Part shown: positions 1-62,707 of the stretch, in pieces
How positions within the stretch are numbered: the stretch's first letter is position 1
Layout of the letters: each line of letters opens with the position of its first letter
Source: Candidatus Gemmiger excrementavium
GTDB taxonomy: Bacteria; Bacillota; Clostridia; Oscillospirales; Ruminococcaceae
Assembly (NCBI GenBank): GCA_019116485.1
Contig: DXBO01000016.1
Location: 1-62,707, forward strand
Direction: 5' to 3'
DNA length: 62,707 nt
Position numbers and translations under genes: made by a program
Notes under the pieces: model-generated
Databases searched by the model: none
Told to the model about the DNA's origin: nothing
The model's input: only the letters and a program-made list of their open reading frames with translations

Positions 1-759
1 ATCGGCGAAGGCCTGGAAGCCTTCACCGTGCCCGGCTCTGTTGCCGAGCAGCGCAAGGTCGGCCTGGGCCATGGCAACCTGGGCGCCATGCTGCTGGATG
101 ACGACACCCACTGCTTCGCCTTCCTGGCCGGCCACGAGTCCTTCGCTGCCGCCGAAGGCGCCATCGGCATTGCCCGCACCGCCAACAAGGTCCGCAAGGA
201 GCCCCTGCGCGTTATCCTGAACGGCCTGGGCAAGGACGCCGCCATGATCATCAGCCGCATCAACGGCTTTACCTATGTGCAGACCGAGTACGACTTCAAG
301 ACCGGTGAGCTGAAGGTCGTCAACTCCACCCCCTATTCCGAGGGTGAGCGCGCCGCCGTCAAGTGCTACGGCGCCAACGACGTTCTGGAAGGCGTCGCCA
401 TCATGAAGGCCGAGGGCGTGGAAGTTTCCATCACCGGCAACTCCACCAACCCCACCCGCTTCCAGCACCTGGTCGCCGGCACCTACAAGAAGTGGGCGCT
501 GGAGAACGGCAAGAAGTACTTCTCCGTCGCTTCCGGCGGCGGCACGGGCCGTACCCTGCATCCCGACAACGTGGCTGCCGGTCCTGCCTCTTACGGCTTG
601 ACCGACTCCATGGGCCGTATGCACGGCGACGCCCAGTTCGCTGGTTCTTCCTCCGTGCCCGCTCACGTGGAGATGATGGGCCTGATCGGCGCCGGCAACA
701 ACCCCATGGTCGGTATGACCGTGGCTTGCGCCGTGGCCGCTTCTCAGGTCAACGCCTGA
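1..759 (+). CDS. GGGtGRT protein, 5' truncated by window edge
   Basis: The reading frame is open from base 1, so the start lies upstream. A GTG at 28 is internal and has no ribosome site. The visible 252 codons carry the family signature ASGGGTGRTLHPDN and the Gly/Ala-rich end GLIGAGNNPMVGMTVACAVA, which define the GGGtGRT family of unknown function found in anaerobic Clostridia. It is probably a soluble cytoplasmic protein; I see no signal peptide or membrane segment. It is the last gene of its unit, because a strong terminator follows at 784-818. The family's biochemical role is not known to me. Confidence 0.85.
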   Translation: MGEGLEAFTVPGSVAEQRKVGLGHGNLGAMLLDDDTHCFAFLAGHESFAAAEGAIGIARTANKVRKEPLRVILNGLGKDAAMIISRINGFTYVQTEYDFKTGELKVVNSTPYSEGERAAVKCYGANDVLEGVAIMKAEGVEVSITGNSTNPTRFQHLVAGTYKKWALENGKKYFSVASGGGTGRTLHPDNVAAGPASYGLTDSMGRMHGDAQFAGSSSVPAHVEMMGLIGAGNNPMVGMTVACAVAASQVNA

Positions 760-783
760 TTTCCTTTGCACAGCTGATACGCA

Positions 784-818
784 GCCGCCGTCCGGCATCC
801 GCCGGGCGGCGGTTTTTT
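784..818 (+). terminator. Rho-independent terminator after the GGGtGRT gene
   Basis: A 12-bp GC-rich stem (one G-U pair), loop ATCC, then six T residues at 813-818. Confidence 0.9.
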
Positions 819-850
819 GCGTGGTGCAGTTGTAAACTTTGGCACAGACC

Positions 851-879
851 TTGCCCAAATGCTTTGCAGAGTGTATAAT
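851..879 (+). promoter_or_regulatory. Promoter of the WYL regulator gene
   Basis: TTGCCC at 851-856 and a perfect TATAAT at 874-879, 17-bp spacer, 35 bases before the start codon. Confidence 0.75.
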
Positions 880-913
880 GGGACTGTATATCAAAAATTA
901 GGGGGCGGCGCGT

Positions 914-1909
914 ATGCCACGCAAAGAAGGTCAAAAACGCAAACTCCTTGTACTTTTGCAGATCCTGCTGCGCGAAACTGACGAAAAACACCCGCTGAGC
1001 GTGCCCCAGCTGGTGGAAAAGCTGCAGGAACACGGCGTGGAGGCGGAGCGTAAAAGCGTCTACGGCGATCTGGAAACGCTGAACGCCCTGCCCGGGGCTC
1101 CCTATGAGATTGTGCAGCTGCGAGGCCGGGGCGGTGGGTACTATATGACCGGTGCACTGTTTGAACTGGCGGAACTCAAGCTGCTGGTGGATGCTGTGTA
1201 TGCCAGCAAGTTCATCACGGCCCGTAAATCCAAAACCTTGATCGACAAACTGGGGCAGTTCACCTCCCGCTATCATCAGGATGAACTGGACCGCAAAGTA
1301 CTGGTCAGCGGGCGCATCAAGAGCACTGACGAAAAAATCCTTTACACAGTGGACGCCCTCCACGGGGCTATTACGGCAGGGGAGCAGGTGCAGTTCAAAT
1401 ATTGCGACTGGAACTTGCAGAAAAAAATGACGCCCCGCCATGACGGCCAGCTCTACCGGGTCAGCCCCTGGGTGCTGGTGTGGGAAAACGGAAATTATTA
1501 CCTGATCGCCTATACCGAGGGGCGCCTCAAACACTACCGTGTGGACAAGATGCAGGGCGTGCACCAGCTGGCCGGTTTCCGGCGGGAAGGTGCCGCCGAG
1601 TATGCGGCCTTTGATGTGAACATCTATATGCAGCAGATGTTCGGCATGTTCAACGGACCATTGAAAAAAGTGACGCTTCTGTGTGAAAACCGATTTGCCG
1701 GGGCCATGATAGACCGTTTTGGCACCGGGCCGATCCTGAATCCCCAGGCAGATGGCGAACACTTTACCCTTACGGTGCCGGTGCAGGTCAGCCCCCAGTT
1801 TTTCGGCTGGGTGGCGGGGTTTGGGCCCGGGGTGGCCATTGCCGGCCCGCCCGAGGTCCGGGCCGAGATGCGTAAGACGCTGGACCAGCTGCAGGAACTG
1901 TACCGCTGA
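914..1909 (+). CDS. WYL-domain transcriptional regulator
   Basis: This 331-residue protein has an N-terminal winged helix (about residues 8-75, KRKLLVLLQILL to SVYGDLETL). A WYL ligand-sensing domain follows at about 140-215, containing the core strand YRVSPWVLVWENGNYYLIAY. A C-terminal WCX-like extension completes it. The architecture is that of YafY/PafBC-type one-component regulators, which bind DNA as dimers and sense a ligand, possibly a nucleotide, through WYL. It starts at ATG 914 behind AGGGGG and has its own promoter and an upstream terminator, so it is monocistronic. Its target is unknown; the polysaccharide operon beginning 90 bases downstream is a candidate by position only. Confidence 0.85.
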   Translation: MPRKEGQKRKLLVLLQILLRETDEKHPLSVPQLVEKLQEHGVEAERKSVYGDLETLNALPGAPYEIVQLRGRGGGYYMTGALFELAELKLLVDAVYASKFITARKSKTLIDKLGQFTSRYHQDELDRKVLVSGRIKSTDEKILYTVDALHGAITAGEQVQFKYCDWNLQKKMTPRHDGQLYRVSPWVLVWENGNYYLIAYTEGRLKHYRVDKMQGVHQLAGFRREGAAEYAAFDVNIYMQQMFGMFNGPLKKVTLLCENRFAGAMIDRFGTGPILNPQADGEHFTLTVPVQVSPQFFGWVAGFGPGVAIAGPPEVRAEMRKTLDQLQELYR

Positions 1910-1938
1910 TTGCAATCCGGCGCGAAATATGCTATGCT
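1910..1938 (+). promoter_or_regulatory. Promoter of the polysaccharide operon
   Basis: TTGCAA at 1910-1915 and TATGCT at 1933-1938 with a 17-bp spacer. It overlaps the stop codon of the WYL gene and precedes the first operon gene by about 60 bases. Confidence 0.6.
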
Positions 1939-2001
1939 ACTAAGATGGTCTGCGCTCTGCAGGGGCGGGAACATTCACTACAATAAGGGAGGGCGCCGTC
2001 G

Positions 2002-3414
2002 GTGCTGGAAAAAAACCAACGCTATAAAAATATCCTGAGCGGCCTGCTCGACGCGCTGCTGCTGTTTGCCGGTTTCCTGCTGGCCAACTATGTACGCTTC
2101 AATTATGTGCGCTTTTTTGAGCCGGGCGGCGCAGGTCCCGCGCTGGATGTGGCCCGGGACCCCCGCAACATCCTGGCCGGTCTGGTCACCTCGCTGCTGC
2201 TGGTAGGTATCTACTGGATGGCGGGTATCTACAGCAATTCCCGGCTGCGCGGCTTGTCGGAGCGCAGCACCCGCATCGCCATTATCAATGGCGGCGGCAT
2301 TCTGGTTTTCGTCTTTATCCTCTACCTTTTCCACCTGGATGATTATTCCCGGGTGGTGTTGGGGCTGTTCTACCTGTTTGCCACGGGTTTTGTGGTGGCC
2401 AAACGAATGATCCGCCGCTGGTATGACCGGGCCCGCCGCCGTAGGGGAGAGGGACTGCGCCATATCCTGCTGGTGGGGGGCGGCAAGTCTGCCGCACTGT
2501 ATCTGCGGGCGCTGGAACACAACCCCTACTACGGCTTTGTGGTGGACGGCTACCTGGCTGCGGTGGAGGAACCGGGCCTGGGCGTGCCCTATTTCGGCGG
2601 GTATGAAAAGCTGAACGACTGCCTGGAGGACCCTAATATCGACGAAGTGGTGGTGGCGCTGGAAGCTGATGAGATTGCCCTGCTGCCCCACACCTTTGCC
2701 GCCTGTGACAAACACGGCACCCGCATCACCATGGTGCCTTTTTACAGCGACTATCTGCCCGCCCGGCCCACCATCGACGTGCTGGACGAGTGCAAACTCA
2801 TCAACGTACGGCAGACCCCCTTCGACAACCTGCTCAATGCCGCCGTCAAGCGGGGTCTGGACATTGTGGGCAGCCTGGTGCTCATTGTGCTGACCAGCCC
2901 CGTCATGCTGGTCACGGCCATCGGTGTCAAACTGTCCAGCCCGGGACCGGTGATTTTCCGGCAAGAGCGGGTCGGCTTGAACAAAAAGCCCTTTATGATG
3001 TACAAATTCCGCTCCATGCGGGTCAACGCCGACCAGCAGACCGGCTGGTCCACCGACGTGGACCCCCGCAAAACCCGGTTCGGCAGCCTGATCCGTAAAT
3101 TCAGCCTGGACGAACTGCCCCAGTTTTTCAACGTGCTGAAAGGGGATATGTCGCTGGTGGGCCCCCGGCCCGAGGTGCCTTTCCATGTGGAGCATTTCAA
3201 AGAAGAAATCCCTCGCTACCTGGTGCGCCAGCAGGTTCGCCCCGGCTGCACGGGTTGGGCGCAGATCCACGGTTTGCGGGGCGACACCGACATCGCCGAG
3301 CGCATCCGGTATGATATCTGGTATATCGAGAACTGGACCGTGGCGCTGGACATCAAGATCATCTTCCGCACGGTGTTCGGCGGTAAAATGATCAACGACG
3401 AGAAATTGCAGTAA
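2002..3414 (+). CDS. Polyprenyl-phosphate hexose-1-phosphate transferase (WcaJ/WbaP-type), initiates polysaccharide
   Basis: The 470-residue membrane enzyme moves a sugar-1-phosphate from a UDP-sugar to undecaprenyl phosphate, the first step of a lipid-linked glycan. It has several N-terminal membrane helices (about 10-110) and a CoA-binding-like cytosolic domain (about 130-260). The catalytic sugar-transferase domain starts near 285, with KRGLDIVGS, SPGPVIFRQERVG, KFRSMR, DELPQFFNVLKGDMSLVGPRP and PGCTGWAQI. The start is GTG 2002 behind AAGGGAGGG. It opens an operon running to glf at 12485. The long form with the extra domain is typical of WcaJ-type glucose or galactose transferases; the exact sugar cannot be read from sequence. 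Confidence 0.9.
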   Translation: MLEKNQRYKNILSGLLDALLLFAGFLLANYVRFNYVRFFEPGGAGPALDVARDPRNILAGLVTSLLLVGIYWMAGIYSNSRLRGLSERSTRIAIINGGGILVFVFILYLFHLDDYSRVVLGLFYLFATGFVVAKRMIRRWYDRARRRRGEGLRHILLVGGGKSAALYLRALEHNPYYGFVVDGYLAAVEEPGLGVPYFGGYEKLNDCLEDPNIDEVVVALEADEIALLPHTFAACDKHGTRITMVPFYSDYLPARPTIDVLDECKLINVRQTPFDNLLNAAVKRGLDIVGSLVLIVLTSPVMLVTAIGVKLSSPGPVIFRQERVGLNKKPFMMYKFRSMRVNADQQTGWSTDVDPRKTRFGSLIRKFSLDELPQFFNVLKGDMSLVGPRPEVPFHVEHFKEEIPRYLVRQQVRPGCTGWAQIHGLRGDTDIAERIRYDIWYIENWTVALDIKIIFRTVFGGKMINDEKLQ

Positions 3415-3438
3415 TACGCAGAAGAGCGGGTGAACGCT

Positions 3439-4593
3439 ATGAGCAAGACCGAACCAAAAGTGGCCATCGTACACGACTGGCTGGTGACCTATGCGGGCGC
3501 CGACCGGGTGGTGGACTGCATGCACCATGTATTCCCCAACGCGGTGATCTACACGCTGGTCTATGATGAAAAGAAGATGCCTGCGTGGTTCAAGGACTAC
3601 GATATCCGTACCACCTGGGTGCAGAAGATTCCGTTTGCCACCAAACTGTACAAAAAACTGCTGCCGCTGATGCCCGGCGCTTTTGAGGCGCTGGACCTGT
3701 CGGAGTATGATCTGGTGCTGTCCTCCTCCTCTTCTTGCTCCAAGGGGGTCATCACCCGGCCGGACGCTGTACATATCTGCTACTGCCATACCCCCATCCG
3801 TTATGTGTGGGATTTTTATTACACCTACCGGGACAACGCCAACTGGCTGGTGCGGGCCGTCATGCCCCACCAGATGCACAAGCTGCGCCAGTGGGACCGC
3901 TGCGCCGCTGACCGGGTGGATTATTTCATTGCCAACTCCCATTATATCGCCCAGCGTATCAAGAAATATTACCGGCGCGACAGCGATGTGATCTATCCCT
4001 GCTGCCATATCAACGAAGCACCCTTTGTGAAAAAGCAGGACTTTTACCTGACCGTGGGCCGTCTGACCTGGTACAAGCGGGTGGATCTGGCCGTTGCGGC
4101 CTGCACCAAACTGGGCAAACGGCTTATCGTTATTGGCACCGGCGACCAGGAAGCCAAGCTCAAGGCTATGGCAGGACCTACCGTAGAATTCAAGGGCGGC
4201 GGTCTCTCGGATGAAGAAGTGCGCGGCTATTACCTGCGTGCCAAGGCTTTCCTCTTCCCCGGCGAGGAGGATTTCGGCATCACGCCCGTAGAGGCTCAGT
4301 CTGCCGGTACTCCTGTGCTGGCCTATGGCCGGGGCGGTGCCTGTGAGACGGTGCTGCCCGGGCGCACCGGTTACTGGTTTGCCGAGCAGACGGTGGAGAG
4401 CCTGATGAACTGCATCGAGATTTTCGAGCGGGACGGCGTGGCCTGCACCAAAGAGATGATCCGTGAACACAGCCGTTCTTTCAGCGAAGAACGGTTTGAA
4501 CAGGAACTGCGGGCCTACTGTGCGCGCCGTATGGCCGACTGGCAGCAGGAATTGCTGAACTGCTCCCACTGGGAGAAGGAGGAACTGGATTGA
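3439..4593 (+). CDS. Glycosyltransferase family 4
   Basis: A GT-B glycosyltransferase of about 384 residues that should act on the lipid-linked glycan at the inner membrane face. The N-terminal Rossmann half starts VAIVHDWLVTYAGADRVV. The C-terminal nucleotide-sugar half contains TVGRLTWYKRVDLAV and the acceptor loop PGEEDFGITPVEAQSAGTPVLAYGRGG, the EX7E-type signature of GT4 enzymes. I use ATG 3439; an in-frame GTG at 3430 sits inside the likely ribosome site. Its stop overlaps the TTG start of the next GT4. Donor and acceptor are not predictable. Confidence 0.88.
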   Translation: MSKTEPKVAIVHDWLVTYAGADRVVDCMHHVFPNAVIYTLVYDEKKMPAWFKDYDIRTTWVQKIPFATKLYKKLLPLMPGAFEALDLSEYDLVLSSSSSCSKGVITRPDAVHICYCHTPIRYVWDFYYTYRDNANWLVRAVMPHQMHKLRQWDRCAADRVDYFIANSHYIAQRIKKYYRRDSDVIYPCCHINEAPFVKKQDFYLTVGRLTWYKRVDLAVAACTKLGKRLIVIGTGDQEAKLKAMAGPTVEFKGGGLSDEEVRGYYLRAKAFLFPGEEDFGITPVEAQSAGTPVLAYGRGGACETVLPGRTGYWFAEQTVESLMNCIEIFERDGVACTKEMIREHSRSFSEERFEQELRAYCARRMADWQQELLNCSHWEKEELD

Positions 4594-5642
4594 ACCCCAT
4601 CGTCATCAACGGTACAGTGCTGTGTGACAACATCACCGGCATTCCCCGCTACGTCTACGAGACAGTGGTGCGCCTGGACAAGCTGCTGGAAGGCACCGGC
4701 CTGGACGTGCGCATCGCCTACCGGGACGACGGCCGTCCCATCCATCTGCCGGAACTGAAAAACATCCGGCTGGTGCCTCTCAAGGCGGTCAAATACTTCT
4801 ATAACATGGCAGTGCTGCCCGCCTATCTGCAGCGCAACCATGCCTTTTTTGTAGGCCTGGCCAGCGATATGCTCATGACCCGCCGCAGCGTGGTAGTGCT
4901 GCACGATATCCGTCCCCTGGTCATGGACACCGACCGGGGCTTTTTCCGCTTCAAGTTCTGGGTGCATTGCCTGTCCACCAAATGGTTTGCCCGGCGGGTG
5001 TTTACGGTCAGCGACGACCAACGGCATCTCATCAGCAAAAAGCTGGGCATTCCCCTGGACAAGATCGGCGTCACCTACAACGGCTGGGAACATATGCGGG
5101 ACGTGGTGCCCGACGAGCATATCTTTGATAAACTGCCCGGCGTGCAGAAAGGCGAATATTTCTACGCCCTGGGCAGCATGGCCAAGCACAAGAATTTCAA
5201 GTGGATTCGGGAAGTGGCCCGCCGCAACCCGGACAAGACTTTTGTGGTGGCCGGCGGCAAGGACCTGCGGGCCTTTGGGGACGACGCCGAAGCCAAAGAC
5301 ACCGGCAACGTATTTTACCCGGGCTATGTCAGTGACCGGGAAAATGCCGCTTTGATGAAAAACTGCAAGCTGTTTTTGCACCCGGCAGTGTTCGAAGGGT
5401 TCGGCATCCCACCGCTGGAAGCCCTGGCTCTTGGGGCGCCCATCGCGCTGGCCCGGGCCACCTGCCTGCCGGAACTGTACGGTGATACGGCGCGCTACTT
5501 CGACCCCCATGACTACGAGGTGGACCTGGACGCGCTGACAGCCCAGCCGGTGGCCCCGCCCGACAAGGTGCTGCAAAAATACAGCTGGGACAAGACCGCG
5601 GCATTCTGGCTGGAACAGATCAAACAGTATGCCGCCCAGTAA
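4590..5642 (+). CDS. Glycosyltransferase family 4 (GT1-like)
   Basis: A 350-residue GT-B glycosyltransferase with a TTG start overlapping the previous stop; AAGGAGG lies nine bases before it, supporting tight translational coupling. The C-terminal half shows FYALGSMAKHKNFKWI, NVFYPGYVSDRENAALM and HPAVFEGFGIPPLEALALGAP, the donor-binding EX7E region of GT4 enzymes. The N-terminus begins NGTVLCDNITGIPRYVYE, as in mannosyl- and rhamnosyltransferase-like members that start with a GI-R-Y motif. It probably adds the second or third sugar to the repeat unit. The sugar specificity is unknown. Confidence 0.87.
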   Translation: MNPIVINGTVLCDNITGIPRYVYETVVRLDKLLEGTGLDVRIAYRDDGRPIHLPELKNIRLVPLKAVKYFYNMAVLPAYLQRNHAFFVGLASDMLMTRRSVVVLHDIRPLVMDTDRGFFRFKFWVHCLSTKWFARRVFTVSDDQRHLISKKLGIPLDKIGVTYNGWEHMRDVVPDEHIFDKLPGVQKGEYFYALGSMAKHKNFKWIREVARRNPDKTFVVAGGKDLRAFGDDAEAKDTGNVFYPGYVSDRENAALMKNCKLFLHPAVFEGFGIPPLEALALGAPIALARATCLPELYGDTARYFDPHDYEVDLDALTAQPVAPPDKVLQKYSWDKTAAFWLEQIKQYAAQ

Positions 5643-5701
5643 TTTGCGGCTTGAAAATATAGCGAGTGTACGGTGATACACATGGCTGAGGGAACAGGGA
5701 A

Positions 5702-8104
5702 ATGATGATTGGATTGGCTCTGGTGACGACTGCTCTGGCGGCGGTAATTTTCGGCTTGCTTCCGGCGGTGCCGGGACGCCGGGCGGTGCGTTTGTGCGAC
5801 GCAGGCTGGGCAGCCGGTCTGTGGCTGGCGACCTGGGTCTTTTGCCTGTGCGCCTATCACCGGCCTGGTCTGACCGTGGGGTTTGACGGGTTCCGGCTGC
5901 TGGCGATTACAGCCCTGTGCAGCTGGGCTGGTTTCTGCAGTGCCGGACTTCGGATATTCTGGCGGCGTGGCGCGGTGGCGGTGTTGCCGCTTCTGGTGGT
6001 GCTGGCTCTGGGGGCGGAAGTGTTCGTCGGCAATGTTGCCTATTTCAACACCCATAGCTATGAGCCTTTCCAGCTGATGGACTACCTGGACCCCATGGTG
6101 AATGTGGGCAGGGACCAGGGGCTGTATTATCTGGACGAAGACCGTCCCTACCTGCGCTTTTTACAGATCGACCAGCCCATTTACAACCTGCAGATGGATA
6201 ACCTGGTCAATACCGATACGGATCTGCTCCATGAGGACAGCACCTTTACCTTTGAGATCGAAGCAACCGATGAAGCCAACGGTGCACTGATCCGCTTCGG
6301 CACCTGGGAGGTAGCCATTCAGGCGCCCCGCACTCATACAGTCAGTTTGGACCTGACCGGGAAGGTGGGGACGCTGACGATGAAGGCTGTAGGCTACAGC
6401 AGTTCATACGCCCAGTACCCTGTGGCTTGCGGTATGACCGGCATAACGGCCAACGCACCTCGCCCGATGCAGTTCTCGCTGCTGCGCTTTGCGGCCCTGT
6501 GGCTGATTTTTGGCGCGATTTACTTGCTGCGGCCCGGCAGCGGGCTGTGGCATCGGCGCTGGCTGGCCGGCAACGTCTGTGATCGGGCGGCAGCGGTGGC
6601 CCTGGGCTGTGTGCTGGCAGCCTTTGTGGTGGTGGTGCCGTTCTGGCAGCCCGGAAACTCCGGCCTGGCAACGGAACATTACAATACCGCCTTTTGGGAC
6701 GGACAAAGCCCTGTCAGCTTTGTCTATCAGCAGTACGGTGCCCTGGCCCACAGCTTGCTCAATGGCCGCCTGGACCTGGAAGAGGACCCACCCGCAGAAC
6801 TTGCGGCAATGGAAAATCCTTACGATGCCGCGGCCCGGGACGCCATCGGTATCCAGGGTGGACGATGGGACCACGCTTTTTACAATGGCAGGTATTACGT
6901 TTACTTTGGCATCGTGCCTTGCCTGTTGTTCCAGCTGCCTTTTGAGGCAATCACCGGCATAGAGAACCTTGCCTACGCCCTCTGCATGGTGGTGCTGGGA
7001 CTTGTCTTTCTGGCGGCGGTTTTCGGTGTGGTGGGGCATATGGTGCGGCGGTGGTTCCCGGCCACCTCGTCGTCGGCCTATCTGCTGGCCGTGGCGGCGG
7101 TGGTGCTGGGCAGCCAGCTCTATACGTTGCTGGTGCGTCCCTATATCTACGAATACGCGATTCTGTGCGGCGCGGCGCTGCTTATGCTGGGATTGTGGCT
7201 GTGGCTGTCCAGTGCGGCCACCCCGATTACCCGTACCGGTGTTCTTACGGTCAAGCTGGCCGCAGGGAGCCTGTGCGTGGCGCTGGTGGCAGGGTGCCGC
7301 CCCCAGATGGAACTGTTTGCCTTTCTGGCGCTTCCCATTTTGTGGAAGCGCTATATCACCCACCGCCGTCTGTTCAGCCGTGCCGGCCTGCGGGAAGCTG
7401 CGGCGTTCCTGCTGCCCATTCTGCTGGTGGCAGCCGGGCTCATGTGGTACAACTATGCCCGGTTCGGCTCTCCCTTTGATTTCGGTGCCAACTATAATAT
7501 TACCGGCAACGATATGACCAAACGCGGTTTCAATGTGGTGCGCATCGGCCCGGCGGTATTTACCAGTCTGTTGGACCTGCCCCGGCTGGACAGTGTGTTC
7601 CCATACCTGCGGGAAACGGATGTCCAGACCAACGCCATCATCCGCACCATCAGCGAAAAGTTCTGCGGCGGCATGCTGGCTGCCACCCCCTATACCTGGG
7701 CGATGGTGCTGCCTGCCGTACCGTTGGGACGCCGGGCGCTGCGCCGCCGTCCTGCCGCGGCAGCGGTGGTCTATGGGGCCCTGTTGTCCATGCCGGTCAT
7801 AACGGTGGTGGATTGCCAGATGGCCGGTGTGCTTTACCGTTACCTGATGGACTACAGCCCTGTTTTGCTGCTGGGGGCAGCGCTGTGCTGGTTTTTGGCG
7901 GAAGGCGCGTTGGCACGCTATACCGCTGCGGGGGAACGGGTGGCGGCGGCGCTGTTACCGGCCCTGCGGGTCGCTATGGTACTGGCCCTGGTCTGGGCGG
8001 TTTTCTACCGTTTTTGTACGCTGTTCGCCATGGAGCCGTGGTTGCGCGGCATGAACCCGTCGCTGTATTACAATGTCAGCCGGCTGGTGCAATTCTGGAT
8101 GTAA
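5702..8104 (+). CDS. Large polytopic membrane protein, probable GT-C glycosyltransferase
   Basis: The 800-residue protein has three N-terminal helices, an extracytoplasmic beta-rich stretch (about 120-250), then roughly nine or ten further membrane helices. The segment NPYDAAARDAIG, WDHAFYNGRYYVYFGIVP and the later RPYIYEY and NYARFGSPFDFGANYN are typical of ArnT/PMT-like GT-C proteins of Firmicutes, which use polyprenyl-phosphate sugars outside the membrane. The DPM-like GT2 directly downstream could supply that donor. It starts at ATG 5702, 59 bases after the preceding GT4. I cannot exclude a polymerase role, since no Wzy was recognised in the operon. Confidence 0.7.
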   Translation: MMIGLALVTTALAAVIFGLLPAVPGRRAVRLCDAGWAAGLWLATWVFCLCAYHRPGLTVGFDGFRLLAITALCSWAGFCSAGLRIFWRRGAVAVLPLLVVLALGAEVFVGNVAYFNTHSYEPFQLMDYLDPMVNVGRDQGLYYLDEDRPYLRFLQIDQPIYNLQMDNLVNTDTDLLHEDSTFTFEIEATDEANGALIRFGTWEVAIQAPRTHTVSLDLTGKVGTLTMKAVGYSSSYAQYPVACGMTGITANAPRPMQFSLLRFAALWLIFGAIYLLRPGSGLWHRRWLAGNVCDRAAAVALGCVLAAFVVVVPFWQPGNSGLATEHYNTAFWDGQSPVSFVYQQYGALAHSLLNGRLDLEEDPPAELAAMENPYDAAARDAIGIQGGRWDHAFYNGRYYVYFGIVPCLLFQLPFEAITGIENLAYALCMVVLGLVFLAAVFGVVGHMVRRWFPATSSSAYLLAVAAVVLGSQLYTLLVRPYIYEYAILCGAALLMLGLWLWLSSAATPITRTGVLTVKLAAGSLCVALVAGCRPQMELFAFLALPILWKRYITHRRLFSRAGLREAAAFLLPILLVAAGLMWYNYARFGSPFDFGANYNITGNDMTKRGFNVVRIGPAVFTSLLDLPRLDSVFPYLRETDVQTNAIIRTISEKFCGGMLAATPYTWAMVLPAVPLGRRALRRRPAAAAVVYGALLSMPVITVVDCQMAGVLYRYLMDYSPVLLLGAALCWFLAEGALARYTAAGERVAAALLPALRVAMVLALVWAVFYRFCTLFAMEPWLRGMNPSLYYNVSRLVQFWM

Positions 8105-8128
8105 AGACAAGAAAGTGAGGCCCTGTTT

Positions 8129-9067
8129 ATGGATAAGATCGCCGTTTTGATTCCCTGCTACAATGAGTCCAAAACTGTGGAAAAGGTGGTGACCGATTTC
8201 CGGCGGGTTCTGCCGCAGGCAACCATCTATGTATACGACAACAATTCAACGGACGGCACCGCAGAACTGGCTGCAAAGGCAGGGGCGGTGGTGCGTCACG
8301 AATACCAGCAGGGCAAGGGCAATGTCATGCGGCGGATGTTCCGGGAGATCGATGCCGAGGCCTATGTGCTGGTGGACGGCGACGATACCTATCCCGCTGA
8401 AGCCGCGCCGGAAATGGTAAAAGCCGTTACGGAACGTCAGGCCGATATGGTGGTGGGAGACCGGCTTTCCAGCACCTATTACACCCAGAACAAGCGGCCT
8501 TTCCACAACTTCGGCAACGACCTGGTGCGCTTTTGCACCAACAATCTGTTTGGCGGAAAGGTCAAGGATATCATGACCGGCTACCGCGCTTTCAGCTACC
8601 AGTTCGTCAAGACCTATCCGGTGCTTTCCCGCGGGTTTGAGATCGAGACCGAGATGACCATCCACGCTCTGCACCGCAACATGCAGGTGGACAATGTGGT
8701 CATCGAATACCGGGACCGCCCTGAAGGTTCGGAGAGCAAACTCAACACTTATTCCGACGGTTTCAAGGTGTTGGGCACCATTGCCCGGCTGTTCAAGAAT
8801 TACCGCCCTTTCCAGTTCTTCGGCATGATCGCCGCGGTACTGGCGGTGTTCGGCGCAGGCTTTATGATCCCGGTCCTCAACGAATACTTCCATACCGGGC
8901 TGGTGCCCCGTTTCCCCACGCTGATCGTCTGCGGTTTTGTGCTGGTGGCGGCGCTGCTGCTCTTTATTTCCGGCATCATCCTGTCCAGCCAGCTGGCCAA
9001 GGACGCCCGGGATTTTGAGTTCCAGCTGCAGACCGTGCATCACTGGCACCACATGGCGGAGCAATGA
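8129..9067 (+). CDS. DPM1-like glycosyltransferase family 2 with C-terminal membrane helices
   Basis: A 312-residue GT-A enzyme predicted to make a polyprenyl-phosphate sugar at the cytosolic face. The N-terminus VLIPCYNESKTVEKVV and YDNNSTDGT bind the nucleotide sugar. The DXD-type motif is VDGDDTYP and the acceptor region contains DIMTGYRAFS. Two hydrophobic helices at about 230-250 and 265-290 anchor it, as in dolichol-phosphate mannose synthase and GtrB families. Its stop overlaps the start of the following membrane protein (ATGA). The two flanking GT-C-like proteins are natural users of its product. Confidence 0.88.
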   Translation: MDKIAVLIPCYNESKTVEKVVTDFRRVLPQATIYVYDNNSTDGTAELAAKAGAVVRHEYQQGKGNVMRRMFREIDAEAYVLVDGDDTYPAEAAPEMVKAVTERQADMVVGDRLSSTYYTQNKRPFHNFGNDLVRFCTNNLFGGKVKDIMTGYRAFSYQFVKTYPVLSRGFEIETEMTIHALHRNMQVDNVVIEYRDRPEGSESKLNTYSDGFKVLGTIARLFKNYRPFQFFGMIAAVLAVFGAGFMIPVLNEYFHTGLVPRFPTLIVCGFVLVAALLLFISGIILSSQLAKDARDFEFQLQTVHHWHHMAEQ

Positions 9068-11394
9068 GCGCCGTGTTCCGCGCGCGGTCTTTTGTCCGGC
9101 GTTTTCCGCTCTTTGGCGCTGTGCTGCTGGCCCAGCTGCTGATTCTGGCGGCGCTGGTTGCGGCATCGCTGCGGCCACTGGTGTCGCTGGATGTGCCGCT
9201 GGATACATTAACTGAAACAGCGGACGGGACAGCCCGGGTCAGTGAACCCATGATGCTGCCCTCGGGCGGCTACCGGGTAACGGTATGCTACGGCGTCCCG
9301 GAAACGCAAGAAAGCACCGGCGCCCTGGCGACCCTGGACTTTGTCTCGGCCGGCAATCCGGCAGCCCTGCGCAGCGATACCATCACCCTCACGTCAGTCT
9401 ACAGCACGGTGACGGCCCGCCTTTGGGTGGGCACAGCGGTGACGCTGGATGACCTGACGATGACGGTGACTCCTGCCGGGGATGGGCAGGGGGACATTTC
9501 GCTGCAAAGTGTGACGCTGGCCGAACAGCCAGTCTGGCGGCTCGTCTCTCTGGTGGGGTGGCTGCTGCTTTTCGTGGCGGCGGATATACTGCTATGGCTG
9601 TTTTTCCTTGGCCGGGGCCGCGCTCCCCGGGGCGGTTGGGGCGTGCCGGCACTGTTGGCAGGCGGCATCCTGCTGGCCAGTCTGCCCTATTTTGCCGACT
9701 TCCTGTACACCGGCCACGACCTGAACTTCCACTGTTTCCGCATCTGGGCGGCAGCTCAGGCCATGGCAGAAGGGCAATTCCCCGTGCGCATTGCCTCGGG
9801 GGCGTTCAACGGTTATGGCGGGGCCACACCGCTGTACTACTGTGACTTTTTCCTCTACCTTCCGGCGCTGCTCTACAACGCTTTCCTGCCGCTGCAGACC
9901 TGTTATCAGGTCTATGCCGTGCTGGTCAACGCCGCTACCATGTTGCTGGCGTACTACAGCTTTGCCCGTATCGGCGGCAACCGGCAGTATGGCGTGGTGG
10001 CGGCTTTCTGTTACACGCTGTGCGCTTACCGGCTGACCAATCTGCTGCTGCGGGCTTCGGTGGGGGAGTATACTGCCATGATGTTCCTGCCGCTGGTGGT
10101 GCTGGGGACTTGGGCTATCGCCCGGAATGAGCACCCCGCCCCCCGGGACTGGCTGCCGTTGGCTTTCGGCATGGCGGGCATTGTGCAGAGCCACCTGCTG
10201 ACCACCGAACTGGCGGCGATGTTCCTGGTACTGTTCTGGCTGGCGTGTCTGCCGGTCATGCTTCGCCCGGCCCGTCTCCGGGCTGCGCTGCAGGCAGCCG
10301 GGGTGGCAGTGGGCCTTACGGCCTGGTTTCTGCTGCCCTGCGTGGATACGCTGCGCCATGAATATGTGATGATCAGCGATATCCATCCCGCACCGCTGCA
10401 ATCCACCGGCACCTATTTGCTCCAGTTGTTCGGCTTTTTTGGCCGGGCAGGGGGCAGTTCAGGGCTGGGCACGGCGGGGGATATGCCCCTGACTCTGGGC
10501 CTGGCGGGGTGTGCCGCGTTGGGGTTGGCCCTATGGTGCTGTCTGCACCGGGACCAGTGGCGCGCCTGTGCGGCAGACAGCTTTTACTGGCGGGGACTAC
10601 GGGTGTCGTTGGCACTGTGCCTGCTGGCACTGTGGCTTTCCTCAGCGGCTTTCCCCTGGGACTGGCTGGCCAACAAACTGCCCCAAAAAATCGTGGACTT
10701 GCTGCTCAAACCCCAGTTCAGCTGGCGATATCTGGCGGTGGCCTGCGTGCTGTTGGGGGTATTGGCGGTGCTGGGGCTGCGTCTGCTGCAAGCCGCGGCA
10801 CCGCGCGCAGCGCGGACCGCAGCGGCAGTGCTGGTGGCAGCTGCGCTGCTCTACACCGGCAGCTTTTACTGCGGCTACGCCTACAGCCAGGGAACCATGA
10901 CCTTGATTGGGGTGGAAACCATGACGGCTTTCCCCTATGAGACGATGGGCTACGACTATCTGCCGGCAGGCACCGACCTGGCCACCTTTGACACGGTGCA
11001 GGTCACGGTGCCGGACCTGGAAGTGACCGTCCAATGGCAGCCCGGACGGACCGTGGTGTGCAGCAACCCTACCGATGCTCCGGCAGAGATCGGTCTGCCG
11101 CTGTTGGCTTACCGCCACTACACAGCGGTGGACACCGTGACCGGGCAGGTGCTGCCCCTGACGCAGGATGACCGCCACTGTCTGGCACTGACTCTGCCCG
11201 CCGGGTATACCGGCACTGTGCAGGTGCGGTACGCGCCGCCGTTGGCGTGGCGCCTGGCCGAGGCCGTGACATTGCTGACCTGGGCGGGGTTGGCTTTCTT
11301 TGCGGTCCGGGCATTCCGGGCGCACCGGCGCCGCCGGTATTTCCAAGCTGTATCCCAGCAAAAACAGGAGGAATTTGTATGTACGACTACCTGA
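9064..11394 (+). CDS. Large membrane protein with 6-pyruvoyl-tetrahydropterin synthase-related membrane domain
   Basis: The 776-residue polytopic protein has an N-terminal helix (about 15-40), an extracytoplasmic domain (about 45-155), and some ten membrane helices. The stretch GHDLNFHCFRIWAAAQAM followed by FPVRI and GYGGATPLYYCD marks the PTPS-related/YfhO-like GT-C membrane family. The C-terminus carries an outside beta-domain (about 620-720) and a final helix. It probably transfers a polyprenyl-linked sugar or modifies the glycan outside the cell. It overlaps the previous gene by four bases and glf by sixteen, so it belongs to the polysaccharide operon. Confidence 0.72.
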   Translation: MSAVFRARSFVRRFPLFGAVLLAQLLILAALVAASLRPLVSLDVPLDTLTETADGTARVSEPMMLPSGGYRVTVCYGVPETQESTGALATLDFVSAGNPAALRSDTITLTSVYSTVTARLWVGTAVTLDDLTMTVTPAGDGQGDISLQSVTLAEQPVWRLVSLVGWLLLFVAADILLWLFFLGRGRAPRGGWGVPALLAGGILLASLPYFADFLYTGHDLNFHCFRIWAAAQAMAEGQFPVRIASGAFNGYGGATPLYYCDFFLYLPALLYNAFLPLQTCYQVYAVLVNAATMLLAYYSFARIGGNRQYGVVAAFCYTLCAYRLTNLLLRASVGEYTAMMFLPLVVLGTWAIARNEHPAPRDWLPLAFGMAGIVQSHLLTTELAAMFLVLFWLACLPVMLRPARLRAALQAAGVAVGLTAWFLLPCVDTLRHEYVMISDIHPAPLQSTGTYLLQLFGFFGRAGGSSGLGTAGDMPLTLGLAGCAALGLALWCCLHRDQWRACAADSFYWRGLRVSLALCLLALWLSSAAFPWDWLANKLPQKIVDLLLKPQFSWRYLAVACVLLGVLAVLGLRLLQAAAPRAARTAAAVLVAAALLYTGSFYCGYAYSQGTMTLIGVETMTAFPYETMGYDYLPAGTDLATFDTVQVTVPDLEVTVQWQPGRTVVCSNPTDAPAEIGLPLLAYRHYTAVDTVTGQVLPLTQDDRHCLALTLPAGYTGTVQVRYAPPLAWRLAEAVTLLTWAGLAFFAVRAFRAHRRRRYFQAVSQQKQEEFVCTTT

Positions 11395-12485
11395 TCGTCG
11401 GCGCCGGGCTGTACGGCGCGGTCTTTGCCCATGAGGCCACGGCTGCGGGCAAGCACTGCCTGGTGATCGACAAGCGCGGCCACATCGCCGGCAATATCTA
11501 TACTGAGGACGTGGAAGGCATCGCCGTGCACCGCTACGGCGCCCACATTTTCCACACCAACAACAAGCAGGTATGGGACTACGTCAACCGTTTTGCCACT
11601 TTCAACCGCTACACCAATTCGCCGGTGGCCAACTACAAGGGTGAACTGTACAACATGCCCTTCAACATGAACACCTTCAACAAGATGTGGGGGGTGGTCA
11701 CCCCGGCAGAGGCCCAGGCAAAAATCCAGGAACAGCGCGCGGCCCATTACACGCCGCACCCCAAAAACCTGGAGGAACAGGCCATCAACCTGGTGGGCGT
11801 GGACATCTATGAGAAGCTGGTCAAACACTACACCGAAAAACAGTGGGGCCGCCCCTGCACCGCGCTGCCTGCCTTTATCATCCAGCGGCTGCCGGTACGC
11901 CTGACTTTCGACAACAACTACTTCAACGCCCTGTACCAGGGCATTCCCAACGAGGGCTACACCGCCCTGGTGGCGCACCTGCTGGACGGTGTGGATGTCT
12001 GCCTGCACACCGACTACCTGGCAGATCGGGAATCGCTGGCCAAAACGGCACGCAAAGTGGTTTACACCGGGCCCATTGATGCTTACTTCGACTACCGGCT
12101 GGGAGCCCTGCAGTACCGCAGCGTCCGCTTTGAGACCGAAACGCTGGATATGCCCAACTACCAGGGCAATGCGGTCATCAACTATACCGATGCCGAAACG
12201 CCGTTCACCCGCATCATCGAGCATAAACACTTTGTGTTCGGCTCTACCGAACCGGGAACCAAGACGGTCATCAGCCGGGAATATTCTGCCGAGTGGCAGC
12301 CCGGTGACGAGCCCTACTACCCGGTCAACGACGAAACCAACGGCGCGCTCTACGACCGGTACCGCAAGCTGGCCGACAATGAACCCGATGTACTGTTCGG
12401 TGGTCGTCTGGGAGAATACAAATATTACGACATGGACCGTGTCATTGAAGTGGCGCTTCAACGGGCGCACGCCGAACTGGCGTGA
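11379..12485 (+). CDS. glf: UDP-galactopyranose mutase
   Basis: The flavoenzyme interconverts UDP-galactopyranose and UDP-galactofuranose, supplying galactofuranose for the glycan built by the operon. The start ATG 11379 lies behind AGGAGG; longer frames upstream are artefacts. The 368 residues match the usual bacterial size. The N-terminal dinucleotide fold is YDYLIVGAGLYGAVFAHEA, followed by HRYGAHIFHTNNKQVWDYV, which lines the active site. FTRIIEHKHF and GRLGEYKYYDMD are conserved C-terminal Glf motifs. The gene ends the operon, with a terminator just downstream. Confidence 0.95.
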   Translation: MYDYLIVGAGLYGAVFAHEATAAGKHCLVIDKRGHIAGNIYTEDVEGIAVHRYGAHIFHTNNKQVWDYVNRFATFNRYTNSPVANYKGELYNMPFNMNTFNKMWGVVTPAEAQAKIQEQRAAHYTPHPKNLEEQAINLVGVDIYEKLVKHYTEKQWGRPCTALPAFIIQRLPVRLTFDNNYFNALYQGIPNEGYTALVAHLLDGVDVCLHTDYLADRESLAKTARKVVYTGPIDAYFDYRLGALQYRSVRFETETLDMPNYQGNAVINYTDAETPFTRIIEHKHFVFGSTEPGTKTVISREYSAEWQPGDEPYYPVNDETNGALYDRYRKLADNEPDVLFGGRLGEYKYYDMDRVIEVALQRAHAELA

Positions 12486-12492
12486 CCCATCA

Positions 12493-12531
12493 CACCGCAG
12501 GTCTGCCGGCAGGCGGGCCTGCGGTGTTTTT
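12493..12531 (+). terminator. Terminator of the polysaccharide operon
   Basis: ACACCGCAGG pairs with CCTGCGGTGT around a GC-rich loop, followed by five T residues. Confidence 0.88.
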
Positions 12532-12549
12532 CGGGTCTGCGGGCGCACC

Positions 12550-12578
12550 TTGCTTTTTGCCCGGCGATGGGCTATAAT
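12550..12578 (+). promoter_or_regulatory. Promoter of the rpe-rnf operon
   Basis: TTGCTT at 12550-12555 and TATAAT at 12573-12578, 17-bp spacer. Confidence 0.8.
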
Positions 12579-12643
12579 AATAAAGTATATCGCCGTGCGG
12601 CAGACCCGCCCGGCGCACAGAGGGAATATAAAGGGAGAGTTTT

Positions 12644-13300
12644 ATGACGAAAGTAGCCGCTTCGATCCTGTCAGCGGATTTTGCCCATCTGCACCGGGAC
12701 TGTGACCGTCTGCTGCGGGCGGGTGTGGACCTTTTACACATTGATGTGATGGACGGGCATTTCGTGCCCAACATCAGCTACGGCGCACCGGTGCTGCGCT
12801 GTCTGCACGACGCGCTGCCCGACGCCGGGTACGACGTACACCTGATGATCAGCGACCCTGCCCGCTACGCAGCGGATTTTGCCAAAGCGGGGGCCGATCT
12901 GATCACCTTCCATCTGGAGGCTGTGCCGGACAGTGTCAGCCAGACCATCGCGGCCATCCGCGCCGTAGGCTGCCAGGTAGGGCTGAGCTTCCGCCCCGGT
13001 ACGCCGGTGGAAGCTGTCTTCCCCTACCTGGACGAAGTAGACCTGGTCCTGGTGATGAGCGTGGAACCCGGTTTTGGCGGCCAGAAATTTCTGCCTGCTA
13101 CGCCCCAGCGCATTGCTGTTCTGCGTGCCGAGTGTGCACGCCGGGGCAGCAACGCCCTGATCGAGGTGGATGGCGGTATCAACGGCGAGACTGGTCCCCG
13201 CTGTGTGCAGGCCGGTGCCGATTGGCTGGTAGCGGGCAATTCGCTGTTCCATGCAGAGGACCCGGCGGCGGTGCTGCGCCTGTTGCACGGCCAAGCCTGA
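12644..13300 (+). CDS. rpe: Ribulose-phosphate 3-epimerase
   Basis: A 218-residue TIM-barrel enzyme interconverting D-ribulose 5-phosphate and D-xylulose 5-phosphate in the pentose phosphate pathway. The metal ligands and catalytic Asp pair are visible: ASILSADF at the N-terminus, HIDVMDGHFVPN, VHLMIS, MSVEPGFGGQKF and IEVDGGIN, with the phosphate loop VAGNSLF. AAGGGAGAG precedes ATG 12644. It leads an operon and is followed 25 bases later by the rnfD-like gene. The pairing of rpe with rnf genes has no obvious biochemical logic. Confidence 0.97.
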   Translation: MTKVAASILSADFAHLHRDCDRLLRAGVDLLHIDVMDGHFVPNISYGAPVLRCLHDALPDAGYDVHLMISDPARYAADFAKAGADLITFHLEAVPDSVSQTIAAIRAVGCQVGLSFRPGTPVEAVFPYLDEVDLVLVMSVEPGFGGQKFLPATPQRIAVLRAECARRGSNALIEVDGGINGETGPRCVQAGADWLVAGNSLFHAEDPAAVLRLLHGQA

Positions 13301-13325
13301 ACCAAACAAAGGAGAACCCGACCCC

Positions 13326-14345
13326 ATGCCCAAACGTGTTACGATTGAACGCAGCGAGAATCATGCCTACTACAGCGGTCTGCTGTGGTGTTCTGTCCCC
13401 CTGGTGGGAATGGCATGCTACTATTACGGTGCACGTCCGGCGCTGCTGCTGCTGGCGGGCTTGCTGACGGCCTACCTGTGCGACTGTGCGCTGGCGCCCC
13501 TGCACGGCGAAGGCTATCAGACCCATGAACCCTCCAGCGAGTGCTTTGCCGCGCTGATCGTGCTGATGATGCCTGCCACGGTGCCTTACTCCGTGGTTGT
13601 GGTGGCGGTGATCACTGCCGTGCTGGTCAAGGAGGCTTTCGGCGGTGAGGGACACTATCCCTTCCACCCGGCAGCAGCAGGCATGGCGGTGGCCGGTATT
13701 TCCTGGCCGGACAGCGTTTACCAGTATCCGCTGCCGGGCACCAGACTGCCTCTGTTCGGTACGGTGGACACCACACTGGTTCAGGGCATGAACGCCACCC
13801 TGCGGGACGGCGGCCTGCCCAGCGCCAGTACTATGAACCTGCTTACCGGCAACGTATCGGCAGCACTGGGCACCAGCGCCGCGCTTGTGATCATGGCCTG
13901 CGGCCTGTTCCTTTTGGTGCGCGGCCATGTGAAACTGTCGGTGCTGATTCCGTTTTTTGCGTTCTGTATCGGCCTGCCCTGGCTGCTGCCCCAGCTCAAC
14001 GAACTGCCGGTACTCAGCTGGCCCTGGGAATATGTGCGTCAACGTATCTATCTGGAAAAATATATCATTCTTTCCGGCACGGCGCTATTCGGCGGACTGT
14101 TCCTGATCTGTGAACCGGTCACCATGCCCAACCGCACCAGCAGCCGCATCGTCTATGGCGCGGCGCTGGGCATTGCTACCTTTGCGTTCCGCATCTTCAG
14201 CCCCTACGAGAGCGCGGTGTGTTTTGCGCTGCTCATTGTGGGTGCCATTCCCGAATGGCTGGACCTGATCAGCCACCGCACCGAGCGCATCCGCTTTATG
14301 AGGAAGGAGGAACGGCGCCTTGCCAAATTTACCAAACCGGAATAA
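13326..14345 (+). CDS. rnfD: RnfD-like electron transport complex membrane subunit
   Basis: The 339-residue polytopic protein resembles RnfD/NqrB, the flavin-carrying subunit of the ion-pumping ferredoxin:NAD oxidoreductase. ATG 13326 follows AAAGGAG. About nine membrane helices are visible, with family stretches EPSSECFAALIVLMMP, HYPFHPAAAGMAVAG and MNLLTGNVSAALGTSAAL. The usual S-G-A-T flavin site is replaced by GMNATLRDG; Thr158 is in the expected place, so covalent FMN is possible but unproven. It is followed by rnfE- and rnfA-like genes, while rnfC, rnfG and rnfB are absent here. Confidence 0.85.
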   Translation: MPKRVTIERSENHAYYSGLLWCSVPLVGMACYYYGARPALLLLAGLLTAYLCDCALAPLHGEGYQTHEPSSECFAALIVLMMPATVPYSVVVVAVITAVLVKEAFGGEGHYPFHPAAAGMAVAGISWPDSVYQYPLPGTRLPLFGTVDTTLVQGMNATLRDGGLPSASTMNLLTGNVSAALGTSAALVIMACGLFLLVRGHVKLSVLIPFFAFCIGLPWLLPQLNELPVLSWPWEYVRQRIYLEKYIILSGTALFGGLFLICEPVTMPNRTSSRIVYGAALGIATFAFRIFSPYESAVCFALLIVGAIPEWLDLISHRTERIRFMRKEERRLAKFTKPE

Positions 14346-15588
14346 CCGCCGCAAGGGGAAGGAACATTCCGAAACGCTGATTATCCCCCATATCACCAAA
14401 GAGATGCTGGAAAAGGCCCGCTCCATGGCGGAGCAGGGGGCTTCCCGGGCGGAGATCGAACAGGCCCTTGCCCAGATGCAGGGAGCCCCGCTGCCTGGCC
14501 TGACGGCATCCACCCAGCCTGCTGCGCCTGACCCGCATCGGATCATTCCTAAAAGCCGTCCCCGCCACACCCAGGAGGAACGGCAGGCCATGCTGGAGCA
14601 GCTGCGCAAAGAGCGGGAAGGGCGGGAGGCCGCCCGCCGTCAGGCGGAAGCGACACCTGCCGGACCAGATGCCGCACCAGCCAAACCGGCGGCCCCGGTC
14701 CGTCCATCCCGGCCCGCTGCCCGGTCATTAAGACCCGCCGAAGCCAAAACCAGGCCGGCCCCCGCGCCTGTGCAGACCCCCGCGGCACCCGCTGCGGCGG
14801 TTTCCCCGACGGAGGCGGAGCAGCCGACCCGCACGATGCCGACGCCTGTTCCGGCCAAAGCCGCCCCGCAGGCACCGGCACGCCCGGCCAGCCACAGCGA
14901 GGAATCCCCCCGTTCCGCCACGGCCCTGCCCCGTACCCGCGCCGAGGCGGAGGCCCGCCTGAATGAAAAGATCCGCAGCGATCACATCTGGCTTTCCAAC
15001 CCCGTGATGGTGCGGGGCCTGGGCCTGGCACCGGTCATCGGCGCGGCACTGGACGGGGAACGGGCCCTGATGCTCTGCGTGGCTTGCCTGCTGCTGGTCA
15101 CCTGCACCCGGGTGCTGGCGGTGGCGGTCTGCCACCTGACCGGCAACCGGTTCCGCCCGGTGATCTACTGCTATTCGGCGGCGCTGCTCTACATTCCGGT
15201 GTATATTTTGCTCAACTATCTCTTTGGCAACGACCTGACGGTGCTGGGCATCTACCTGCCCATCCTGGTGGCGGAACCGGCCATCGTCAAACGCATGGAG
15301 TTTACCGAACTGGAACCGTTGGGTGATGCGCTGCGCCACGGCTTCAACAACAGCCTGGGCATGTGTGCGGCGCTGCTCATCGTGGGATGCCTGCGGGAAT
15401 TCCTGGCCACCGGTGCCGTGTTTGGTCATGCCGTGCTGCAGGTGGAACTGCTGCCGCTGGCGGCGCTGCCTGCGGGCGGGTTCTTCCTGGTAGGTGTGAT
15501 CGCGGCTGTCTGGTGCGCCGTGGCCAACGCTTACACCGACTATAAGCATGAGGAGGTGCGTCGCCTGTATGCCAACCGCAAACGTTGA
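14320..15588 (+). CDS. rnfE: RnfE-like membrane subunit with long disordered N-terminal extension
   Basis: Residues 221-422 form the six-helix RnfE/NqrD domain (DHIWLSNPVMVRGLGLAPVI, GIYLPILVAEPAIVKR, LRHGFNNSLGM). Residues 1 to about 215 are an Ala/Pro/Arg-rich, charge-patterned and presumably disordered cytosolic extension with a short helical start (TKEMLEKARSMAEQGASRAEIEQAL). Ordinary RnfE is about 200-230 residues, so the protein is nearly doubled. The TTG start at 14320 has AAGGAGG nine bases upstream and overlaps rnfD by 26 bases. The ion-translocating role is inferred from the family; the extension has no recognised function. Confidence 0.85.
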   Translation: MPNLPNRNNRRKGKEHSETLIIPHITKEMLEKARSMAEQGASRAEIEQALAQMQGAPLPGLTASTQPAAPDPHRIIPKSRPRHTQEERQAMLEQLRKEREGREAARRQAEATPAGPDAAPAKPAAPVRPSRPAARSLRPAEAKTRPAPAPVQTPAAPAAAVSPTEAEQPTRTMPTPVPAKAAPQAPARPASHSEESPRSATALPRTRAEAEARLNEKIRSDHIWLSNPVMVRGLGLAPVIGAALDGERALMLCVACLLLVTCTRVLAVAVCHLTGNRFRPVIYCYSAALLYIPVYILLNYLFGNDLTVLGIYLPILVAEPAIVKRMEFTELEPLGDALRHGFNNSLGMCAALLIVGCLREFLATGAVFGHAVLQVELLPLAALPAGGFFLVGVIAAVWCAVANAYTDYKHEEVRRLYANRKR

Positions 15589-16222
15589 GTTTCAGTCCCT
15601 GCTGGGCGGCGTGCTGCAGTTCATCAGCTATATGGGGCTGGCCATCTTCGCCGAGAATGTGATCCTGGCCCGTGCCTTGGGTGTGACCCGGCTGCTCAAG
15701 CTGGTGCCGGACCACAAGGCCCAGGTGTGGGACTTCTGTCTGCCGCTGATCCTGGTCATGGTGTTGTCTGCCCCGTTGGGTTGGGCGGCGCACAATCTGT
15801 TCTTTCCCTGGCTGCGGGGGTATCTGCCCGCCTGGCTGCCCATTTCGGCGCTGCGCCCGCTGGTCTATCTGACCTGCGGCACGCTGGCTATGGCAGTCAC
15901 CTGGGTGCTGCTTTTCCTGCTGCCCCGCCGCCAGCGCCAGGCCTGCCATGCCCAGATTTCGCTGGGGGCCTGCAGCACTGCCGTGCTGGGCACACTGCTC
16001 ATCTGTGCCAACCAGAACTATACCCTGGTGGAAAGCGTGGCCTTCGGGCTGGGCAGTGCCCTGGGGTATGTATTCATCATCTTTGTGCTGCGGGAAGGCC
16101 GTCGCCGTCTGCGCAGCAAGGACGTGCCCGCCATCTTCCAGGGGCTGCCCAGTTCGCTGATTTATATCGGTGTACTGTCCCTGGCGATTTATGCGCTGGT
16201 AGGCCACGCCGTCGTATTGTAG
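15569..16222 (+). CDS. rnfA: RnfA-like membrane subunit
   Basis: A 217-residue six-helix protein of the RnfA/NqrE family, partner of RnfE in the membrane core of Rnf. Family features are FAENVILARALGVTRLL near the N-terminus, LGACSTAVLGTLLI in the middle, the glycine-rich GLGSALGYVFIIFVLREGRRRL, and GLPSSLIYIGVLSLAIYALVG at the end. I chose ATG 15569, with AGGAGG twelve bases before it; ATG 15548 is an alternative. It overlaps the rnfE-like gene by 20 bases. In full Rnf operons rnfB follows; here a DUF1015 gene does. Confidence 0.85.
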   Translation: MPTANVEFQSLLGGVLQFISYMGLAIFAENVILARALGVTRLLKLVPDHKAQVWDFCLPLILVMVLSAPLGWAAHNLFFPWLRGYLPAWLPISALRPLVYLTCGTLAMAVTWVLLFLLPRRQRQACHAQISLGACSTAVLGTLLICANQNYTLVESVAFGLGSALGYVFIIFVLREGRRRLRSKDVPAIFQGLPSSLIYIGVLSLAIYALVGHAVVL

Positions 16223-16235
16223 GAGGCATCCGCTT

Positions 16236-17519
16236 ATGTCGCAACCCTGCTATGTTCCGGCTGATATCCTGCTGCCCGCCATGGGTACGCCGCTGGACCC
16301 CTGGGCCTGTATCGCGGTAGACCAGTTTACCTCTCAGCCGGAATACTGGCAGCAGGCCGAAGCCCTGGCTGCCGGTAAACCCAGCACGCTGCATATCGTG
16401 TTGCCGGAAGCCTACCTGGGTACCTCCCGGGAGGAGACCCGCCTGCAGAGCATCCGCCGTACGATGGAAGAATACCGCCGCGCGGTGCTGACCCGCACCG
16501 TACACGGCTACGTTTATGTGGAACGCACCCAGCGGGACGGCACTGTACGCCAGGGGCTGGTAGGCGCTGTGGACCTGGAAGCCTATGATTACACCCCCGG
16601 CACCCGGCCGGCCATTCGCCCCAGTGAGGCCACTGTGGTGGAACGCATTCCGCCCCGCCTCAAGGTGCGCCGGGGGGCGCTGCTGGAAACGCCCCATGTA
16701 ATGATGCTGGCCGACGACCCGGACGGCACTCTGATCGAGCCGGTGGGCGCCCGCAAAGCGAAATTGCCTTTGCTGTACGATGGGGAATTGATGCTGGGTG
16801 GTGGCCGCCTGCAAGGCTGGGCCGTGGAAGACCCGGTCCTCATCGGCCAAATCAACGCTGCTCTGGCCGACCTGGCCGACCCGGCGGCGTTTGCAGGCCG
16901 CTGGCCCGGCACTGCCGGCCAGGAACCCATGGTGCTGGCGGTGGGGGACGGCAACCACAGTTTGGCCACTGCCAAGGCCTACTGGGAGGAACTGAAACCC
17001 ACACTGACCGAATCCCAGCGCCGAAGCCATCCGGCCCGTTGGTGCCTGGCTGAGGTGTGCAATGTCCACAGCCCGGCCATTGAGATCGAACCCATCCACC
17101 GGGTGGTGTTCGGCGTCAGCGCGGGGCAGCTGGGAGAAGCCTTTACCGCCTGGGCAGCCGCCCGGCCGGGAAATGGAGGCCCGGCCCAGTCCTTTGTGCT
17201 GGCCGATGCCGCCGGGGCGTTCCCGGTGACGCTGAACGCCCCCCCGGCACCGCTGACGGTGGGCAGTGTCGAAGCCTTCCTGGCCGATTGGCTGCCCGCC
17301 CACCCCGAAGCATCGGTGGATTACATCCACGGAGCGGATACAGCCCGCGCCCTGGCTGCCGACCCGGCCCGCCCGGCGGCGGCAATCTTGCTGCCCGATT
17401 TTGCCAAGGCGGATTTGTTCCGCGGCGTGGTGCTGGGCGGTGTACTGCCGCGCAAAACCTTCAGCATGGGCCATGCGGAGGAAAAACGTTACTACAATGA
17501 ATGCCGTGTCATCGGCTAA
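16236..17519 (+). CDS. DUF1015 family protein
   Basis: A 427-residue soluble protein of the DUF1015 family. The recognisable core is ADILLPAMGTPLDPWACIAVDQFTS at the N-terminus, a central LAVGDGNHSLATAKAYWE stretch resembling a nucleotide- or phosphoserine-binding loop, and HRVVFGV. It starts at ATG 16236 behind AGGAGG, 13 bases after the rnfA-like gene. DUF1015 genes in other anaerobes often sit near D-3-phosphoglycerate dehydrogenase and serine genes, but none is present here. Function is unknown; I see no signal peptide. Confidence 0.85.
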   Translation: MSQPCYVPADILLPAMGTPLDPWACIAVDQFTSQPEYWQQAEALAAGKPSTLHIVLPEAYLGTSREETRLQSIRRTMEEYRRAVLTRTVHGYVYVERTQRDGTVRQGLVGAVDLEAYDYTPGTRPAIRPSEATVVERIPPRLKVRRGALLETPHVMMLADDPDGTLIEPVGARKAKLPLLYDGELMLGGGRLQGWAVEDPVLIGQINAALADLADPAAFAGRWPGTAGQEPMVLAVGDGNHSLATAKAYWEELKPTLTESQRRSHPARWCLAEVCNVHSPAIEIEPIHRVVFGVSAGQLGEAFTAWAAARPGNGGPAQSFVLADAAGAFPVTLNAPPAPLTVGSVEAFLADWLPAHPEASVDYIHGADTARALAADPARPAAAILLPDFAKADLFRGVVLGGVLPRKTFSMGHAEEKRYYNECRVIG

Positions 17520-17532
17520 AAGCAGGTGAAGT

Positions 17533-18084
17533 ATGGAAAAAGCCGCACAGAATCCGTCCGCCGCGCCGCGCCGCCGCCGTCGCCGCCGGGGTTCGGGCAA
17601 CGGGGCCGCTCAGGCCGCCGCCCCCCAGCAGGAACCCCGCACGCGGGAGAGCGGAAAGACCACTGCCTCCACCGGGCGGGAAAAGAACAGTCGTCCCGCG
17701 CCGACTCAGAGTAAAAAAGAGGGGAAGGATACCCAGGCCGCAAGCCGGGGCCGCCGCGGGCAGGCCGCGGAACCCGCCGCTCCGTCTCCGGCGTCCCGCC
17801 GTGGCCGCGGCGCTCAGCCTGTCCCCGCCAAGGAGGCCAACCATACCCCCCGGCAGCCCCAGCGCGGGCCCAAGAACCAGCGCCGGGCAGCCGAGGAAGA
17901 GCCGGGGCTGGAACTTATCACCCGGCGCCCGCCCAAACAGAAATTCTCCAACTTTGAGGAATATCTGGCCGCCCACGGTGGTATGACGGTGCCGCTGCCC
18001 GATGAACCTGCCGGGGCACCTGACGCATCGGAACCGGTGGAGGCGCCCGCCGCGCCCCAGCCTGAATCTGAGGCCGAGGCATGA
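17533..18084 (+). CDS. Hypothetical Arg/Pro/Ala-rich disordered protein
   Basis: I do not recognise this 183-residue protein. Residues 1-125 are low complexity, very basic, with RRRRRRR at about 14-20 and repeated SRRGRG/RGRRG patches that look nucleic-acid or rRNA binding. Residues 130-160 contain the only likely folded motif, ELITRRPPKQKFSNFEEYLAAHGG, and the end is acidic. ATG 17533 follows the DUF1015 gene by 13 bases, and the stop overlaps rlmA (ATGA). The coupling suggests real translation and perhaps a role with rRNA, which is inference. Confidence 0.6.
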   Translation: MEKAAQNPSAAPRRRRRRRGSGNGAAQAAAPQQEPRTRESGKTTASTGREKNSRPAPTQSKKEGKDTQAASRGRRGQAAEPAAPSPASRRGRGAQPVPAKEANHTPRQPQRGPKNQRRAAEEEPGLELITRRPPKQKFSNFEEYLAAHGGMTVPLPDEPAGAPDASEPVEAPAAPQPESEAEA

Positions 18085-18896
18085 CCCCCGCCGCTGCGGC
18101 AGCGCTGCGCTGCCCTGTTTGTGCCGGGCCGCTGCTGCCGGTGGGCCGCAGCCTGCGCTGCCCCAAAGGCCATAGCTTTGATCTGGCACGGGAGGGATAT
18201 GCCAATCTGCTGCCGATTCAGAAAAAGCACGCCGCCGACCCCGGCGACGGCAAAGAGATGGTGCGCGCCCGCCGGGCTTTTCTGGCAGCCGGGTATTACC
18301 GCCCGCTGATGGAGGCTCTGGCGGAAATCTGCGCGGCGCTGCCCCACAGTCATGTGGTGGATGCAGGTTGCGGCGAGGGCAGCTATGACCGTTTTCTTTT
18401 TGACGCACTGGATAGCCCGGACCTTGTGGGCTTCGACCTTTCTAAAGAGGCGGTGCGTCTGGCGGCCCGTCTGGTGCCGGAAGGGGCTTTCTGTGTGGGG
18501 GGCAGTTTCTGTGCCCCGGTGCGGGACGGTTGGGCTGATCTGCTGCTGAACATCTTTTCCCCCTTTGCAGGGGCAGAGTTCCGGCGTATGCTGCGCCCGG
18601 GCGGACACCTGGTTTATGCGGTGCCCACGGCCCGCCACCTTTACGGGCTGAAAGAAATTCTTTACGCCACGCCCTACGAAAACGAGGTGCGCCAGACCGC
18701 CTACGAGGGATTTTCCCTTATGGAGGAACGCACTGCTGAAGGGACGCTGACCCTGACAGGGGAGAGCGTGCAGCAGCTGTTTGCCATGACGCCCTACTAC
18801 TGGAACACCCCTGCCGACGGCGCAGCCCGTCTGGCCCAGTGTACTGCGCTGACTACCGAAATCGGCTTTCGGTTCCTGGTCTATCAGCGTCTGTGA
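18081..18896 (+). CDS. rlmA: 23S rRNA (guanine-N1)-methyltransferase, RlmA family
   Basis: A 271-residue SAM-dependent methyltransferase that modifies G745 or G748 of 23S rRNA. The N-terminal zinc finger has ligands Cys11, Cys14, Cys27 and His31 (CPVC, CPKGH), followed by FDLAREGYANLLP. The SAM-binding motif is VVDAGCGEGSYDRFL (about 92-106) with FDLSKEAVRLA after it. Gram-positive members of this family can affect tylosin tolerance (RlmA-II); which G is used cannot be decided. It is translationally coupled to the preceding gene and ends at a strong palindromic terminator. Confidence 0.92.
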   Translation: MTPAAAAALRCPVCAGPLLPVGRSLRCPKGHSFDLAREGYANLLPIQKKHAADPGDGKEMVRARRAFLAAGYYRPLMEALAEICAALPHSHVVDAGCGEGSYDRFLFDALDSPDLVGFDLSKEAVRLAARLVPEGAFCVGGSFCAPVRDGWADLLLNIFSPFAGAEFRRMLRPGGHLVYAVPTARHLYGLKEILYATPYENEVRQTAYEGFSLMEERTAEGTLTLTGESVQQLFAMTPYYWNTPADGAARLAQCTALTTEIGFRFLVYQRL

Positions 18897-18912
18897 CTGT
18901 TATCAACACAAA

Positions 18913-18944
18913 ACGGCTCTCTGCCATGGCAGAGAGCCGTTTTT
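18913..18944. terminator. Bidirectional terminator between rlmA and an acidic hypothetical gene
   Basis: A perfect 12-bp inverted repeat with loop CATG, flanked by A residues on the left and T residues on the right, between convergent genes. Confidence 0.9.
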
Positions 18945-18957
18945 CTTTGCGCCAGAC

Positions 18958-19251
18958 TTACAGGTCGTCCGCGTCCTGGGTAGGGGTCTCGAAGGCGTTG
19001 GTGTCCGGCACGCCGGTCCAGCTGCCAAGGGGGTCCTGGCGGCTGGCGGTATCCTCTTCCAGATGCTGGCCGATGTCGGGCAGCATTACGTCCCCGGCGC
19101 TCTGCCGGCGGGATGTGCTGTTCAGCCGCCGCCCTGCCTGGGGGGCGGCGGGGTCTTCCCGGTAGGCAGTGTCGGTCACTTCGCTCAGATCGGTCCAGAA
19201 GTCGTCGCGCTCATCCTCGGCACCCCGGGGCCCAAACGGTTCATGAAACAT
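18958..19251 (-). CDS. Small acidic hypothetical protein
   Basis: A 97-residue protein I do not recognise. The start ATG at 19251 is preceded by AAAGGAGG at ideal distance, which supports translation. It is rich in Asp, Glu, Pro and Thr with no hydrophobic segment (MFHEPFGPRGAEDERDDFW, LPDIGQHLEEDTASRQDP, then an acidic tail), so it is probably soluble and largely disordered. It runs divergently from the membrane protein at 19332 and convergently to rlmA. Confidence 0.6.
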   Translation of the reverse strand: MFHEPFGPRGAEDERDDFWTDLSEVTDTAYREDPAAPQAGRRLNSTSRRQSAGDVMLPDIGQHLEEDTASRQDPLGSWTGVPDTNAFETPTQDADDL

Positions 19252-19331
19252 AACTACAACCTCCTTTGGTATACAGGCGGGCCGGACGGCCCACACTATA
19301 CCATAGATTGTTACACAGAGAGGTGTTGTTT

Positions 19332-20204
19332 ATGCGTTCACGGGCCGGTGTTTTTTGGTACAGTCTGGGCCTGACGTTGCTGCTCCTGATCCCCCTGATG
19401 GCGGTAACGCTGTTTCTGCTGTACCAGCGCCAGCAGCAGCAGGAACTGCGACAGGCGGCGGCAGAGCGGGGCGGGGTACAGGTGGAGCAGGGCTCCCAGG
19501 ATTGCTGGCGGATGCTGCTGGTGGTCCAGCAGGAGCAACCGGCCTTTGTTTTGGTCCGCGCCGATGGTCCCGCCCGCACCGTGACCTTGTGTGCGCTGCC
19601 GGGGGAATTGCAGGTGAGCGCCCCTGCCGGTACCACCACCCTGGCAGACTGCACCCTTTCGGCGGGACCGGGGCGGGCCGTGCAGCTGCTGCAGCAGACG
19701 CTGGCCACCGGCGAGACGGCCCTGCCGCCGCTTTACTATCTGGCGGCCACACCGGCCGGCTGGGTGGACTTTGTCGGCAGTTCGTCAGTGCGGTTTGACA
19801 CGGCCTCGCTGCTCGGTAAAGAGGTGCGCACGGCACTGGGTTATGGGGAGGAACCGGTAGCGGAAGTAGCGGCCTCCGGTGCGGGGGAATTCATCGAAAG
19901 GCTGCAGTTCGGCCTGGACACGCCCGGCGAAAAAGCTGCGGCCCGTGCGGCAGTCTGGGCGGCCTTTGTCCGGCAGGACCCGGAATTGCTGGCTGCCATG
20001 CCGGAAGCCTGGCGGGGGTACAGTGCCAGAACCCTTACCGACCTGTTGGCCCAGGACCTGGCAGGGGTGGAGGATACGCTGACCTGGCTCACCGGCCAGA
20101 GTGCGTTAACGGTGGATTACTGTGTGGCAGCCACAGTCCGGCAGGGCGGGGAGGTGGCCCTGACCGAAGCCGGGAGCCAGACACTATACGCTTTGCTGCA
20201 ATAA
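19332..20204 (+). CDS. Hypothetical membrane-anchored protein, weak LCP-like N-terminal half
   Basis: A 290-residue protein with one N-terminal anchor helix (about 10-31) and an extracytoplasmic remainder. The segment FVLVRADGPARTVTLCALPGE resembles the first strands of LytR-CpsA-Psr domains, where a polyprenyl-phosphate ligand binds, but the later arginines and aspartates of that family are not evident. The C-terminal half (about 175-290) is helical and charged. ATG 19332 is preceded by GAGAGGTG. An attachment role in cell-wall glycan assembly would fit but is speculative; hypothetical is the safe label. Confidence 0.6.
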   Translation: MRSRAGVFWYSLGLTLLLLIPLMAVTLFLLYQRQQQQELRQAAAERGGVQVEQGSQDCWRMLLVVQQEQPAFVLVRADGPARTVTLCALPGELQVSAPAGTTTLADCTLSAGPGRAVQLLQQTLATGETALPPLYYLAATPAGWVDFVGSSSVRFDTASLLGKEVRTALGYGEEPVAEVAASGAGEFIERLQFGLDTPGEKAAARAAVWAAFVRQDPELLAAMPEAWRGYSARTLTDLLAQDLAGVEDTLTWLTGQSALTVDYCVAATVRQGGEVALTEAGSQTLYALLQ

Positions 20205-20207
20205 CAA

Positions 20208-20248
20208 CAACGCCCCGTGCACCGGGTATGGCGGTGCGCGGGGCGTTG
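20208..20248. terminator. Hairpin between convergent genes
   Basis: A 16-bp GC-rich stem (one G-U). T-rich sequence follows on the minus-strand side, so it best serves the ABC operon transcribed leftward. Confidence 0.65.
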
Positions 20249-20260
20249 TGTACAGACAGG

Positions 20261-21001
20261 TTATTGCTGACGGAACCGGGCCAGGAATTCCGCCGTGCGG
20301 GGGTTCTGGGGATGTTCAAAGATGTCGGCAGGGGAGCCTTCCTCGGCGATAACGCCATCTGCCATATACACCACATGGCTGGACACGTCCCGTGCAAAGG
20401 CCATCTCGTGGGTGACAACGATCATGGTCAGCCCCTCGGCGGCCAGCTGCCGCATAACGGCCAGCACCTCACCCACCATCTGGGGGTCCAGGGCGCTGGT
20501 GGGCTCGTCAAACAGCAGCACCTCCGGCTGCATGGACAGGGCCCGGGCAATGGCTACCCGCTGCTTCTGACCGCCGGAAAGCTGCCGGGGTTTGGCCTGG
20601 ATGTAAGGGGCCATTCCCACCTTTTCCAGGTTGGTCAGGGCGGTGCGGCGGGCGGTTTCCTTGTCCTGGTGCAGCACATAACGCAGGCCTGCCGTGCAGT
20701 TTTCCAGCACCGTCATGTTGTTGAACAGGTTGAAACTCTGGAACACCATGCCCACCTTGGCCCGGTAGGCACAGGGGTCGCAGCCTTTGGCGGTGATATC
20801 CTGCCCGTGGAACAGCACCGTGCCGTTGGTGGGTGTCTCCAGCAGGTTGATGCAGCGCAGCAAGGTGGACTTGCCGCTGCCCGACGCACCGATCACACAG
20901 GTGACATCGCCGGGATTGACGGTGAAATCCACATCCCGCAGTACCACATGGGTGCCGAAACTCTTGGAGAGGTGGCGTATTTCGATGATGGGCTCAGACA
21001 T
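20261..21001 (-). CDS. glnQ: Polar amino acid ABC transporter ATP-binding protein (GlnQ-like)
   Basis: A 246-residue ATPase energising amino acid uptake with the permease and binding protein encoded upstream. Walker A is GASGSGKST, the Q-loop lies in [11 protein letters not shown], the signature is [15 protein letters not shown], Walker B is [12 protein letters not shown] and the switch is [13 protein letters not shown]. These match GlnQ/ArtP/HisP-type polar amino acid ATPases closely. It overlaps the permease by eight bases. Glutamine, arginine or cystine are all possible substrates; symbol glnQ denotes the family only. Confidence 0.93.
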
Positions 21002-21815
21002 GGGCGGCCTCTCCTTTCATATCCAGATTCTGGGATTCGTGGTGGGGGTCCGGGGCGTTGTACATGCCGCTGGTGTAGGCCAGGGTGTCGGTGGTGTTCA
21101 GATCGTAGTTCTGCGGCCCGTCCAGCGCTTTCTCCCACAGGCGCAGCAGGTAGCTGGCCAGCAGCGTCATGGTCAGGTAGATCACCATCACGATGCAGGC
21201 ACTCTCAAAGTAGGTGTACAGTGCGCCTACCACGCTCTTGTGTACAAAGAACAGGTCGGTGATGGAGACAACAGACAGCACCGAGGTGTCCTTGATGTTG
21301 ATGATGAAGTTGTTGCCGATCTGGGGGATAATGTTGCGCAGAGCCTGGGGCAAAATCACATGTACCATGGTCTGCCAGTGGTTCATGCCGATGGCCATGG
21401 CACCTTCGGTCTGGCCGGGGTCGATGGACACGATGCCGCCGCGCACCGTCTCGGCCATGTAGGCGCCGGTGTTGATGGACACCACCAGGAAACCGGTGGT
21501 CCACATATCCATCTTGATACCGAACATCAGCAGGCCATAGTAGATGAACACTGCCTGCACGATCATGGGTGTGCCGCGGAACAGCTCCACATAGCAGCGC
21601 AGCACACCGCGGAGCAGGTGCAGCAGACCGCGCTTCCACACAGGGTCGCGCTGTTTGTCGATGGGGATGGTCTGCAGCGCACCCACCGCAAAGCCGATCA
21701 GGCAGCCGAAGAAGGTGCCCACCAGGGCCAGCACCAGGGTAGTGCCCGCACCGCGCAGGTAGGAAAAACCGTACCGCTGCAGGATGTCGGCACAATTGGT
21801 CAGAAATTCTTGCAT
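20994..21815 (-). CDS. Polar amino acid ABC transporter permease
   Basis: A 273-residue HisM/GlnP-type inner membrane permease. The start ATG at 21815 has AAGGAG nine bases upstream; a longer frame adds residues without a ribosome site. Family landmarks are [32 protein letters not shown], the EAA loop [24 protein letters not shown], and [21 protein letters not shown]. The last 40 residues form an unusual hydrophilic tail ([19 protein letters not shown]) absent from most family members. It forms the channel for the binding protein encoded at 21911. Confidence 0.92.
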
Positions 21816-21864
21816 GGGGAGTTCTCCTTTGATGGTTTTACAACCGGGCGTCAAACCGCCGCAG

Positions 21865-21896
21865 CCCCAGCCGTTCCCGCAGGGGAACAGCTGGGG
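21865..21896 (-). other. Intercistronic hairpin between binding protein and permease genes
   Basis: CCCCAGC pairs with GCTGGGG, extended inside by TTCCC/GGGAA. There is no T-run. It probably protects the 3' end of the binding-protein message and gives it higher abundance than the permease, as in other ABC operons; that role is inferred. Confidence 0.55.
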
Positions 21897-21910
21897 CCAA
21901 ACAGCAGGGA

Positions 21911-22807
21911 TTACTCGCTCAGCGGCTGCACGCTGATGGCCTCTGCCATCATAGTGTTGTAGTCGTCGGTGGTCATGGTAGCCAGCACTCCGTTGATGGC
22001 ATCCCGCAGCGCGGTGTTGCCCTTCTTCATGGAGATGCCGATGTTGATGTCCTCCTCACTGACCTGGAAGTCATTCTCGCCGCCGCCGAAATCCAGGGCT
22101 ACGAAGTCAGGATAGGCCACCAGGGCGGCCTGAGCGGTGGGACGGTCAGTGACTACCACATCACAGGCACCGCTGTTCAACGCCACCAGCATGGAAGGCG
22201 CGGTCTCCTGGGCGGGCAGGATGGTGGCCTCGGGAATCTGGGGCAGGCAGTTGTCGTACCAGATGGTGCCCAGCTGGCTGGTGCAGGTGGCGCCGCTCAG
22301 GTCGGCCACGCTGGCGGCGTTGGCGTAGGGGCCGTCTTTCTTGACCAGCGTGATGATGGAGGCATAGTAATACGGGTCAGAGAAATCCACCTGCTTGGCC
22401 CGCTCGCTGGTGATGGACTGGCCGGCAATGACGCAGTCCACATCGCCGCTGATGATGGCGGGGATCAGGCTGTCCCAGTCCAGTTTGACGATCTTCACGT
22501 CCTGGCCCAGGGCCTCGGCAATCTTCTTGGCCATCATCACATCGTAGCCATAGGCATAGTCGCTGGAATCCCGGATCTGTACGGCACCGTTGGAATCGTC
22601 GCTCTGGGTCCAGTTGTAGGGGGCGTAAGCGCACTCCATGGCTACCGTCAGGGTGGTGGGGTCACCGTCGCCGTCGGGGGCGGCGGTGGTCTCGGCGGTG
22701 GCACCGCTCTCGGCAGTACTCTGGGTCTCGGCGGTAGCGCCGCAGGCGGCCAGGCCCAGCGCCAGTACGGCGGCCAGACCCAGGCTCAAAGTCTTTTTCA
22801 GTTTCAT
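21911..22807 (-). CDS. Amino acid ABC transporter substrate-binding lipoprotein
   Basis: A 298-residue SBP family 3 lipoprotein. The signal MKLKKTLSLGLAAVLALGLAAC ends in lipobox LAAC (Cys22), followed by an Ala/Thr/Glu linker. The mature domain carries TVAMECAYAPYNW, YDVMMAKKIAEALG, DVDCVIAGQSITSERAKQVDFS and GACDVVVTDRPTAQAAL, the standard two-lobed amino acid binder. The start ATG at 22807 follows AAAGGAGA. A sigma-A promoter at 22940-22968 and a terminator-like hairpin in the leader indicate attenuation control. Substrate class is polar amino acid; the exact ligand is open. Confidence 0.93.
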   Translation of the reverse strand: MKLKKTLSLGLAAVLALGLAACGATAETQSTAESGATAETTAAPDGDGDPTTLTVAMECAYAPYNWTQSDDSNGAVQIRDSSDYAYGYDVMMAKKIAEALGQDVKIVKLDWDSLIPAIISGDVDCVIAGQSITSERAKQVDFSDPYYYASIITLVKKDGPYANAASVADLSGATCTSQLGTIWYDNCLPQIPEATILPAQETAPSMLVALNSGACDVVVTDRPTAQAALVAYPDFVALDFGGGENDFQVSEEDINIGISMKKGNTALRDAINGVLATMTTDDYNTMMAEAISVQPLSE

Positions 22808-22847
22808 ACTTCCTTCTCCTTTATAAAATGTCCCTCAAATTGCCAAA

Positions 22848-22874
22848 ACCCGGCATCCCTGCGGAATACCGGGT
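22848..22874 (-). promoter_or_regulatory. Attenuator-like hairpin in the leader of the amino acid ABC operon
   Basis: On the minus strand a 12-bp stem (ACCCGG outer arm, two G-U pairs), loop GCA, then TTTT. It lies about 40 bases before the start codon and 60 to 85 bases after the predicted transcription start, so it can stop transcription before the first gene. A second GC-rich arm pair (CGGCGC/GCGCCG) lies upstream and could be an alternative structure. Confidence 0.55.
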
Positions 22875-22939
22875 CTGAAGCCATTCTTCCGGCTGGCATG
22901 CGGCGCAGCGTGGTGCCGCGCCGTTGCGGCCACAGCGCT

Positions 22940-22968
22940 ATTGTACGCTAGATGGCAGGTTTTGTCAA
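22940..22968 (-). promoter_or_regulatory. Promoter of the amino acid ABC operon
   Basis: On the minus strand: perfect TTGACA at 22963-22968, TACAAT at 22940-22945, 17-bp spacer. Confidence 0.85.
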
Positions 22969-22997
22969 GAACGGGGCAAAGATTGCCAGCCTCGTCT

Positions 22998-24722
22998 TCA
23001 GGCGGCGCCGGTTTCGCTGTTGTGGCGGCTGGCGGCATAGGCCCGCAGCGAATTGATTACAATGACCACACCCAGCGCGATGAGCAGCACCGCCAGGATC
23101 AGCTGCAACCCCTGCATCAGGAAGGTGGCTGTGCCGGCGGCATAGGCCTGTACACAGCCCACCAGAATCTGTACCAGGGCGGTAAAGGTGACGCACAGCA
23201 TGATGACCAGCGGCGGGAACAGCATCTTGTTGCTGCGGCCTGTCACTTTCAGGAAGACGCACAGTGTTACCAGCACCAGGGCACTGAGCAGCTGGTTGGC
23301 GGAACCGAATAGGGGCCAGATGTTGCTGTAGCCGATCTTGGCCAGCACAAAGCCGAAAGCCAGGGTAATCAGGGTGGCAAACACCGTGTTGCACAGCAGT
23401 TTGCGCCAGCCCTCGGCGTGCTCCATGTCGTCCACGCTGAACAATTCCTGAAAACTCATGCGGCCGATGCGGGCCACAGCGTCCAGGCTGGTCAGGGCCA
23501 GGGCGGAAACGCACATGGTCATGAAAACGGTGGCGGCGTACACCGGCACGCCGAACATCTCAAAGAACCCGGCCACGCCGTTGCTGAACACCTGGAAGGG
23601 GGTGCCGGCGGCAGGGGTGCCGTCCGCGGCGGCAGAAGCACCCGCCACACAAAGGGCCAGTACCGCCAGCAGGCTTTCCAGCACCATGGCACCGTAGCCA
23701 ACCTTCAGCATGTCCTTTTCATTCTCCACCGTCTTGGAGGAAGTGCCCGAGGATACCAGACTGTGGAAGCCGGACACCGCGCCGCAGGCCACCGTCACGA
23801 ACAGGATGGGGAACAGGCTGCCGCTGATCAGGCTGCCGTTTTCGCCTTTGACCACGTTCCAGGCGGTAAAAGCGTGCAGGTTCATGGTGGGGTGGGCCAC
23901 CAACAGGCCGATGACCGCCCCGGCAATCATGCCGATGAACATAAAGGTGGTCATGTAATCCCGGGGCTGTTTCAGCAGCCACATGGGCAGCACCGCCGCG
24001 AAGAAGATATAGATAAAGGTGATATAAATCCAACCCTCTTTGTTCAGGATGATGGGGCAGGCGGAGCCGATGCCGAAAGCCAGCACGATGAACAGGATGC
24101 CCAGCACGGCCTCCTTCCAGCCGCTGAAATGGAACTTCTTCTGGATCAGGCCAAACACCACAGCGAATACCATGAACAGGATGGACACCATGCCTGCCGC
24201 ACCGTTGGTGTCGGCTGCTGCGGCCAGGGTGGCCACACCGTCGGTGGTGGTATAGGCGTTAAAGGTATCGGCCACCATGTCGGCAAAAGCCGCAATGACC
24301 AGCAGGGTGAACAGCCAGCAGAACAGCAGGAACAGGCGGCGGCCCAGTTTGCCGATGTACTTTTCAATCAGCATGCCCATAGATTTGCCGTCGTTTTTGA
24401 CACTGGCATACAGGGCGCCGAAATCTGTCACCGCGCCGAAAAAGATACCGCCCAGCAGCACCCACAGCAATACCGGCAGCCAGCCGAAAGCCGCCGCCTG
24501 AATGGCGCCGGTGACCGGCCCCGCCCCGGCGATGGAGGAAAACTGGTGGCTGAATACGGTCCAGCCGTTGGTGGGTACATAGTCGTTGCCATCCTCCAGC
24601 CGCACAGCGGGAGTTTTGGCACTGGGGTCGATGCCCCAGCTTTTGGCGATGCGGCGGCCATACCCGATGTACGCACATACCAGGCAGACCGCTGCGATCA
24701 GAACAATAACAAGCGTATTCAT
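22998..24722 (-). CDS. cstA: Carbon starvation protein CstA-family transporter
   Basis: A 574-residue polytopic transporter of the CstA family, whose members import pyruvate or peptides when carbon is short. The start ATG at 24722 follows GAGGG; the longer frame upstream runs through the promoter. Hallmarks are GYGRRIAKSWGIDP at the N-terminus, DYVPTNGWTVFSHQFSSIAGAGPVTGA, which is the diagnostic CstA block, and SLDAVARIGRMSFQEL. About fifteen helices are visible. Its promoter region contains two 9-bp direct repeats overlapping the -35 box, so it is probably regulated. It is monocistronic and divergent from the GH13 gene. Confidence 0.93.
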   Translation of the reverse strand: MNTLVIVLIAAVCLVCAYIGYGRRIAKSWGIDPSAKTPAVRLEDGNDYVPTNGWTVFSHQFSSIAGAGPVTGAIQAAAFGWLPVLLWVLLGGIFFGAVTDFGALYASVKNDGKSMGMLIEKYIGKLGRRLFLLFCWLFTLLVIAAFADMVADTFNAYTTTDGVATLAAAADTNGAAGMVSILFMVFAVVFGLIQKKFHFSGWKEAVLGILFIVLAFGIGSACPIILNKEGWIYITFIYIFFAAVLPMWLLKQPRDYMTTFMFIGMIAGAVIGLLVAHPTMNLHAFTAWNVVKGENGSLISGSLFPILFVTVACGAVSGFHSLVSSGTSSKTVENEKDMLKVGYGAMVLESLLAVLALCVAGASAAADGTPAAGTPFQVFSNGVAGFFEMFGVPVYAATVFMTMCVSALALTSLDAVARIGRMSFQELFSVDDMEHAEGWRKLLCNTVFATLITLAFGFVLAKIGYSNIWPLFGSANQLLSALVLVTLCVFLKVTGRSNKMLFPPLVIMLCVTFTALVQILVGCVQAYAAGTATFLMQGLQLILAVLLIALGVVIVINSLRAYAASRHNSETGAA

Positions 24723-24771
24723 GTTCCATGGTCCCTCTTTCCCAATTAAATTTACAATCGCTTGCTTCACT

Positions 24772-24800
24772 ACTTTAACGCGCTGATGTGCATATGTCAA
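24772..24800 (-). promoter_or_regulatory. Promoter of cstA
   Basis: Minus strand: TTGACA at 24795-24800 and TAAAGT at 24772-24777, 17-bp spacer. Confidence 0.75.
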
Positions 24801-24814
24801 TAAAATGTGCATAT
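24787..24814. promoter_or_regulatory. Paired 9-bp direct repeats, candidate operator of cstA
   Basis: TGTGCATAT occurs at 24787-24795 and 24806-24814, 19 bases apart start to start (about two helical turns). The first touches the -35 box and the second lies just upstream of it. Confidence 0.5.
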
Positions 24815-24883
24815 TTTGTAGAAGTGCTGTATTTTTATGCAAAAAGTAGAAAATATATAGAACGTTTTGTCTATTCTATACAG

Positions 24884-24912
24884 TTGACAAGGCACAAACA
24901 AGCGGATAGTAT
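24884..24912 (+). promoter_or_regulatory. Promoter of the GH13 gene
   Basis: Perfect TTGACA at 24884-24889 and TAGTAT at 24907-24912, 17-bp spacer. Confidence 0.8.
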
Positions 24913-24954
24913 AAAGAAAAAACGGGCATGCAGGCCCGGTTGGAGGGATTTTGC

Positions 24955-26523
24955 TTGAAACAGTGGCTTAAAGACGCGGTCTTTTACGAAATCTATCCCC
25001 AGAGTTTTTACGATACCAACGGTGACGGCATCGGGGATATCCCCGGCATCACGGCCAAGCTGGATTATATCCGGGACCTGGGCTGCAACGCCCTGTGGAT
25101 CAACCCCTGCTTTGACTCGCCGTTCAAAGACGCGGGCTACGATGTGCGGGATTATAAAAAGGTAGCGCCCCGCTACGGCACCAACGAAGACCTGGCCGCC
25201 CTGTTCGCGGCGGCCCACGCCCGCAACATGCATGTACTGCTGGACCTGGTGCCCGGCCACACCAGCGAGGAACACCCCTGGTTCGTGACCAGCAGCCAGG
25301 TGGAGAAAAACGAATATTCCGGCCGTTACATCTGGACTGACCATTGCTTTGCCAGCGCCGACGGCATGCCGTTCATCGGCGGCGAGACGCCCCGCAGCGG
25401 TACTTATGTGCTGAACTTCTTCAAATGCCAGCCGGCGCTGAACTACGGTTACGGCAAGATTCACGAACCCTGGCAGAAACCCACCGACCACCCGGATTGC
25501 CGTGCCACCATCGAGGCCATGAAGGATGTCATGCGGTTCTGGCTGGGGCTGGGCTGTGATGGATTCCGGGTGGACATGGCTGCCAGCCTGGTCAAGAATG
25601 ATACCCGCCATAAAAAATATACCTGTGCCATCTGGCGCGAGATTGCCGACATGCTGGACAGGGAATATCCTCAGGCGGCGATGATCAGCGAGTGGAACGC
25701 GCCCCGACTGGCGCTGAAAAACGGCTTTGACATGGACTTCATGCTCAACGGCACCCACAATGGGTATGACTGGCTCATGCGCTGCTATGACGGCACCATG
25801 GATTCCCGCCCCCACAACATCGGCAAGGCCTATTTCTGCCGGGATTCCGGCACAGGCATCGACAAATTTCTGGATGACTGGCTGCCCAGCTACAAGGCCA
25901 CCCGCAAGGACGGCCTGTACTGTCTGCTTACCTGCAACCACGACACCATCCGCCCGGCGGCGGGGCTTACCACCGATGAACTGCGCATCGCCTACGCTAT
26001 GCTGTTCACCATGCCCGGCGCACCGTTCCTGTACTATGGCGACGAGATCGGCATGCGCTATCTGACCCTGCCCACCAAGGAGGGCGGCTATTTCCGCACC
26101 GGTTCCCGCACCCCCATGCAGTGGGATCCGGGTGAAAACCTGGGCTTTTCTACGGCGTCGCCGGAAGCGCTTTACCTGCCGGTGGACACCGCCCCCGACG
26201 CCCCTACCGTGGCGGCCCAGCAGGCCGACCCCGGCAGCCTGTGGCATACCGTTAAATCGTTGCTGGCTTTCCGCCATGCCCACCGGGAACTGGATTCCGA
26301 CGCGCCGTTCAAGGTGTTGTTTGCCCCCAAGGCAAAAGGGGACTACCGTCCCTTTGCCTGGCAGCGCGGGCGGCTGGTCTGTGCGGTCAACCCGGCAGGG
26401 GCCTCGGCGGAATTGCCCCTTAAGCTGGAAGAGGGGGCCCGGCCACTCTTCGTCATCGGTAAGGCCGAGGTCCGCGGTGATACGCTGGTGCTGGGGGCTC
26501 AGAGTTACGCGATCCTGGCGTAA
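24955..26523 (+). CDS. GH13 alpha-glucosidase (alpha-amylase family)
   Basis: A 522-residue cytosolic GH13 enzyme hydrolysing alpha-glucosidic bonds of malto- or isomalto-oligosaccharides; there is no signal peptide. I chose TTG 24955, seven bases after TTGGAGGG; the ATG at 24928 would leave a leader of only about nine bases. The catalytic set is complete: nucleophile Asp207 in GFRVDMA, acid/base Glu246 in ISEWN, and Asp330 in CNHD. The N-terminus FYEIYPQSFYDTNGDGIGD carries the calcium-like NGDGIGD loop of oligo-1,6-glucosidase/trehalose-synthase subfamilies. The C-terminal beta domain is short. Confidence 0.92.
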   Translation: MKQWLKDAVFYEIYPQSFYDTNGDGIGDIPGITAKLDYIRDLGCNALWINPCFDSPFKDAGYDVRDYKKVAPRYGTNEDLAALFAAAHARNMHVLLDLVPGHTSEEHPWFVTSSQVEKNEYSGRYIWTDHCFASADGMPFIGGETPRSGTYVLNFFKCQPALNYGYGKIHEPWQKPTDHPDCRATIEAMKDVMRFWLGLGCDGFRVDMAASLVKNDTRHKKYTCAIWREIADMLDREYPQAAMISEWNAPRLALKNGFDMDFMLNGTHNGYDWLMRCYDGTMDSRPHNIGKAYFCRDSGTGIDKFLDDWLPSYKATRKDGLYCLLTCNHDTIRPAAGLTTDELRIAYAMLFTMPGAPFLYYGDEIGMRYLTLPTKEGGYFRTGSRTPMQWDPGENLGFSTASPEALYLPVDTAPDAPTVAAQQADPGSLWHTVKSLLAFRHAHRELDSDAPFKVLFAPKAKGDYRPFAWQRGRLVCAVNPAGASAELPLKLEEGARPLFVIGKAEVRGDTLVLGAQSYAILA

Positions 26524-26554
26524 CGGCAGCCCGCGGCAGGGGAGGTGAACCTAC

Positions 26555-27385
26555 ATGGAAGAAGGCTGCTGTGCTACCCGCTATCCTGTTCTGTTTATCC
26601 ACGGCACCGGCTTTCGGGACCGGCAGCGGCTGGGATACTGGGGACGCATTCCCCAGGCGCTGCAAGCCCGCGGCGCCCGGGTGTTTTTTGGCGGGCAGGA
26701 CAGCTGGGCCACGGTAGAGGAGAACGCCGCCCTGCTGAAGCAGCGGCTGGAGGAAGTACTGGCCGAGACCGGTGCGGAAAAAGTACATCTGATCGCCCAC
26801 TCCAAAGGCGGTCTGGAGGCCCGGTATCTGGTGTCCTCTCTGGGCATGGCAGGGCAGGTGGCTTCGGTACAGTTGATCGGAACGCCCAATCGTGGCTCCC
26901 GCACCATGGACCGGCTGTACCGTCTGCCCCGATGGGCTTTCCGCCTGGCTGGCTTTTTTGTCAATGGCTGGTTCCGTTTGCTGGGGGACCGTCATCCTGA
27001 TTTCTGCACCGCCTGTTTTCAGTTTACCACCGCCTGGGCGGAAACCTTCAATGGGGAAAACCCCGATGCCCAAGGCATTCTTTATCGCAGCTATGCGGGG
27101 GTGATGGGGTCCTGCCGCAGCGATGTGTTCATGAGCTGGCAAAATTTCATCATTGGCCTGGTGGAAGGGCCCAACGACGGCCTGGTCACGCTGGAATCCG
27201 CCCTGTGGACGGGGTTTCAGGGGCCTTGGCGCGGCGTAGGAGGCCGTGGGGTATCCCATATGGACCTCATAGACTTCCGGCGCAGGCCGCTGCGCTGGCG
27301 TGGCCGCCGCTGGGACGTGGTGGATGCCTATGTGCAGATGGTGGCGGAACTCAGACAGTGGGAACAGAGCGCGGTCCCCTTGTGA
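26555..27385 (+). CDS. Alpha/beta-hydrolase, lipase-like
   Basis: A 276-residue esterase or triacylglycerol-lipase-like hydrolase. The oxyanion region is PVLFIHGTGFRD and the nucleophile elbow AHSKGG puts Ser83 at the active site. Asp208 (EGPNDGLV) and His235 (GVSHMDLID) complete the triad in the right order, matching bacterial lipase family I.4/PGAP1-like proteins. It has no signal peptide, unlike secreted lipases, so it may act on intracellular esters. It lies 31 bases after the GH13 gene and probably shares its promoter. The substrate is unknown. Confidence 0.85.
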   Translation: MEEGCCATRYPVLFIHGTGFRDRQRLGYWGRIPQALQARGARVFFGGQDSWATVEENAALLKQRLEEVLAETGAEKVHLIAHSKGGLEARYLVSSLGMAGQVASVQLIGTPNRGSRTMDRLYRLPRWAFRLAGFFVNGWFRLLGDRHPDFCTACFQFTTAWAETFNGENPDAQGILYRSYAGVMGSCRSDVFMSWQNFIIGLVEGPNDGLVTLESALWTGFQGPWRGVGGRGVSHMDLIDFRRRPLRWRGRRWDVVDAYVQMVAELRQWEQSAVPL

Positions 27386-27400
27386 TGAATAAGAAAACGC

Positions 27401-27447
27401 AACCCCCGCCGAGGAAAAGGCTATACCTTTTCCCCGGGGGGGGGGTG
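27401..27447. terminator. Hairpin between convergent lipase and nitroreductase genes
   Basis: An inner 8-bp GGAAAAGG/CCTTTTCC stem with loop CTATA, extended by C-rich and G-rich arms. The right arm includes ten consecutive G. A T-rich stretch follows on the minus strand. Confidence 0.7.
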
Positions 27448-27452
27448 GCGTA

Positions 27453-28028
27453 TCAAAGGGTTTTCAGCAATACTTCTTCCAGGGGGCGTTTGGGCACGCA
27501 GTAGTCCCGGGCGTCGTCCAGGTAATATTTGGTATCGCCGTTCCGGGCCGGAACAAGGCGGCTTTGGTGGCTGGGGTAACCCAGTGCTACCATATACCGC
27601 AGCGTTAACCCTTCCGGCAGGGCCAGCAGTTTGGTCAGCGCCGGGCGGTCAATGGAGCCCATCAGGCAGCTGCCCACGCCGTGCCCCCAGGCGGCCGCCG
27701 TCAGGCTGCCCATGGCCAGGCCAACATCGGTATCGCTGCAGCCGGGCAGGCGTTCATCCTGCAGTACTGCAATGAACGCTACCGGCTGCTCCCCGGGTTT
27801 GGGGCACCCCTGCTCCGGCGGCAGGCTGGCGGCCCAGTGCACCAGCGGCTGTACGGCGTTCACCGCTTCGGGGGACTGGACGATCATATATTTCAACGTC
27901 TGCCGGTTGTTGCCGCAGCTGGCAATGCGGGCGGCGTCCACCGCCTCGGTCAGAATCTCCGGTGCCACCGGGCGCTGAGCAAAGCGGCGGTAGGTGCGGC
28001 GGGTGCGCAGAAACTCCATTACTTCCAC
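27453..28028 (-). CDS. Nitroreductase family protein
   Basis: A 191-residue FMN-dependent oxidoreductase of the nitroreductase superfamily. The N-terminal FMN motif is RTRRTYRRFAQRPV and AARIASCGNNRQTLKYMIV contacts the cofactor. The glycine-rich WGHGVGSCLMGSI and the late VALGYPS are further family marks. GTG 28028 is used because AAAAGGAC lies ten bases before it; ATG 28019 is an alternative. Its own promoter overlaps the end of the M15 gene. Physiological substrate unknown; such short members often act in redox housekeeping of anaerobes. Confidence 0.88.
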   Translation of the reverse strand: MEVMEFLRTRRTYRRFAQRPVAPEILTEAVDAARIASCGNNRQTLKYMIVQSPEAVNAVQPLVHWAASLPPEQGCPKPGEQPVAFIAVLQDERLPGCSDTDVGLAMGSLTAAAWGHGVGSCLMGSIDRPALTKLLALPEGLTLRYMVALGYPSHQSRLVPARNGDTKYYLDDARDYCVPKRPLEEVLLKTL

Positions 28029-28057
28029 AGTCGATCACGTCCTTTTACGTTTTTTCC

Positions 28058-28086
28058 ATTATAGCAGTCCAGGGTTCATTTATCAA
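28058..28086 (-). promoter_or_regulatory. Promoter of the nitroreductase gene
   Basis: Minus strand: TTGATA at 28081-28086 and TATAAT at 28058-28063, 17-bp spacer, overlapping the 3' end of the upstream gene. Confidence 0.75.
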
Positions 28087-28765
28087 TGACTGTGGAGGTG
28101 CGCCCGATGCCCACTACCGCTGAGGAAATCCTTTTCCAGCTGGCGCAGCCGCAAATGCCGTCCGCTGTCAGAGAAAAATCTTTTTGCAGGGCTTTCAGCG
28201 CTTTTTCGGTGTTCGTGCCGAAGGAACCATCCAGCGTTTTGGTAGAGTAGCCCAGGGCGTTCAGGGCGTCCTGCAGGATCAGTACATAGGTGTTGCGGCT
28301 GCCCCGGCGTACCGTGGGGTAGCCTGCCGTGGTGTTGGGGCAGGCAGGGGTGCCGTAGCGGCGGTCAAAATGCACCCAGGTGGGCGTCATGGAAAGTGGT
28401 TCCACATATCCCCAGGCACCGGTGTCCACGGCGGTATCATAGATTTTGCGCCGCTGGGTGTTGCCCAGGCTTTGGCCTACATCAAAGGCCACCCCTGCGT
28501 AGTGTTGGCTTGTGGTGCCGTGGCCGCCCTCCCAGATGCGCTTGAAAGCGTATCCCACCGGGATGGCGCTGCCGTAGCTGCGCCGGGTCAGGTTCCATGC
28601 TTCCATGGCAGCCACGGTGGTCCACAGCACGGCAGCCCCGCTGGAACCCCGGAATTCGCCCACTTTCAGGGTGCTGCCGTAGCTGTAGGGCATGGGGTCA
28701 CTCTCGCTGAGCTGATAATGCAGCATTTTGTTGGTATAGGCGTCGTACACAAATACTTTGGCCAT
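28076..28765 (-). CDS. M15-type peptidase with C-terminal peptidoglycan-binding domain
   Basis: A 229-residue protein predicted to cut peptide bridges in peptidoglycan. The N-terminal domain carries the M15 zinc set: His88 and Asp95 in SQHYAGVAFDVG and His132 in TWVHFD. Residues about 155-215 form one PG_binding_1 domain (RNTYVLILQDALNALGYST to ADGICGCASWKRI). There is no signal peptide. It starts four bases after the stop of the SleC-like gene, so the two are co-transcribed and probably act together on the same wall, perhaps spore cortex; that coupling is inference. Confidence 0.82.
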   Translation of the reverse strand: MAKVFVYDAYTNKMLHYQLSESDPMPYSYGSTLKVGEFRGSSGAAVLWTTVAAMEAWNLTRRSYGSAIPVGYAFKRIWEGGHGTTSQHYAGVAFDVGQSLGNTQRRKIYDTAVDTGAWGYVEPLSMTPTWVHFDRRYGTPACPNTTAGYPTVRRGSRNTYVLILQDALNALGYSTKTLDGSFGTNTEKALKALQKDFSLTADGICGCASWKRISSAVVGIGRTSTVIDK

Positions 28766-28768
28766 ACT

Positions 28769-31423
28769 TCAATCCTCCTTTTCAATGGCACGGCAGGTGC
28801 CGCACAGGGCCGCGGTTGCCGTGCGCAGGCTTTGCCAGGTATCGGCATCCACCACACCCAGGGTTTGCAGGCCGGTGGTCAGCTGGTAATTCTCCAGGGC
28901 GTCCTGGGTAGCGGCATCCAGTTCACCGGTTTCCGGGACAAATTCGTAACCCTGGTCTACGGTTGCCAGAAGATTGAGCCAGCGCTGCACCTGCCGTACC
29001 GCCGGACCGGAGCTGCCCAGGGTCAGGGCTGCCGCGGGCCATACGCCTGCCGGTTCCGGTGCGGCGGCGGCCGGGTTTACCTCAGCCAGTGCCAGGGTTG
29101 CTTGACGGAACACCTGCCAGTCGGCGGTGGTCACACTGCCGGTCTCGGCCAGGCCAAAGTACCGCTGGGCACTGCGTACCGCTGTTTCCAGGGTGGCGCC
29201 GTAGGTGGAACTGGGGGCGGCATCGGTCAAAAAGTTGATCTCGGGCAGCCACAGGCTCATAAAGAGCAGTAGCCAGTTCAGCCGCAGTACATCGGGACCG
29301 CGGTCTCCGGGGCGCAGGGTCTGGTTGGGGGCGGGCAGCGTTACGGTGCGCACCACCGGGCCGCTGGTCTCCAGCTGGCGGGCCGCCGCGTACAGGCTCT
29401 GCCAGGTCAGGCGGCCTACTACGCCGTCCACTGTCAGCCCGGTGCGCTCCTGCCAGGCTTTCACGGCCCGGGTGGTAGCGCTGCCGAACACACCGTCCAC
29501 CGCCACAGCGGGAACATCACTGTAATAGGCTGAAAGCCGCCGCAGGTAGTACTGCACTGCCCGCACGGCGGTGCCGCTGCTGCCCTCCCGCACGGTGCCC
29601 GGAAACTGGCCCGGTGCCTCGTCCGGCTCCACAATTTTGTTGGTCACGGCCAGAGCAACCTCGTTGAGTTTGTTCCAGGTGGCACGGCCCACCACGCCGT
29701 CAGCGGTCAGGCCGAACCGGGTCTGGAACGCCGTCACAGCCCGGGTGGTGGCTGTACCGAATACGCCGTCCACCGTTACGGCAGACAATGTGCTGTAGTT
29801 GTCGGCGGCAAGCCGCAGCCAGAACTGTACCAGCCGTACCTCCATGCCGGTGTCGCCCTGGCGCAGCACGGTGCCGGGCCAGGCGGTGCCGCCCAGGTCG
29901 CTCTGCATATCCACCCAGGCGGCATACAGGGCGTCCCAGGTGGTCTGCCCCACAATGCCGTCGGCGGTCAGGCCCTGTTCCTGCTGGAATATTTTTACAG
30001 CACGCTCGGTAGAGGCACCGTACTTGCCGTCCACGGTCAGGTCGGGCAGGGAAGTGTTGAACTGGGCCAGTTCGGACAGCCAGAACTGCACCTGCTCCAC
30101 CGCGCTGCCCGTGGCGCCCCGCCGCAATACGGTGCCGGGCCAGGCTCCGGCGCTCTGGGTTCCGTCGGCAGCCTCCCCCTCGCTGGTCAATTCGGCCAGG
30201 TCCTTGACGCTGACGTAGATATAGCTGATCTTGTACCAGGTGGCTTTGCCCACCAGGCCGTCGGCGGTCAGGCTGAACTGCTGCTGGAATTTTTTGACAC
30301 AACTTTCTGTGGCGGCGTCAAAGGTGCCGGTGACTTCCGGCTTGCCGAAGGAGGGGTAATCTTTGGCGATACGGGACAGCTGCCGCTGGATGACCCGCAC
30401 AGCGGTGCCGGTGGAACCAAGTTTCAGGGTGACCCCCGGCCAGCTGGAAGGAATGGCCGCGATATTGCTGCTGGTGGCCAGCTGTACCCGGTCCCCGTAA
30501 TAATAGCGCAGAATCTGCAGGGCACTTTTGCCTTCGTTGGCTCGGTCCACGGTGCCCCACTGTTTCATGCCGGGGCAGGTGACCGTCTTGCCGTCGCAAT
30601 ACTCGGTGAAGTAGGGTTCCTGATCGCCGGAGCGCCGCACATAGGTATTGAACAGTTCGGCGGTCAGCCGTTCCATCACCGCAAACACCGTGCGCCCGGC
30701 CACATAGGCCTGGTCATATCCCGGCGAGCCGGTAATGTTGAAACTGTACCCCCGGCTGGGATACCATTCGGTCCAGACGCGGTTGAGCGCCAGGCTGATC
30801 TGAGCCAGGATATTGGCGCGCAGGGCTTCTTCCGGCCAGGTGGGATATACTTCACTGGAAGCTACGTTGGCAATATACTCCTGGAATCCTACCGTCACGT
30901 TGCTGACATTGGCCGAAGGTTTGTCCAGGTGCACCGTGATCTTTTTGGGGATTACCACTTCGCTCAGTACCCGGGGCTGCACTTCTTCCGGGGTGGGGCC
31001 GCTGCCGCCGCCCCCTACAAACAGGGGATGGGGCGGTATGGTCACCACCTCCACGTTCTGTTCGTCGCTGCGGGCGTCGGCCAGGGTGGGGCTTCCGGCT
31101 GTATCATCGGGCAAAAATTCCAGCCGGGCCACCGTCCGCTGACCGGCGAACACCTGCACGCCGTCCACGACCTGGGGCAGCCAGCCGTCTGCTTCGGCGG
31201 TCAGCCGATACACGGTGTAGGGGCGCACGGTACGGTTGTCCGGGTCCAGGCTGTAGGCGGGGTCCGGGGCCTCCAGGGCCAGCGGTGCGGTGGCACCCGC
31301 GTTGTCGGTGGTCAGCCGTGCCGCCGTGCCGCCTGCTTCATCCTGTACCAGGATGCGTACCCCGGCCAGCGGGGCGGCCTGGGCGGCCACCGACGCATAG
31401 ACGATCAATTCTCCGTTGGGCAT
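28769..31423 (-). CDS. SleC-like protein: SpoIID-type domain plus six peptidoglycan-binding repeats
   Basis: An 884-residue protein; ATG 31423 is preceded by AGGAGG. Residues 1-110 are a beta-sandwich (MPNGELIVYASV). Residues 180-315 are a compact SpoIID/LytB domain: EYIANVASSEVYPTWPEEAL with candidate catalytic Glu191, EYCDGKTVTCP (Cys276, Cys283), KQWG and ILRYYYG. This matches SleC spore-cortex lytic enzymes, which have one or two binding domains. Here about six PG_binding_1 repeats follow (from about 328 to 880), the last two degenerate. No signal peptide, as in SleC. A CATAGCCTG at 31442-31450 (minus) resembles a sporulation sigma-E/K -10, weakly. Confidence 0.8.
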   Translation of the reverse strand: MPNGELIVYASVAAQAAPLAGVRILVQDEAGGTAARLTTDNAGATAPLALEAPDPAYSLDPDNRTVRPYTVYRLTAEADGWLPQVVDGVQVFAGQRTVARLEFLPDDTAGSPTLADARSDEQNVEVVTIPPHPLFVGGGGSGPTPEEVQPRVLSEVVIPKKITVHLDKPSANVSNVTVGFQEYIANVASSEVYPTWPEEALRANILAQISLALNRVWTEWYPSRGYSFNITGSPGYDQAYVAGRTVFAVMERLTAELFNTYVRRSGDQEPYFTEYCDGKTVTCPGMKQWGTVDRANEGKSALQILRYYYGDRVQLATSSNIAAIPSSWPGVTLKLGSTGTAVRVIQRQLSRIAKDYPSFGKPEVTGTFDAATESCVKKFQQQFSLTADGLVGKATWYKISYIYVSVKDLAELTSEGEAADGTQSAGAWPGTVLRRGATGSAVEQVQFWLSELAQFNTSLPDLTVDGKYGASTERAVKIFQQEQGLTADGIVGQTTWDALYAAWVDMQSDLGGTAWPGTVLRQGDTGMEVRLVQFWLRLAADNYSTLSAVTVDGVFGTATTRAVTAFQTRFGLTADGVVGRATWNKLNEVALAVTNKIVEPDEAPGQFPGTVREGSSGTAVRAVQYYLRRLSAYYSDVPAVAVDGVFGSATTRAVKAWQERTGLTVDGVVGRLTWQSLYAAARQLETSGPVVRTVTLPAPNQTLRPGDRGPDVLRLNWLLLFMSLWLPEINFLTDAAPSSTYGATLETAVRSAQRYFGLAETGSVTTADWQVFRQATLALAEVNPAAAAPEPAGVWPAAALTLGSSGPAVRQVQRWLNLLATVDQGYEFVPETGELDAATQDALENYQLTTGLQTLGVVDADTWQSLRTATAALCGTCRAIEKED

Positions 31424-31481
31424 ACAAACACCTCCTGCCCACAGGCTATGCCGGGGCGGGGGATTCGGTGCGAAAGGGCGC

Positions 31482-31523
31482 AAAAAGGCCCGGGGCCGGT
31501 GGAAATTCCACCAGCCCCGGGCT
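31482..31523 (-). terminator. Terminator of the aldolase gene
   Basis: On the minus strand a long stem GCCCGGGGC ... GCCCCGGGC with inner GGTGG/CCACC, followed by five T residues. Confidence 0.9.
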
Positions 31524-31544
31524 GTGAGATTTGTTTGGGTAAAA

Positions 31545-32408
31545 TCAGGCCTTGTTGGCAGAGCCGAACAGCTCGATCTTCTCGCGCACGGTAGCCTTGA
31601 TGGCTTCGGCGCCGGGAGCCAGCAGCTTGCGGGGGTCAAAGCCCTTGCCCTGCAGGTCCTTACCGGCTTCGATATACTTGCGGGTGGCGTCGGCAAAGCT
31701 CAGCTGGCACTCGGTGTTCACGTTGATCTTGGACACGCCCAGGCTGATGGCCTTCTTGATCATCTCCTCGGGGATGCCGGTGCCGCCGTGCAGCACCAGA
31801 GGGATGTTGTTGGTAGCGCCGTGAATCTTGTCCAGTGCCTCAAAGTCCAGGCCCTTCCAGTTGGCGGGGTACTTGCCGTGGATGTTGCCGATGCCGGCGG
31901 CCAGGAAGTCGATGCCCAGCCCGGCGATCATGGCGCACTGCGCAGGATCGGCGATTTCGCCCATACCGACGACGCCGTCTTCCTCGCCGCCGATGGAGCC
32001 GACCTCGGCCTCGATGGACAGGCCGTGATCATGGGCCAGGGCGACCAGCTCGGTGGTCTTGGCCACGTTCTCGTCGATGTCGTAGTGGCTGCCGTCAAAC
32101 ATGATGGAGGTGAACCCGGCGGCGACACAGGCCTTGGCGCCTTCGTAGGTGCCGTGATCCAGGTGCAGGGCCACGGGCACCGTGATGCCCAGGCTCTCGT
32201 CCATGGCTTTGACCATGGCGGCCACGGTCTTGAAACCGGTCATATATTTGCCCGCGCCCTCAGACACGCCGAGGATGACGGGGGAATTGAGTTCCTGGGC
32301 GGTCAGCAGGACGCTCTTGGTCCACTCCAGGTTGTTGATGTTGAACTGGCCCACCGCGTAATGACCATCGCGCGCTTTGAGCAGCATATTGGTAGCATTT
32401 ACCAGCAT
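31545..32408 (-). CDS. fba: Class II fructose-1,6-bisphosphate aldolase
   Basis: A 287-residue zinc-dependent aldolase splitting fructose 1,6-bisphosphate to DHAP and glyceraldehyde 3-phosphate in glycolysis. The catalytic and zinc residues are visible in VALHLDHGT, SIEAEVGSIGGEEDG, GIGNIHGKYP and LVLHGGTGIPEEMI, with the phosphate site KINVNTE. ATG 32408 follows GGAGG. The size matches Bacillus FbaA; tagatose-bisphosphate aldolases of the same fold are an alternative, but single-gene context and strong expression signals favour fba. It is monocistronic with its own promoter and terminator. Confidence 0.93.
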   Translation of the reverse strand: MLVNATNMLLKARDGHYAVGQFNINNLEWTKSVLLTAQELNSPVILGVSEGAGKYMTGFKTVAAMVKAMDESLGITVPVALHLDHGTYEGAKACVAAGFTSIMFDGSHYDIDENVAKTTELVALAHDHGLSIEAEVGSIGGEEDGVVGMGEIADPAQCAMIAGLGIDFLAAGIGNIHGKYPANWKGLDFEALDKIHGATNNIPLVLHGGTGIPEEMIKKAISLGVSKINVNTECQLSFADATRKYIEAGKDLQGKGFDPRKLLAPGAEAIKATVREKIELFGSANKA

Positions 32409-32438
32409 ATCACATACCTCCAAAAATTCATCGCAGAT

Positions 32439-32461
32439 GGCACACCGACCCCCGGTGTGCC
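32439..32461 (-). promoter_or_regulatory. 5'-end hairpin of the fba message
   Basis: GGCACACC pairs perfectly with GGTGTGCC around a 7-base loop within the first bases of the predicted transcript. It probably stabilises the message against 5' decay. Confidence 0.55.
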
Positions 32462-32470
32462 GTTGGTTTC

Positions 32471-32499
32471 ATTATACCCTGACTTTGACAAAAAAGCAA
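32471..32499 (-). promoter_or_regulatory. Promoter of fba
   Basis: Minus strand: TTGCTT at 32494-32499 and TATAAT at 32471-32476, 17-bp spacer. Confidence 0.8.
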
Positions 32500-32629
32500 C
32501 AGCTTTTTTCCATCCGGGATATGCACTTTTTGCCCATTGGTCGGGCGGTGCCCGCCCTGACGGTGTTTTTGGTAAATTTACGGGAAAATTCCTGCTTTTT
32601 GTAGGCAAAATCATCGCTTTGCCAGCTTG

Positions 32630-32760
32630 ACAGCGGGGGTTATCCGCCTTGTTATGTGGAAAACTTTTCAACAGCCTGTGCAAAACCCCTGCTGCGGCCT
32701 GAAGGAAAATCCCTGCCTGATGCGGGTTTTCCACTCTTTCCACAGAGTTTTCAACATAGG
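32630..32760. other. Intergenic region with several DnaA-box-like sequences
   Basis: The roughly 590-base gap between fba and rlmB contains TTATCCGCC (32640-32648), TGTGGAAAA (32655-32663, 8 of 9 to the reverse DnaA box), TTTTCCACT (32727-32735) and CTTTCCACA (32736-32744), plus TTTTCAACA at 32665-32673 and 32748-32756. No coding frame with a ribosome site was seen here. The boxes are imperfect. Confidence 0.35.
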
Positions 32761-32897
32761 GGAAGGCGCGGCCCCCATCTACAAACTGTATAACCGGTCA
32801 GGGGGCGGCTTTTGACGGCAATTTTGCACTTTTGGCGCACAAAGGCGGCAAATACCGTGCGGCAGACTGCGAAAGCCCACAAAAACTGCAAAAAAAG

Positions 32898-32927
32898 GTG
32901 ACAAAGCGGCGGGGGATGTGCTATACT
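32898..32927 (+). promoter_or_regulatory. Promoter of rlmB
   Basis: GTGACA at 32898-32903 and TATACT at 32922-32927, 18-bp spacer. Confidence 0.6.
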
Positions 32928-32998
32928 GTAATCTGTATAATCAGCATTCGAAGCAGTAAAGATCATTGCAGGGGCAGACCCCTGACAGGAGGTACCCG

Positions 32999-33781
32999 AT
33001 GGAAAAGACCGGCCACGCACAGGCAGAGCAGCAAACCGATACGCTGGTATGGGGCAAAAACCCCGTGACTGAGTTGCTGAAAAGCGGTGACACGGTGGAT
33101 ACTGTCTATCTGGCCGATTCGCTGCCCCAGCCGGTGGCCGGATATTATACCGCCCTGGCCAAGCAGTGCGGCGCGGTGGTCAAACGGGTGCCCGGCCATA
33201 AATTGCAGAAACTCTGCGGCACGGCGGACCACCAGGGGGTGGCCGCCCGCGCCGCCCAGGTGCATTACGCCGCCCTGGAGGAACTGCTGGCCGCTGCGGA
33301 AGAAAAGGGCCAGGCGCCGTTCCTGGTTCTGTGCGACGGGGTGGAGGACCCCCACAACCTGGGGGCCATCATTCGTTCCGCCTATCTGTGCGGCGCCCAC
33401 GGGGTTGTTATCCCCAAGCGGGGCGGCGTGGGGGTCACCGGCACGGTCATGAAATCCAGTGCCGGAGCGGCGGCCCGTCTGCCGGTGGCCCGGGTGACAA
33501 ACCTGGCCCAGGCCATCCGCACCATCAAGGAACACAATGTTTTTGTCTATTGTGCAGACCTGGGCGGCGCGCCGCTGGCCCGCACCGATCTGTCCGGCCC
33601 GGTGGCGCTGGTGCTGGGCAGTGAGGGCGGCGGCCCCGGCGCCCTGACCCGCAAACTGTGCGATGCCGCCGTCACGCTGGAAATGGCGCCCGGCCAGGCC
33701 ACCGGGGTGGACAGCTACAATGTAAGCGTGGCTGCGGGTATTTTGTGCTACGACGTCCTGCGCCGCCGTATGGGAAAGTGA
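32999..33781 (+). CDS. rlmB: 23S rRNA 2'-O-methyltransferase, TrmH/RlmB (SpoU) family
   Basis: A 260-residue SPOUT methyltransferase that 2'-O-methylates a guanosine of 23S rRNA (G2251 in E. coli for RlmB). The N-terminal substrate-binding domain begins VWGKNPVTELLKSGDTVDTVYLAD. The knotted C-terminal half shows the three SpoU motifs: DGVEDPHNLGAIIRSA, LVLGSEGGGPGALTRK and SYNVSVAAGI. ATG 32999 follows AGGAGGT. It precedes the large pseudo-ATPase gene by 34 bases and is likely co-transcribed with it. TrmH-family specificity beyond 23S rRNA is possible. Confidence 0.93.
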   Translation: MEKTGHAQAEQQTDTLVWGKNPVTELLKSGDTVDTVYLADSLPQPVAGYYTALAKQCGAVVKRVPGHKLQKLCGTADHQGVAARAAQVHYAALEELLAAAEEKGQAPFLVLCDGVEDPHNLGAIIRSAYLCGAHGVVIPKRGGVGVTGTVMKSSAGAAARLPVARVTNLAQAIRTIKEHNVFVYCADLGGAPLARTDLSGPVALVLGSEGGGPGALTRKLCDAAVTLEMAPGQATGVDSYNVSVAAGILCYDVLRRRMGK

Positions 33782-33815
33782 ATTTCACCTTTAATTGTAA
33801 AGGGAGCAATCAGAC

Positions 33816-36800
33816 ATGCCAAGCAAACGTACCAACGATTCTGTAGACCGCATCCTGCAGGATCTGAATCAACAACAGACGGCGGCCGGTGTGCGGGATA
33901 CCGTGACGGACCATCAGGTGGACGAAATCCTGCGCAGCGTGGGCATTTCCACCACGCCGTCGCCGGTGGCTCCGACCCAGAGCAGTCCCATCGCGTTTTC
34001 CGGCCTGGGGAACTGGGATGACCGGGAAGCAGCGCCCGCCCCGGTTCAGCCGCGCCGCGCGCCGTCTCCGCGCCCTGCCGCACCTGCAGCCCCGGCGGTT
34101 CGTCAGGCGGCGCCCGCCGTGCAGCCCATGCCGGCCCGCCCGGCGGCCCCGGTGCAGCCGGTGGCCCCGGAACCGGCCACGCCGGAAAAGCCCGTCGATA
34201 CCGGCACACTGGGGGATACCACCCGTACCGGTATCATCAAGGGCTTTCTGCTCAAGATGTCCGCCGAAAACGGCGAAGCCAACACCGATGCCCTGAACCA
34301 GGGAAAAAATCAGTTCCAGAAATTTTTCCGGGATTCGGTGGCGGTGGTACCCGATGAAAAAGGAAAAATCCGGGAACCCGGCAAGAAAAAGCGGGGGTTG
34401 TTCGGCCTGAAATCCGCCGACGATACCGACCAGTTCGTGCCGATTCATGTGTCGCTGTCCGGCAATGCCCCGCAGGAACCGGCCACCGAGCTGCCCGAGG
34501 CGAGAACACCGGAACTGCAGGAGGAAGAATATTTCCCTGACAGGGAACCGGAAAAACCGGCCCAGGCCCCTAAAAAGCAGGGGTTTTGGGGCGGTCTGTT
34601 CGGCAGGGACTCTTTCAGTGAGGAAATCGTGATTCCCGAAGCCCGGCAAGAGGAACCCGCCGCCTGGCAGGAAAAGCAGCAGGTCCCGCAGCCTGCACAG
34701 CCGGTTGCCCGGCAGCAAGAGCAGCCCGCCGCCTGGCCGGAACCTCAGCCGGCGGCAAAGTCTGGGCGGGATGACGAGGAGGAAGCCGAGCCCGACACGG
34801 TTCAGAACGTATGGCACAGCAAATATACCCGCCCCGCGTCCGCCCCGCAGCCGGAGGGCGGCGACACCATGGAGATGCTGCGCCAGGTCAAACAGGCTGT
34901 ACGGCAGACTTCTGCTTCTACCGGCAACACCACTACGATCTACCGCAAAAAGCGCAATACCGTTGAATTTACCCCGGGCCAAAAGGTCCATACCCCGCCG
35001 CCGGCTCAGCCGGAATTCCGCGCGGGGGAACCGGTGGGGGAACCCATTGCCGTGCCGCAGCGCCGCAGCGCCGCCACAGGTTTTACCATGCAGCTGGGGG
35101 CACTGGATTCCGCCCCGCTGGACAGCACCCAGGATTTTATGAACGCCTATAACGCCGTGCGCCCCCGGCACACGGTGCAGGCTCCTGCTGTGCCCCAGCC
35201 GGTCCAGCAGCCCCAGGCGCCGCAGCCGGCAGAGACTGCACCCCGCCAGGCAGGCCGGGACCCCTATGCCGACACCCGGGCGATACCGGCATCCCAGGTA
35301 CCGGGCCGGGACCCTTATGCCGATACGCAGGTGGTGCGCCTGCCTGAAGAAGAAGAGAGCGTCTATGGCCGCCGGGAACCGGATGATGTGGATATGCTGG
35401 TGGATACCCTGACGGGTAAGATCCGTCTGACGCCCCAGGCGCCTGCCCACAGTGGCTTCACCCAGGACCTGGGCGCCGCCCCGGCGCCCGCCCACAGCGG
35501 GTTTACCCAGAATTTGGGAACTGCCCCGGCGCCTGCCCATAGCGGATTCACCCAGAATCTGGGCGCTGCCCCGGCGGCTTCCAGCGGCTTTACCCAGAAC
35601 CTGAACGGCACCGCTCCGGCGGAACCGGGCACCAAGTCCTTTGTACAGGATATTGCCCAGGCCATCAATACTGGTGCCATGGACGAAGATACCGCCGCCT
35701 ATGACGAGGCGGCCCAGCGTCTGACGGCTTCTCTGGAGGAGCAGGCGGCCAAAGACCCCCGCAGCCGCGTACGCCAGGCCCTGGGCAGTCTGCATCTGGG
35801 TGGCAAGGCTGCCGACGAGCAGGCCGACGGCCCCGCGCCCTTTGAAACCACCGAACTGCCCCCGGTACGCCGCCATGACTATGAGCGGGCCGAGGATGCG
35901 CCGGTGGTGCGCCGGGAATTGGCCAAACAGGTATTGAATCAGACTACCGCCGTGCTGGTTACGGGGGCCATTGCCGCCGTACTGCTGGTGCTGGGCCTGT
36001 TGGCCGCAGCGCTGCCTGCCCTGCCCGGGCCGTTGGCCGACATCACGGTATATCCTGCTGTGGTACTGGTGCTGCTGCTGGCGGCGGGGGGCGTGTGCTG
36101 GCGTACGGTGGCCGGCGGCGTGTTGGGCCTGTTTCAGCGCCCCACACCGGATAGTCTGGCGGTGCTGCCGCTGTTGGGGGCGGTACTTCAGTGCATTGTG
36201 CTGCTGGCCGCCAAGAGCTACAGCAATGAAGTCACCCTGCTGGCCGGCCCCGCCGTGCTGGTACTTTGTCTCAATGCTGTGGGCAAACGGATGAGCGCGG
36301 CTACTATGCAGGAAAACTTCCGCCTGGTCAGTGCCAAGGTGGAACACTCGGTGGCTTACCGGCTCAAGGATGCCGGAGCCCTGCGGGCCGTGACCAACGG
36401 CCTGGCCCAGCCGCATCCCAGCGTGCTGGTCAACCGACCCACCCAGATTTTCCGCAGCTTCCTGGCCAACAGCGAAGCACCGGCCACCAGCGACAAGAAC
36501 CAGCAGCAGTTTGCCTGGCTGACCGGCGCCTGTGCCTTGGCGGCCACGATCTTTGCGCTGATCAGCACCAAGAACGGCACCACTGCCGTTACGGTATTGG
36601 CCAGTGTGCTTTGCCTGGGCGCACCGCTGGCAGGTACGCTGCTGTCGGCTTTGCCCGCGCGGATGATGCAGCGCAGCGCCGCTCAGGTGGGGGCTGTCAT
36701 TCCCGGCTGGCGGGATATCCGCCAACTGGGCCGTATCAATGTGATCCAGGTTACGGCACGGGACCTGTTCCCCACAGGATGCGTCTCGCTGTCCGGCATC

Positions 36801-37583
36801 AAGCCGGTCAAACCGGAACACATCGACCTGGCCATTGTGTATGCGGCATCCATCCTGGCGGAAGCCGGGCCTACCCTGCGGGATGTGTTCCTGGGCATGC
36901 TGGGAGAAAACCGCAACCTGCTGGCCCAGGTGGATGACCGGGAGACTATCTACGGCAAGGGCTATGTGGGCTGGATCAACAAGCGCCGGGTGCTGGTGGG
37001 CAACCGTGCCCTGATGCAGGATTATGGTGTCAAAGTGCCCAGTATGGAGTATGAGCGCAGCCATACCGTCAACCAGCGGCGGGTCATCTACCTGGCCGTG
37101 TCCGGTAAGATGTTCGCCATGTTCCAGGTGGCTTACCAGCGCGACCCCGACACAGCGGTGGTGCTGGACAGCCTGCGCCGCAACGGTCTGTCCCTGGTGG
37201 TGGACTGCGACGACTTCAACTGTGATGTACAGCTGCTGGAAGCCGCCTACAGCCTGCCCGCCGGTGCCGTCAAGGTACTCAACGCCGCAGAGCGGGAAAC
37301 CCTGGCCCCGGCCGTGGCCTGGCTGCCCGAGAGTGAGGGCAACATGCTGCATCTGGGCAGCTTTGCCAGCTTTGTAGGGGGGCTGGAGGCCGCAGCCGGC
37401 GCTGCCGAAGGGGAACATAAATCCTCGGTGCTGGTGTCTGCGTCGGTGCTGTTCGGCTGCGTGCTGGGCGTGCTGCTGACCCTGACCGGCGGCCTGACCA
37501 CGCTGCCGCTGGTGGCCCTGGTGCTGTACCAGGCCGCCTGGTGTGTGCTGGCCCTGATCTTCCCGTTGATCCAGCGGTATTAA
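33816..37583 (+). CDS. Giant protein: disordered Pro/Ala-rich region fused to degenerate P-type ATPase
   Basis: A 1255-residue membrane protein. Residues 1 to about 700 are low complexity (Pro, Ala, Gln, Glu) with short conserved-looking islands (VDRILQDLNQQQ, TRTGIIKGFLLKMSAENGE) and four 15-residue repeats. From about 710 membrane helices begin. The C-terminal part follows P1-type ATPase order but has lost its catalysis. The CPC helix reads CLGAPLAG (933-940). The phosphorylation motif DKTGTLT is replaced by VTARDLF (979-985). The nucleotide-domain motif survives as YVGWINKRRVLVGN (to 1063). GDGxND is missing, replaced near VVDCDDFNCDVQLL. The end has two helices. Probably a non-pumping scaffold or sensor; function unknown. 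Confidence 0.75.
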   Translation: MPSKRTNDSVDRILQDLNQQQTAAGVRDTVTDHQVDEILRSVGISTTPSPVAPTQSSPIAFSGLGNWDDREAAPAPVQPRRAPSPRPAAPAAPAVRQAAPAVQPMPARPAAPVQPVAPEPATPEKPVDTGTLGDTTRTGIIKGFLLKMSAENGEANTDALNQGKNQFQKFFRDSVAVVPDEKGKIREPGKKKRGLFGLKSADDTDQFVPIHVSLSGNAPQEPATELPEARTPELQEEEYFPDREPEKPAQAPKKQGFWGGLFGRDSFSEEIVIPEARQEEPAAWQEKQQVPQPAQPVARQQEQPAAWPEPQPAAKSGRDDEEEAEPDTVQNVWHSKYTRPASAPQPEGGDTMEMLRQVKQAVRQTSASTGNTTTIYRKKRNTVEFTPGQKVHTPPPAQPEFRAGEPVGEPIAVPQRRSAATGFTMQLGALDSAPLDSTQDFMNAYNAVRPRHTVQAPAVPQPVQQPQAPQPAETAPRQAGRDPYADTRAIPASQVPGRDPYADTQVVRLPEEEESVYGRREPDDVDMLVDTLTGKIRLTPQAPAHSGFTQDLGAAPAPAHSGFTQNLGTAPAPAHSGFTQNLGAAPAASSGFTQNLNGTAPAEPGTKSFVQDIAQAINTGAMDEDTAAYDEAAQRLTASLEEQAAKDPRSRVRQALGSLHLGGKAADEQADGPAPFETTELPPVRRHDYERAEDAPVVRRELAKQVLNQTTAVLVTGAIAAVLLVLGLLAAALPALPGPLADITVYPAVVLVLLLAAGGVCWRTVAGGVLGLFQRPTPDSLAVLPLLGAVLQCIVLLAAKSYSNEVTLLAGPAVLVLCLNAVGKRMSAATMQENFRLVSAKVEHSVAYRLKDAGALRAVTNGLAQPHPSVLVNRPTQIFRSFLANSEAPATSDKNQQQFAWLTGACALAATIFALISTKNGTTAVTVLASVLCLGAPLAGTLLSALPARMMQRSAAQVGAVIPGWRDIRQLGRINVIQVTARDLFPTGCVSLSGIKPVKPEHIDLAIVYAASILAEAGPTLRDVFLGMLGENRNLLAQVDDRETIYGKGYVGWINKRRVLVGNRALMQDYGVKVPSMEYERSHTVNQRRVIYLAVSGKMFAMFQVAYQRDPDTAVVLDSLRRNGLSLVVDCDDFNCDVQLLEAAYSLPAGAVKVLNAAERETLAPAVAWLPESEGNMLHLGSFASFVGGLEAAAGAAEGEHKSSVLVSASVLFGCVLGVLLTLTGGLTTLPLVALVLYQAAWCVLALIFPLIQRY
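35445..35624 (+). repeat. Four tandem 45-bp coding repeats
   Basis: Each unit encodes AHSGFTQ(D/N)LGxAPAP; the fourth is degenerate (ASSGFTQNLNGTAPA). Units begin at 35445, 35490, 35535 and 35580. Synonymous differences between units show they are not a recent exact duplication. Confidence 0.85.
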
Positions 37584-37637
37584 GCGCCGCCGGGCCCGGG
37601 GGCAGAGGCCCTAAAAAACAGAAAGGTGGATTTGCCG

Positions 37638-38033
37638 GTGTACCGTACCCGCCAGAAACAGATGTCTCTGTACGACTACCTGCCGCCCTATCATGGGGAA
37701 CTCAGCGGCCGCAATCGCTGGCTGCTGCTGGCCGAGGCCATCGACTGGGACGGGTTTGAAAAAACCTACAGCGAGCTGTTCGCCCCAGGGGGCAAGGCGG
37801 CCATTCCGGCCCGCATCGCCCTGGGCTGCCGGGTGATCCAGCTGCACTACGGTGTGCCGGATCGGGAAGTGGTGGCTCTGGTGCGGGAAAGCCCTTACCT
37901 GCAATATTTTCTTGGGCTGGAAACCTTCAGCGACGAGATGCCGTTTTCGGCGCGCACCGTCGCCCGGTTCCGGGCCCGCATCCCCGACCGGGCCGTGCGC
38001 CCGGCGGTACGGCTGCTGCGCAGCTTTGAATAA
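37638..38033 (+). pseudogene. Truncated transposase (N-terminal DUF772-type domain only)
   Basis: About 131 codons match the N-terminal half of IS1182/IS5-type transposases: RQKQMSLYDYLPPY, AIDWDGFEKTYSELF, RIALGCRVIQLHYGVPDREVV, ESPYLQYFLGLETF and ARTVARFRARI. The DDE catalytic domain that should follow is absent; the frame stops at TAA 38033. Start is uncertain: GTG 37638 aligns with the usual N-terminus, TTG 37632 or GTG 37626 are possible. No terminal inverted repeats or target duplication were found. Either a remnant or a domesticated DNA-binding fragment. Confidence 0.75.
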
Positions 38034-38068
38034 CTTGAATCAAGGGAAAGTGAAGTAACAAAAGGTCT

Positions 38069-38935
38069 ATGGAAATGTTTATCGACGCCCTGCTGGACGC
38101 ATGGATGGACAGCGTGAAAATGCTGCCCTTCCTGTATCTGGCCTATCTTCTGATCGAATGGCTGGAACGCCACCACGGGGAGCGCATCGAGCGGGCACTG
38201 GCCGGCGGCGGGCGCTGGGGTTTTGTACCCGGTGCACTGCTGGGCTGTGTGCCCCAGTGCGGATTCAGCGCGGTGGCCTCCAACCTGTATGCCAGCCGGG
38301 TCATCACCCCCGGCACGCTGCTGGCGGTGTTCATCGCCACCAGCGATGAAGCGGTTCCGCTGCTGGCAGCCGAACCGTCCCAGTGGCCCAGCCTGGTGGC
38401 CCTGCTGCTCTGCAAGGCTGCTTTCGGCATGGTGGGCGGTGTGCTGCTGGACATTCCGCTGCGCCATGTGCTGCCTGCCTCACTGTACGGCGGTTATGCC
38501 GGGCATGCTGACGAGGTGGACTGTCACGAAGAACACGAGGAACACAGCGGTATTTTCCTGGCAGCGTTGCGCCACACATTGGAAATTTTTGTGTTCATCC
38601 TGTTGTTCAGCCTGCTGATCGGGCTGGCTTTTTCCGCCGTTGGCGAGGAAGCTATCACCACCGCCCTGGCCGGCATGGGGTTGTTCCAGCCCATGCTGAC
38701 CGCCCTGGTAGGTCTGGTGCCCAACTGTGCCGCCAGTGTGCTGCTGGCCCAGCTGTACATCCAGGGCGCCATCTCTTTCGGCAGCCTGTTTGCGGGGCTT
38801 ACCGCAGGCGCCGGGGTGGGGCTGGCCGTGCTGTGGCGGGTCAACCCCAGCTGGAAGCAGAACCTCTTTATGACGGGACTGCTGTGGGCGGTAGGCGCGG
38901 CAGCCGGTATGCTGCTGCATCTGGCCGGGCTGTGA
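38069..38935 (+). CDS. Putative heavy-metal/manganese exporter (ArsP_2-like, 10 TM)
   Basis: A 288-residue polytopic protein of the family named putative manganese transporter or 10TM heavy-metal exporter. The two-fold symmetric signatures are GCVPQCGFSAVASNLYA in the first half and GLVPNCAASVLLAQLYI in the second, each with a cysteine in a membrane loop. ATSDEAVPLL and GLTAGAGVG are further conserved stretches. A cytosolic His/Glu-rich linker (DEVDCHEEHEEHSG, about 149-162) looks metal-binding. It lies between the pseudo-ATPase and the Mn-riboswitch ATPase, which fits metal handling. Substrate is unproven. Confidence 0.82.
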   Translation: MEMFIDALLDAWMDSVKMLPFLYLAYLLIEWLERHHGERIERALAGGGRWGFVPGALLGCVPQCGFSAVASNLYASRVITPGTLLAVFIATSDEAVPLLAAEPSQWPSLVALLLCKAAFGMVGGVLLDIPLRHVLPASLYGGYAGHADEVDCHEEHEEHSGIFLAALRHTLEIFVFILLFSLLIGLAFSAVGEEAITTALAGMGLFQPMLTALVGLVPNCAASVLLAQLYIQGAISFGSLFAGLTAGAGVGLAVLWRVNPSWKQNLFMTGLLWAVGAAAGMLLHLAGL

Positions 38936-38990
38936 TTTTTTGGGAACCTTGCCCCCCGCGGGGCGATAACCTATATGGGAGGTAACATCT

Positions 38991-39872
38991 ATGCAGTATA
39001 CCATCGAGAACGACCTGCTGCGCCTGACGGTGGATTCCCACGGCGCCGAGGCAGTCAGCGTCATCCACAAGCCTACCGGGGCGGAACTGCTCTGGTGCGG
39101 TGATGCGGCGGTATGGGGCCGCCACGCGCCCATTCTGTTCCCCTATACCGGCAAACTCACCGGCGGAAAAATGATCGCCAAAGGGGTGGAATACCAGGGC
39201 GGCCAGCACGGTTTTGCCCGGGATGTGGAACATACCCTGACCAGCCAGACCGCCGATACGCTGGTTTTTGAACTACATGCCAACGCCCAGACGCTGCCCA
39301 AATGGCCCTACGCCTTTGTGTTGCGGTCCACCTTTGTGCTGGAAGGTGAGACGGTCCACCATACCCTCTGCGTAGAAAACCCTGTGGAAGAGCAGCTGCG
39401 CTTCGGCATCGGCTACCATCCGGCTTTTGCCATCCCCTTTGATGACCGTCACACCACCGAGGATTACGAAATTCGCTTTGACGGCCTGGAATCTCCGCTG
39501 TGCGTCAGTGCCCTGCCCAATGGCCTGCTCAACGGCACCAGCTACTACCTGGCCCGCAATACCGAGGCCATCGCGCTGAACGACGATTTCTTTGACAGCG
39601 ACAGCCACTGCATGGTCAATCTGCGCAGCCAGCATGTCTCTCTGGTGGAAAAGGATACCGGCCGCAGCGTCATCTGCAATGTGGAAGGCTACCCCTATGT
39701 GCTGATCTGGTCCGCCCCCAAAAAGCCGCTGCACTTTGTCTGCATCGAACCCTGGCACAGCCTGCCCGGGGAGGAGAACGGTCCTCAGGAATGGGATCAG
39801 CGCCCCTGCGCGGCCTCCCTGAAGCGCGGCGAAAGCTGGTCCACCACGCTGTCCACCACCTTTGTGCGGTAA
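38991..39872 (+). CDS. Aldose 1-epimerase family protein
   Basis: A 293-residue galactose-mutarotase-like enzyme interconverting sugar anomers. Family marks are GAEAVSVIHKPTGAELLWCGD, the substrate strand HAPILFPYTGKLTGGK, GGQHGFARDVEH carrying the conserved His, GIGYHPAFAIPF with the catalytic His, and the Glu-containing VCIEPWHSLPG. This is the LacX-like subfamily common in Firmicutes. GGGAGG precedes ATG 38991. It is followed after 12 bases by the DUF6311 gene, so the pair may be one operon; the sugar is not predictable. Confidence 0.9.
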   Translation: MQYTIENDLLRLTVDSHGAEAVSVIHKPTGAELLWCGDAAVWGRHAPILFPYTGKLTGGKMIAKGVEYQGGQHGFARDVEHTLTSQTADTLVFELHANAQTLPKWPYAFVLRSTFVLEGETVHHTLCVENPVEEQLRFGIGYHPAFAIPFDDRHTTEDYEIRFDGLESPLCVSALPNGLLNGTSYYLARNTEAIALNDDFFDSDSHCMVNLRSQHVSLVEKDTGRSVICNVEGYPYVLIWSAPKKPLHFVCIEPWHSLPGEENGPQEWDQRPCAASLKRGESWSTTLSTTFVR

Positions 39873-39884
39873 GGAATTTTTGCC

Positions 39885-41915
39885 ATGCATAAGACCACCG
39901 CTTTTCTGAAAAAGAATCGCTGGCCACTGACCGGCGCGCTGCTGGGCGCGCTGGTTTTTGTGGTTGTATACGGGGTGCGGGTGCTGGACCCCACCAGCGT
40001 GGACTGGATTTTGAACAACCCCAGCCCGGACCCCTCCCAGCATTATCTGGGGTGGGCCTTTTTCCGCAGCAGTCCCTGGCGGCTGCCGTACCTGGGGGCC
40101 AACTACAGCGTGGTCTACCCCTACCGTACCAGCATCCTGTTTACCGACTCTATTCCACTGCTGGCGCTGCTGTGCAAACTGCTCAGCCCGGTATTGCCTG
40201 CGACCTTCCAGTATTTTGGCTGGTGGGGGCTGGCCAGCTATGCCCTGCAGGGCGGTCTGACTCAGGCCATTGTCGCGCGGCTGGGTGGTGTAAAGCCGGG
40301 CCAGACCGTCCGCTGCTGGGCCATCGTGGCGGCAGCGGGGGTACTGGTATTGTTCCCGGCGCTGACCATCCGCATGTTCGCCCACACGGCGCTGGCCGCC
40401 AATTGGCTGGTACTGCTGGCGTTCTGGCTGTGGCTGCGCAGTGATGAACTGCTGCCCCGTACCGGGCTGGCCTGCCTGGCATGGGGCGGCATGGGGCTGC
40501 TGTGCGCCGGCATCCACCTGTACTACCTGCCTATGGTGGGGCTGGTACTGGTGGGCTATGCGGTCCGCCGCCTGGTCCGCAGGCAGGGCGTTGCCGCAGC
40601 GCTGCTGCCCATCCCGGCTTTCTGTGCCGCTGCCTTGGCGGAACTGGTATTGCTGGGGGCTTTCGCTGCCAATTTCGCCGGGTACTCCAACGGGTATCTC
40701 AGCGGGGCCGACCTTCTCAACCTGGTGGTGCCGGGGCTGGCCGCCAGCTGGGAACAGAACATCTACATGGGCGCCGGTGCCGTGCTGGCGCTGGTACTGG
40801 CAGTGGCCGGTGTGGCTGCAGCCTGTGCCCGGGGCCGCAGCGCCGCTGTGGTCTCCTTTGTGCGCCGCCATCGCGGCTGGCTGGGGGCTGGTGCGTTGGT
40901 ACTGGTACTGGACCTGGCGGCTGCCATGGGCAATGAGATCACCCTGGGCGGCAAGACTCTGATTACCGTCAACATCCCTCAGGTACTTATGAATCTGTGG
41001 TCCATGTTCTCCTCCTGTGCGCGGCTGGCCTGGCTGGCCGGCATGGTGCTGGCCCTGGCGGCCTGCGGTGTGGTGCTGCGGGTCTGGGGCGATAGGGCAG
41101 CGGCCCTGTTGCTGACGGTCTGCGCCCTGGTACAGGCCTGGAGTATGGGGGATGAACTGGTCAAGCGTTTTGGGGAATATCACGACCCTGCCCGCTACGC
41201 GGACCAGACGCTGCTCACCGACCCGGCCTGGGAACAGCTGGCTGCCGACGGACGGTTCACCCACCTGGCCTTTGCCAGCTTTGACTTTGAACACGACGAG
41301 TTCTGGGACCTGGCAGCCTTTGCCGCCGACCATGGCTGGACCTCCAACAGCTTCTATATGGGTCACATGGATGGTAACCTGGCCGCGGTGACCCTTGCGG
41401 GGGAGATGAACGAGCTTTCCAGCGATACGCTTTACGTCTTTGTGGACGAGGACCAGCTGGCCCGGCAGAATTTTGCGCTGCATTACTATCGGCTGGACGG
41501 ACTTCTCATCGGCAGTGTGGAACCGCTGGAGCTGGACCCGGACCCGGACCCCGGCATACCGGCCCATGCCATGGACCTGCGCCTGGCAGATGTGACAGGC
41601 GGCAGCATGACGGCGGCGGGGGTGGAACTGGGCAGCGGCGGACAGATGCTGACCGGAGCGTGGATGCTTTTTCCCGGCAGTTACCAGGTCACCCTGACGG
41701 GCAGCGGCTTTGACCACAGCTACATCTACGCCCGGCACGGTCTCATCAACCAGGAGACCACCACGCTGGACATCGAGTTTACCGGCATCGCCCCCGATAC
41801 GATGACCTTTACCTTTACCACCGGCACACCGTTGTTCTACTGGCGGGTGGGGGTGCATACCCTGGACGATACCCCTCTTACCGTCACCGATATCATGGTA
41901 GAAAAGACAGGCTGA
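39885..41915 (+). CDS. DUF6311 family membrane protein, probable GT-C glycosyltransferase
   Basis: A 676-residue protein with about twelve membrane helices (to about residue 420) and a C-terminal extracytoplasmic beta-rich domain. The N-terminal loop NPSPDPSQHYLGWAFFRSSPWRLPYLGANYS and YPYRTSILFTDSIPLLAL define the DUF6311 family, which is thought to transfer sugars from a lipid donor outside the cell. ATG 39885 follows AAGGAA. With the mutarotase and the GtrB-like enzyme at 45410 it adds to the wall-glycan genes of the window. Substrate unknown. Confidence 0.78.
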   Translation: MHKTTAFLKKNRWPLTGALLGALVFVVVYGVRVLDPTSVDWILNNPSPDPSQHYLGWAFFRSSPWRLPYLGANYSVVYPYRTSILFTDSIPLLALLCKLLSPVLPATFQYFGWWGLASYALQGGLTQAIVARLGGVKPGQTVRCWAIVAAAGVLVLFPALTIRMFAHTALAANWLVLLAFWLWLRSDELLPRTGLACLAWGGMGLLCAGIHLYYLPMVGLVLVGYAVRRLVRRQGVAAALLPIPAFCAAALAELVLLGAFAANFAGYSNGYLSGADLLNLVVPGLAASWEQNIYMGAGAVLALVLAVAGVAAACARGRSAAVVSFVRRHRGWLGAGALVLVLDLAAAMGNEITLGGKTLITVNIPQVLMNLWSMFSSCARLAWLAGMVLALAACGVVLRVWGDRAAALLLTVCALVQAWSMGDELVKRFGEYHDPARYADQTLLTDPAWEQLAADGRFTHLAFASFDFEHDEFWDLAAFAADHGWTSNSFYMGHMDGNLAAVTLAGEMNELSSDTLYVFVDEDQLARQNFALHYYRLDGLLIGSVEPLELDPDPDPGIPAHAMDLRLADVTGGSMTAAGVELGSGGQMLTGAWMLFPGSYQVTLTGSGFDHSYIYARHGLINQETTTLDIEFTGIAPDTMTFTFTTGTPLFYWRVGVHTLDDTPLTVTDIMVEKTG

Positions 41916-41931
41916 ACCGGGCAGGTTGTGC

Positions 41932-41961
41932 TTGACAAACCGCGGCCCTTTTGGCTACAAT
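41932..41961 (+). promoter_or_regulatory. Promoter of the Mn-riboswitch ATPase gene
   Basis: TTGACA at 41932-41937 and TACAAT at 41956-41961, 18-bp spacer. Confidence 0.8.
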
Positions 41962-41965
41962 GAAG

Positions 41966-42067
41966 TTGCCATGGGGGAGTAATTCCGCACCCAACGGTGT
42001 GCGGCGTGTTCGCCATACCCGGCCGCCCAGGCCCGGACCGCCGAAATCCATAGAATGAGACTCATGC
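41966..42067 (+). ncRNA. yybP-ykoY manganese riboswitch
   Basis: The leader begins with the diagnostic loop GGGGAGTA (41973-41980 region), then a P2-like hairpin CCGCAC...GTGCGG. A GC-rich P3 arm with CCCAGGCCCGGACCG follows, and the closing motif AATGAGAC (42054-42061). CATG on each side can form the base of P1. The 3' strand of P1 is also the 5' arm of the following terminator. By analogy with known members Mn2+ binding would favour P1, block termination and turn the ATPase on. The class is known to precede cation P-type ATPases. Confidence 0.8.
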
Positions 42068-42101
42068 ACAGGACGCAAACTGTCTGTGCATGAGTTTTTT
42101 T
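42061..42101 (+). terminator. Riboswitch expression-platform terminator
   Basis: CTCATGCACAG pairs perfectly with CTGTGCATGAG, followed by seven T residues. Its left arm overlaps the riboswitch P1 strand. Confidence 0.88.
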
Positions 42102-42127
42102 ATACCTGTTATGAAAGGAGCCGCGCC

Positions 42128-44773
42128 ATGAGACCGGACTATACCCAATCTGCGGAGGAACTGCTGCAAGGTCTGCAAACCACCGCCGACGGCCTGACCG
42201 AAACGGAGGCTGCCCGCCGGGTGCAGCAGTACGGCCCCAACAAGCTGAAAGACGCCCCCAAACCCACCTTTTTGCAGCGATTCCTGGGTCAGCTTCGGGA
42301 CCCCATGCTGCTGATCCTGCTGGCGGCAGCCGCAGTATCGGCCTTGACCAAGTACCTTTCCGGCGAAAGTTTTGCCGAGGTATGTATCATCCTGCTGGTG
42401 GTACTGCTCAACGCGCTGCTGGGCGTGGTGCAGGAAAGCAAGGCGGAAGCCGCCATTGAGGCGTTGCAGACCATGACCGCCGCTACCTGCAAGGTGCTGC
42501 GGGACGGGCAGCAGCGGGTGGTGCACAGTACCGAATTGGTGCCCGGCGATGTGGTGCTGCTGGAAGCGGGGGACAGTGTGCCCGCCGATGGCCGTTTGCT
42601 GGAAAGTGCCAGCCTCCAGATCGAGGAGGCAGCCCTGACCGGTGAAAGCGTGCCGGTCAAAAAAATTGCGGAAGCCCTGGGCCTGGGGGCCGGGCAGACC
42701 GCCGTGCCTTTGGGTGACCGCAAGAACATGTGTTATATGGGGTCCACGGTGGTGTATGGCCGTGGGCGTGCCGTAATCACCCACACCGGTATGGATACCG
42801 AGATGGGCCGCATCGCCGGGGCACTGGCCGATGCGGTGGACGATGCCACCCCTTTGCAGAAGCGGCTCACCGAACTGGGGCATACCCTGTCCAAACTGGT
42901 GCTGGGCATCTGTGTGTTCATCTTTGTATTTGACCTGGTAGCTGCGGGGGCTTTCACACTGGACGCGGTGCTGTCCACCTTTATGGTGGCGGTGTCCCTG
43001 GCAGTGGCAGCCATCCCGGAAGGTCTGGCTACGGTGGTCACTGTGGTTCTGTCCATCGGTGTTACCAACATGAGCCGCCGCAATGCGGTGATCCGCCGCC
43101 TGACCGCCGTGGAGACCCTGGGCTGTACCCAGGTGATCTGCAGTGACAAGACCGGCACTTTGACCCAGAACAAAATGACGGTGGTGGAACACACCGGTGA
43201 TACCGCCGCCCTGGCTGCCGCCATGGCCCTGTGCAGCGACGCGGTTCTGGGGGCGGACGGTCAGGCCCAGGGGGAGCCCACCGAAGCTGCCTTGGTGAAT
43301 TTTGCCGCGGCGGAAAACCTGCCCAAGGATCGGTTGGCTGCCAAACAGCCACGGGTGGACGAGGCGCCCTTTGATTCGGGCCGCAAAATGATGTCTACCG
43401 TCCACAAGGTGGGGGATGCTTTTGTGCAGTATACCAAGGGCGCCCCGGATGAAATTCTCCAGCGGTGCACTTCGGTGCTGGAACAAGGCCGGAAAGTGCC
43501 GCTGACCGAGGAAAAACGGGCGGACATTCTGTCCAGGAACAAACAGATGGCCGACCAGGCCCTGCGGGTGTTGGCCGCTGCCCGGCGGGACTGGCCCCGA
43601 CGCCCTGAGCGCAACGACCCGGCTTTTCTGGAACAGGACCTGTGCTTTCTGGGGCTGGCCGGCATGATCGACCCGGTCCGGCCTGAGGTGGGCCCGGCCA
43701 TTGACCGCTGCCGGTCAGCAGGCATTCGTCCGGTCATGATTACCGGCGACCACAAGGACACCGCCGTGGCCATTGCCAAAAGCCTGCACATCCTGGAGGA
43801 TGCCTCTCAGGCCGTCACCGGTGCCGAACTGGACGCCATTCCCGACGACCAGCTGGGCGAGGCGGTGCGCCGTTACAGCGTTTACGCCCGGGTACAGCCG
43901 GAACACAAGGTGCGTATCGTTAATGCCTGGCGGCACAACGGCGCGGTCACGGCAATGACCGGCGACGGCGTGAACGACGCCCCCTCCCTCAAGGCTGCCG
44001 ACATCGGGGTGGGCATGGGGGTTACCGGCACCGACGTGACCAAAAACGTAGCCGATATGGTGCTGGCCGACGACAACTTTGCCACCATTGTGGGTGCTGT
44101 GGAGGAAGGCCGCCGTATCTACGACAACATCCGCAAATCCATCCAGTTCCTGCTGGCCTCCAACATGAGCGAGGTACTGGGGGTCTTCGGGGCCACGCTG
44201 CTGGGGTTCACACTGCTCAACCCGGTGCATCTGCTCTTCATCAACCTCATCACCGACTGTTTCCCGGCGTTGGCCCTGGGCCTGGAACCGGGGGAGCCGG
44301 ATACCATGTCCCGCCCGCCCCGAAACCCCAAGGACGGAATCTTTGCGGGTGGCCTGGGGGTGGATATCCTTTACCAGGGGGTACTCATCACGGGCATTAC
44401 CATTGCCTCCTACCTGCTGGGCCATTACTTTGAAGCCGGTGTGTGGGAGATTCCCTCCGGCACAAGCCCCGAGGGGATGACCATGGCCTTTTTGACCATG
44501 AGCATGTGCGAGGTATTCCACAGCTTCAACATGCGCAGCCAGCGCAAGAGTGTTTTTTCGCTGCACACCCACAACAAGGTGCTGTGGGGGGCCATGCTGG
44601 GCAGTCTGGTGCTGACGGCGCTGGTGCTGGAAGTGCCGTTTCTGGCCTCGGCTTTCGGCTTTACGCCGGTGGGGCCCTTTGAATATCTGCTGGCCGTGGC
44701 GCTGGCGGTGCTGGTCATCCCCGTGGTGGAGGGGGTCAAGTGGCTGCAGCGCCGTGCCGCCCGCAAAGTCTGA
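42128..44773 (+). CDS. P-type cation-transporting ATPase (PMR1/SERCA-like), probable Mn2+/Ca2+ exporter
   Basis: An 881-residue P2-type ATPase. ATG 42128 follows AAAGGAG. The actuator motif TGES is at 171-174, the phosphorylated Asp340 lies in CSDKTGTLTQNKM, KGAPD marks the nucleotide domain, and TGDGVNDAPSLKAADIG (about 611) is the hinge. The N-terminal cation-ATPase domain (YTQSAEELLQGLQT) and C-terminal six-helix domain (LITDCFPALALGLEPGEPDTM) are complete. Control by a yybP-ykoY riboswitch argues for Mn2+ export, as for other riboswitch-linked P-type ATPases; calcium is an alternative. Confidence 0.92.
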   Translation: MRPDYTQSAEELLQGLQTTADGLTETEAARRVQQYGPNKLKDAPKPTFLQRFLGQLRDPMLLILLAAAAVSALTKYLSGESFAEVCIILLVVLLNALLGVVQESKAEAAIEALQTMTAATCKVLRDGQQRVVHSTELVPGDVVLLEAGDSVPADGRLLESASLQIEEAALTGESVPVKKIAEALGLGAGQTAVPLGDRKNMCYMGSTVVYGRGRAVITHTGMDTEMGRIAGALADAVDDATPLQKRLTELGHTLSKLVLGICVFIFVFDLVAAGAFTLDAVLSTFMVAVSLAVAAIPEGLATVVTVVLSIGVTNMSRRNAVIRRLTAVETLGCTQVICSDKTGTLTQNKMTVVEHTGDTAALAAAMALCSDAVLGADGQAQGEPTEAALVNFAAAENLPKDRLAAKQPRVDEAPFDSGRKMMSTVHKVGDAFVQYTKGAPDEILQRCTSVLEQGRKVPLTEEKRADILSRNKQMADQALRVLAAARRDWPRRPERNDPAFLEQDLCFLGLAGMIDPVRPEVGPAIDRCRSAGIRPVMITGDHKDTAVAIAKSLHILEDASQAVTGAELDAIPDDQLGEAVRRYSVYARVQPEHKVRIVNAWRHNGAVTAMTGDGVNDAPSLKAADIGVGMGVTGTDVTKNVADMVLADDNFATIVGAVEEGRRIYDNIRKSIQFLLASNMSEVLGVFGATLLGFTLLNPVHLLFINLITDCFPALALGLEPGEPDTMSRPPRNPKDGIFAGGLGVDILYQGVLITGITIASYLLGHYFEAGVWEIPSGTSPEGMTMAFLTMSMCEVFHSFNMRSQRKSVFSLHTHNKVLWGAMLGSLVLTALVLEVPFLASAFGFTPVGPFEYLLAVALAVLVIPVVEGVKWLQRRAARKV

Positions 44774-44785
44774 CCTATCCATCCC

Positions 44786-44824
44786 AAAAGCCCCCGGCAT
44801 CCGTTCAGGAGGATGCCGGGGGCG
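44786..44824. terminator. Bidirectional terminator between the P-type ATPase and flavin reductase genes
   Basis: A perfect 13-bp stem GCCCCCGGCATCC/GGATGCCGGGGGC with AAAA on the left, giving a T-run on the minus strand. Confidence 0.88.
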
Positions 44825-44846
44825 ATCTTTGTATGATGTATTGTGC

Positions 44847-45413
44847 TTATCGCTTTTTGCGGCGCACGCTGTAGCCGAAAGTGCCCAGCCGCCGCCCCAG
44901 GGCCAGGTAGTCGCCGTGGGAATAGACGATGAGCTTGGCCCGGTTCAGGCAGAGCTTGCCGTCCTCGTTGAGCAGCCGCTCGTCCACATCCACCGCCACA
45001 CATTCGGCCAGGAACAGATCGTGACTGCCCAGAGAAATCACCTGGGTGACTTTGCATTCCAGATTCAGGGGGCTTTCTTCCACCAGTACGGTGCCGACTT
45101 TGGAGGCAGGGGCTGCAGTCAGGTGCATGGCGGCAAACTTGTCCACATCCCGGCCACTCTTGACGCCGCACCAGTCCACCGCCCGCACCAGGGATTCTGT
45201 GGGCAGGTTGATGACGAATTCGCCGCTCTCCCGGATCAGATGATGGCTGTACCGTTCCGGGCGGACGCTGATGGAAACCATGGGCGGCTGGGTGCAGATG
45301 GTGCCGCACCAGCCCACGGTGATCAGATTGGGGGCTTCGGGGCTGCCGCAGCTGACCAGCACCGGCGGTTCCGGGTTGAGCAGGGTGGAACCCTTCCATA
45401 CCTGGCGGCTCAT
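44847..45413 (-). CDS. Flavin reductase family protein
   Basis: A 188-residue flavoprotein of the flavin-reductase-like (FMN-binding split barrel) family. Marks are GSTLLNPEPPVLVSCGS, NLITVGWCGTICTQPPMVSISV, FVINLPTE and GSHDLFLAECVAVDVDE. In anaerobes such proteins act as flavoredoxin-like electron carriers or reductases. Its start overlaps the stop of the upstream glycosyltransferase (ATGA), so the two are coupled although the functions look unrelated. Electron partners are unknown. Confidence 0.88.
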   Translation of the reverse strand: MSRQVWKGSTLLNPEPPVLVSCGSPEAPNLITVGWCGTICTQPPMVSISVRPERYSHHLIRESGEFVINLPTESLVRAVDWCGVKSGRDVDKFAAMHLTAAPASKVGTVLVEESPLNLECKVTQVISLGSHDLFLAECVAVDVDERLLNEDGKLCLNRAKLIVYSHGDYLALGRRLGTFGYSVRRKKR

Positions 45414-46396
45414 GCGTCCTCCTCCTCACTGCAGGGGAAATTGGGGGTGGTCTCGCTGATGATGTAGCGGGGGCGGTGTTTGGTCTCCATGTATATTTTA
45501 CCGATGTACTCCCCGATGATGCCCAGGCAGATCAGCTGCACACCCGACACAAAGCAGATGATGCTGGTGGTGCTGGCCCAACCGGAGATGGTCATGCCGA
45601 GGAACGCCTCAATGACCGCCCACAGCACGCCGAGGAAACTGATGAAGGCCACGACCACGCCGAACCCGGTGATGAACCGGATGGGTTTGATGGACAAACT
45701 GGTGATGCCGTCAAAGGCCAGGGACAGCATCTTGGACAGGGGATAGTGGCTCTCCCCGGCGATGCGCTCGTGGCGCTCGTAGGTCACGCAGGTGGATTTG
45801 AAGCCCACCAGCGGCACCATGCCGCGCAAAAACAGGTTGACTTCCTTGAAGCGGGCAAACTGCCGCAGTACCCGGGCGCTCATGAGCCGGTAGTCGGCGT
45901 GGTTGAATACTACCTCGGCGCCCATGGCGTTGAGCAGCTTGTAGAAGCTCTCCGCCGTGAATCGCTTGAAGAAGGTGTCTGTCTCCCGCTTGCTGCGCAC
46001 ACCGTACACCACGTCGCAGCCGTCCCGGTAGGCGTCCACCATGCCGTCCATGGCGTTGATGTCATCCTGCCCGTCGCAGTCAATGGAGATGGTGATATCG
46101 CAGCGGTCTTTGGCTTCCATCAGCCCTGCCAGTACGGCGTTCTGGTGGCCGCGGTTGCGGCTCTGGCTGATGCCGGCATAGTGGGGGTCGGCGTCGGCCA
46201 GGTCGCAGATGATCTGCCAGGTGCGGTCCTTGGAGCCATCATTGACGAAGAGCACCCGGCTGTCCGGGCTGATCTTGCCCGCCGCCGCCAGATCGGTAAT
46301 TTTTTTCAGGAACTGCGGTGCCGTGATGGGCAGCACTTCCTGCTCGTTGTAGCAGGGAATGACGATATACAAAATTGGTAGGGTACGGTTTTCCAT
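45410..46396 (-). CDS. GtrB/ArnC-like glycosyltransferase family 2
   Basis: A 328-residue membrane-bound GT2 that should form a polyprenyl-phosphate sugar. The nucleotide-sugar site begins YIVIPCYNEQEVLP, VNDGSKDRTW follows, the DXD-type motif is ISIDCDGQDD, and the acceptor region includes GESHYPLSKMLSLAFDGI. Two C-terminal helices (about 235-258 and 270-292) and the EYIGKIYMETKHRPRY tail are typical of GtrB-type bactoprenol glucosyltransferases. It could supply donor to the DUF6311 protein at 39885. A sigma-A promoter precedes it. Confidence 0.9.
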   Translation of the reverse strand: MENRTLPILYIVIPCYNEQEVLPITAPQFLKKITDLAAAGKISPDSRVLFVNDGSKDRTWQIICDLADADPHYAGISQSRNRGHQNAVLAGLMEAKDRCDITISIDCDGQDDINAMDGMVDAYRDGCDVVYGVRSKRETDTFFKRFTAESFYKLLNAMGAEVVFNHADYRLMSARVLRQFARFKEVNLFLRGMVPLVGFKSTCVTYERHERIAGESHYPLSKMLSLAFDGITSLSIKPIRFITGFGVVVAFISFLGVLWAVIEAFLGMTISGWASTTSIICFVSGVQLICLGIIGEYIGKIYMETKHRPRYIISETTPNFPCSEEEDA

Positions 46397-46446
46397 CAGA
46401 ATACCTCGTTACTTAAGCGGAACTGCCGTCCGGCATTTTATGTGTT

Positions 46447-46475
46447 ATTATAGCACACCGCAGGGGGTGTTGCAA
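46447..46475 (-). promoter_or_regulatory. Promoter of the gtrB-like gene
   Basis: Minus strand: TTGCAA at 46470-46475 and TATAAT at 46447-46452, 17-bp spacer. It lies directly behind the Crp-like gene. Confidence 0.8.
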
Positions 46476-46479
46476 CGCA

Positions 46480-47169
46480 TCAGACCATAGTGCGCAGCCG
46501 GTCGGGGGCTGGCAGCTTGAAACTGCGCCGGTACAGTTCCACCAGGCCCTCTGCCTGCATGCGGCCCAGTTCCCGGCACAACGCGCTTCGGTCACAGTTC
46601 AGGTAGGAGGCCAGCTCCCCCCGGGTCAGGGCGGTAGTGAAACTGTCCGCCCCGGCGGCGTCCCGCTGTTCCAGCAGCCACAGGCAGATGCGCCCCCGCA
46701 ACGTCTTGCAGCACAGCAATTCCAGGCGGCGGTCCAGGGCAAAGTACTTTTCGCTCACCGTTTCCAGCCAGTTGTGCAGCAGTTGCAGGTGGGCAGGGTG
46801 CAGGGCGGCGCAGGGGCGCAGCAACGCTTCACAGGGCAGGTACAGGGCCAGGCAGGGGGCGGCAGCGATCACATTGACAGGGCTTTTGCTGCGGCTGCCC
46901 GCCAGCACGTCGGCAAACACACCGCCGGGGCCCATGCGGGCCATCACCACGGCGGTGCCGTCCGGCATGGGCTTGGCGGCGGTGATCTCGCCCTCCAGCA
47001 CTATGCCTACTTCCCGCATCTCATACCCGGCCATCAGCAGAAGCTCGCCCCGGTCATAGCGGCGTACCCGGGGGGCAAAGCAGGCGGTCAGCGTCTGCAG
47101 GTCCTCATCCCGCATGCCACGGAACAGGCTGGTACGGCGCAGTACATCATAGTAGGGGGTGTAATCCAT
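46480..47169 (-). CDS. Crp/Fnr family transcriptional regulator
   Basis: A 229-residue regulator with an N-terminal cyclic-nucleotide-binding-like beta-barrel (about 20-130, LLLMAGYEMREVGIVLEGEI and GPGGVFADVLAGS). The dimer helix is at about 125-150. The C-terminal winged helix contains TRGELASYLNCDRSALCRELGRMQAEGLV. The cAMP-contact Arg-Ser pair and Fnr cysteine cluster are not evident, so the signal is unknown. ATG 47169 follows GAGGT. It is divergent from an ABC importer, and palindromes in the shared region suggest it controls both itself and the transporter. Confidence 0.9.
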   Translation of the reverse strand: MDYTPYYDVLRRTSLFRGMRDEDLQTLTACFAPRVRRYDRGELLLMAGYEMREVGIVLEGEITAAKPMPDGTAVVMARMGPGGVFADVLAGSRSKSPVNVIAAAPCLALYLPCEALLRPCAALHPAHLQLLHNWLETVSEKYFALDRRLELLCCKTLRGRICLWLLEQRDAAGADSFTTALTRGELASYLNCDRSALCRELGRMQAEGLVELYRRSFKLPAPDRLRTMV

Positions 47170-47182
47170 GGCAGACCTCACT

Positions 47183-47198
47183 TGTTGCCAATGCAACA
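47183..47198. promoter_or_regulatory. Perfect palindromic operator, site 1, for the divergent Crp-like regulator
   Basis: TGTTGC-CAAT-GCAACA. Its centre lies 41.5 bases before the predicted start of the ABC transcript, the classic class II activator position. Confidence 0.6.
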
Positions 47199-47225
47199 GA
47201 CAAATTTCTTACAGTATAGTATAGT
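47197..47225 (+). promoter_or_regulatory. Promoter of the ABC importer operon
   Basis: TATAGT at 47220-47225 with a poor -35 (CAGACA, 47197-47202), 17-bp spacer, consistent with need for an activator. An overlapping TATAGT starts at 47215. Confidence 0.55.
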
Positions 47226-47241
47226 GGTGCCGCAAATGCAA
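47213..47241 (-). promoter_or_regulatory. Promoter of the Crp-like gene
   Basis: Minus strand: TTGCAT at 47236-47241 and TATACT at 47213-47218, 17-bp spacer. The -35 lies inside palindrome site 2. Confidence 0.65.
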
Positions 47242-47243
47242 CA
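47228..47243. promoter_or_regulatory. Imperfect palindromic operator, site 2
   Basis: TGCCGC-AAAT-GCAACA, four of six matches in the left half. It covers the -35 of the Crp-like gene and the +1 of the ABC operon. Confidence 0.5.
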
Positions 47244-47259
47244 AGGGGGAATGGTATTT

Positions 47260-48294
47260 ATGAAACTCAAACGTATTTTGTCCGCCGTGGCGGCTGCTGC
47301 GCTGTGCGTCTCGCTGGCTGCCTGCGGTTCGTCCGCGTCTTCTTCGTCCGCCGCCACTTCTGAGGCAGCGGCCCCTACCGCGGCGCCCGAGGCCACCGCC
47401 AGCCCTGAGACCGCGGCCCAGGGCCTGCGGGTGGCAGGGCTCAAGGGCCCCACCACCATGGGCCTGGTCAACCTGATGGACAGCGAGGCAGGTGCCGACT
47501 ACACCTTTACCATGTACGGTGCGGCTGATGAGATCGTGCCGCTGCTGGTCAAGGGGGAACTGGATGCCGCGGCCATTCCGGCCAACCTGGCGGCTACCCT
47601 GTACCAGAAGACCGAGGGCGCCGTGGAAGTTGCCTGCGTGAACACCCTGGGCGTGCTGTACATTGTGGAAAACGGCGAGACTGTCCAGTCGGTGGCCGAC
47701 CTGCAAGGCCAGACCATCGTGACCACCGGCAAGGGCACCACACCGGAGTATGTGCTGCGCTATGTACTCAGCGAGAACGGCCTGGACCCCGATACCGACG
47801 TGACCATTGAATATTGCAGCGAAGCCACCGAGGCCCTGAGCCAGGTGCAGGCCGGTGCAGCCACCATCGCCATGCTGCCCCAGCCCTTCGTGACCAGTGC
47901 GCTGTCCCAGGTGGAGGGGCTTCGTGTAGCGCTGGACATGAACGAAGAGTGGCAGAAGGTGGCCGGTTCCCAGCTGGTGACCGGCGTGCTGGTGGTGCGC
48001 AAGGACGCTGTGGAGGCTGACCCCGAAGGCTTTGCCGCCTTTATGGATGGCTATGCAGCCAGCGTGGAAGCCGCCAACAGCGACCTGGAAGGCACTGCCG
48101 CCCTGTGCGAGAGCTACGGCATCGTGGCCAAGGCTGCCCTGGCGCAGAAAGCCCTGCCCCAGTGCAACATTGTATTTGAGACTGGTGCCGAGATGAAGAC
48201 TGACCTGGTCAACTACTTTGATGTGCTGTTTGCCGCCGACCCTGCCAGCGTGGGCGGCGCGCTGCCCGGCGACGACTTCTACTATGGCGCGTAA
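47260..48294 (+). CDS. ABC transporter substrate-binding lipoprotein (NMT1/ThiY-like)
   Basis: A 344-residue lipoprotein. The signal MKLKRILSAVAAAALCVSLAAC has lipobox LAAC, then a Ser/Ala/Pro/Thr linker to about 50. The mature domain resembles SsuA/TauA/ThiY-type binders: GLKGPTTMGLVNLMD, GELDAAAIPANLAATLY, VADLQGQTIVTTGKGTTPEYVLRY and QVQAGAATIAMLPQPFV. I use ATG 47260; ATG 47251 abuts the AAGGGGGA site too closely. It leads a three-gene importer under the Crp-like regulator. Ligands of this class include aromatic sulfonates and thiamine precursors; the actual one is unknown. Confidence 0.9.
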   Translation: MKLKRILSAVAAAALCVSLAACGSSASSSSAATSEAAAPTAAPEATASPETAAQGLRVAGLKGPTTMGLVNLMDSEAGADYTFTMYGAADEIVPLLVKGELDAAAIPANLAATLYQKTEGAVEVACVNTLGVLYIVENGETVQSVADLQGQTIVTTGKGTTPEYVLRYVLSENGLDPDTDVTIEYCSEATEALSQVQAGAATIAMLPQPFVTSALSQVEGLRVALDMNEEWQKVAGSQLVTGVLVVRKDAVEADPEGFAAFMDGYAASVEAANSDLEGTAALCESYGIVAKAALAQKALPQCNIVFETGAEMKTDLVNYFDVLFAADPASVGGALPGDDFYYGA

Positions 48295-49045
48295 AACCGC
48301 CGAAAGGATCGCGGTCATCGCGGTCTGGCTGGCAATCTGGCAGCTGGCGGCTTCGGCTCTGGGGCACGGCGGGCTGTTTCTGGCCACACCGGTACAGACG
48401 CTGTCTGCCCTGGGGGCCTTGTTGCCCACGGCGGCATTTTGGCAGCGCATCGCTTTCAGCGCTTTGCGTATCCTGGCGGGCTTTTTGCTGGCCGTGGCGG
48501 GCGGGCTGCTGCTGGGGGCGGCGGGGTCTCGCTGGCGGGGTGTGCGGCTGTTTGTGGAACCCCTCATGCAGCTGATCCGCGCCATGCCGGTGGCCAGCTT
48601 TGTCATTCTGGCCCTGCTGTGGGTCCGGGGAGACAACCTCTCGGTGGTGGTCAGCTTTACCCATGTGCTGCCTGTGGTCTACGCGGGGGTGTTGGCGGGT
48701 ATTGCCGACACCGACCCCCAGCTGCTGGAAATGGCCCGGGTTTACCGCCTGCCGCTGACGGCGCGGCTGCGCTATATCTGGCTGCCGGGGATGTTTCCCT
48801 CTTTCTGTGAGAGCTGCATCGCCGCCATGGGCATGTGCTGGAAAAGCGGCGTCTCGGCGGAGGTCATCGGTCTGCCGGACCATTCGGTGGGGGATGCCCT
48901 CTACCGGGCCAAAATCACTCTGTCCACGCCGGACGTGTTCGCCTGGACGCTGGTCATCGTGGTGTTGTCGGCACTGCTGTCCGCCCTGGCGGCCCGGCTG
49001 CTGCGGGCGGCAAAAACGCGGCTCTGTGGGGAGGTGCGGTCATGA
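48284..49045 (+). CDS. ABC transporter permease (SsuC/TauC-like)
   Basis: A 253-residue permease with six membrane helices. The N-terminus ERIAVIAVWLAIWQLAA, FSALRILAGFLLAVAGGLLLG, and the loop PLMQLIRAMPVASFVILALLWVRGDNLSVVV belong to the SsuC/TauC/ThiX permease type. The EAA-like motif is DPQLLEMARVYRLPLTARLRYIWLP. ATG 48284 overlaps the end of the binding-protein gene by eleven bases. It pairs with the small ATPase downstream. Confidence 0.9.
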   Translation: MARKTAERIAVIAVWLAIWQLAASALGHGGLFLATPVQTLSALGALLPTAAFWQRIAFSALRILAGFLLAVAGGLLLGAAGSRWRGVRLFVEPLMQLIRAMPVASFVILALLWVRGDNLSVVVSFTHVLPVVYAGVLAGIADTDPQLLEMARVYRLPLTARLRYIWLPGMFPSFCESCIAAMGMCWKSGVSAEVIGLPDHSVGDALYRAKITLSTPDVFAWTLVIVVLSALLSALAARLLRAAKTRLCGEVRS

Positions 49046-49605
49046 GCATCGTCATCCAAGACCTGACGAAGAAATTTGGTGCCCGGACTGTGCTGAACCA
49101 TTTCAGCTGGACAGTGGAGCGTCCCATGGTACTTATGGGCCCTTCAGGCTGTGGAAAGACCACGCTGCTGCGCATTTTGCTGGGGTTGGAACGGGCGGAC
49201 GGCGGTGCGGTGACCGGCGTGGAAACACCCGCCGCTGTCTTTCAGGAGGATCGCCTCTGCCCCCAGCTGACCGCTGCAGCCAATCTGGTACTCACCGGCC
49301 ACGGCCTGACCCGGGAGGAAGCGGAAACCGAATTGCGGGCGTTGGGCTTTGGCGAAGCGGACCTGGCGCTGCCCTGCGCCAGATTGTCCGGCGGGCAGAA
49401 ACGCCGGACCGCGCTGCTGCGGGCCCTGTTGTGCAAGGACGCCCGCACCCTGCTGCTGGATGAACCCTTCACCGGCATGGACGCCGAACTGGTAGCCCAG
49501 GCAGCCGCTGCGGTGGTGCGCCTTACCGGGGCGCGGCCCGCCATTCTGGTCACCCATGATACGGCAGCAGCCGCCTTGTTGGGCTGGCCGGTGCGCCAAC
49601 TGTAA
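49042..49605 (+). CDS. ABC transporter ATP-binding protein, short
   Basis: A 187-residue ATPase, shorter than the usual 220-260. All motifs are present: Walker A GPSGCGKTT, Q-loop VFQEDRLCPQLTA, signature LSGGQKRRTALLRAL, Walker B TLLLDEPFTGMD, and the switch LVTHD. The missing part is the C-terminal extension after the H-loop, which is dispensable in many SsuB/TauB-like proteins. The start ATG 49042 overlaps the permease stop (ATGA). It completes the Crp-controlled importer. Confidence 0.92.
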   Translation: MSIVIQDLTKKFGARTVLNHFSWTVERPMVLMGPSGCGKTTLLRILLGLERADGGAVTGVETPAAVFQEDRLCPQLTAAANLVLTGHGLTREEAETELRALGFGEADLALPCARLSGGQKRRTALLRALLCKDARTLLLDEPFTGMDAELVAQAAAAVVRLTGARPAILVTHDTAAAALLGWPVRQL

Positions 49606-49612
49606 AAAATAG

Positions 49613-49647
49613 CGGAGACGGCCCCCCGGGGGGCTGTCTCCGTTTTT
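49613..49647. terminator. Bidirectional terminator between the ABC operon and hemW
   Basis: CGGAGACGGCCCCCC pairs with GGGGGGCTGTCTCCG (one G-U), followed by five T residues, with an A-rich stretch on the left for the opposite strand. Confidence 0.9.
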
Positions 49648-49650
49648 GCG

Positions 49651-50727
49651 TCACAGCAAATTTTCCAGAATGGCGTTCTGCACCACCATCCCGGCGGGGG
49701 TCAGCTGCAGGCGGCCCCCATCGAATCGGGCGTACCCGGCTGCCTCACATTGGCGCAGAAAGGCTTGCTGTGGGGCGGTAAAATGCCCGCCCCACCGGGC
49801 GTATTCCTGTAAATCCAGGCCACGGGTCAGCCGCAGCTGCATCAGCAGGAAATCCTCGGCGTCACAGACGCCCTCTTCCTGTTCCGTGGCGGAGCCGTCT
49901 ATAAAACTGTGAACGTCGTCGGGCCAGTAGCTGCGCAACCCGGCCATGCAGCTGTGGGCGGCGGGGCCGATGCCCAGGTAGTCCCGGCAGTTCCAGTACA
50001 GCAGGTTGTGCCGCCCTTCATGCCCCGGGCGGGCAAAGTTGCTGATCTCGTACTGGCGGTAGCCGGCGGCCTCCAGCTGGCGTACCGCATAGAGGTAAAA
50101 GTCCGCTGCTGCGTCGGCGTCGGGCAGGCCATCGGGCGGAAATCTGGCAAAGGCGGTGCCCGGCTCGATCTTGAGCAGATACGCCGAAATATGGGTACAG
50201 CCGCCCTGCCGCAGCAAAGCCAGCGTGGCGTCAAACTCGGCATTGGTGTAGTGGGGCAGTGCCAGCATGATGTCGCCGCACAGTTCAGGGAACCCGGCGT
50301 CCCGGGCCAGGCGCAGGGCTTCGGCGGCCCGGGCGGCGGTGTGGGTACGGCCCAGGCGGCGCAGTTGGGCGTCGTCGGCACTCTGTACGCCGAAGCTCAG
50401 CCGGGTGACGCCGGCGGCGCGGAACCCCCGCAGCGTTTCTGCGGTCACACCGTCGGGGTTGGCCTCCAGGGTGATCTCGGCCCCGGGCAGGGGGGCGGCG
50501 GCCTCAACGAGTTGTGCCACCTGGGCAGGGGAGAGCAGCCCCGGGGTGCCGCCGCCGAAATAGAGGGTGTCAGGGCGGCGGGTGTTCTTTTTCAGTTTCA
50601 GTTCCCGCAGCAGGGCGTCCACATAGGGCTGGGGAACACCGCGGGCGCCGGGGGACGAGTAAAAATCACAGTACCGGCACTTGGACCGGCAGTAAGGAAT
50701 ATGCAGATAGATGCCGAATGAATCCAT
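49651..50727 (-). CDS. hemW: Radical SAM heme chaperone HemW (coproporphyrinogen oxidase-like)
   Basis: A 358-residue radical SAM protein. The cluster ligands are Cys13, Cys17 and Cys20 in HIPYCRSKCRYCDFYS; the fourth cysteine of true HemN (CXC) is replaced by Phe22, which marks HemW, a heme-binding chaperone rather than an oxidase. TLYFGGGTPGLL, ITLEANPDG, RLSFGVQSADDAQLRRLGR and the HemW motif RHNLLYWNCRDYLGIGPAAHS follow. ATG 50727 is chosen because homology starts there, though the ribosome site is weak. Whether this organism makes or scavenges heme cannot be told. Confidence 0.9.
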   Translation of the reverse strand: MDSFGIYLHIPYCRSKCRYCDFYSSPGARGVPQPYVDALLRELKLKKNTRRPDTLYFGGGTPGLLSPAQVAQLVEAAAPLPGAEITLEANPDGVTAETLRGFRAAGVTRLSFGVQSADDAQLRRLGRTHTAARAAEALRLARDAGFPELCGDIMLALPHYTNAEFDATLALLRQGGCTHISAYLLKIEPGTAFARFPPDGLPDADAAADFYLYAVRQLEAAGYRQYEISNFARPGHEGRHNLLYWNCRDYLGIGPAAHSCMAGLRSYWPDDVHSFIDGSATEQEEGVCDAEDFLLMQLRLTRGLDLQEYARWGGHFTAPQQAFLRQCEAAGYARFDGGRLQLTPAGMVVQNAILENLL

Positions 50728-50780
50728 TCTTGACTTTTTTGCCTTTCTATAGGATACTGTTAACAGGTACTTCATAAATT

Positions 50781-50796
50781 TGTGATGCTTTTCACA
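50781..50796. promoter_or_regulatory. CRP-type palindrome TGTGA-N6-TCACA
   Basis: A perfect match to the classical CRP core, in AT-rich flanks, between hemW and the Bax-inhibitor gene. Its centre is about 31.5 bases before the predicted start of the latter, where it would overlap the -35 region. Confidence 0.5.
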
Positions 50797-50807
50797 TCTT
50801 TTATGGA

Positions 50808-50813
50808 TATAAT
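50808..50813 (+). promoter_or_regulatory. Promoter -10 of the Bax-inhibitor gene
   Basis: Perfect TATAAT. No convincing -35 at 17 bases (ATGCTT); the region is occupied by the CRP-type palindrome. Confidence 0.5.
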
Positions 50814-50839
50814 ACCGTATCAAGAAAGGGGAATCAACC

Positions 50840-51556
50840 ATGTATCAGAACTACAATGATGTTTCCTATGCAGAGAGCCCGTTTGGAACTCTCAGCCAAT
50901 ATATGAGCAAAACTTTTGGCTGGATGTTCGCCGGCCTGCTGGTGACCTTTGCCGTGGGCATCGGCACCGTGATGAGCGGGCTGATCGTTCCGCTGGTCAA
51001 CACAGGCCTGATCTTTGCCACCACCATCGCTGAGCTGGTTTTGGTGTTCGTGCTGTCGGCCCGTATTACCAAGATTCAGCCCGGCACCGCCACGGGGCTG
51101 TTCTTCGCCTACGCGGTGCTCAACGGCATGAACCTGTCCACCATCTTCCTGGTGTACAGCGTGGGCAGCCTGATCCTGGCGTTCCTGGTGGGCGCGGTCT
51201 ATTTTGGCGTGATGGCCGTCTACGGTGCCACTACCCACAAGGACCTTACCGGCTGGGGCCCCAAGCTGCTGGGCGGGCTTATTGCCATGCTGGTCTGCTC
51301 GCTGGTGGGCAGCCTCTTTGCGATGATGGGCATGAACTTCGGCTTCCTTGACCTGGTGCTGTGCGCCGTGGGTCTGCTGATCTTCATGGGCCTGACTGCC
51401 TATGACACCCAGATGCTCAAGCATCACTACGCCTACTTTGGCGGGGATGCGGCCATGCTGCACAAGAGTGCCATCATCGGCGCGCTGAACCTGTATCTGG
51501 ACTTCATCAACATTTTCCTGTATATCCTGCGTATGCTTGGCCGCCGCAGCGACTGA
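50840..51556 (+). CDS. Bax inhibitor-1/YccA family membrane protein
   Basis: A 238-residue protein with seven membrane helices, of the BI-1/YccA/YetJ family. Bacterial members such as YetJ are pH-sensitive calcium leak channels. The N-terminus YMSKTFGWMFAGLLVTFAVG and the C-terminal GLTAYDTQMLKHHY with the paired aspartate, then GALNLYLDFINIFLYILRMLG, are typical. AAGGGG precedes ATG 50840. It is monocistronic, between a CRP-type palindrome and a strong terminator. Confidence 0.92.
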   Translation: MYQNYNDVSYAESPFGTLSQYMSKTFGWMFAGLLVTFAVGIGTVMSGLIVPLVNTGLIFATTIAELVLVFVLSARITKIQPGTATGLFFAYAVLNGMNLSTIFLVYSVGSLILAFLVGAVYFGVMAVYGATTHKDLTGWGPKLLGGLIAMLVCSLVGSLFAMMGMNFGFLDLVLCAVGLLIFMGLTAYDTQMLKHHYAYFGGDAAMLHKSAIIGALNLYLDFINIFLYILRMLGRRSD

Positions 51557-51577
51557 GCCCGCCGCAGTAAAGAACTT

Positions 51578-51615
51578 CAAAAGGGGCACGGGCCACAGGG
51601 TCCGCGCCCCTTTTG
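51578..51615 (+). terminator. Terminator of the Bax-inhibitor gene
   Basis: CAAAAGGGGC pairs with GCCCCTTTTG, extended by CGG/CCG, ending in four T residues. Confidence 0.85.
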
Positions 51616-51632
51616 CGTTGAATGTTTCGGGC

Positions 51633-51661
51633 TTGACAAATCCCGGCGGCATGGCTATACT
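51633..51661 (+). promoter_or_regulatory. Promoter of the T-box-pheST operon
   Basis: Perfect TTGACA at 51633-51638 and TATACT at 51656-51661, 17-bp spacer. Confidence 0.85.
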
Positions 51662-51667
51662 GATGAA

Positions 51668-51946
51668 GTATACAAAAACGCTTTGATGGAGAGAGTACGC
51701 GTGGGTCCGTTGGACCAGAGAGGGCAGTCACCGGCTGAAAGCTGCCTGCAGCCGCCCGCGCCGAAGTTCGCTCCTGAGTGGTGCGCGGGAACCGCCGCTT
51801 TTGCGGCCCAGTAGCGTGCAACGGCCCCTGCACCGTTACCGGCAGATAAAGAGTGCCGCATGTTCGCATGCGGAACACGGGTGGTACCGCGGAGTTTTGA
51901 CTGACCAAGGCTTCGTCCCTGATTCGTACAGGGACGAGGCCTTTTT
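51668..51946 (+). ncRNA. T-box leader sensing tRNA-Phe, with terminator
   Basis: The leader has the T-box core GGGTGGTACCGCG at 51879-51891, which pairs with the uncharged tRNA acceptor end. A terminator stem at 51907-51946 (CGTCCCTG/CAGGGACG, then five T) ends it. A Stem I with AGAGAG and GGCTGAAAGC precedes. TTC at 51767-51769, just before CTCCTGAG, is the likely Phe specifier. Uncharged tRNA-Phe would prevent termination and raise pheST expression. The TTC assignment comes from position and the downstream genes, not from a folded model. Confidence 0.88.
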
Positions 51947-51981
51947 GTTTTGCCCCGCCCCGAGTTAAGCGGAGGTGTACT

Positions 51982-53004
51982 ATGGAAGACAAGATCAAAG
52001 AATTGCGCGCCGCCATTGAAGCGGCGGGTGCCGCTGTGGCCGATGAGGCCCAGCTGTCCGACTTCTGGCAGAAGTTCTTAAGCAAGAACGGCGCCGTGGC
52101 CGGGCTGACCAAATCCCTGCGGGATGTGCCCAAAGAGGAGCGCCCCACCATGGGCAAAACTATCAACGAATTCAAGAACTGGGCCGAAACACAGTATCAG
52201 GCTCTGTCCGCCCAGGTGGAGCGGGCGGCCCTGGCAGCCCGCAACGCGGCGGAAACCGTGGATATCACCATGCCCGCCAAGGTGCGCCCCACCGGCAACC
52301 TGCACCCCATCACCCTGGTCAAGAACGAGATCGTGGATGCTTTCGCGGGTATGGGCTTTGAAATTTACGAGGGCCCCGAGATCGAGGACGACGACCACAA
52401 CTTTACCCGGCTGAACGTGCCCAAGAACCATCCCGCCCGGGATATGCAGGACACCTTCTATGTGGCAGAGGACATCGTGCTGCGCACCCAGACCAGCGGC
52501 GGCCAGATTCGTGTCATGGACCGGGAAAAGCCGCCCATCAAGGTGCTGGTGCCGGGCCGCGTCTTCCGCTCCGACTCGGATGCCACCCACAGCCCCATGT
52601 TCCATCAGATGGAGGGCCTTGTGGTGGATAAGGGCATTACCCTGTGCGACCTGCAGGGCATGCTGGACAAGTTTGTCCAGGCACTGTTCGGCCCCGAGGT
52701 CAAGACCCGTCTGCGTCCGTCCTACTTTCCCTTCACCGAGCCCAGCGTGGAGGTAGATGTCAGCTGTTTTGCCTGCGGCGGCAAGGGCTGCCCGCTGTGC
52801 AAGCATACCGGCTGGATCGAAGTGCTGGGCGCCGGTGTGGTGCATCACAGCGTGCTGGAAAACTGCGGCATTGACCCCAAGGTTTACTCCGGCTTTGCCT
52901 TTGGCATCGGCATCGAGCGTATCGCCATGCTCAAGTACGGCATCAACAACATCGGCCTGATGTTTGAAAACGATCTGCGTTTCCTGAAGCAGTTCGAGGA
53001 TTGA
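51982..53004 (+). CDS. pheS: Phenylalanine--tRNA ligase alpha subunit
   Basis: The 340-residue catalytic subunit of the alpha2-beta2 class II synthetase charging tRNA-Phe. The N-terminal coiled coil (about 1-90) binds tRNA. Motif 2 regions appear in [43 protein letters not shown], and [12 protein letters not shown]-type [15 protein letters not shown]. Motif 3 is [19 protein letters not shown] Cys-rich insert [17 protein letters not shown], seen in many family members, lies between. GGAGG precedes ATG 51982. Expression is controlled by the T-box leader. Confidence 0.97.
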
Positions 53005-53020
53005 GAGGGGGATGTCTGGA

Positions 53021-55444
53021 ATGAAAGTACCATTCAGCTGGTTGAAACAGTATGTGGATATCGACGTTACCGCCCAGGAACTGGAGGGCAAACTTTTTGA
53101 CTGCGGTTTCGAGGTGGAGGAACTGATCGATCTGTCTGCCGATATCGACAAGGTGGTTGTGGGTGTCGTCACCGAGTGTGTGCCCCAGGAGGGGACCCAC
53201 CTGCACGTCTGCAAGGTGGACTGCGGTGAGTATGGCCACGATATCCAGATCTCCACCGGCGCACCCAACGTCTACGCGGGCATGCACACCCCCGCCGCGC
53301 TGGACGGCTCCACGCTGCCCGGCGGCATCAAGATCAAGGCCAAACCCCTGATGGGCATCGAGTCCAACGGCATGCTCTGCAGCGGTGAGGAACTGGGCCT
53401 CAACGAAGACCTGTACCCCAGCGCCGAGGTCTACGGTCTGCTGGACCTGCCCAAGGATACCGTGCCCGGCACCCCTATCCAGCAGGTGGTGGGCCTGGAC
53501 GACTATATCTTCGATATTTCGGTGACTTCCAACCGGCCCGACTGCCAGAGCGTGCTGGGCATCGCCCGGGAAGTGGCTGCCGCACTGGGCAAGCCGCTGA
53601 AAATGCCCGCTACCGACTATACTACCTCCGATACCGTGGACCCGCGCCTGTCCATCACGGTGGAAGCGCCGGACCTCTGCCCCCGCTATGTGGGCCACTA
53701 TGTGCATAACATCACCCCCGGTCCCTCTCCCCGCTGGATGCGCCGTCAACTGGCCCTGTGCGGCCTGCGCAGCATCTCCAACGTGGTGGACATCACCAAC
53801 TACGTGATGCTGGAAATCGGCCAGCCCATGCACGCTTTTGATATGGACACCCTGGAAAGCTGCCAGATCATCGTGCGCCGTGCCAAGGAAGGGGAGGAGA
53901 TCACCACCCTGGACGGCAAGGAGTTCAAGCTGACCCCCAACAACCTGGTCATCTGCGACGGCAGCAAGCCGGTGGCGCTGGCCGGTGTCATGGGCGGTCT
54001 GAACAGCGAGATCAAGGACAGCACCACCCAGCTGCTGTTCGAGTCTGCCAAGTTCGCCCGGGATAACATCCGCAAGACCGCCCGCGGCCTGGGCCAGAAC
54101 ACGGATGCCTCCAGCCATTACGAGAAAGGCATCTCGGAGTATACCACTGAGCTGGGCATGGCCCGCGCCCTGCACCTGATCCAGGAGTTGGGCTGCGGCG
54201 AAGTCACCGCCAGCCATTTCGACTGTTCCGCCGGTGCCCCCCGTGAGGGCAAGAAGTTCACCGCTACCGTCAGCGGCATCAATGCCATCCTGGGCATCAC
54301 GGTGCCCACCGATGCAGTGCTGGACATCCTGCGCCGCCTGCAGTTTGAGGTGACGCTGGAAGCGGACGGTGATACCATGCGGGTCACTGCCCCCCGCTGG
54401 CGCGAGGATATCGAGATCGGTGAGCCCGACCTGGCTGAGGAAGTCATCCGGGAATATGGCTATGACCACATCAAGCCCACTTTCCTGAAAGCCGCCCAGG
54501 TCACCACCGGTGGCCTGACCGCCGACCAGAAAGCCCGCGCCAAGGCCAAGCGCACCATGTGCGCCCAGGGCTTCTATGAGGCCGAGACCCTGGCCTTCTA
54601 CGCCGATGCGGACCTGGATATGCTGCATATCGCACCTGACGCGCCGGAGCGCAAGGTCATCCGCATCCTCAACCCCATCTCCTCCAACCTGACCATTATG
54701 CGCTCCCTGCTGGCACCGTCCCTGCTCAATGTGGTGGTGGACAACCTGAAGAAGGGCAACGCCGAGGGCCGCCTGTTCGAACTGTCCAACATCTATATCC
54801 CCAAGCAGCTGCCCGTCACTGAACTGCCCGAGGAGCGCCTGCACCTGGGCTTTGCCGCCTGGGGCGATGGGGAGGATTTCTTCACCCTCAAGGGCGCCGT
54901 CCAGGCGCTGGGCGAAGCCTTCGGTCTGGAGCTGAGTGTGGAGCGCGCCGCCGATGTGCCCTGGCTGCATCCCGGCATCGCCGCCTGGATTCTCTTTGCC
55001 GGGGAACGGGTAGGTGTGTTCGGCAAATTGGCCAACGATGTGACAGCCGAACTGAAACTGCCCAAAGACAGCCGCAGCAATCAGAATATCTACCTGGGCG
55101 AACTGGACTGGCCCCGCTTCTATGAGCTGGCCCCCAAAGCACTGCGCTATAACCCCATCCCCGACCTGGCGCCGGTCCAGCGTGACCTGGCTCTGGTGGC
55201 ACCCGAAGAGATGGAATGCGGTACCCTGATGGCCGAGATGCAGCGTGCCTGCAAGCAGCTGACCAAGGTGGAACTGTTCGACATCTACCGGGGCGACAAA
55301 CTGGGCGCCGGCAAAAAGAGCATGGCTTTCAGCCTGTATTTCCAGCCGGGAGACAAGCCTTTCGCCGCCGACGAGGTGGACCGCTTCATCAAGAAAATCC
55401 TGGGCAACCTGAAATTCAAACTGGGCATCGAGATCCGCGAGTGA
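53021..55444 (+). CDS. pheT: Phenylalanine--tRNA ligase beta subunit
   Basis: The 807-residue beta subunit, the editing and tRNA-binding partner of PheS. Order: N-terminal MKVPFSWLKQYVDIDV, EMAP-like tRNA-binding domain (about 40-150), B3/4 editing domain (about 205-380, LSTDKAV-less, with HAFDMDTL), and B5 (about 400-470, REDIEIGEPDLAEEVIREYGYD). A catalytic-like core and the C-terminal ferredoxin-fold anticodon-binding domain (PVQRDLALVAPEEME, about 715-807) follow. I use ATG 53021; ATG 53012 directly touches the GAGAGGGGG site. It is 16 bases from pheS in one operon. Confidence 0.96.
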   Translation: MKVPFSWLKQYVDIDVTAQELEGKLFDCGFEVEELIDLSADIDKVVVGVVTECVPQEGTHLHVCKVDCGEYGHDIQISTGAPNVYAGMHTPAALDGSTLPGGIKIKAKPLMGIESNGMLCSGEELGLNEDLYPSAEVYGLLDLPKDTVPGTPIQQVVGLDDYIFDISVTSNRPDCQSVLGIAREVAAALGKPLKMPATDYTTSDTVDPRLSITVEAPDLCPRYVGHYVHNITPGPSPRWMRRQLALCGLRSISNVVDITNYVMLEIGQPMHAFDMDTLESCQIIVRRAKEGEEITTLDGKEFKLTPNNLVICDGSKPVALAGVMGGLNSEIKDSTTQLLFESAKFARDNIRKTARGLGQNTDASSHYEKGISEYTTELGMARALHLIQELGCGEVTASHFDCSAGAPREGKKFTATVSGINAILGITVPTDAVLDILRRLQFEVTLEADGDTMRVTAPRWREDIEIGEPDLAEEVIREYGYDHIKPTFLKAAQVTTGGLTADQKARAKAKRTMCAQGFYEAETLAFYADADLDMLHIAPDAPERKVIRILNPISSNLTIMRSLLAPSLLNVVVDNLKKGNAEGRLFELSNIYIPKQLPVTELPEERLHLGFAAWGDGEDFFTLKGAVQALGEAFGLELSVERAADVPWLHPGIAAWILFAGERVGVFGKLANDVTAELKLPKDSRSNQNIYLGELDWPRFYELAPKALRYNPIPDLAPVQRDLALVAPEEMECGTLMAEMQRACKQLTKVELFDIYRGDKLGAGKKSMAFSLYFQPGDKPFAADEVDRFIKKILGNLKFKLGIEIRE

Positions 55445-55459
55445 TCCGGCCCTGACCGG

Positions 55460-55489
55460 CCGCCGTGTCCCGCCAGGGGCCCGGCGGTC
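55460..55489 (+). terminator. Weak hairpin after pheT
   Basis: CCGCCG pairs with CGGCGG, with inner CCC/GGG. There is no T-run, so termination efficiency is doubtful. Confidence 0.4.
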
Positions 55490-55500
55490 TTCGTATGGCC

Positions 55501-55529
55501 TTGCATTTTCCCCCTAAAGGGCGTATAGT
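55501..55529 (+). promoter_or_regulatory. Promoter of srtB
   Basis: TTGCAT at 55501-55506 and TATAGT at 55524-55529, 17-bp spacer. Confidence 0.75.
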
Positions 55530-55559
55530 AAAGACAAATTTGACAAGAGGAAGGTATCC

Positions 55560-56471
55560 ATGGCCAAAATCCATCGCAACGACGACCCCTACTATATTCA
55601 GAATCAGCGCAAGGCGGCTACACAGCAGCTGACCCCGCCTGCGCCGGACCTGGAACCGACTGCCCTGCCCCCCGAAGAGGAACCGGCGGAAGCTCCCGCT
55701 GCCCCGGCCCCAAAACGCCGCGGGGGCAACCTGGTATACAACATCGCCATTGTGGTGTGTTTGCTGGTGTTCCTGGTAAGCGGCGGTATGCTGCTCAAGC
55801 GCTTGTGGGAGGATCGCCAGTCGGAAAACGAGTTCGCCGCCCTGCAAAGTCTGATCGATACCGAAGCCCAGACCGGAGAGGATGCCGAAAGCAACAGCGC
55901 CAAGTTTGCCGCCCTGCGGGACCAGAACAGCGATTTTATCGGCTGGCTCTCCATCGAGGGGACCTCTCTGGATTACCCGGTTATGTACGCCCCCGACAGC
56001 AAGGATTTCTATCTGCGCCGGGATTTCAACAAGGAGTACAGTGTGTACGGCGTGCCCTACCTGGATGAAAAGACTACCTTGGGCGCCAACGACCAGAGCG
56101 AGAATCTCATCATCTACGGCCACAACATGAAGACCGGCACCATTTTTGGCTGCCTGACCGGCTACCAGAAAGCGGACTACTACGCCGAACACCCCTATGT
56201 GGAGTTTGACACGGTCTACGGTGACGGCAAGTACCAGGTGTTCGCGGCTTTCGCCATCGACGTGGTGGCCGACACCACCTTTGTCTACAACCAGTATGTG
56301 GACCTGGACGAGGCAGGTTATAATGCGTATGTGGACGAGGTCATCGCCCGCAGTGACGTGGACAGCGGCATTCGCCCGGAATACGGCGAGCAGCTGCTGA
56401 CCCTGTCCACCTGTGCCTATTCCAGTGACAATGGCCGGTATGTGGTGGTGGCACGCCGGGTGCAGGATTAA
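55560..56471 (+). CDS. srtB: Class B sortase
   Basis: A 303-residue membrane-anchored transpeptidase that cuts a C-terminal sorting motif and links proteins to peptidoglycan. Residues 1-55 are a Pro/Glu/Ala-rich cytosolic tail, 57-80 the anchor helix. The catalytic residues are His188 in IIYGHNM, Cys285 in TLSTCAY and Arg299 in VVVARR. SIEGTSLDYPVMYAPDSKDFYLRRDF and GVPYLDEKT are class B signatures. ATG 55560 follows AGAGGAAGG. No LPXTG/NPQTN-type substrate is encoded in the window, so it is probably the housekeeping sortase. Confidence 0.93.
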   Translation: MAKIHRNDDPYYIQNQRKAATQQLTPPAPDLEPTALPPEEEPAEAPAAPAPKRRGGNLVYNIAIVVCLLVFLVSGGMLLKRLWEDRQSENEFAALQSLIDTEAQTGEDAESNSAKFAALRDQNSDFIGWLSIEGTSLDYPVMYAPDSKDFYLRRDFNKEYSVYGVPYLDEKTTLGANDQSENLIIYGHNMKTGTIFGCLTGYQKADYYAEHPYVEFDTVYGDGKYQVFAAFAIDVVADTTFVYNQYVDLDEAGYNAYVDEVIARSDVDSGIRPEYGEQLLTLSTCAYSSDNGRYVVVARRVQD

Positions 56472-56534
56472 CAAACGAAATTTTCCGCTGGGCAACACTT
56501 AAGAATCTTTTGTAAAATGGCTTGGATGTGCGGG

Positions 56535-56562
56535 GAACAGCGGCTGACACTTGCCGTTGTTC
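56535..56562. promoter_or_regulatory. Inverted repeat overlapping the small-RNA promoter
   Basis: GAACAGCGGC and GCCGTTGTTC pair at nine of ten positions across eight bases. The right arm covers the -35 box at 56551-56556, so it may be an operator; it could also be a weak hairpin ending srtB. Confidence 0.4.
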
Positions 56563-56579
56563 TGAAAATATGGTATGCT
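56551..56579 (+). promoter_or_regulatory. Promoter of the candidate small RNA
   Basis: TTGCCG at 56551-56556 and TATGCT at 56574-56579, 17-bp spacer. Confidence 0.6.
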
Positions 56580-56585
56580 GTGTAC

Positions 56586-56680
56586 CGCGCGGAACTTTGC
56601 AGGTTCTTATAGGTGTAAGAAACCGGTAAGGGAGAATGCGCAAGCGGGCGGCTGTGGCCCTTGACAGCCGCCCGCTTTTT
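56586..56680 (+). ncRNA. Candidate small RNA of about 95 nt between srtB and glmS
   Basis: A free-standing unit: promoter just upstream, no frame with a ribosome site, and a strong terminator at 56644-56680 (12-bp stem GCGGGCGGCTGT/ACAGCCGCCCGC, five T). The body can form GCGC...GCGC closing a hairpin GGTTCTTA-loop-TAAGAAACC with one bulged A. It does not show the conserved core of SRP RNA, 6S RNA, tmRNA or the glmS ribozyme. The glmS promoter lies downstream of its terminator, so it is not a glmS leader. Confidence 0.5.
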
Positions 56681-56692
56681 CGTGGCAACGGG

Positions 56693-56721
56693 TAGACATT
56701 TCCGGCCAAATCGAATATACT
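56693..56721 (+). promoter_or_regulatory. Promoter of glmS
   Basis: TAGACA at 56693-56698 and TATACT at 56716-56721, 17-bp spacer. Confidence 0.65.
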
Positions 56722-56733
56722 GTTACATGGTTA

Positions 56734-56747
56734 TTTCCCTAGGGAAA
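56734..56747. promoter_or_regulatory. Perfect 14-bp palindrome in the glmS leader
   Basis: TTTCCCTAGGGAAA lies a few bases after the predicted transcription start. With no loop it suits a protein operator better than an RNA hairpin. Confidence 0.45.
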
Positions 56748-56799
56748 GTAGGGTCAAAACAAATTTGTAAGAGGAATACCTGACAGGGAGGGTATGCGT

Positions 56800-58641
56800 A
56801 TGTGTGGAATCGTAGGATTTACCGGCACGGTACAGGCCGCGCCTATTTTGCTGGACGGGCTGAGCAAGCTGGAATACCGCGGTTATGATTCGGCCGGGCT
56901 GGCGGTGCAGAATGGCGCCGGCAAGATCGAGGTAGTCAAGGCCAAGGGACGGCTCAAGGTCCTGCGGGAAATGACGGACGGGGGCAGCGCCGTGCCGGGC
57001 AACTGCGGCATCGGCCACACCCGATGGGCTACCCACGGGGAACCGTCGGTCATCAACGCCCACCCCCACTACTCCCGGGACCAGAAGATCGCCGTGGTCC
57101 ACAACGGCATCATTGAAAACTACCTGGAGATCAAGGAGCGCCTGACCAACCGGGGGTACTCTTTTGTCTCCCAGACCGATACCGAGGTGGTGGCCCAGCT
57201 GCTGGACTACTACTATACCGGTGAATCGGCAGGCAATGCCCTGGACGCCATCGCCCGTATGATGCTCCATGTACGCGGTTCTTACGCCCTGGGCATTCTG
57301 TTCGCGGACCAGCCCGGTACGGTATACGCTGTGCGCAAGGACAGCCCCCTTATCGTGGGCCGGTGCGAAAACGGCGCTATCATTGCCTCCGACGTGCCCG
57401 CACTGCTCAAATACACCCGCACGGTGTACTACATCAACAACCTGGAGATCGCCCGGCTCAAGGCGGATTCCGTTGAATTTTTCAACATGGACCGCGAGCC
57501 CATCTGCCACGAGACCACCACCATCGAATGGGATGCCGAAGCAGCCGAAAAGGGCGGCTACGAGCATTTCATGATGAAGGAAATCCATGAACAGCCCGCC
57601 GCCGTGCGGGACACCATCTCGCCCCGCATCAAGGACGGCCAGATCGATCTGTCGGAACTGGAACTGGACGAGGCGGCCATCCGGGCCGTGGGGCGCATTT
57701 ACATCATCGGCTGCGGTTCTGCCTACCATGTGGGCATGGCCGCCCGCTATGTCTTCGAGAGTCTGGCGCGTCTGCCGGTGGAAGTGGATGTGGCCAGCGA
57801 GTTCCGCTACCGCGACCCGGTGCTGGAGGAAAACGCACTGGCGCTGGTCATCAGCCAAAGCGGCGAGACCGCCGACACCCTGGCCGCACTGCGCCTGTGC
57901 AAGGAGCGCGGTGTGCGAACCATCGGCATTGTCAACGTAGTGGGGTCCAGCATCGCCCGGGAGGCCGACGCCACCATGTACACCTGGGCCGGACCGGAAA
58001 TTTCCGTGGCCACCACCAAGGCCTACAGCACCCAGCTGGCGGCCTGTTACCTGCTGGCTACCGAGTTTGCCCGGGTGCGGAACACCCTGGCCGAAGGCCA
58101 GTACGAACACCTGGTAGCCGAGATGGAAGCCCTGCCTGATAAAATCGAGAAGATTCTGACCGACAAAGAGCGTATCCAGTGGTTTGCCAGCAAATATGCC
58201 AGCGCCAAGGACGCTTTCTTCATTGGCCGCGGGCTGGATTACGCTGTGGCGCTGGAAGGCAGCCTGAAATTCAAAGAGATCAGCTATATTCACTCTGAGG
58301 CTTTCGCGGCGGGGGAGATGAAGCACGGCCCCATCTCGCTGGTGGAAAACGGCACCCTGGTGGTGGGCATCCTGACCCAGCCCGGTCTGTTTGAAAAGAG
58401 CGTCTCCAACATGGTGGAAGTCAAGAGCCGGGGCGCTTTCCTCATGGGTCTGACTACGTACGGCAACTACAGCATCGAGGATACCGCCGGATTCACCGTC
58501 TATGTGCCCAAGACCGATCCCCACTTTGCCACCAGCCTGGCGGTGATCCCGCTGCAGCTGCTGGCCTACTATGTGAGCTGTGCCAAGGGCCTGGATGTGG
58601 ATAAACCCCGTAACCTGGCCAAGAGTGTGACGGTGGAATAA
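56800..58641 (+). CDS. glmS: Glutamine--fructose-6-phosphate aminotransferase
   Basis: A 613-residue enzyme making glucosamine 6-phosphate, the entry to UDP-GlcNAc. The start is ATG 56800, since the catalytic cysteine must follow the initiator Met (MCGIVGFTG); ATG 56794 is too early. The glutaminase half has YRGYDSAGLAV and GHTRWATHGEPS. Two SIS domains follow (GCGSAYHVGMAARY, SQSGETADTLAAL; RGLDYAVALEGSLKFKEISYIHSEAF), and the end DKPRNLAKSVTVE is standard. No glmS ribozyme precedes it; a short leader with a palindrome does. Confidence 0.97.
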   Translation: MCGIVGFTGTVQAAPILLDGLSKLEYRGYDSAGLAVQNGAGKIEVVKAKGRLKVLREMTDGGSAVPGNCGIGHTRWATHGEPSVINAHPHYSRDQKIAVVHNGIIENYLEIKERLTNRGYSFVSQTDTEVVAQLLDYYYTGESAGNALDAIARMMLHVRGSYALGILFADQPGTVYAVRKDSPLIVGRCENGAIIASDVPALLKYTRTVYYINNLEIARLKADSVEFFNMDREPICHETTTIEWDAEAAEKGGYEHFMMKEIHEQPAAVRDTISPRIKDGQIDLSELELDEAAIRAVGRIYIIGCGSAYHVGMAARYVFESLARLPVEVDVASEFRYRDPVLEENALALVISQSGETADTLAALRLCKERGVRTIGIVNVVGSSIAREADATMYTWAGPEISVATTKAYSTQLAACYLLATEFARVRNTLAEGQYEHLVAEMEALPDKIEKILTDKERIQWFASKYASAKDAFFIGRGLDYAVALEGSLKFKEISYIHSEAFAAGEMKHGPISLVENGTLVVGILTQPGLFEKSVSNMVEVKSRGAFLMGLTTYGNYSIEDTAGFTVYVPKTDPHFATSLAVIPLQLLAYYVSCAKGLDVDKPRNLAKSVTVE

Positions 58642-58699
58642 CGCTCTTTGCCTATTTTGCCAAAAAAATCCGCCGATTTTTGGGCGGTCTGCGCTCCGT

Positions 58700-58735
58700 T
58701 TGTCTGCGCTGCGGCAAGACAAACGGGGCGGTTTT
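58700..58735 (+). terminator. Hairpin after glmS
   Basis: CCGTTTGTCT pairs perfectly with AGACAAACGG, followed by GGCGGTTTTG. It is a moderate terminator overlapping the next promoter. Confidence 0.55.
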
Positions 58736-58745
58736 GTGTTATACT
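58716..58745 (+). promoter_or_regulatory. Promoter of the CapD-like gene
   Basis: AAGACA at 58716-58721 and TATACT at 58740-58745, 18-bp spacer. Confidence 0.5.
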
Positions 58746-58792
58746 ATACCCATATACAGCTTATTCCTATTTTTAAAAAGGAACGTAAACGG

Positions 58793-60778
58793 ATGCAACA
58801 GGATTCCAAACAAATTATCAAAGGTCTGCCCCGGCGGATCTTGCTGATGCTCATCGACTGCGGCCTTATCGTGTTCTGTTACTGGCTGGCAGTCATGCTG
58901 CGCTTTGACAGCGGCGAGGCCTACCAGCGCGCCGAAGTGCTGCGGGCCATGTCGCCCATGCTCTACTATGTGCTGCCCATCTATATGATCGTATTCTGGT
59001 TCGGCGGCCTGTACGAAATTATGTGGGAGTATGCCGGCATGCGGGACCTGGCCCGCCTGACCTGCCTTTCGGGGTTGGCCACCGGCCTGATTATGCTGTT
59101 CGATCTGTTCTATCGCAACCGCCCCATCAGCGGTGCGGTGCTGATCTTCGGCGCGGTGTTCAACACAGCGGCCATCGCCGGGGTACGGTTCCTGTGGCGG
59201 CTCATCAAAACCGTGCGGGACGCCCAGGTCAACCGGCCCGAGAACGAGACTCCGCTGCTGATCGTGGGTGCCGGCAATGCCGGCGCCTGGGCCGTCAACC
59301 TCTGCAAGAACAAGAACCAGAGTTTCGGCAACCCGGTCTGCATCGTGGACGACGACCTGACCAAGAAAGGGCTGCGGGTGCAGGGTGTGCCGGTGCGGGG
59401 CACCATCTCGGACATTCCAGAACTGGTGCGCAAACACCATATCATGGAAATCGTCATCGCCATTACCACCCTCAAGGGGGACCGCCTCAGCGAGATCATC
59501 AACCTGTGCAATTCCACCCACTGCCGGGTGCGCATGCTGTCCGACCCCCAGGCTGTGGACGAAAACGGCAACCCGGTGGCCGCCGGGTTCCGGGAACTGA
59601 ATACCGCGGACTTTCTTTCCCGGGATGAGATACAGCTCAACAACGTGCAGATTTCGGAATACCTGCACGACAAGGTGGTGCTGGTCACGGGTGGCGGCGG
59701 GTCCATCGGCAGCGAACTGTGCCGCCAGATCATGCGTTACCAGCCCCGGCGTCTGCTGATTTTTGATATCTATGAGAACTGCGCCTATGAACTGGAGACC
59801 GAACTGCGCAACAAGTACGGCGCCGATGCGCCGGTGGTCACGCTGATCGGTTCCATCCGCGACAAAGAACGCCTGGACGAAGTGTTCGAAACCTATCAGC
59901 CTTCGGTGGTGTTCCATGCGGCAGCCCATAAGCATGTGCCGCTCATGGAGATCAGCCCGGCAGAGGCTGTCAAGAACAACGTGTTCGGAACCAAAAATCT
60001 GCTGACTTCGGCGGCGGAACACGGGGTGGAGCGGTTTGTGCAGCTTTCCACCGATAAGGCCGTCAACCCCACCAACGTAATGGGGTGCACCAAGCGCCTG
60101 TGCGAGATGCTGATCCAGACCTTTGACAGGGGCACCGAGATGAAATGCATGGCCGTGCGCTTCGGCAATGTGCTGGGCAGCCACGGCAGTGTCATTCCGC
60201 TGTTTGAGGAGCAGATCAAACGGGGCGGCCCGGTCACCATCACCCACCCCGAAATCGTGCGCTATTTCATGACCATTACCGAGGCCGCGCAGCTGGTGCT
60301 GCAGGCGGGCGCCCTGGCCAAGGGCGGCAGCATCTATGTGCTGGATATGGGCGAACCGGTCAAGATCATGGACCTGGCCAACCGGCTGATCCGCTTTTAC
60401 GGCTATGAGCCGGGGGTCAACATGCAGGTCAAGATCACCGGTCTGCGTCCCGGCGAAAAACTTTACGAGGAACTGCTCATGGATACCGAGCAGGACAAGA
60501 TGCGCAAGACCGCCCACAACAAGATTTTTATTGCCCCGCCCATGCAGATCGATCTGGCGGAGTTTTACAATGGCATCCAGGCGCTGCTCATCGCGGCCCA
60601 CCATAACGACGACGCCGTGGTGGAATGCTTGCAGCAGATGGTGCCCAGCTACCATCCCAACCGGCGGGTGCGCGCCGACCACACGGTGGTGGCGGCCACC
60701 GGCAACACGGGGCTTTTCTCCAAGGAGGAGATCGCCCGGCAGATGAGCGAGCGGCAGGATGTCGCCAAGGGGGAGTAA
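58793..60778 (+). CDS. Membrane-bound UDP-GlcNAc 4,6-dehydratase (CapD/WbpM/PglF-type)
   Basis: A 661-residue enzyme converting UDP-GlcNAc to a 4-keto-6-deoxy sugar, precursor of bacillosamine, QuiNAc or FucNAc. Four membrane helices (about 12-125) are followed by a CoA-binding-like domain (LLIVGAGNAGAWAVN, about 155-165). The SDR domain starts near 300 with VVLVTGGGGSIGSELCRQ. The catalytic block FVQLSTDKAVNPTNVMGCTKRL has Met in place of the usual SDR Tyr, as in the retaining CapD/PglF group. ATG 58793 follows AAAAAGGAA. It is upstream of a matching initiating transferase. Confidence 0.93.
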   Translation: MQQDSKQIIKGLPRRILLMLIDCGLIVFCYWLAVMLRFDSGEAYQRAEVLRAMSPMLYYVLPIYMIVFWFGGLYEIMWEYAGMRDLARLTCLSGLATGLIMLFDLFYRNRPISGAVLIFGAVFNTAAIAGVRFLWRLIKTVRDAQVNRPENETPLLIVGAGNAGAWAVNLCKNKNQSFGNPVCIVDDDLTKKGLRVQGVPVRGTISDIPELVRKHHIMEIVIAITTLKGDRLSEIINLCNSTHCRVRMLSDPQAVDENGNPVAAGFRELNTADFLSRDEIQLNNVQISEYLHDKVVLVTGGGGSIGSELCRQIMRYQPRRLLIFDIYENCAYELETELRNKYGADAPVVTLIGSIRDKERLDEVFETYQPSVVFHAAAHKHVPLMEISPAEAVKNNVFGTKNLLTSAAEHGVERFVQLSTDKAVNPTNVMGCTKRLCEMLIQTFDRGTEMKCMAVRFGNVLGSHGSVIPLFEEQIKRGGPVTITHPEIVRYFMTITEAAQLVLQAGALAKGGSIYVLDMGEPVKIMDLANRLIRFYGYEPGVNMQVKITGLRPGEKLYEELLMDTEQDKMRKTAHNKIFIAPPMQIDLAEFYNGIQALLIAAHHNDDAVVECLQQMVPSYHPNRRVRADHTVVAATGNTGLFSKEEIARQMSERQDVAKGE

Positions 60779-60782
60779 CGCC

Positions 60783-61409
60783 ATGTATCAACGGTATATC
60801 AAGCGCCTGCTGGACTTCGTACTCTCGTTGTGCGCCGTGGTGGTGCTGGCCATTCCCATGGCGGGCATCGCGGTATGGATCAAAAGTGATTCGCCGGGTC
60901 CGGTGTTTTTCAAGCAGCGCCGGGTGGGTAAAGGCAAGCGGCATTTCAACATTCTGAAATTCCGTACCATGCGGGGCGATACCCCTCACGACGTGCCCAC
61001 CCATCTTTTGAAAAACGCCGACAGCTACATCACCAGAAGCGGTGCATTCCTGCGCAAGACCAGCCTGGACGAACTGCCCCAGATCTACAACATTCTGGCA
61101 GGGCAGATGAGCATCATCGGCCCGCGGCCCGCGCTGTACAACCAGTACGATCTCATCGAGGCCCGGGACAAGGTCCACGCCAACGACATCCGCCCCGGCC
61201 TTACCGGACTGGCCCAGGTCAACGGGCGGGATGAACTGCCCATCGACGTCAAAGCCCGTTATGACGGCGAGTACGCCGCCAACCTGACGTTCATGATGGA
61301 CCTGAAGGTTTTTTTCCGCAGCTTCGGGTATGTGTTCCAGCGCCGGGGCGTGGTGGAGGGCGGCACCGGCCGCATGGAAGAGACAAAACAGAATAAATCG
61401 TCAAAATGA
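60783..61409 (+). CDS. Initiating sugar-phosphate transferase (PglC-like)
   Basis: A 208-residue monotopic phosphoglycosyl transferase placing a sugar-1-phosphate on undecaprenyl phosphate. It has the short, single re-entrant helix form: KRLLDFVLSLCAVVVLAIPMAGI, SPGPVFFKQRRVGKGKRHF, KFRTMRGD, and TSLDELPQIYNILAGQMSIIGPRPAL with the catalytic Asp-Glu pair. PGLTGLAQVNGRD follows. AAGGGGGAG precedes ATG 60783, five bases after the dehydratase stop. The pair should start a glycan with a 6-deoxy amino sugar, distinct from that begun by the enzyme at 2002. Confidence 0.92.
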   Translation: MYQRYIKRLLDFVLSLCAVVVLAIPMAGIAVWIKSDSPGPVFFKQRRVGKGKRHFNILKFRTMRGDTPHDVPTHLLKNADSYITRSGAFLRKTSLDELPQIYNILAGQMSIIGPRPALYNQYDLIEARDKVHANDIRPGLTGLAQVNGRDELPIDVKARYDGEYAANLTFMMDLKVFFRSFGYVFQRRGVVEGGTGRMEETKQNKSSK

Positions 61410-61422
61410 CGGATGCGTTTTT

Positions 61423-61455
61423 CCGCCGGAACCCGGTTCCGGCGGGATTTTTTTT
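61423..61455 (+). terminator. Terminator of the dehydratase-transferase operon
   Basis: CCGCCGGAAC pairs with GTTCCGGCGG around a tiny loop, followed by GA and eight T residues. Confidence 0.92.
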
Positions 61456-61505
61456 GCTGAAAACAAAATTGTACAAGAAAATATTGCTTTTTTCGTTAAA
61501 ATATG

Positions 61506-61534
61506 TTGCAAAAGCCGAGATGATTGTGTAAAAT
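61506..61534 (+). promoter_or_regulatory. Promoter of the PucR/CdaR-type regulator gene
   Basis: TTGCAA at 61506-61511 and TAAAAT at 61529-61534, 17-bp spacer. Confidence 0.7.
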
Positions 61535-61621
61535 ATACATCAGAATCCTTGCGTTTTCGGGCAGTTTACCAAAGGTCAATTTGCCAAAACACCCAAACTA
61601 ACCAAAGGGGAGTCATAGAGT

Positions 61622-62707
61622 ATGGCCAACAGGGTCTTCCAGAACGTTGTATATCAAATGAAGGAAGCCGTCGACCGTGTGGTCGGCGTCGTGGACGAGA
61701 CCGGTACGGTGATCTCCTGTTCCGAACTGGGGCAGATCGGCGAAGTGCGGGACGGCGTGGCCGCTATGCGCCAGACCGCGGGGGACGCCTTTACCCGGGA
61801 CGGGTATTCCTACCATCAGTTCTCCAACGCCAAGCACAACGACTATGCCGCCTTTGTGGAAGGCGCCGATACCACGGCGGAACAGTTTGCCGCTATGCTG
61901 TCCATCAGCCTGCAGTGCATCAAGCAGTACCACGATGAAAAGTTTGACAAAACCAACTTCATCAAGAATGTGGTGCTGGATAACATCCTGCCCGGCGATA
62001 TCTACGCCAAAGCGCGGGAATTGCATTTCATCTCGGACGCCCAGCGTGTGGTGCTGCTCATCCGGGTGACTTCCGGCAACGATATTTCTGCCTACGACGT
62101 GGTCAGCGGCCTGTTCCCGGATAAGCAGAAGGATTTTGTTTTCAATATCAGCGAGAGCGATACCGTGCTGGTGAAGGAAATCAAACCCGACAACAGCACC
62201 CGGGATATGGAAAAGCTGGCGGCCTCTATTGTAGACACGCTGCAGGGCGACCACTACATCAAAGCGGTGGTGGGTATCGGCACGCCCATCAGCAATATCA
62301 AGGACCTGGCTTCCAGCTTCAAGGAAGCCCAGATTGCCATGGAAGTGGGCAAGGTGTTTGATACCGAGCGTCAGGTCATCAGCTACGACCACCTGGGCAT
62401 CGCCCGGCTGATCTACCAGCTGCCCACCACCCTGTGCGAGATGTTCCTGAAAGAGGTGTTCAAGAAGGGCTCCATCGACTCCCTGGACCATGAGACCCTG
62501 TTCACCATCCAGCGGTTCTTTGAGAACAACCTGAACGTCTCCGAGACCTCCCGGAAGCTGTTCGTCCACCGGAACACCCTGGTGTACCGCCTGGAGAAGA
62601 TCAAGAAGATCACCGGCCTGGACCTGCGGGAGTTTGAGGACGCCATCGTCTTTAAGGTGGCCCTGATGGTGAAGAAGTACCTGTCCAACAACCCGGTGAA
62701 ATTCTGA
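61622..62707 (+). CDS. PucR/CdaR-type transcriptional regulator
   Basis: A 361-residue regulator ending on the last base of the window. Residues 5-110 resemble the sugar-diacid or GAF-like sensor of CdaR proteins (VVYQMKEAVDRVVGVVDETGTVISCSELGQ). A GGDEF-like middle region lies at about 135-270. The C-terminal PucR helix-turn-helix is unmistakable: TIQRFFENNLNVSETSRKLFVHRNTLVYRLEKIKKITGLDLREF. AAAGGGGAG precedes ATG 61622. It has its own promoter and an AT-rich upstream region. The effector is unknown; sugar-diacid, amino-acid and purine inducers are all known in the family. Confidence 0.88.
   Translation: MANRVFQNVVYQMKEAVDRVVGVVDETGTVISCSELGQIGEVRDGVAAMRQTAGDAFTRDGYSYHQFSNAKHNDYAAFVEGADTTAEQFAAMLSISLQCIKQYHDEKFDKTNFIKNVVLDNILPGDIYAKARELHFISDAQRVVLLIRVTSGNDISAYDVVSGLFPDKQKDFVFNISESDTVLVKEIKPDNSTRDMEKLAASIVDTLQGDHYIKAVVGIGTPISNIKDLASSFKEAQIAMEVGKVFDTERQVISYDHLGIARLIYQLPTTLCEMFLKEVFKKGSIDSLDHETLFTIQRFFENNLNVSETSRKLFVHRNTLVYRLEKIKKITGLDLREFEDAIVFKVALMVKKYLSNNPVKF

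Follow-up and report, generated by a model that had tools for sequence, protein, structure and literature searches.

What can a gene encode that has the layout of a heavy-metal pump and lacks the residues by which such pumps work? P-type ATPases are defined by an aspartate that is phosphorylated. The question arises from a frame on a 62,707-nucleotide contig of Candidatus Gemmiger excrementavium (hereafter the window, that is, the whole stretch of DNA analysed), which the initial annotation had described as a catalytically dead P1-type ATPase behind a 700-residue arm. The frame of 1255 codons proved to be open as given (Table 1). VTARDLF does begin at residue 979, and GAPL, at residue 935, stands where GAP had been reported in place of CPC (near 935-937). 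The observation of catalytic loss is confirmed, and order-wide conservation together with purifying selection makes it more than chance.

The AlphaFold2 model of the core (pLDDT 90.1, pTM 0.82) contains an eight-helix bundle with P and N domains and the GxG and GN loops, which is the fold expected of a P1B derivative and speaks to homology only. The 13 best PDB matches retrieved by Foldseek are all P1B, with modest TM-scores (0.47-0.62 by query in ranks 1-13, rmsd 10-13 Å). When the core profile was aligned by hhalign with a set of 18 intact P1B ATPases, P1B being the only type in the set, the match reached an E value of 4.3e-32 over core positions 2-548. Model, alignment and sequence agree on the order that had been claimed (membrane pairs, a soluble loop with VLVGN, two last helices), which is that of P1B; the absence of a P-type fold, named beforehand as a reason to abandon the interpretation, was not what the prediction returned. 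As judged from sequence and predicted structure, the homology of the core to P1B (copper-type) ATPases spans its whole length. Of 33 alignment rows, 32 are matched by the CopA and TIGR01525 models of NCBIfam; the core from the window scores 31.9 bits, where TIGR01525 has its cut-off at 346.25. Neither Pfam nor NCBIfam has a model that names the family.

Table 1. Features of the locus, in positions of the window.
Feature	Position	Strand	Basis
rlmB, 23S rRNA (guanosine-2251-2'-O)-methyltransferase, conserved upstream partner	32966..33781	+	TIGR00186 above cut-off; SpoU domains
34-nt gap between rlmB and the pseudo-ATPase gene, with Shine-Dalgarno-like AAAGGGAG	33782..33815	+	sequence scan
Whole gene, order-specific P1B pseudo-ATPase, 1255 aa	33816..37583	+	open frame; homologues in 33/35 Gemmiger-genus genomes
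N-terminal arm, residues 1-685, Pro/Ala-rich, low in hydrophobics	33816..35870	+	composition
N-terminal short motif SVDRILQDL, residues 9-17	33840..33866	+	pattern hydrophobic-[DE]-x-I-[LI]-x-[DE]-hydrophobic
45-base tandem repeat in arm, unit APAHSGFTQNLG...	35431..35603	+	Tandem Repeats Finder
Membrane core, residues 686-1255, P1B fold	35871..37580	+	AlphaFold2, Foldseek, hhalign
Stub of actuator (A) domain, residues 839-890, no TGE	36330..36485	+	core-model helices 125-153 and 206-233; alignment
A936-P937-L938 replacing metal-binding CPC	36621..36629	+	alignment; 0/33 rows with CPC
T980 replacing phosphorylated Asp, then A-R-D and substitute LFP (984-986)	36753..36773	+	alignments
Kept N-domain nucleotide-contact motifs G1047-K-G1049 and G1062-N1063-R1064	36954..37007	+	G1049 33/33, 23/24; G1062 33/33, 24/24
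D1133, aligned with Asp of TGD motif	37212..37214	+	33/33 and 24/24 rows

In the profile alignment with the 18 intact pumps, T980 falls on the phosphorylated Asp of DKTGT, and nothing is left of GDGxND, as had been noted from the sequence. None of the marks of an active P1B pump was found: a phosphorylatable Asp in DKTGT, TGE, CPC/SPC in M4, GDGxND and SEHP are all missing. Across the relatives, DKTGT, TGE[SP] and GDGxxD occur in 0 out of 33 alignment rows and 0 out of 37 locus cores, SEHP and GDGxND each in 0 out of 33 rows, and DKTGT in none of 57 aligned cores (33 nearer and 24 deeper rows). The close homologue with an intact DKTGT that had been named as fatal to the reading did not turn up among these cores. 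The Asp column itself holds Asp in 17 rows and lacks it in 16, the rest of DKTGT being gone in all 33; Thr stands at the third position in 3 of them. Loss of the motif is thus conserved in relatives, whereas the exact loss of the aspartate is, by this alignment, a feature of the genus. Losses also extend beyond those listed initially: the core is without SEHP and TGE, and its A domain is largely missing. The A domain aligns over 60 residues versus 124 in the intact relative L081, with 52 residues between the two helices of the stub in the model. Two candidate signals were set aside. A DKTGT string in one genus member (L015/L116) sits in the arm, near residue 119, and is due to chance. LFPxG, considered as an order-wide signature (L 30, F 32 and P 31 out of 33 nearer rows), was not used as a family mark because it loosens in the 24 deeper rows (F 20, P 16).

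Within the order, which we take to be Oscillospirales (GTDB name), 184 out of 197 genomes score above anything found outside it; the 13 without a strong match include five good assemblies. A search of 279 Clostridia from other orders returned only partial matches, to ordinary P1B pumps. With a core dN/dS of 0.10-0.17, the protein is conserved under selection with its catalytic residues lost, which is what we mean by a pseudo-ATPase; it is selected and near-universal in its order.

The arm is Pro/Ala-rich, as first described, but spans 685 residues instead of 700, and is probably disordered. Its length ranges from 1 to 888 residues in 37 loci, and its dN/dS is 0.20-0.24. The conserved-looking islands reported earlier hold up within the genus; across families, only the short N-terminal motif was found. 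This motif, picked after inspection of the data, is present in 19 out of 31 non-redundant arms, where shuffling gave a mean of 0.06. Since it is missing from the other 12 and an entire family lacks the arm (14 genomes of f10, whose frames are 541-564 aa long), the arm cannot be the universal function. A general docking tag was also considered and set aside: as a DNA pattern, the motif gave 31 matches in 59 genomes of the order versus 15 for the reversed control, and of 30 matches with loci, 8 belonged to the pseudo-ATPase family and the rest looked unrelated; matches to an earlier, looser pattern, in five genomes, were mostly unrelated. One ABC-2 permease (L194) bears the same N-terminal motif plus an arm and is a lead.

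The position after rlmB, mentioned only in passing at first, turned out to be the constant element of the neighbourhood. The methyltransferase gene lies directly upstream and co-directional in 37 out of 37 loci taken across the order, while other neighbours vary, and it is adjacent in all 30 named loci having upstream DNA. The median gap is 21 nt, two of the values (L143, L153) being artefacts of start or stop choice; in 7 loci, rlmB was overlaid by opposite-strand shadow ORFs and was placed by tblastn. No promoter- or terminator-like site was found on the + strand of the gap in the window, and the two genes in all likelihood share one message, co-transcription being deduced from the observed adjacency. 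Clostridia of other orders share rlmB, but the frame that follows it differs: in 29 such loci it carries a DGYN-x-N-x-W motif (YacP/NYN-like, by eye) in 9 and is sigma-H-like by eye in about 8, and none of the genomes behind these loci has a full-length pseudo-ATPase. Scanning the 1.5 kb downstream of rlmB with the pseudo-ATPase HMM is a weak control, as the core may lie beyond the scanned stretch where the arm is long; the search of the 279 genomes is the better one.

Some residues of the P/N head have been kept. G1049 is found in 56 out of 57 cores, and G1062 and D1133 in all 57; N1063 is kept in only 20/33 nearer and 10/24 deeper rows, and R1064 in 30/33 but 8/24. The ATP7B glycines matching G1049 and G1062 show NMR contacts with ATP, according to PMC3203118. 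Several nucleotide-contact residues are lost, SEHP in all 33 rows, and only part of the pocket is retained. The alignments and the model show that the machinery for phosphorylation, metal binding and dephosphorylation has gone and that the core still has its membrane bundle and P/N head, along with part of the nucleotide pocket. The protein is probably a membrane platform, not a pump. We hold with moderate confidence that this order-specific P1B pseudo-ATPase is co-expressed with RlmB and serves as a nucleotide-responsive membrane scaffold. Its eight helices would anchor it in the membrane, and the P/N head would bind adenine nucleotide without hydrolysis, its shape shifting with nucleotide state. 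In most lineages, the flexible arm, with its short amphipathic motif at the end, would extend into the cytoplasm and hold a client, in favour of which speaks the recurrence of that motif among the arms. The dose of scaffold would be tied to ribosome production via rlmB. A bolder version, which we advance only tentatively, is that throughout the order a copper pump has become permanently paired with an rRNA methyltransferase and now forms a nucleotide-sensing hub anchored in the membrane, which links ribosome production or docking to the membrane and holds its clients by the flexible arm.

Instead, RlmB or the ribosome itself could be what the protein partners or regulates, by tethering to the membrane either RlmB or ribosomes that are maturing or idle. 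This is a possible but rather unlikely reading, favoured by rlmB being the sole constant neighbour and by 13 out of 18 genomes without the pseudo-ATPase also being without RlmB above cut-off (in three of the remaining five, the pseudo-ATPase gene begins immediately after rlmB, and in two the contig stops before this can be seen). However, adjacency does not by itself show contact, the joint absence may reflect one assembly gap, since the genes touch, and RlmB exists in other orders without this partner, 56 out of 60 genomes of the class having it above cut-off. A domain search of the arm returned no positively charged or RNA-binding domain.

Less probable is a non-canonical transporter or channel operating without an Asp phosphoenzyme, in which the membrane bundle alone would carry substrate. 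The bundle is retained, as are the M4 Pro (27/33 and 19/24 rows) and W1242 in the last helix (29/33 and 24/24), but the coupling machinery is gone, and no charged residue, Cys, His or Met that could act as a ligand is conserved in the membrane; columns of Cys, His or Met reach at most 26/33 rows, the best being Met1102 (26/33), Met1067 (24/33) and Cys933 (20/33). An HAD-type enzyme, phosphatase or autokinase, still catalytic through a site rebuilt from D1133 and a DxDxF loop, is slightly more doubtful. The invariance of D1133, a second acidic loop pattern in the deeper rows (Asp in the Lys column in 19/24 and in the Gly column in 17/24) and recognition of only 1 out of 33 rows by the Pfam HAD model count in its favour; the motif I Asp is absent in 16/33 rows, and the GDGxND metal site in all of them.

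Of the roles suggested by the initial annotation, scaffold or regulator remains the best guess. A metal sensor or a regulator of a nearby true pump is very improbable: P1B ancestry is compatible with it, but no ligand column is conserved, the protein has no HMA domain match, and the intact ATPase 5 kb downstream (at 42086) is an unrelated Ca2+-type P2 ATPase and not a conserved neighbour, for which reasons a regulator of that pump was rejected. A pseudogene, frameshift product or misassembly, to which the loss of all classical motifs might point, is ruled out for practical purposes by intact frames across the genus, order-wide conservation and the low core dN/dS.

The pseudo-ATPase shares with P1B-type (CopA-like) heavy-metal ATPases the order in which helices, P domain and N domain follow one another; unlike them, it lacks DKTGT, CPC, TGE, SEHP and GDGxND, has a stub A domain and, in most lineages, a long arm. 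Apicomplexan guanylate cyclases offer a parallel: PfGC-beta is described in PMC6592433 as retaining, within a larger protein, a degenerate P4-ATPase domain from which most signature residues are gone. That domain is eukaryotic, of P4 type and fused to cyclase domains, whereas the pseudo-ATPase is bacterial, of P1B type and stand-alone. No description of the family was found in the open-access literature searched. Pipelines that annotate it as a copper ATPase would need correction. Here, an entire stand-alone bacterial family has dispensed with the chemistry and kept the P-type scaffold; most genomes sampled from a major gut order carry it, and its place next to rlmB persists as the remaining neighbourhood changes.

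The open frame that the initial annotation had read as a catalytically dead P-type ATPase was borne out as real (see the table), and its product, the pseudo-ATPase, is divided into an arm and a core. The arm (the first 685 residues) contains 13.7% alanine and 12.3% proline, and hydrophobic residues account for 19% of it versus 37.5% of the remainder; the last 570 residues, the core, form a membrane protein. A Pfam search with the whole protein gave no significant match, NCBIfam hits were limited to weak ones for heavy-metal P-type ATPases, all far under the cut-offs, and phmmer matched the Legionella copper ATPase 3rfu (E 3.5e-8). The nearby intact ATPase, to which the protein had been tied, is an unrelated pump. 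A protein of the arsenic-efflux/ArsP_2 type also adjoins the pseudo-ATPase in locus L163, with a member of the same cluster in L137.

Features of the window around the pseudo-ATPase gene
Feature	Position	Strand	Remarks
Protein of 975 residues, six peptidoglycan-binding repeats (PG_binding_1), weak SpoIID similarity	28769-31696	-	
rlmB, 23S rRNA (guanosine-2251-2'-O)-methyltransferase	32966-33781	+	5' of pseudo-ATPase gene
Pseudo-ATPase gene	33816-37583	+	open frame, 1255 residues
Cut-down IS5/IS1182-type transposase frame, 135 aa	37626-38033	+	directly behind pseudo-ATPase gene
Arsenic-efflux/ArsP_2 type membrane protein	38069-38935	+	beside pseudo-ATPase
Intact Ca2+-type P2 ATPase	42086-44773	+	DKTGTLT and GDGVND present

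The pseudo-ATPase descends from P1B (copper-type) P-type ATPases. Structure prediction, suggested earlier as a check for a P-type fold, gave a core model (AlphaFold2, 36 sequences; pLDDT 90.1, pTM 0.82), for which Foldseek ranks 1–13 against the PDB were all P1B entries (TM by query 0.47–0.62, identity 11–15%), including 4bbj (E 1.1e-17). Profile–profile alignment with 18 intact P1B ATPases covered core positions 2–548 at E 4.3e-32, a value from one pairwise profile comparison with no database size behind it. This alignment placed T980 opposite the phosphorylated Asp, A936-P937-L938 opposite CPC and D1133 opposite the Asp of TGD, with the GxG and GN loops retained. The A domain is shortened to 60 residues, compared with 124 in the intact relative L081.

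The pumping motifs have been lost. The order was sampled through the window and 36 further loci, which come from 20 families and each have a pseudo-ATPase; DKTGT, TGE[SP], GDGxxD and CPC are each absent from all 37 locus cores. Conservation of the loss, which the initial annotation had put forward as a check, holds for the motif but only partly for the residue: a complete DKTGT occurs in none of the 33 rows of our alignment of pseudo-ATPase cores, A1, whereas 17 rows keep the Asp itself, 8 have Thr and the last 8 carry different residues. All ten rows from the window's genus lack the Asp. Since 13 locus cores also belong to A1, adding the remaining 24 gave 57 rows, in which G1062 and D1133 are invariant (57/57 each) and G1049 is kept in 56; W1242 is found in 29/33 A1 rows and 24/24 added cores. 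NMR signals with ATP have been reported for G1099, G1101, G1149 and N1150, at the first three glycine/asparagine contacts of ATP7B (accessible text of PMC3203118). The first Gly of these ATP7B-type contacts (21/33 A1 rows, 13/24 added cores), the Asn (20/33 and 10/24) and R1064 (30/33 vs 8/24) are variably retained; the nucleotide pocket is therefore kept in part, not whole.

The gene is under selection: between the window's copy and five close relatives, dN/dS is 0.10–0.17 for the core and 0.20–0.24 for the arm, where dS exceeds 1. Named relatives identify the window's genus as Gemmiger (NCBI family Oscillospiraceae). Of its 35 genomes, 33 carry a match, some clipped by contig ends, as do all 19 good assemblies. 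A pseudogene was rejected on the genus-wide matches and the core dN/dS.

The spread is order-wide. In the order, which we take to be GTDB Oscillospirales, searches with A1 left just one of 197 genomes without any match; counted over the matches listed, 184 of the 197, and 150 of the 155 good assemblies, outscore the best match outside it. Among the matches listed for the class sample, the full-length protein occurs in 12/12 same-order genomes, and the best match from 279 genomes of other orders (E 7.6e-38) spans model positions 206–484 only, as expected from ordinary P1B pumps. The phylum sample, again among the matches listed, has it in both same-order genomes, with a best E of 7.6e-34 among 197 others, four of which are also in the class sample's other-order set.

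The pseudo-ATPase gene is adjacent to rlmB. In 37/37 loci it is immediately preceded, in the same orientation, by an RlmB-like frame (tblastn E 5e-39 or better), at a distance of −4 to 182 nt in 35 (median 21; the two remaining values are artefacts), the next commonest neighbour being elongation-factor-G-like (by eye, 8/37). Among 35 named loci, which overlap the genus genomes counted above, rlmB is upstream in all 30 with upstream DNA. In 18 genomes the pseudo-ATPase match is missing, weak or cut. Thirteen of these have no RlmB above the cut-off, and one gap in the assembly may account for the loss of both genes; of the five with RlmB, three show the start of the pseudo-ATPase gene behind rlmB, and in two the contigs stop within 419 and 223 nt. 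In the class sample, RlmB scored above the cut-off in 56/60 genomes; those of them from other orders have no full-length pseudo-ATPase among the matches listed. In the window, a good ribosome-binding site lies between the two genes, and the + strand there shows no promoter- or terminator-like site.

Arm length varies from 1 to 888 residues across the 37 loci. The arm is wholly absent from family f10 (14 sampled genomes; frames of 541–564 aa, 13 among the matches listed of the order search and one from a separate search), so it cannot be the core function. In two f10 loci (L141, L145), rlmB is still upstream of the armless core. Once four near-duplicates and all arms under 60 residues had been set aside, 31 non-redundant arms remained, and 19 of them have a short motif near the N-terminus; 1000 shuffles gave on average 0.06 and at most 2, a test that overstates the surprise because the pattern was picked after inspecting the arms; the other islands are genus-level. 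An ABC-2 type permease in genome G142 (L194:229-1539, − strand) begins with the same motif (FSIDDILAEI) as its relatives' pseudo-ATPase, and with a similar disordered-looking arm; a docking tag common to both proteins is possible.

We infer a working model in which rlmB and the pseudo-ATPase gene would share one transcript, the protein would bind nucleotide without hydrolysing it and change shape, and the arm would bind a client. Among rival readings, direct contact of the pseudo-ATPase with RlmB or the ribosome ranks first, followed by a coupling-free channel and then a rebuilt HAD enzyme; a metal sensor, as the initial annotation had entertained, comes last. The nearest published parallel found is the malaria guanylate cyclase PfGC-beta, with its degenerated P4-ATPase domain (accessible text of PMC6592433). 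No such bacterial family was found in the accessible text of PMC10654040, which reviewed the P-type ATPases in 2023, nor any description of this one among the results listed by searches of open-access papers. The pseudo-ATPase is a real and unusual feature, and it forms a new pseudo-enzyme branch, specific to the order, within a known fold.
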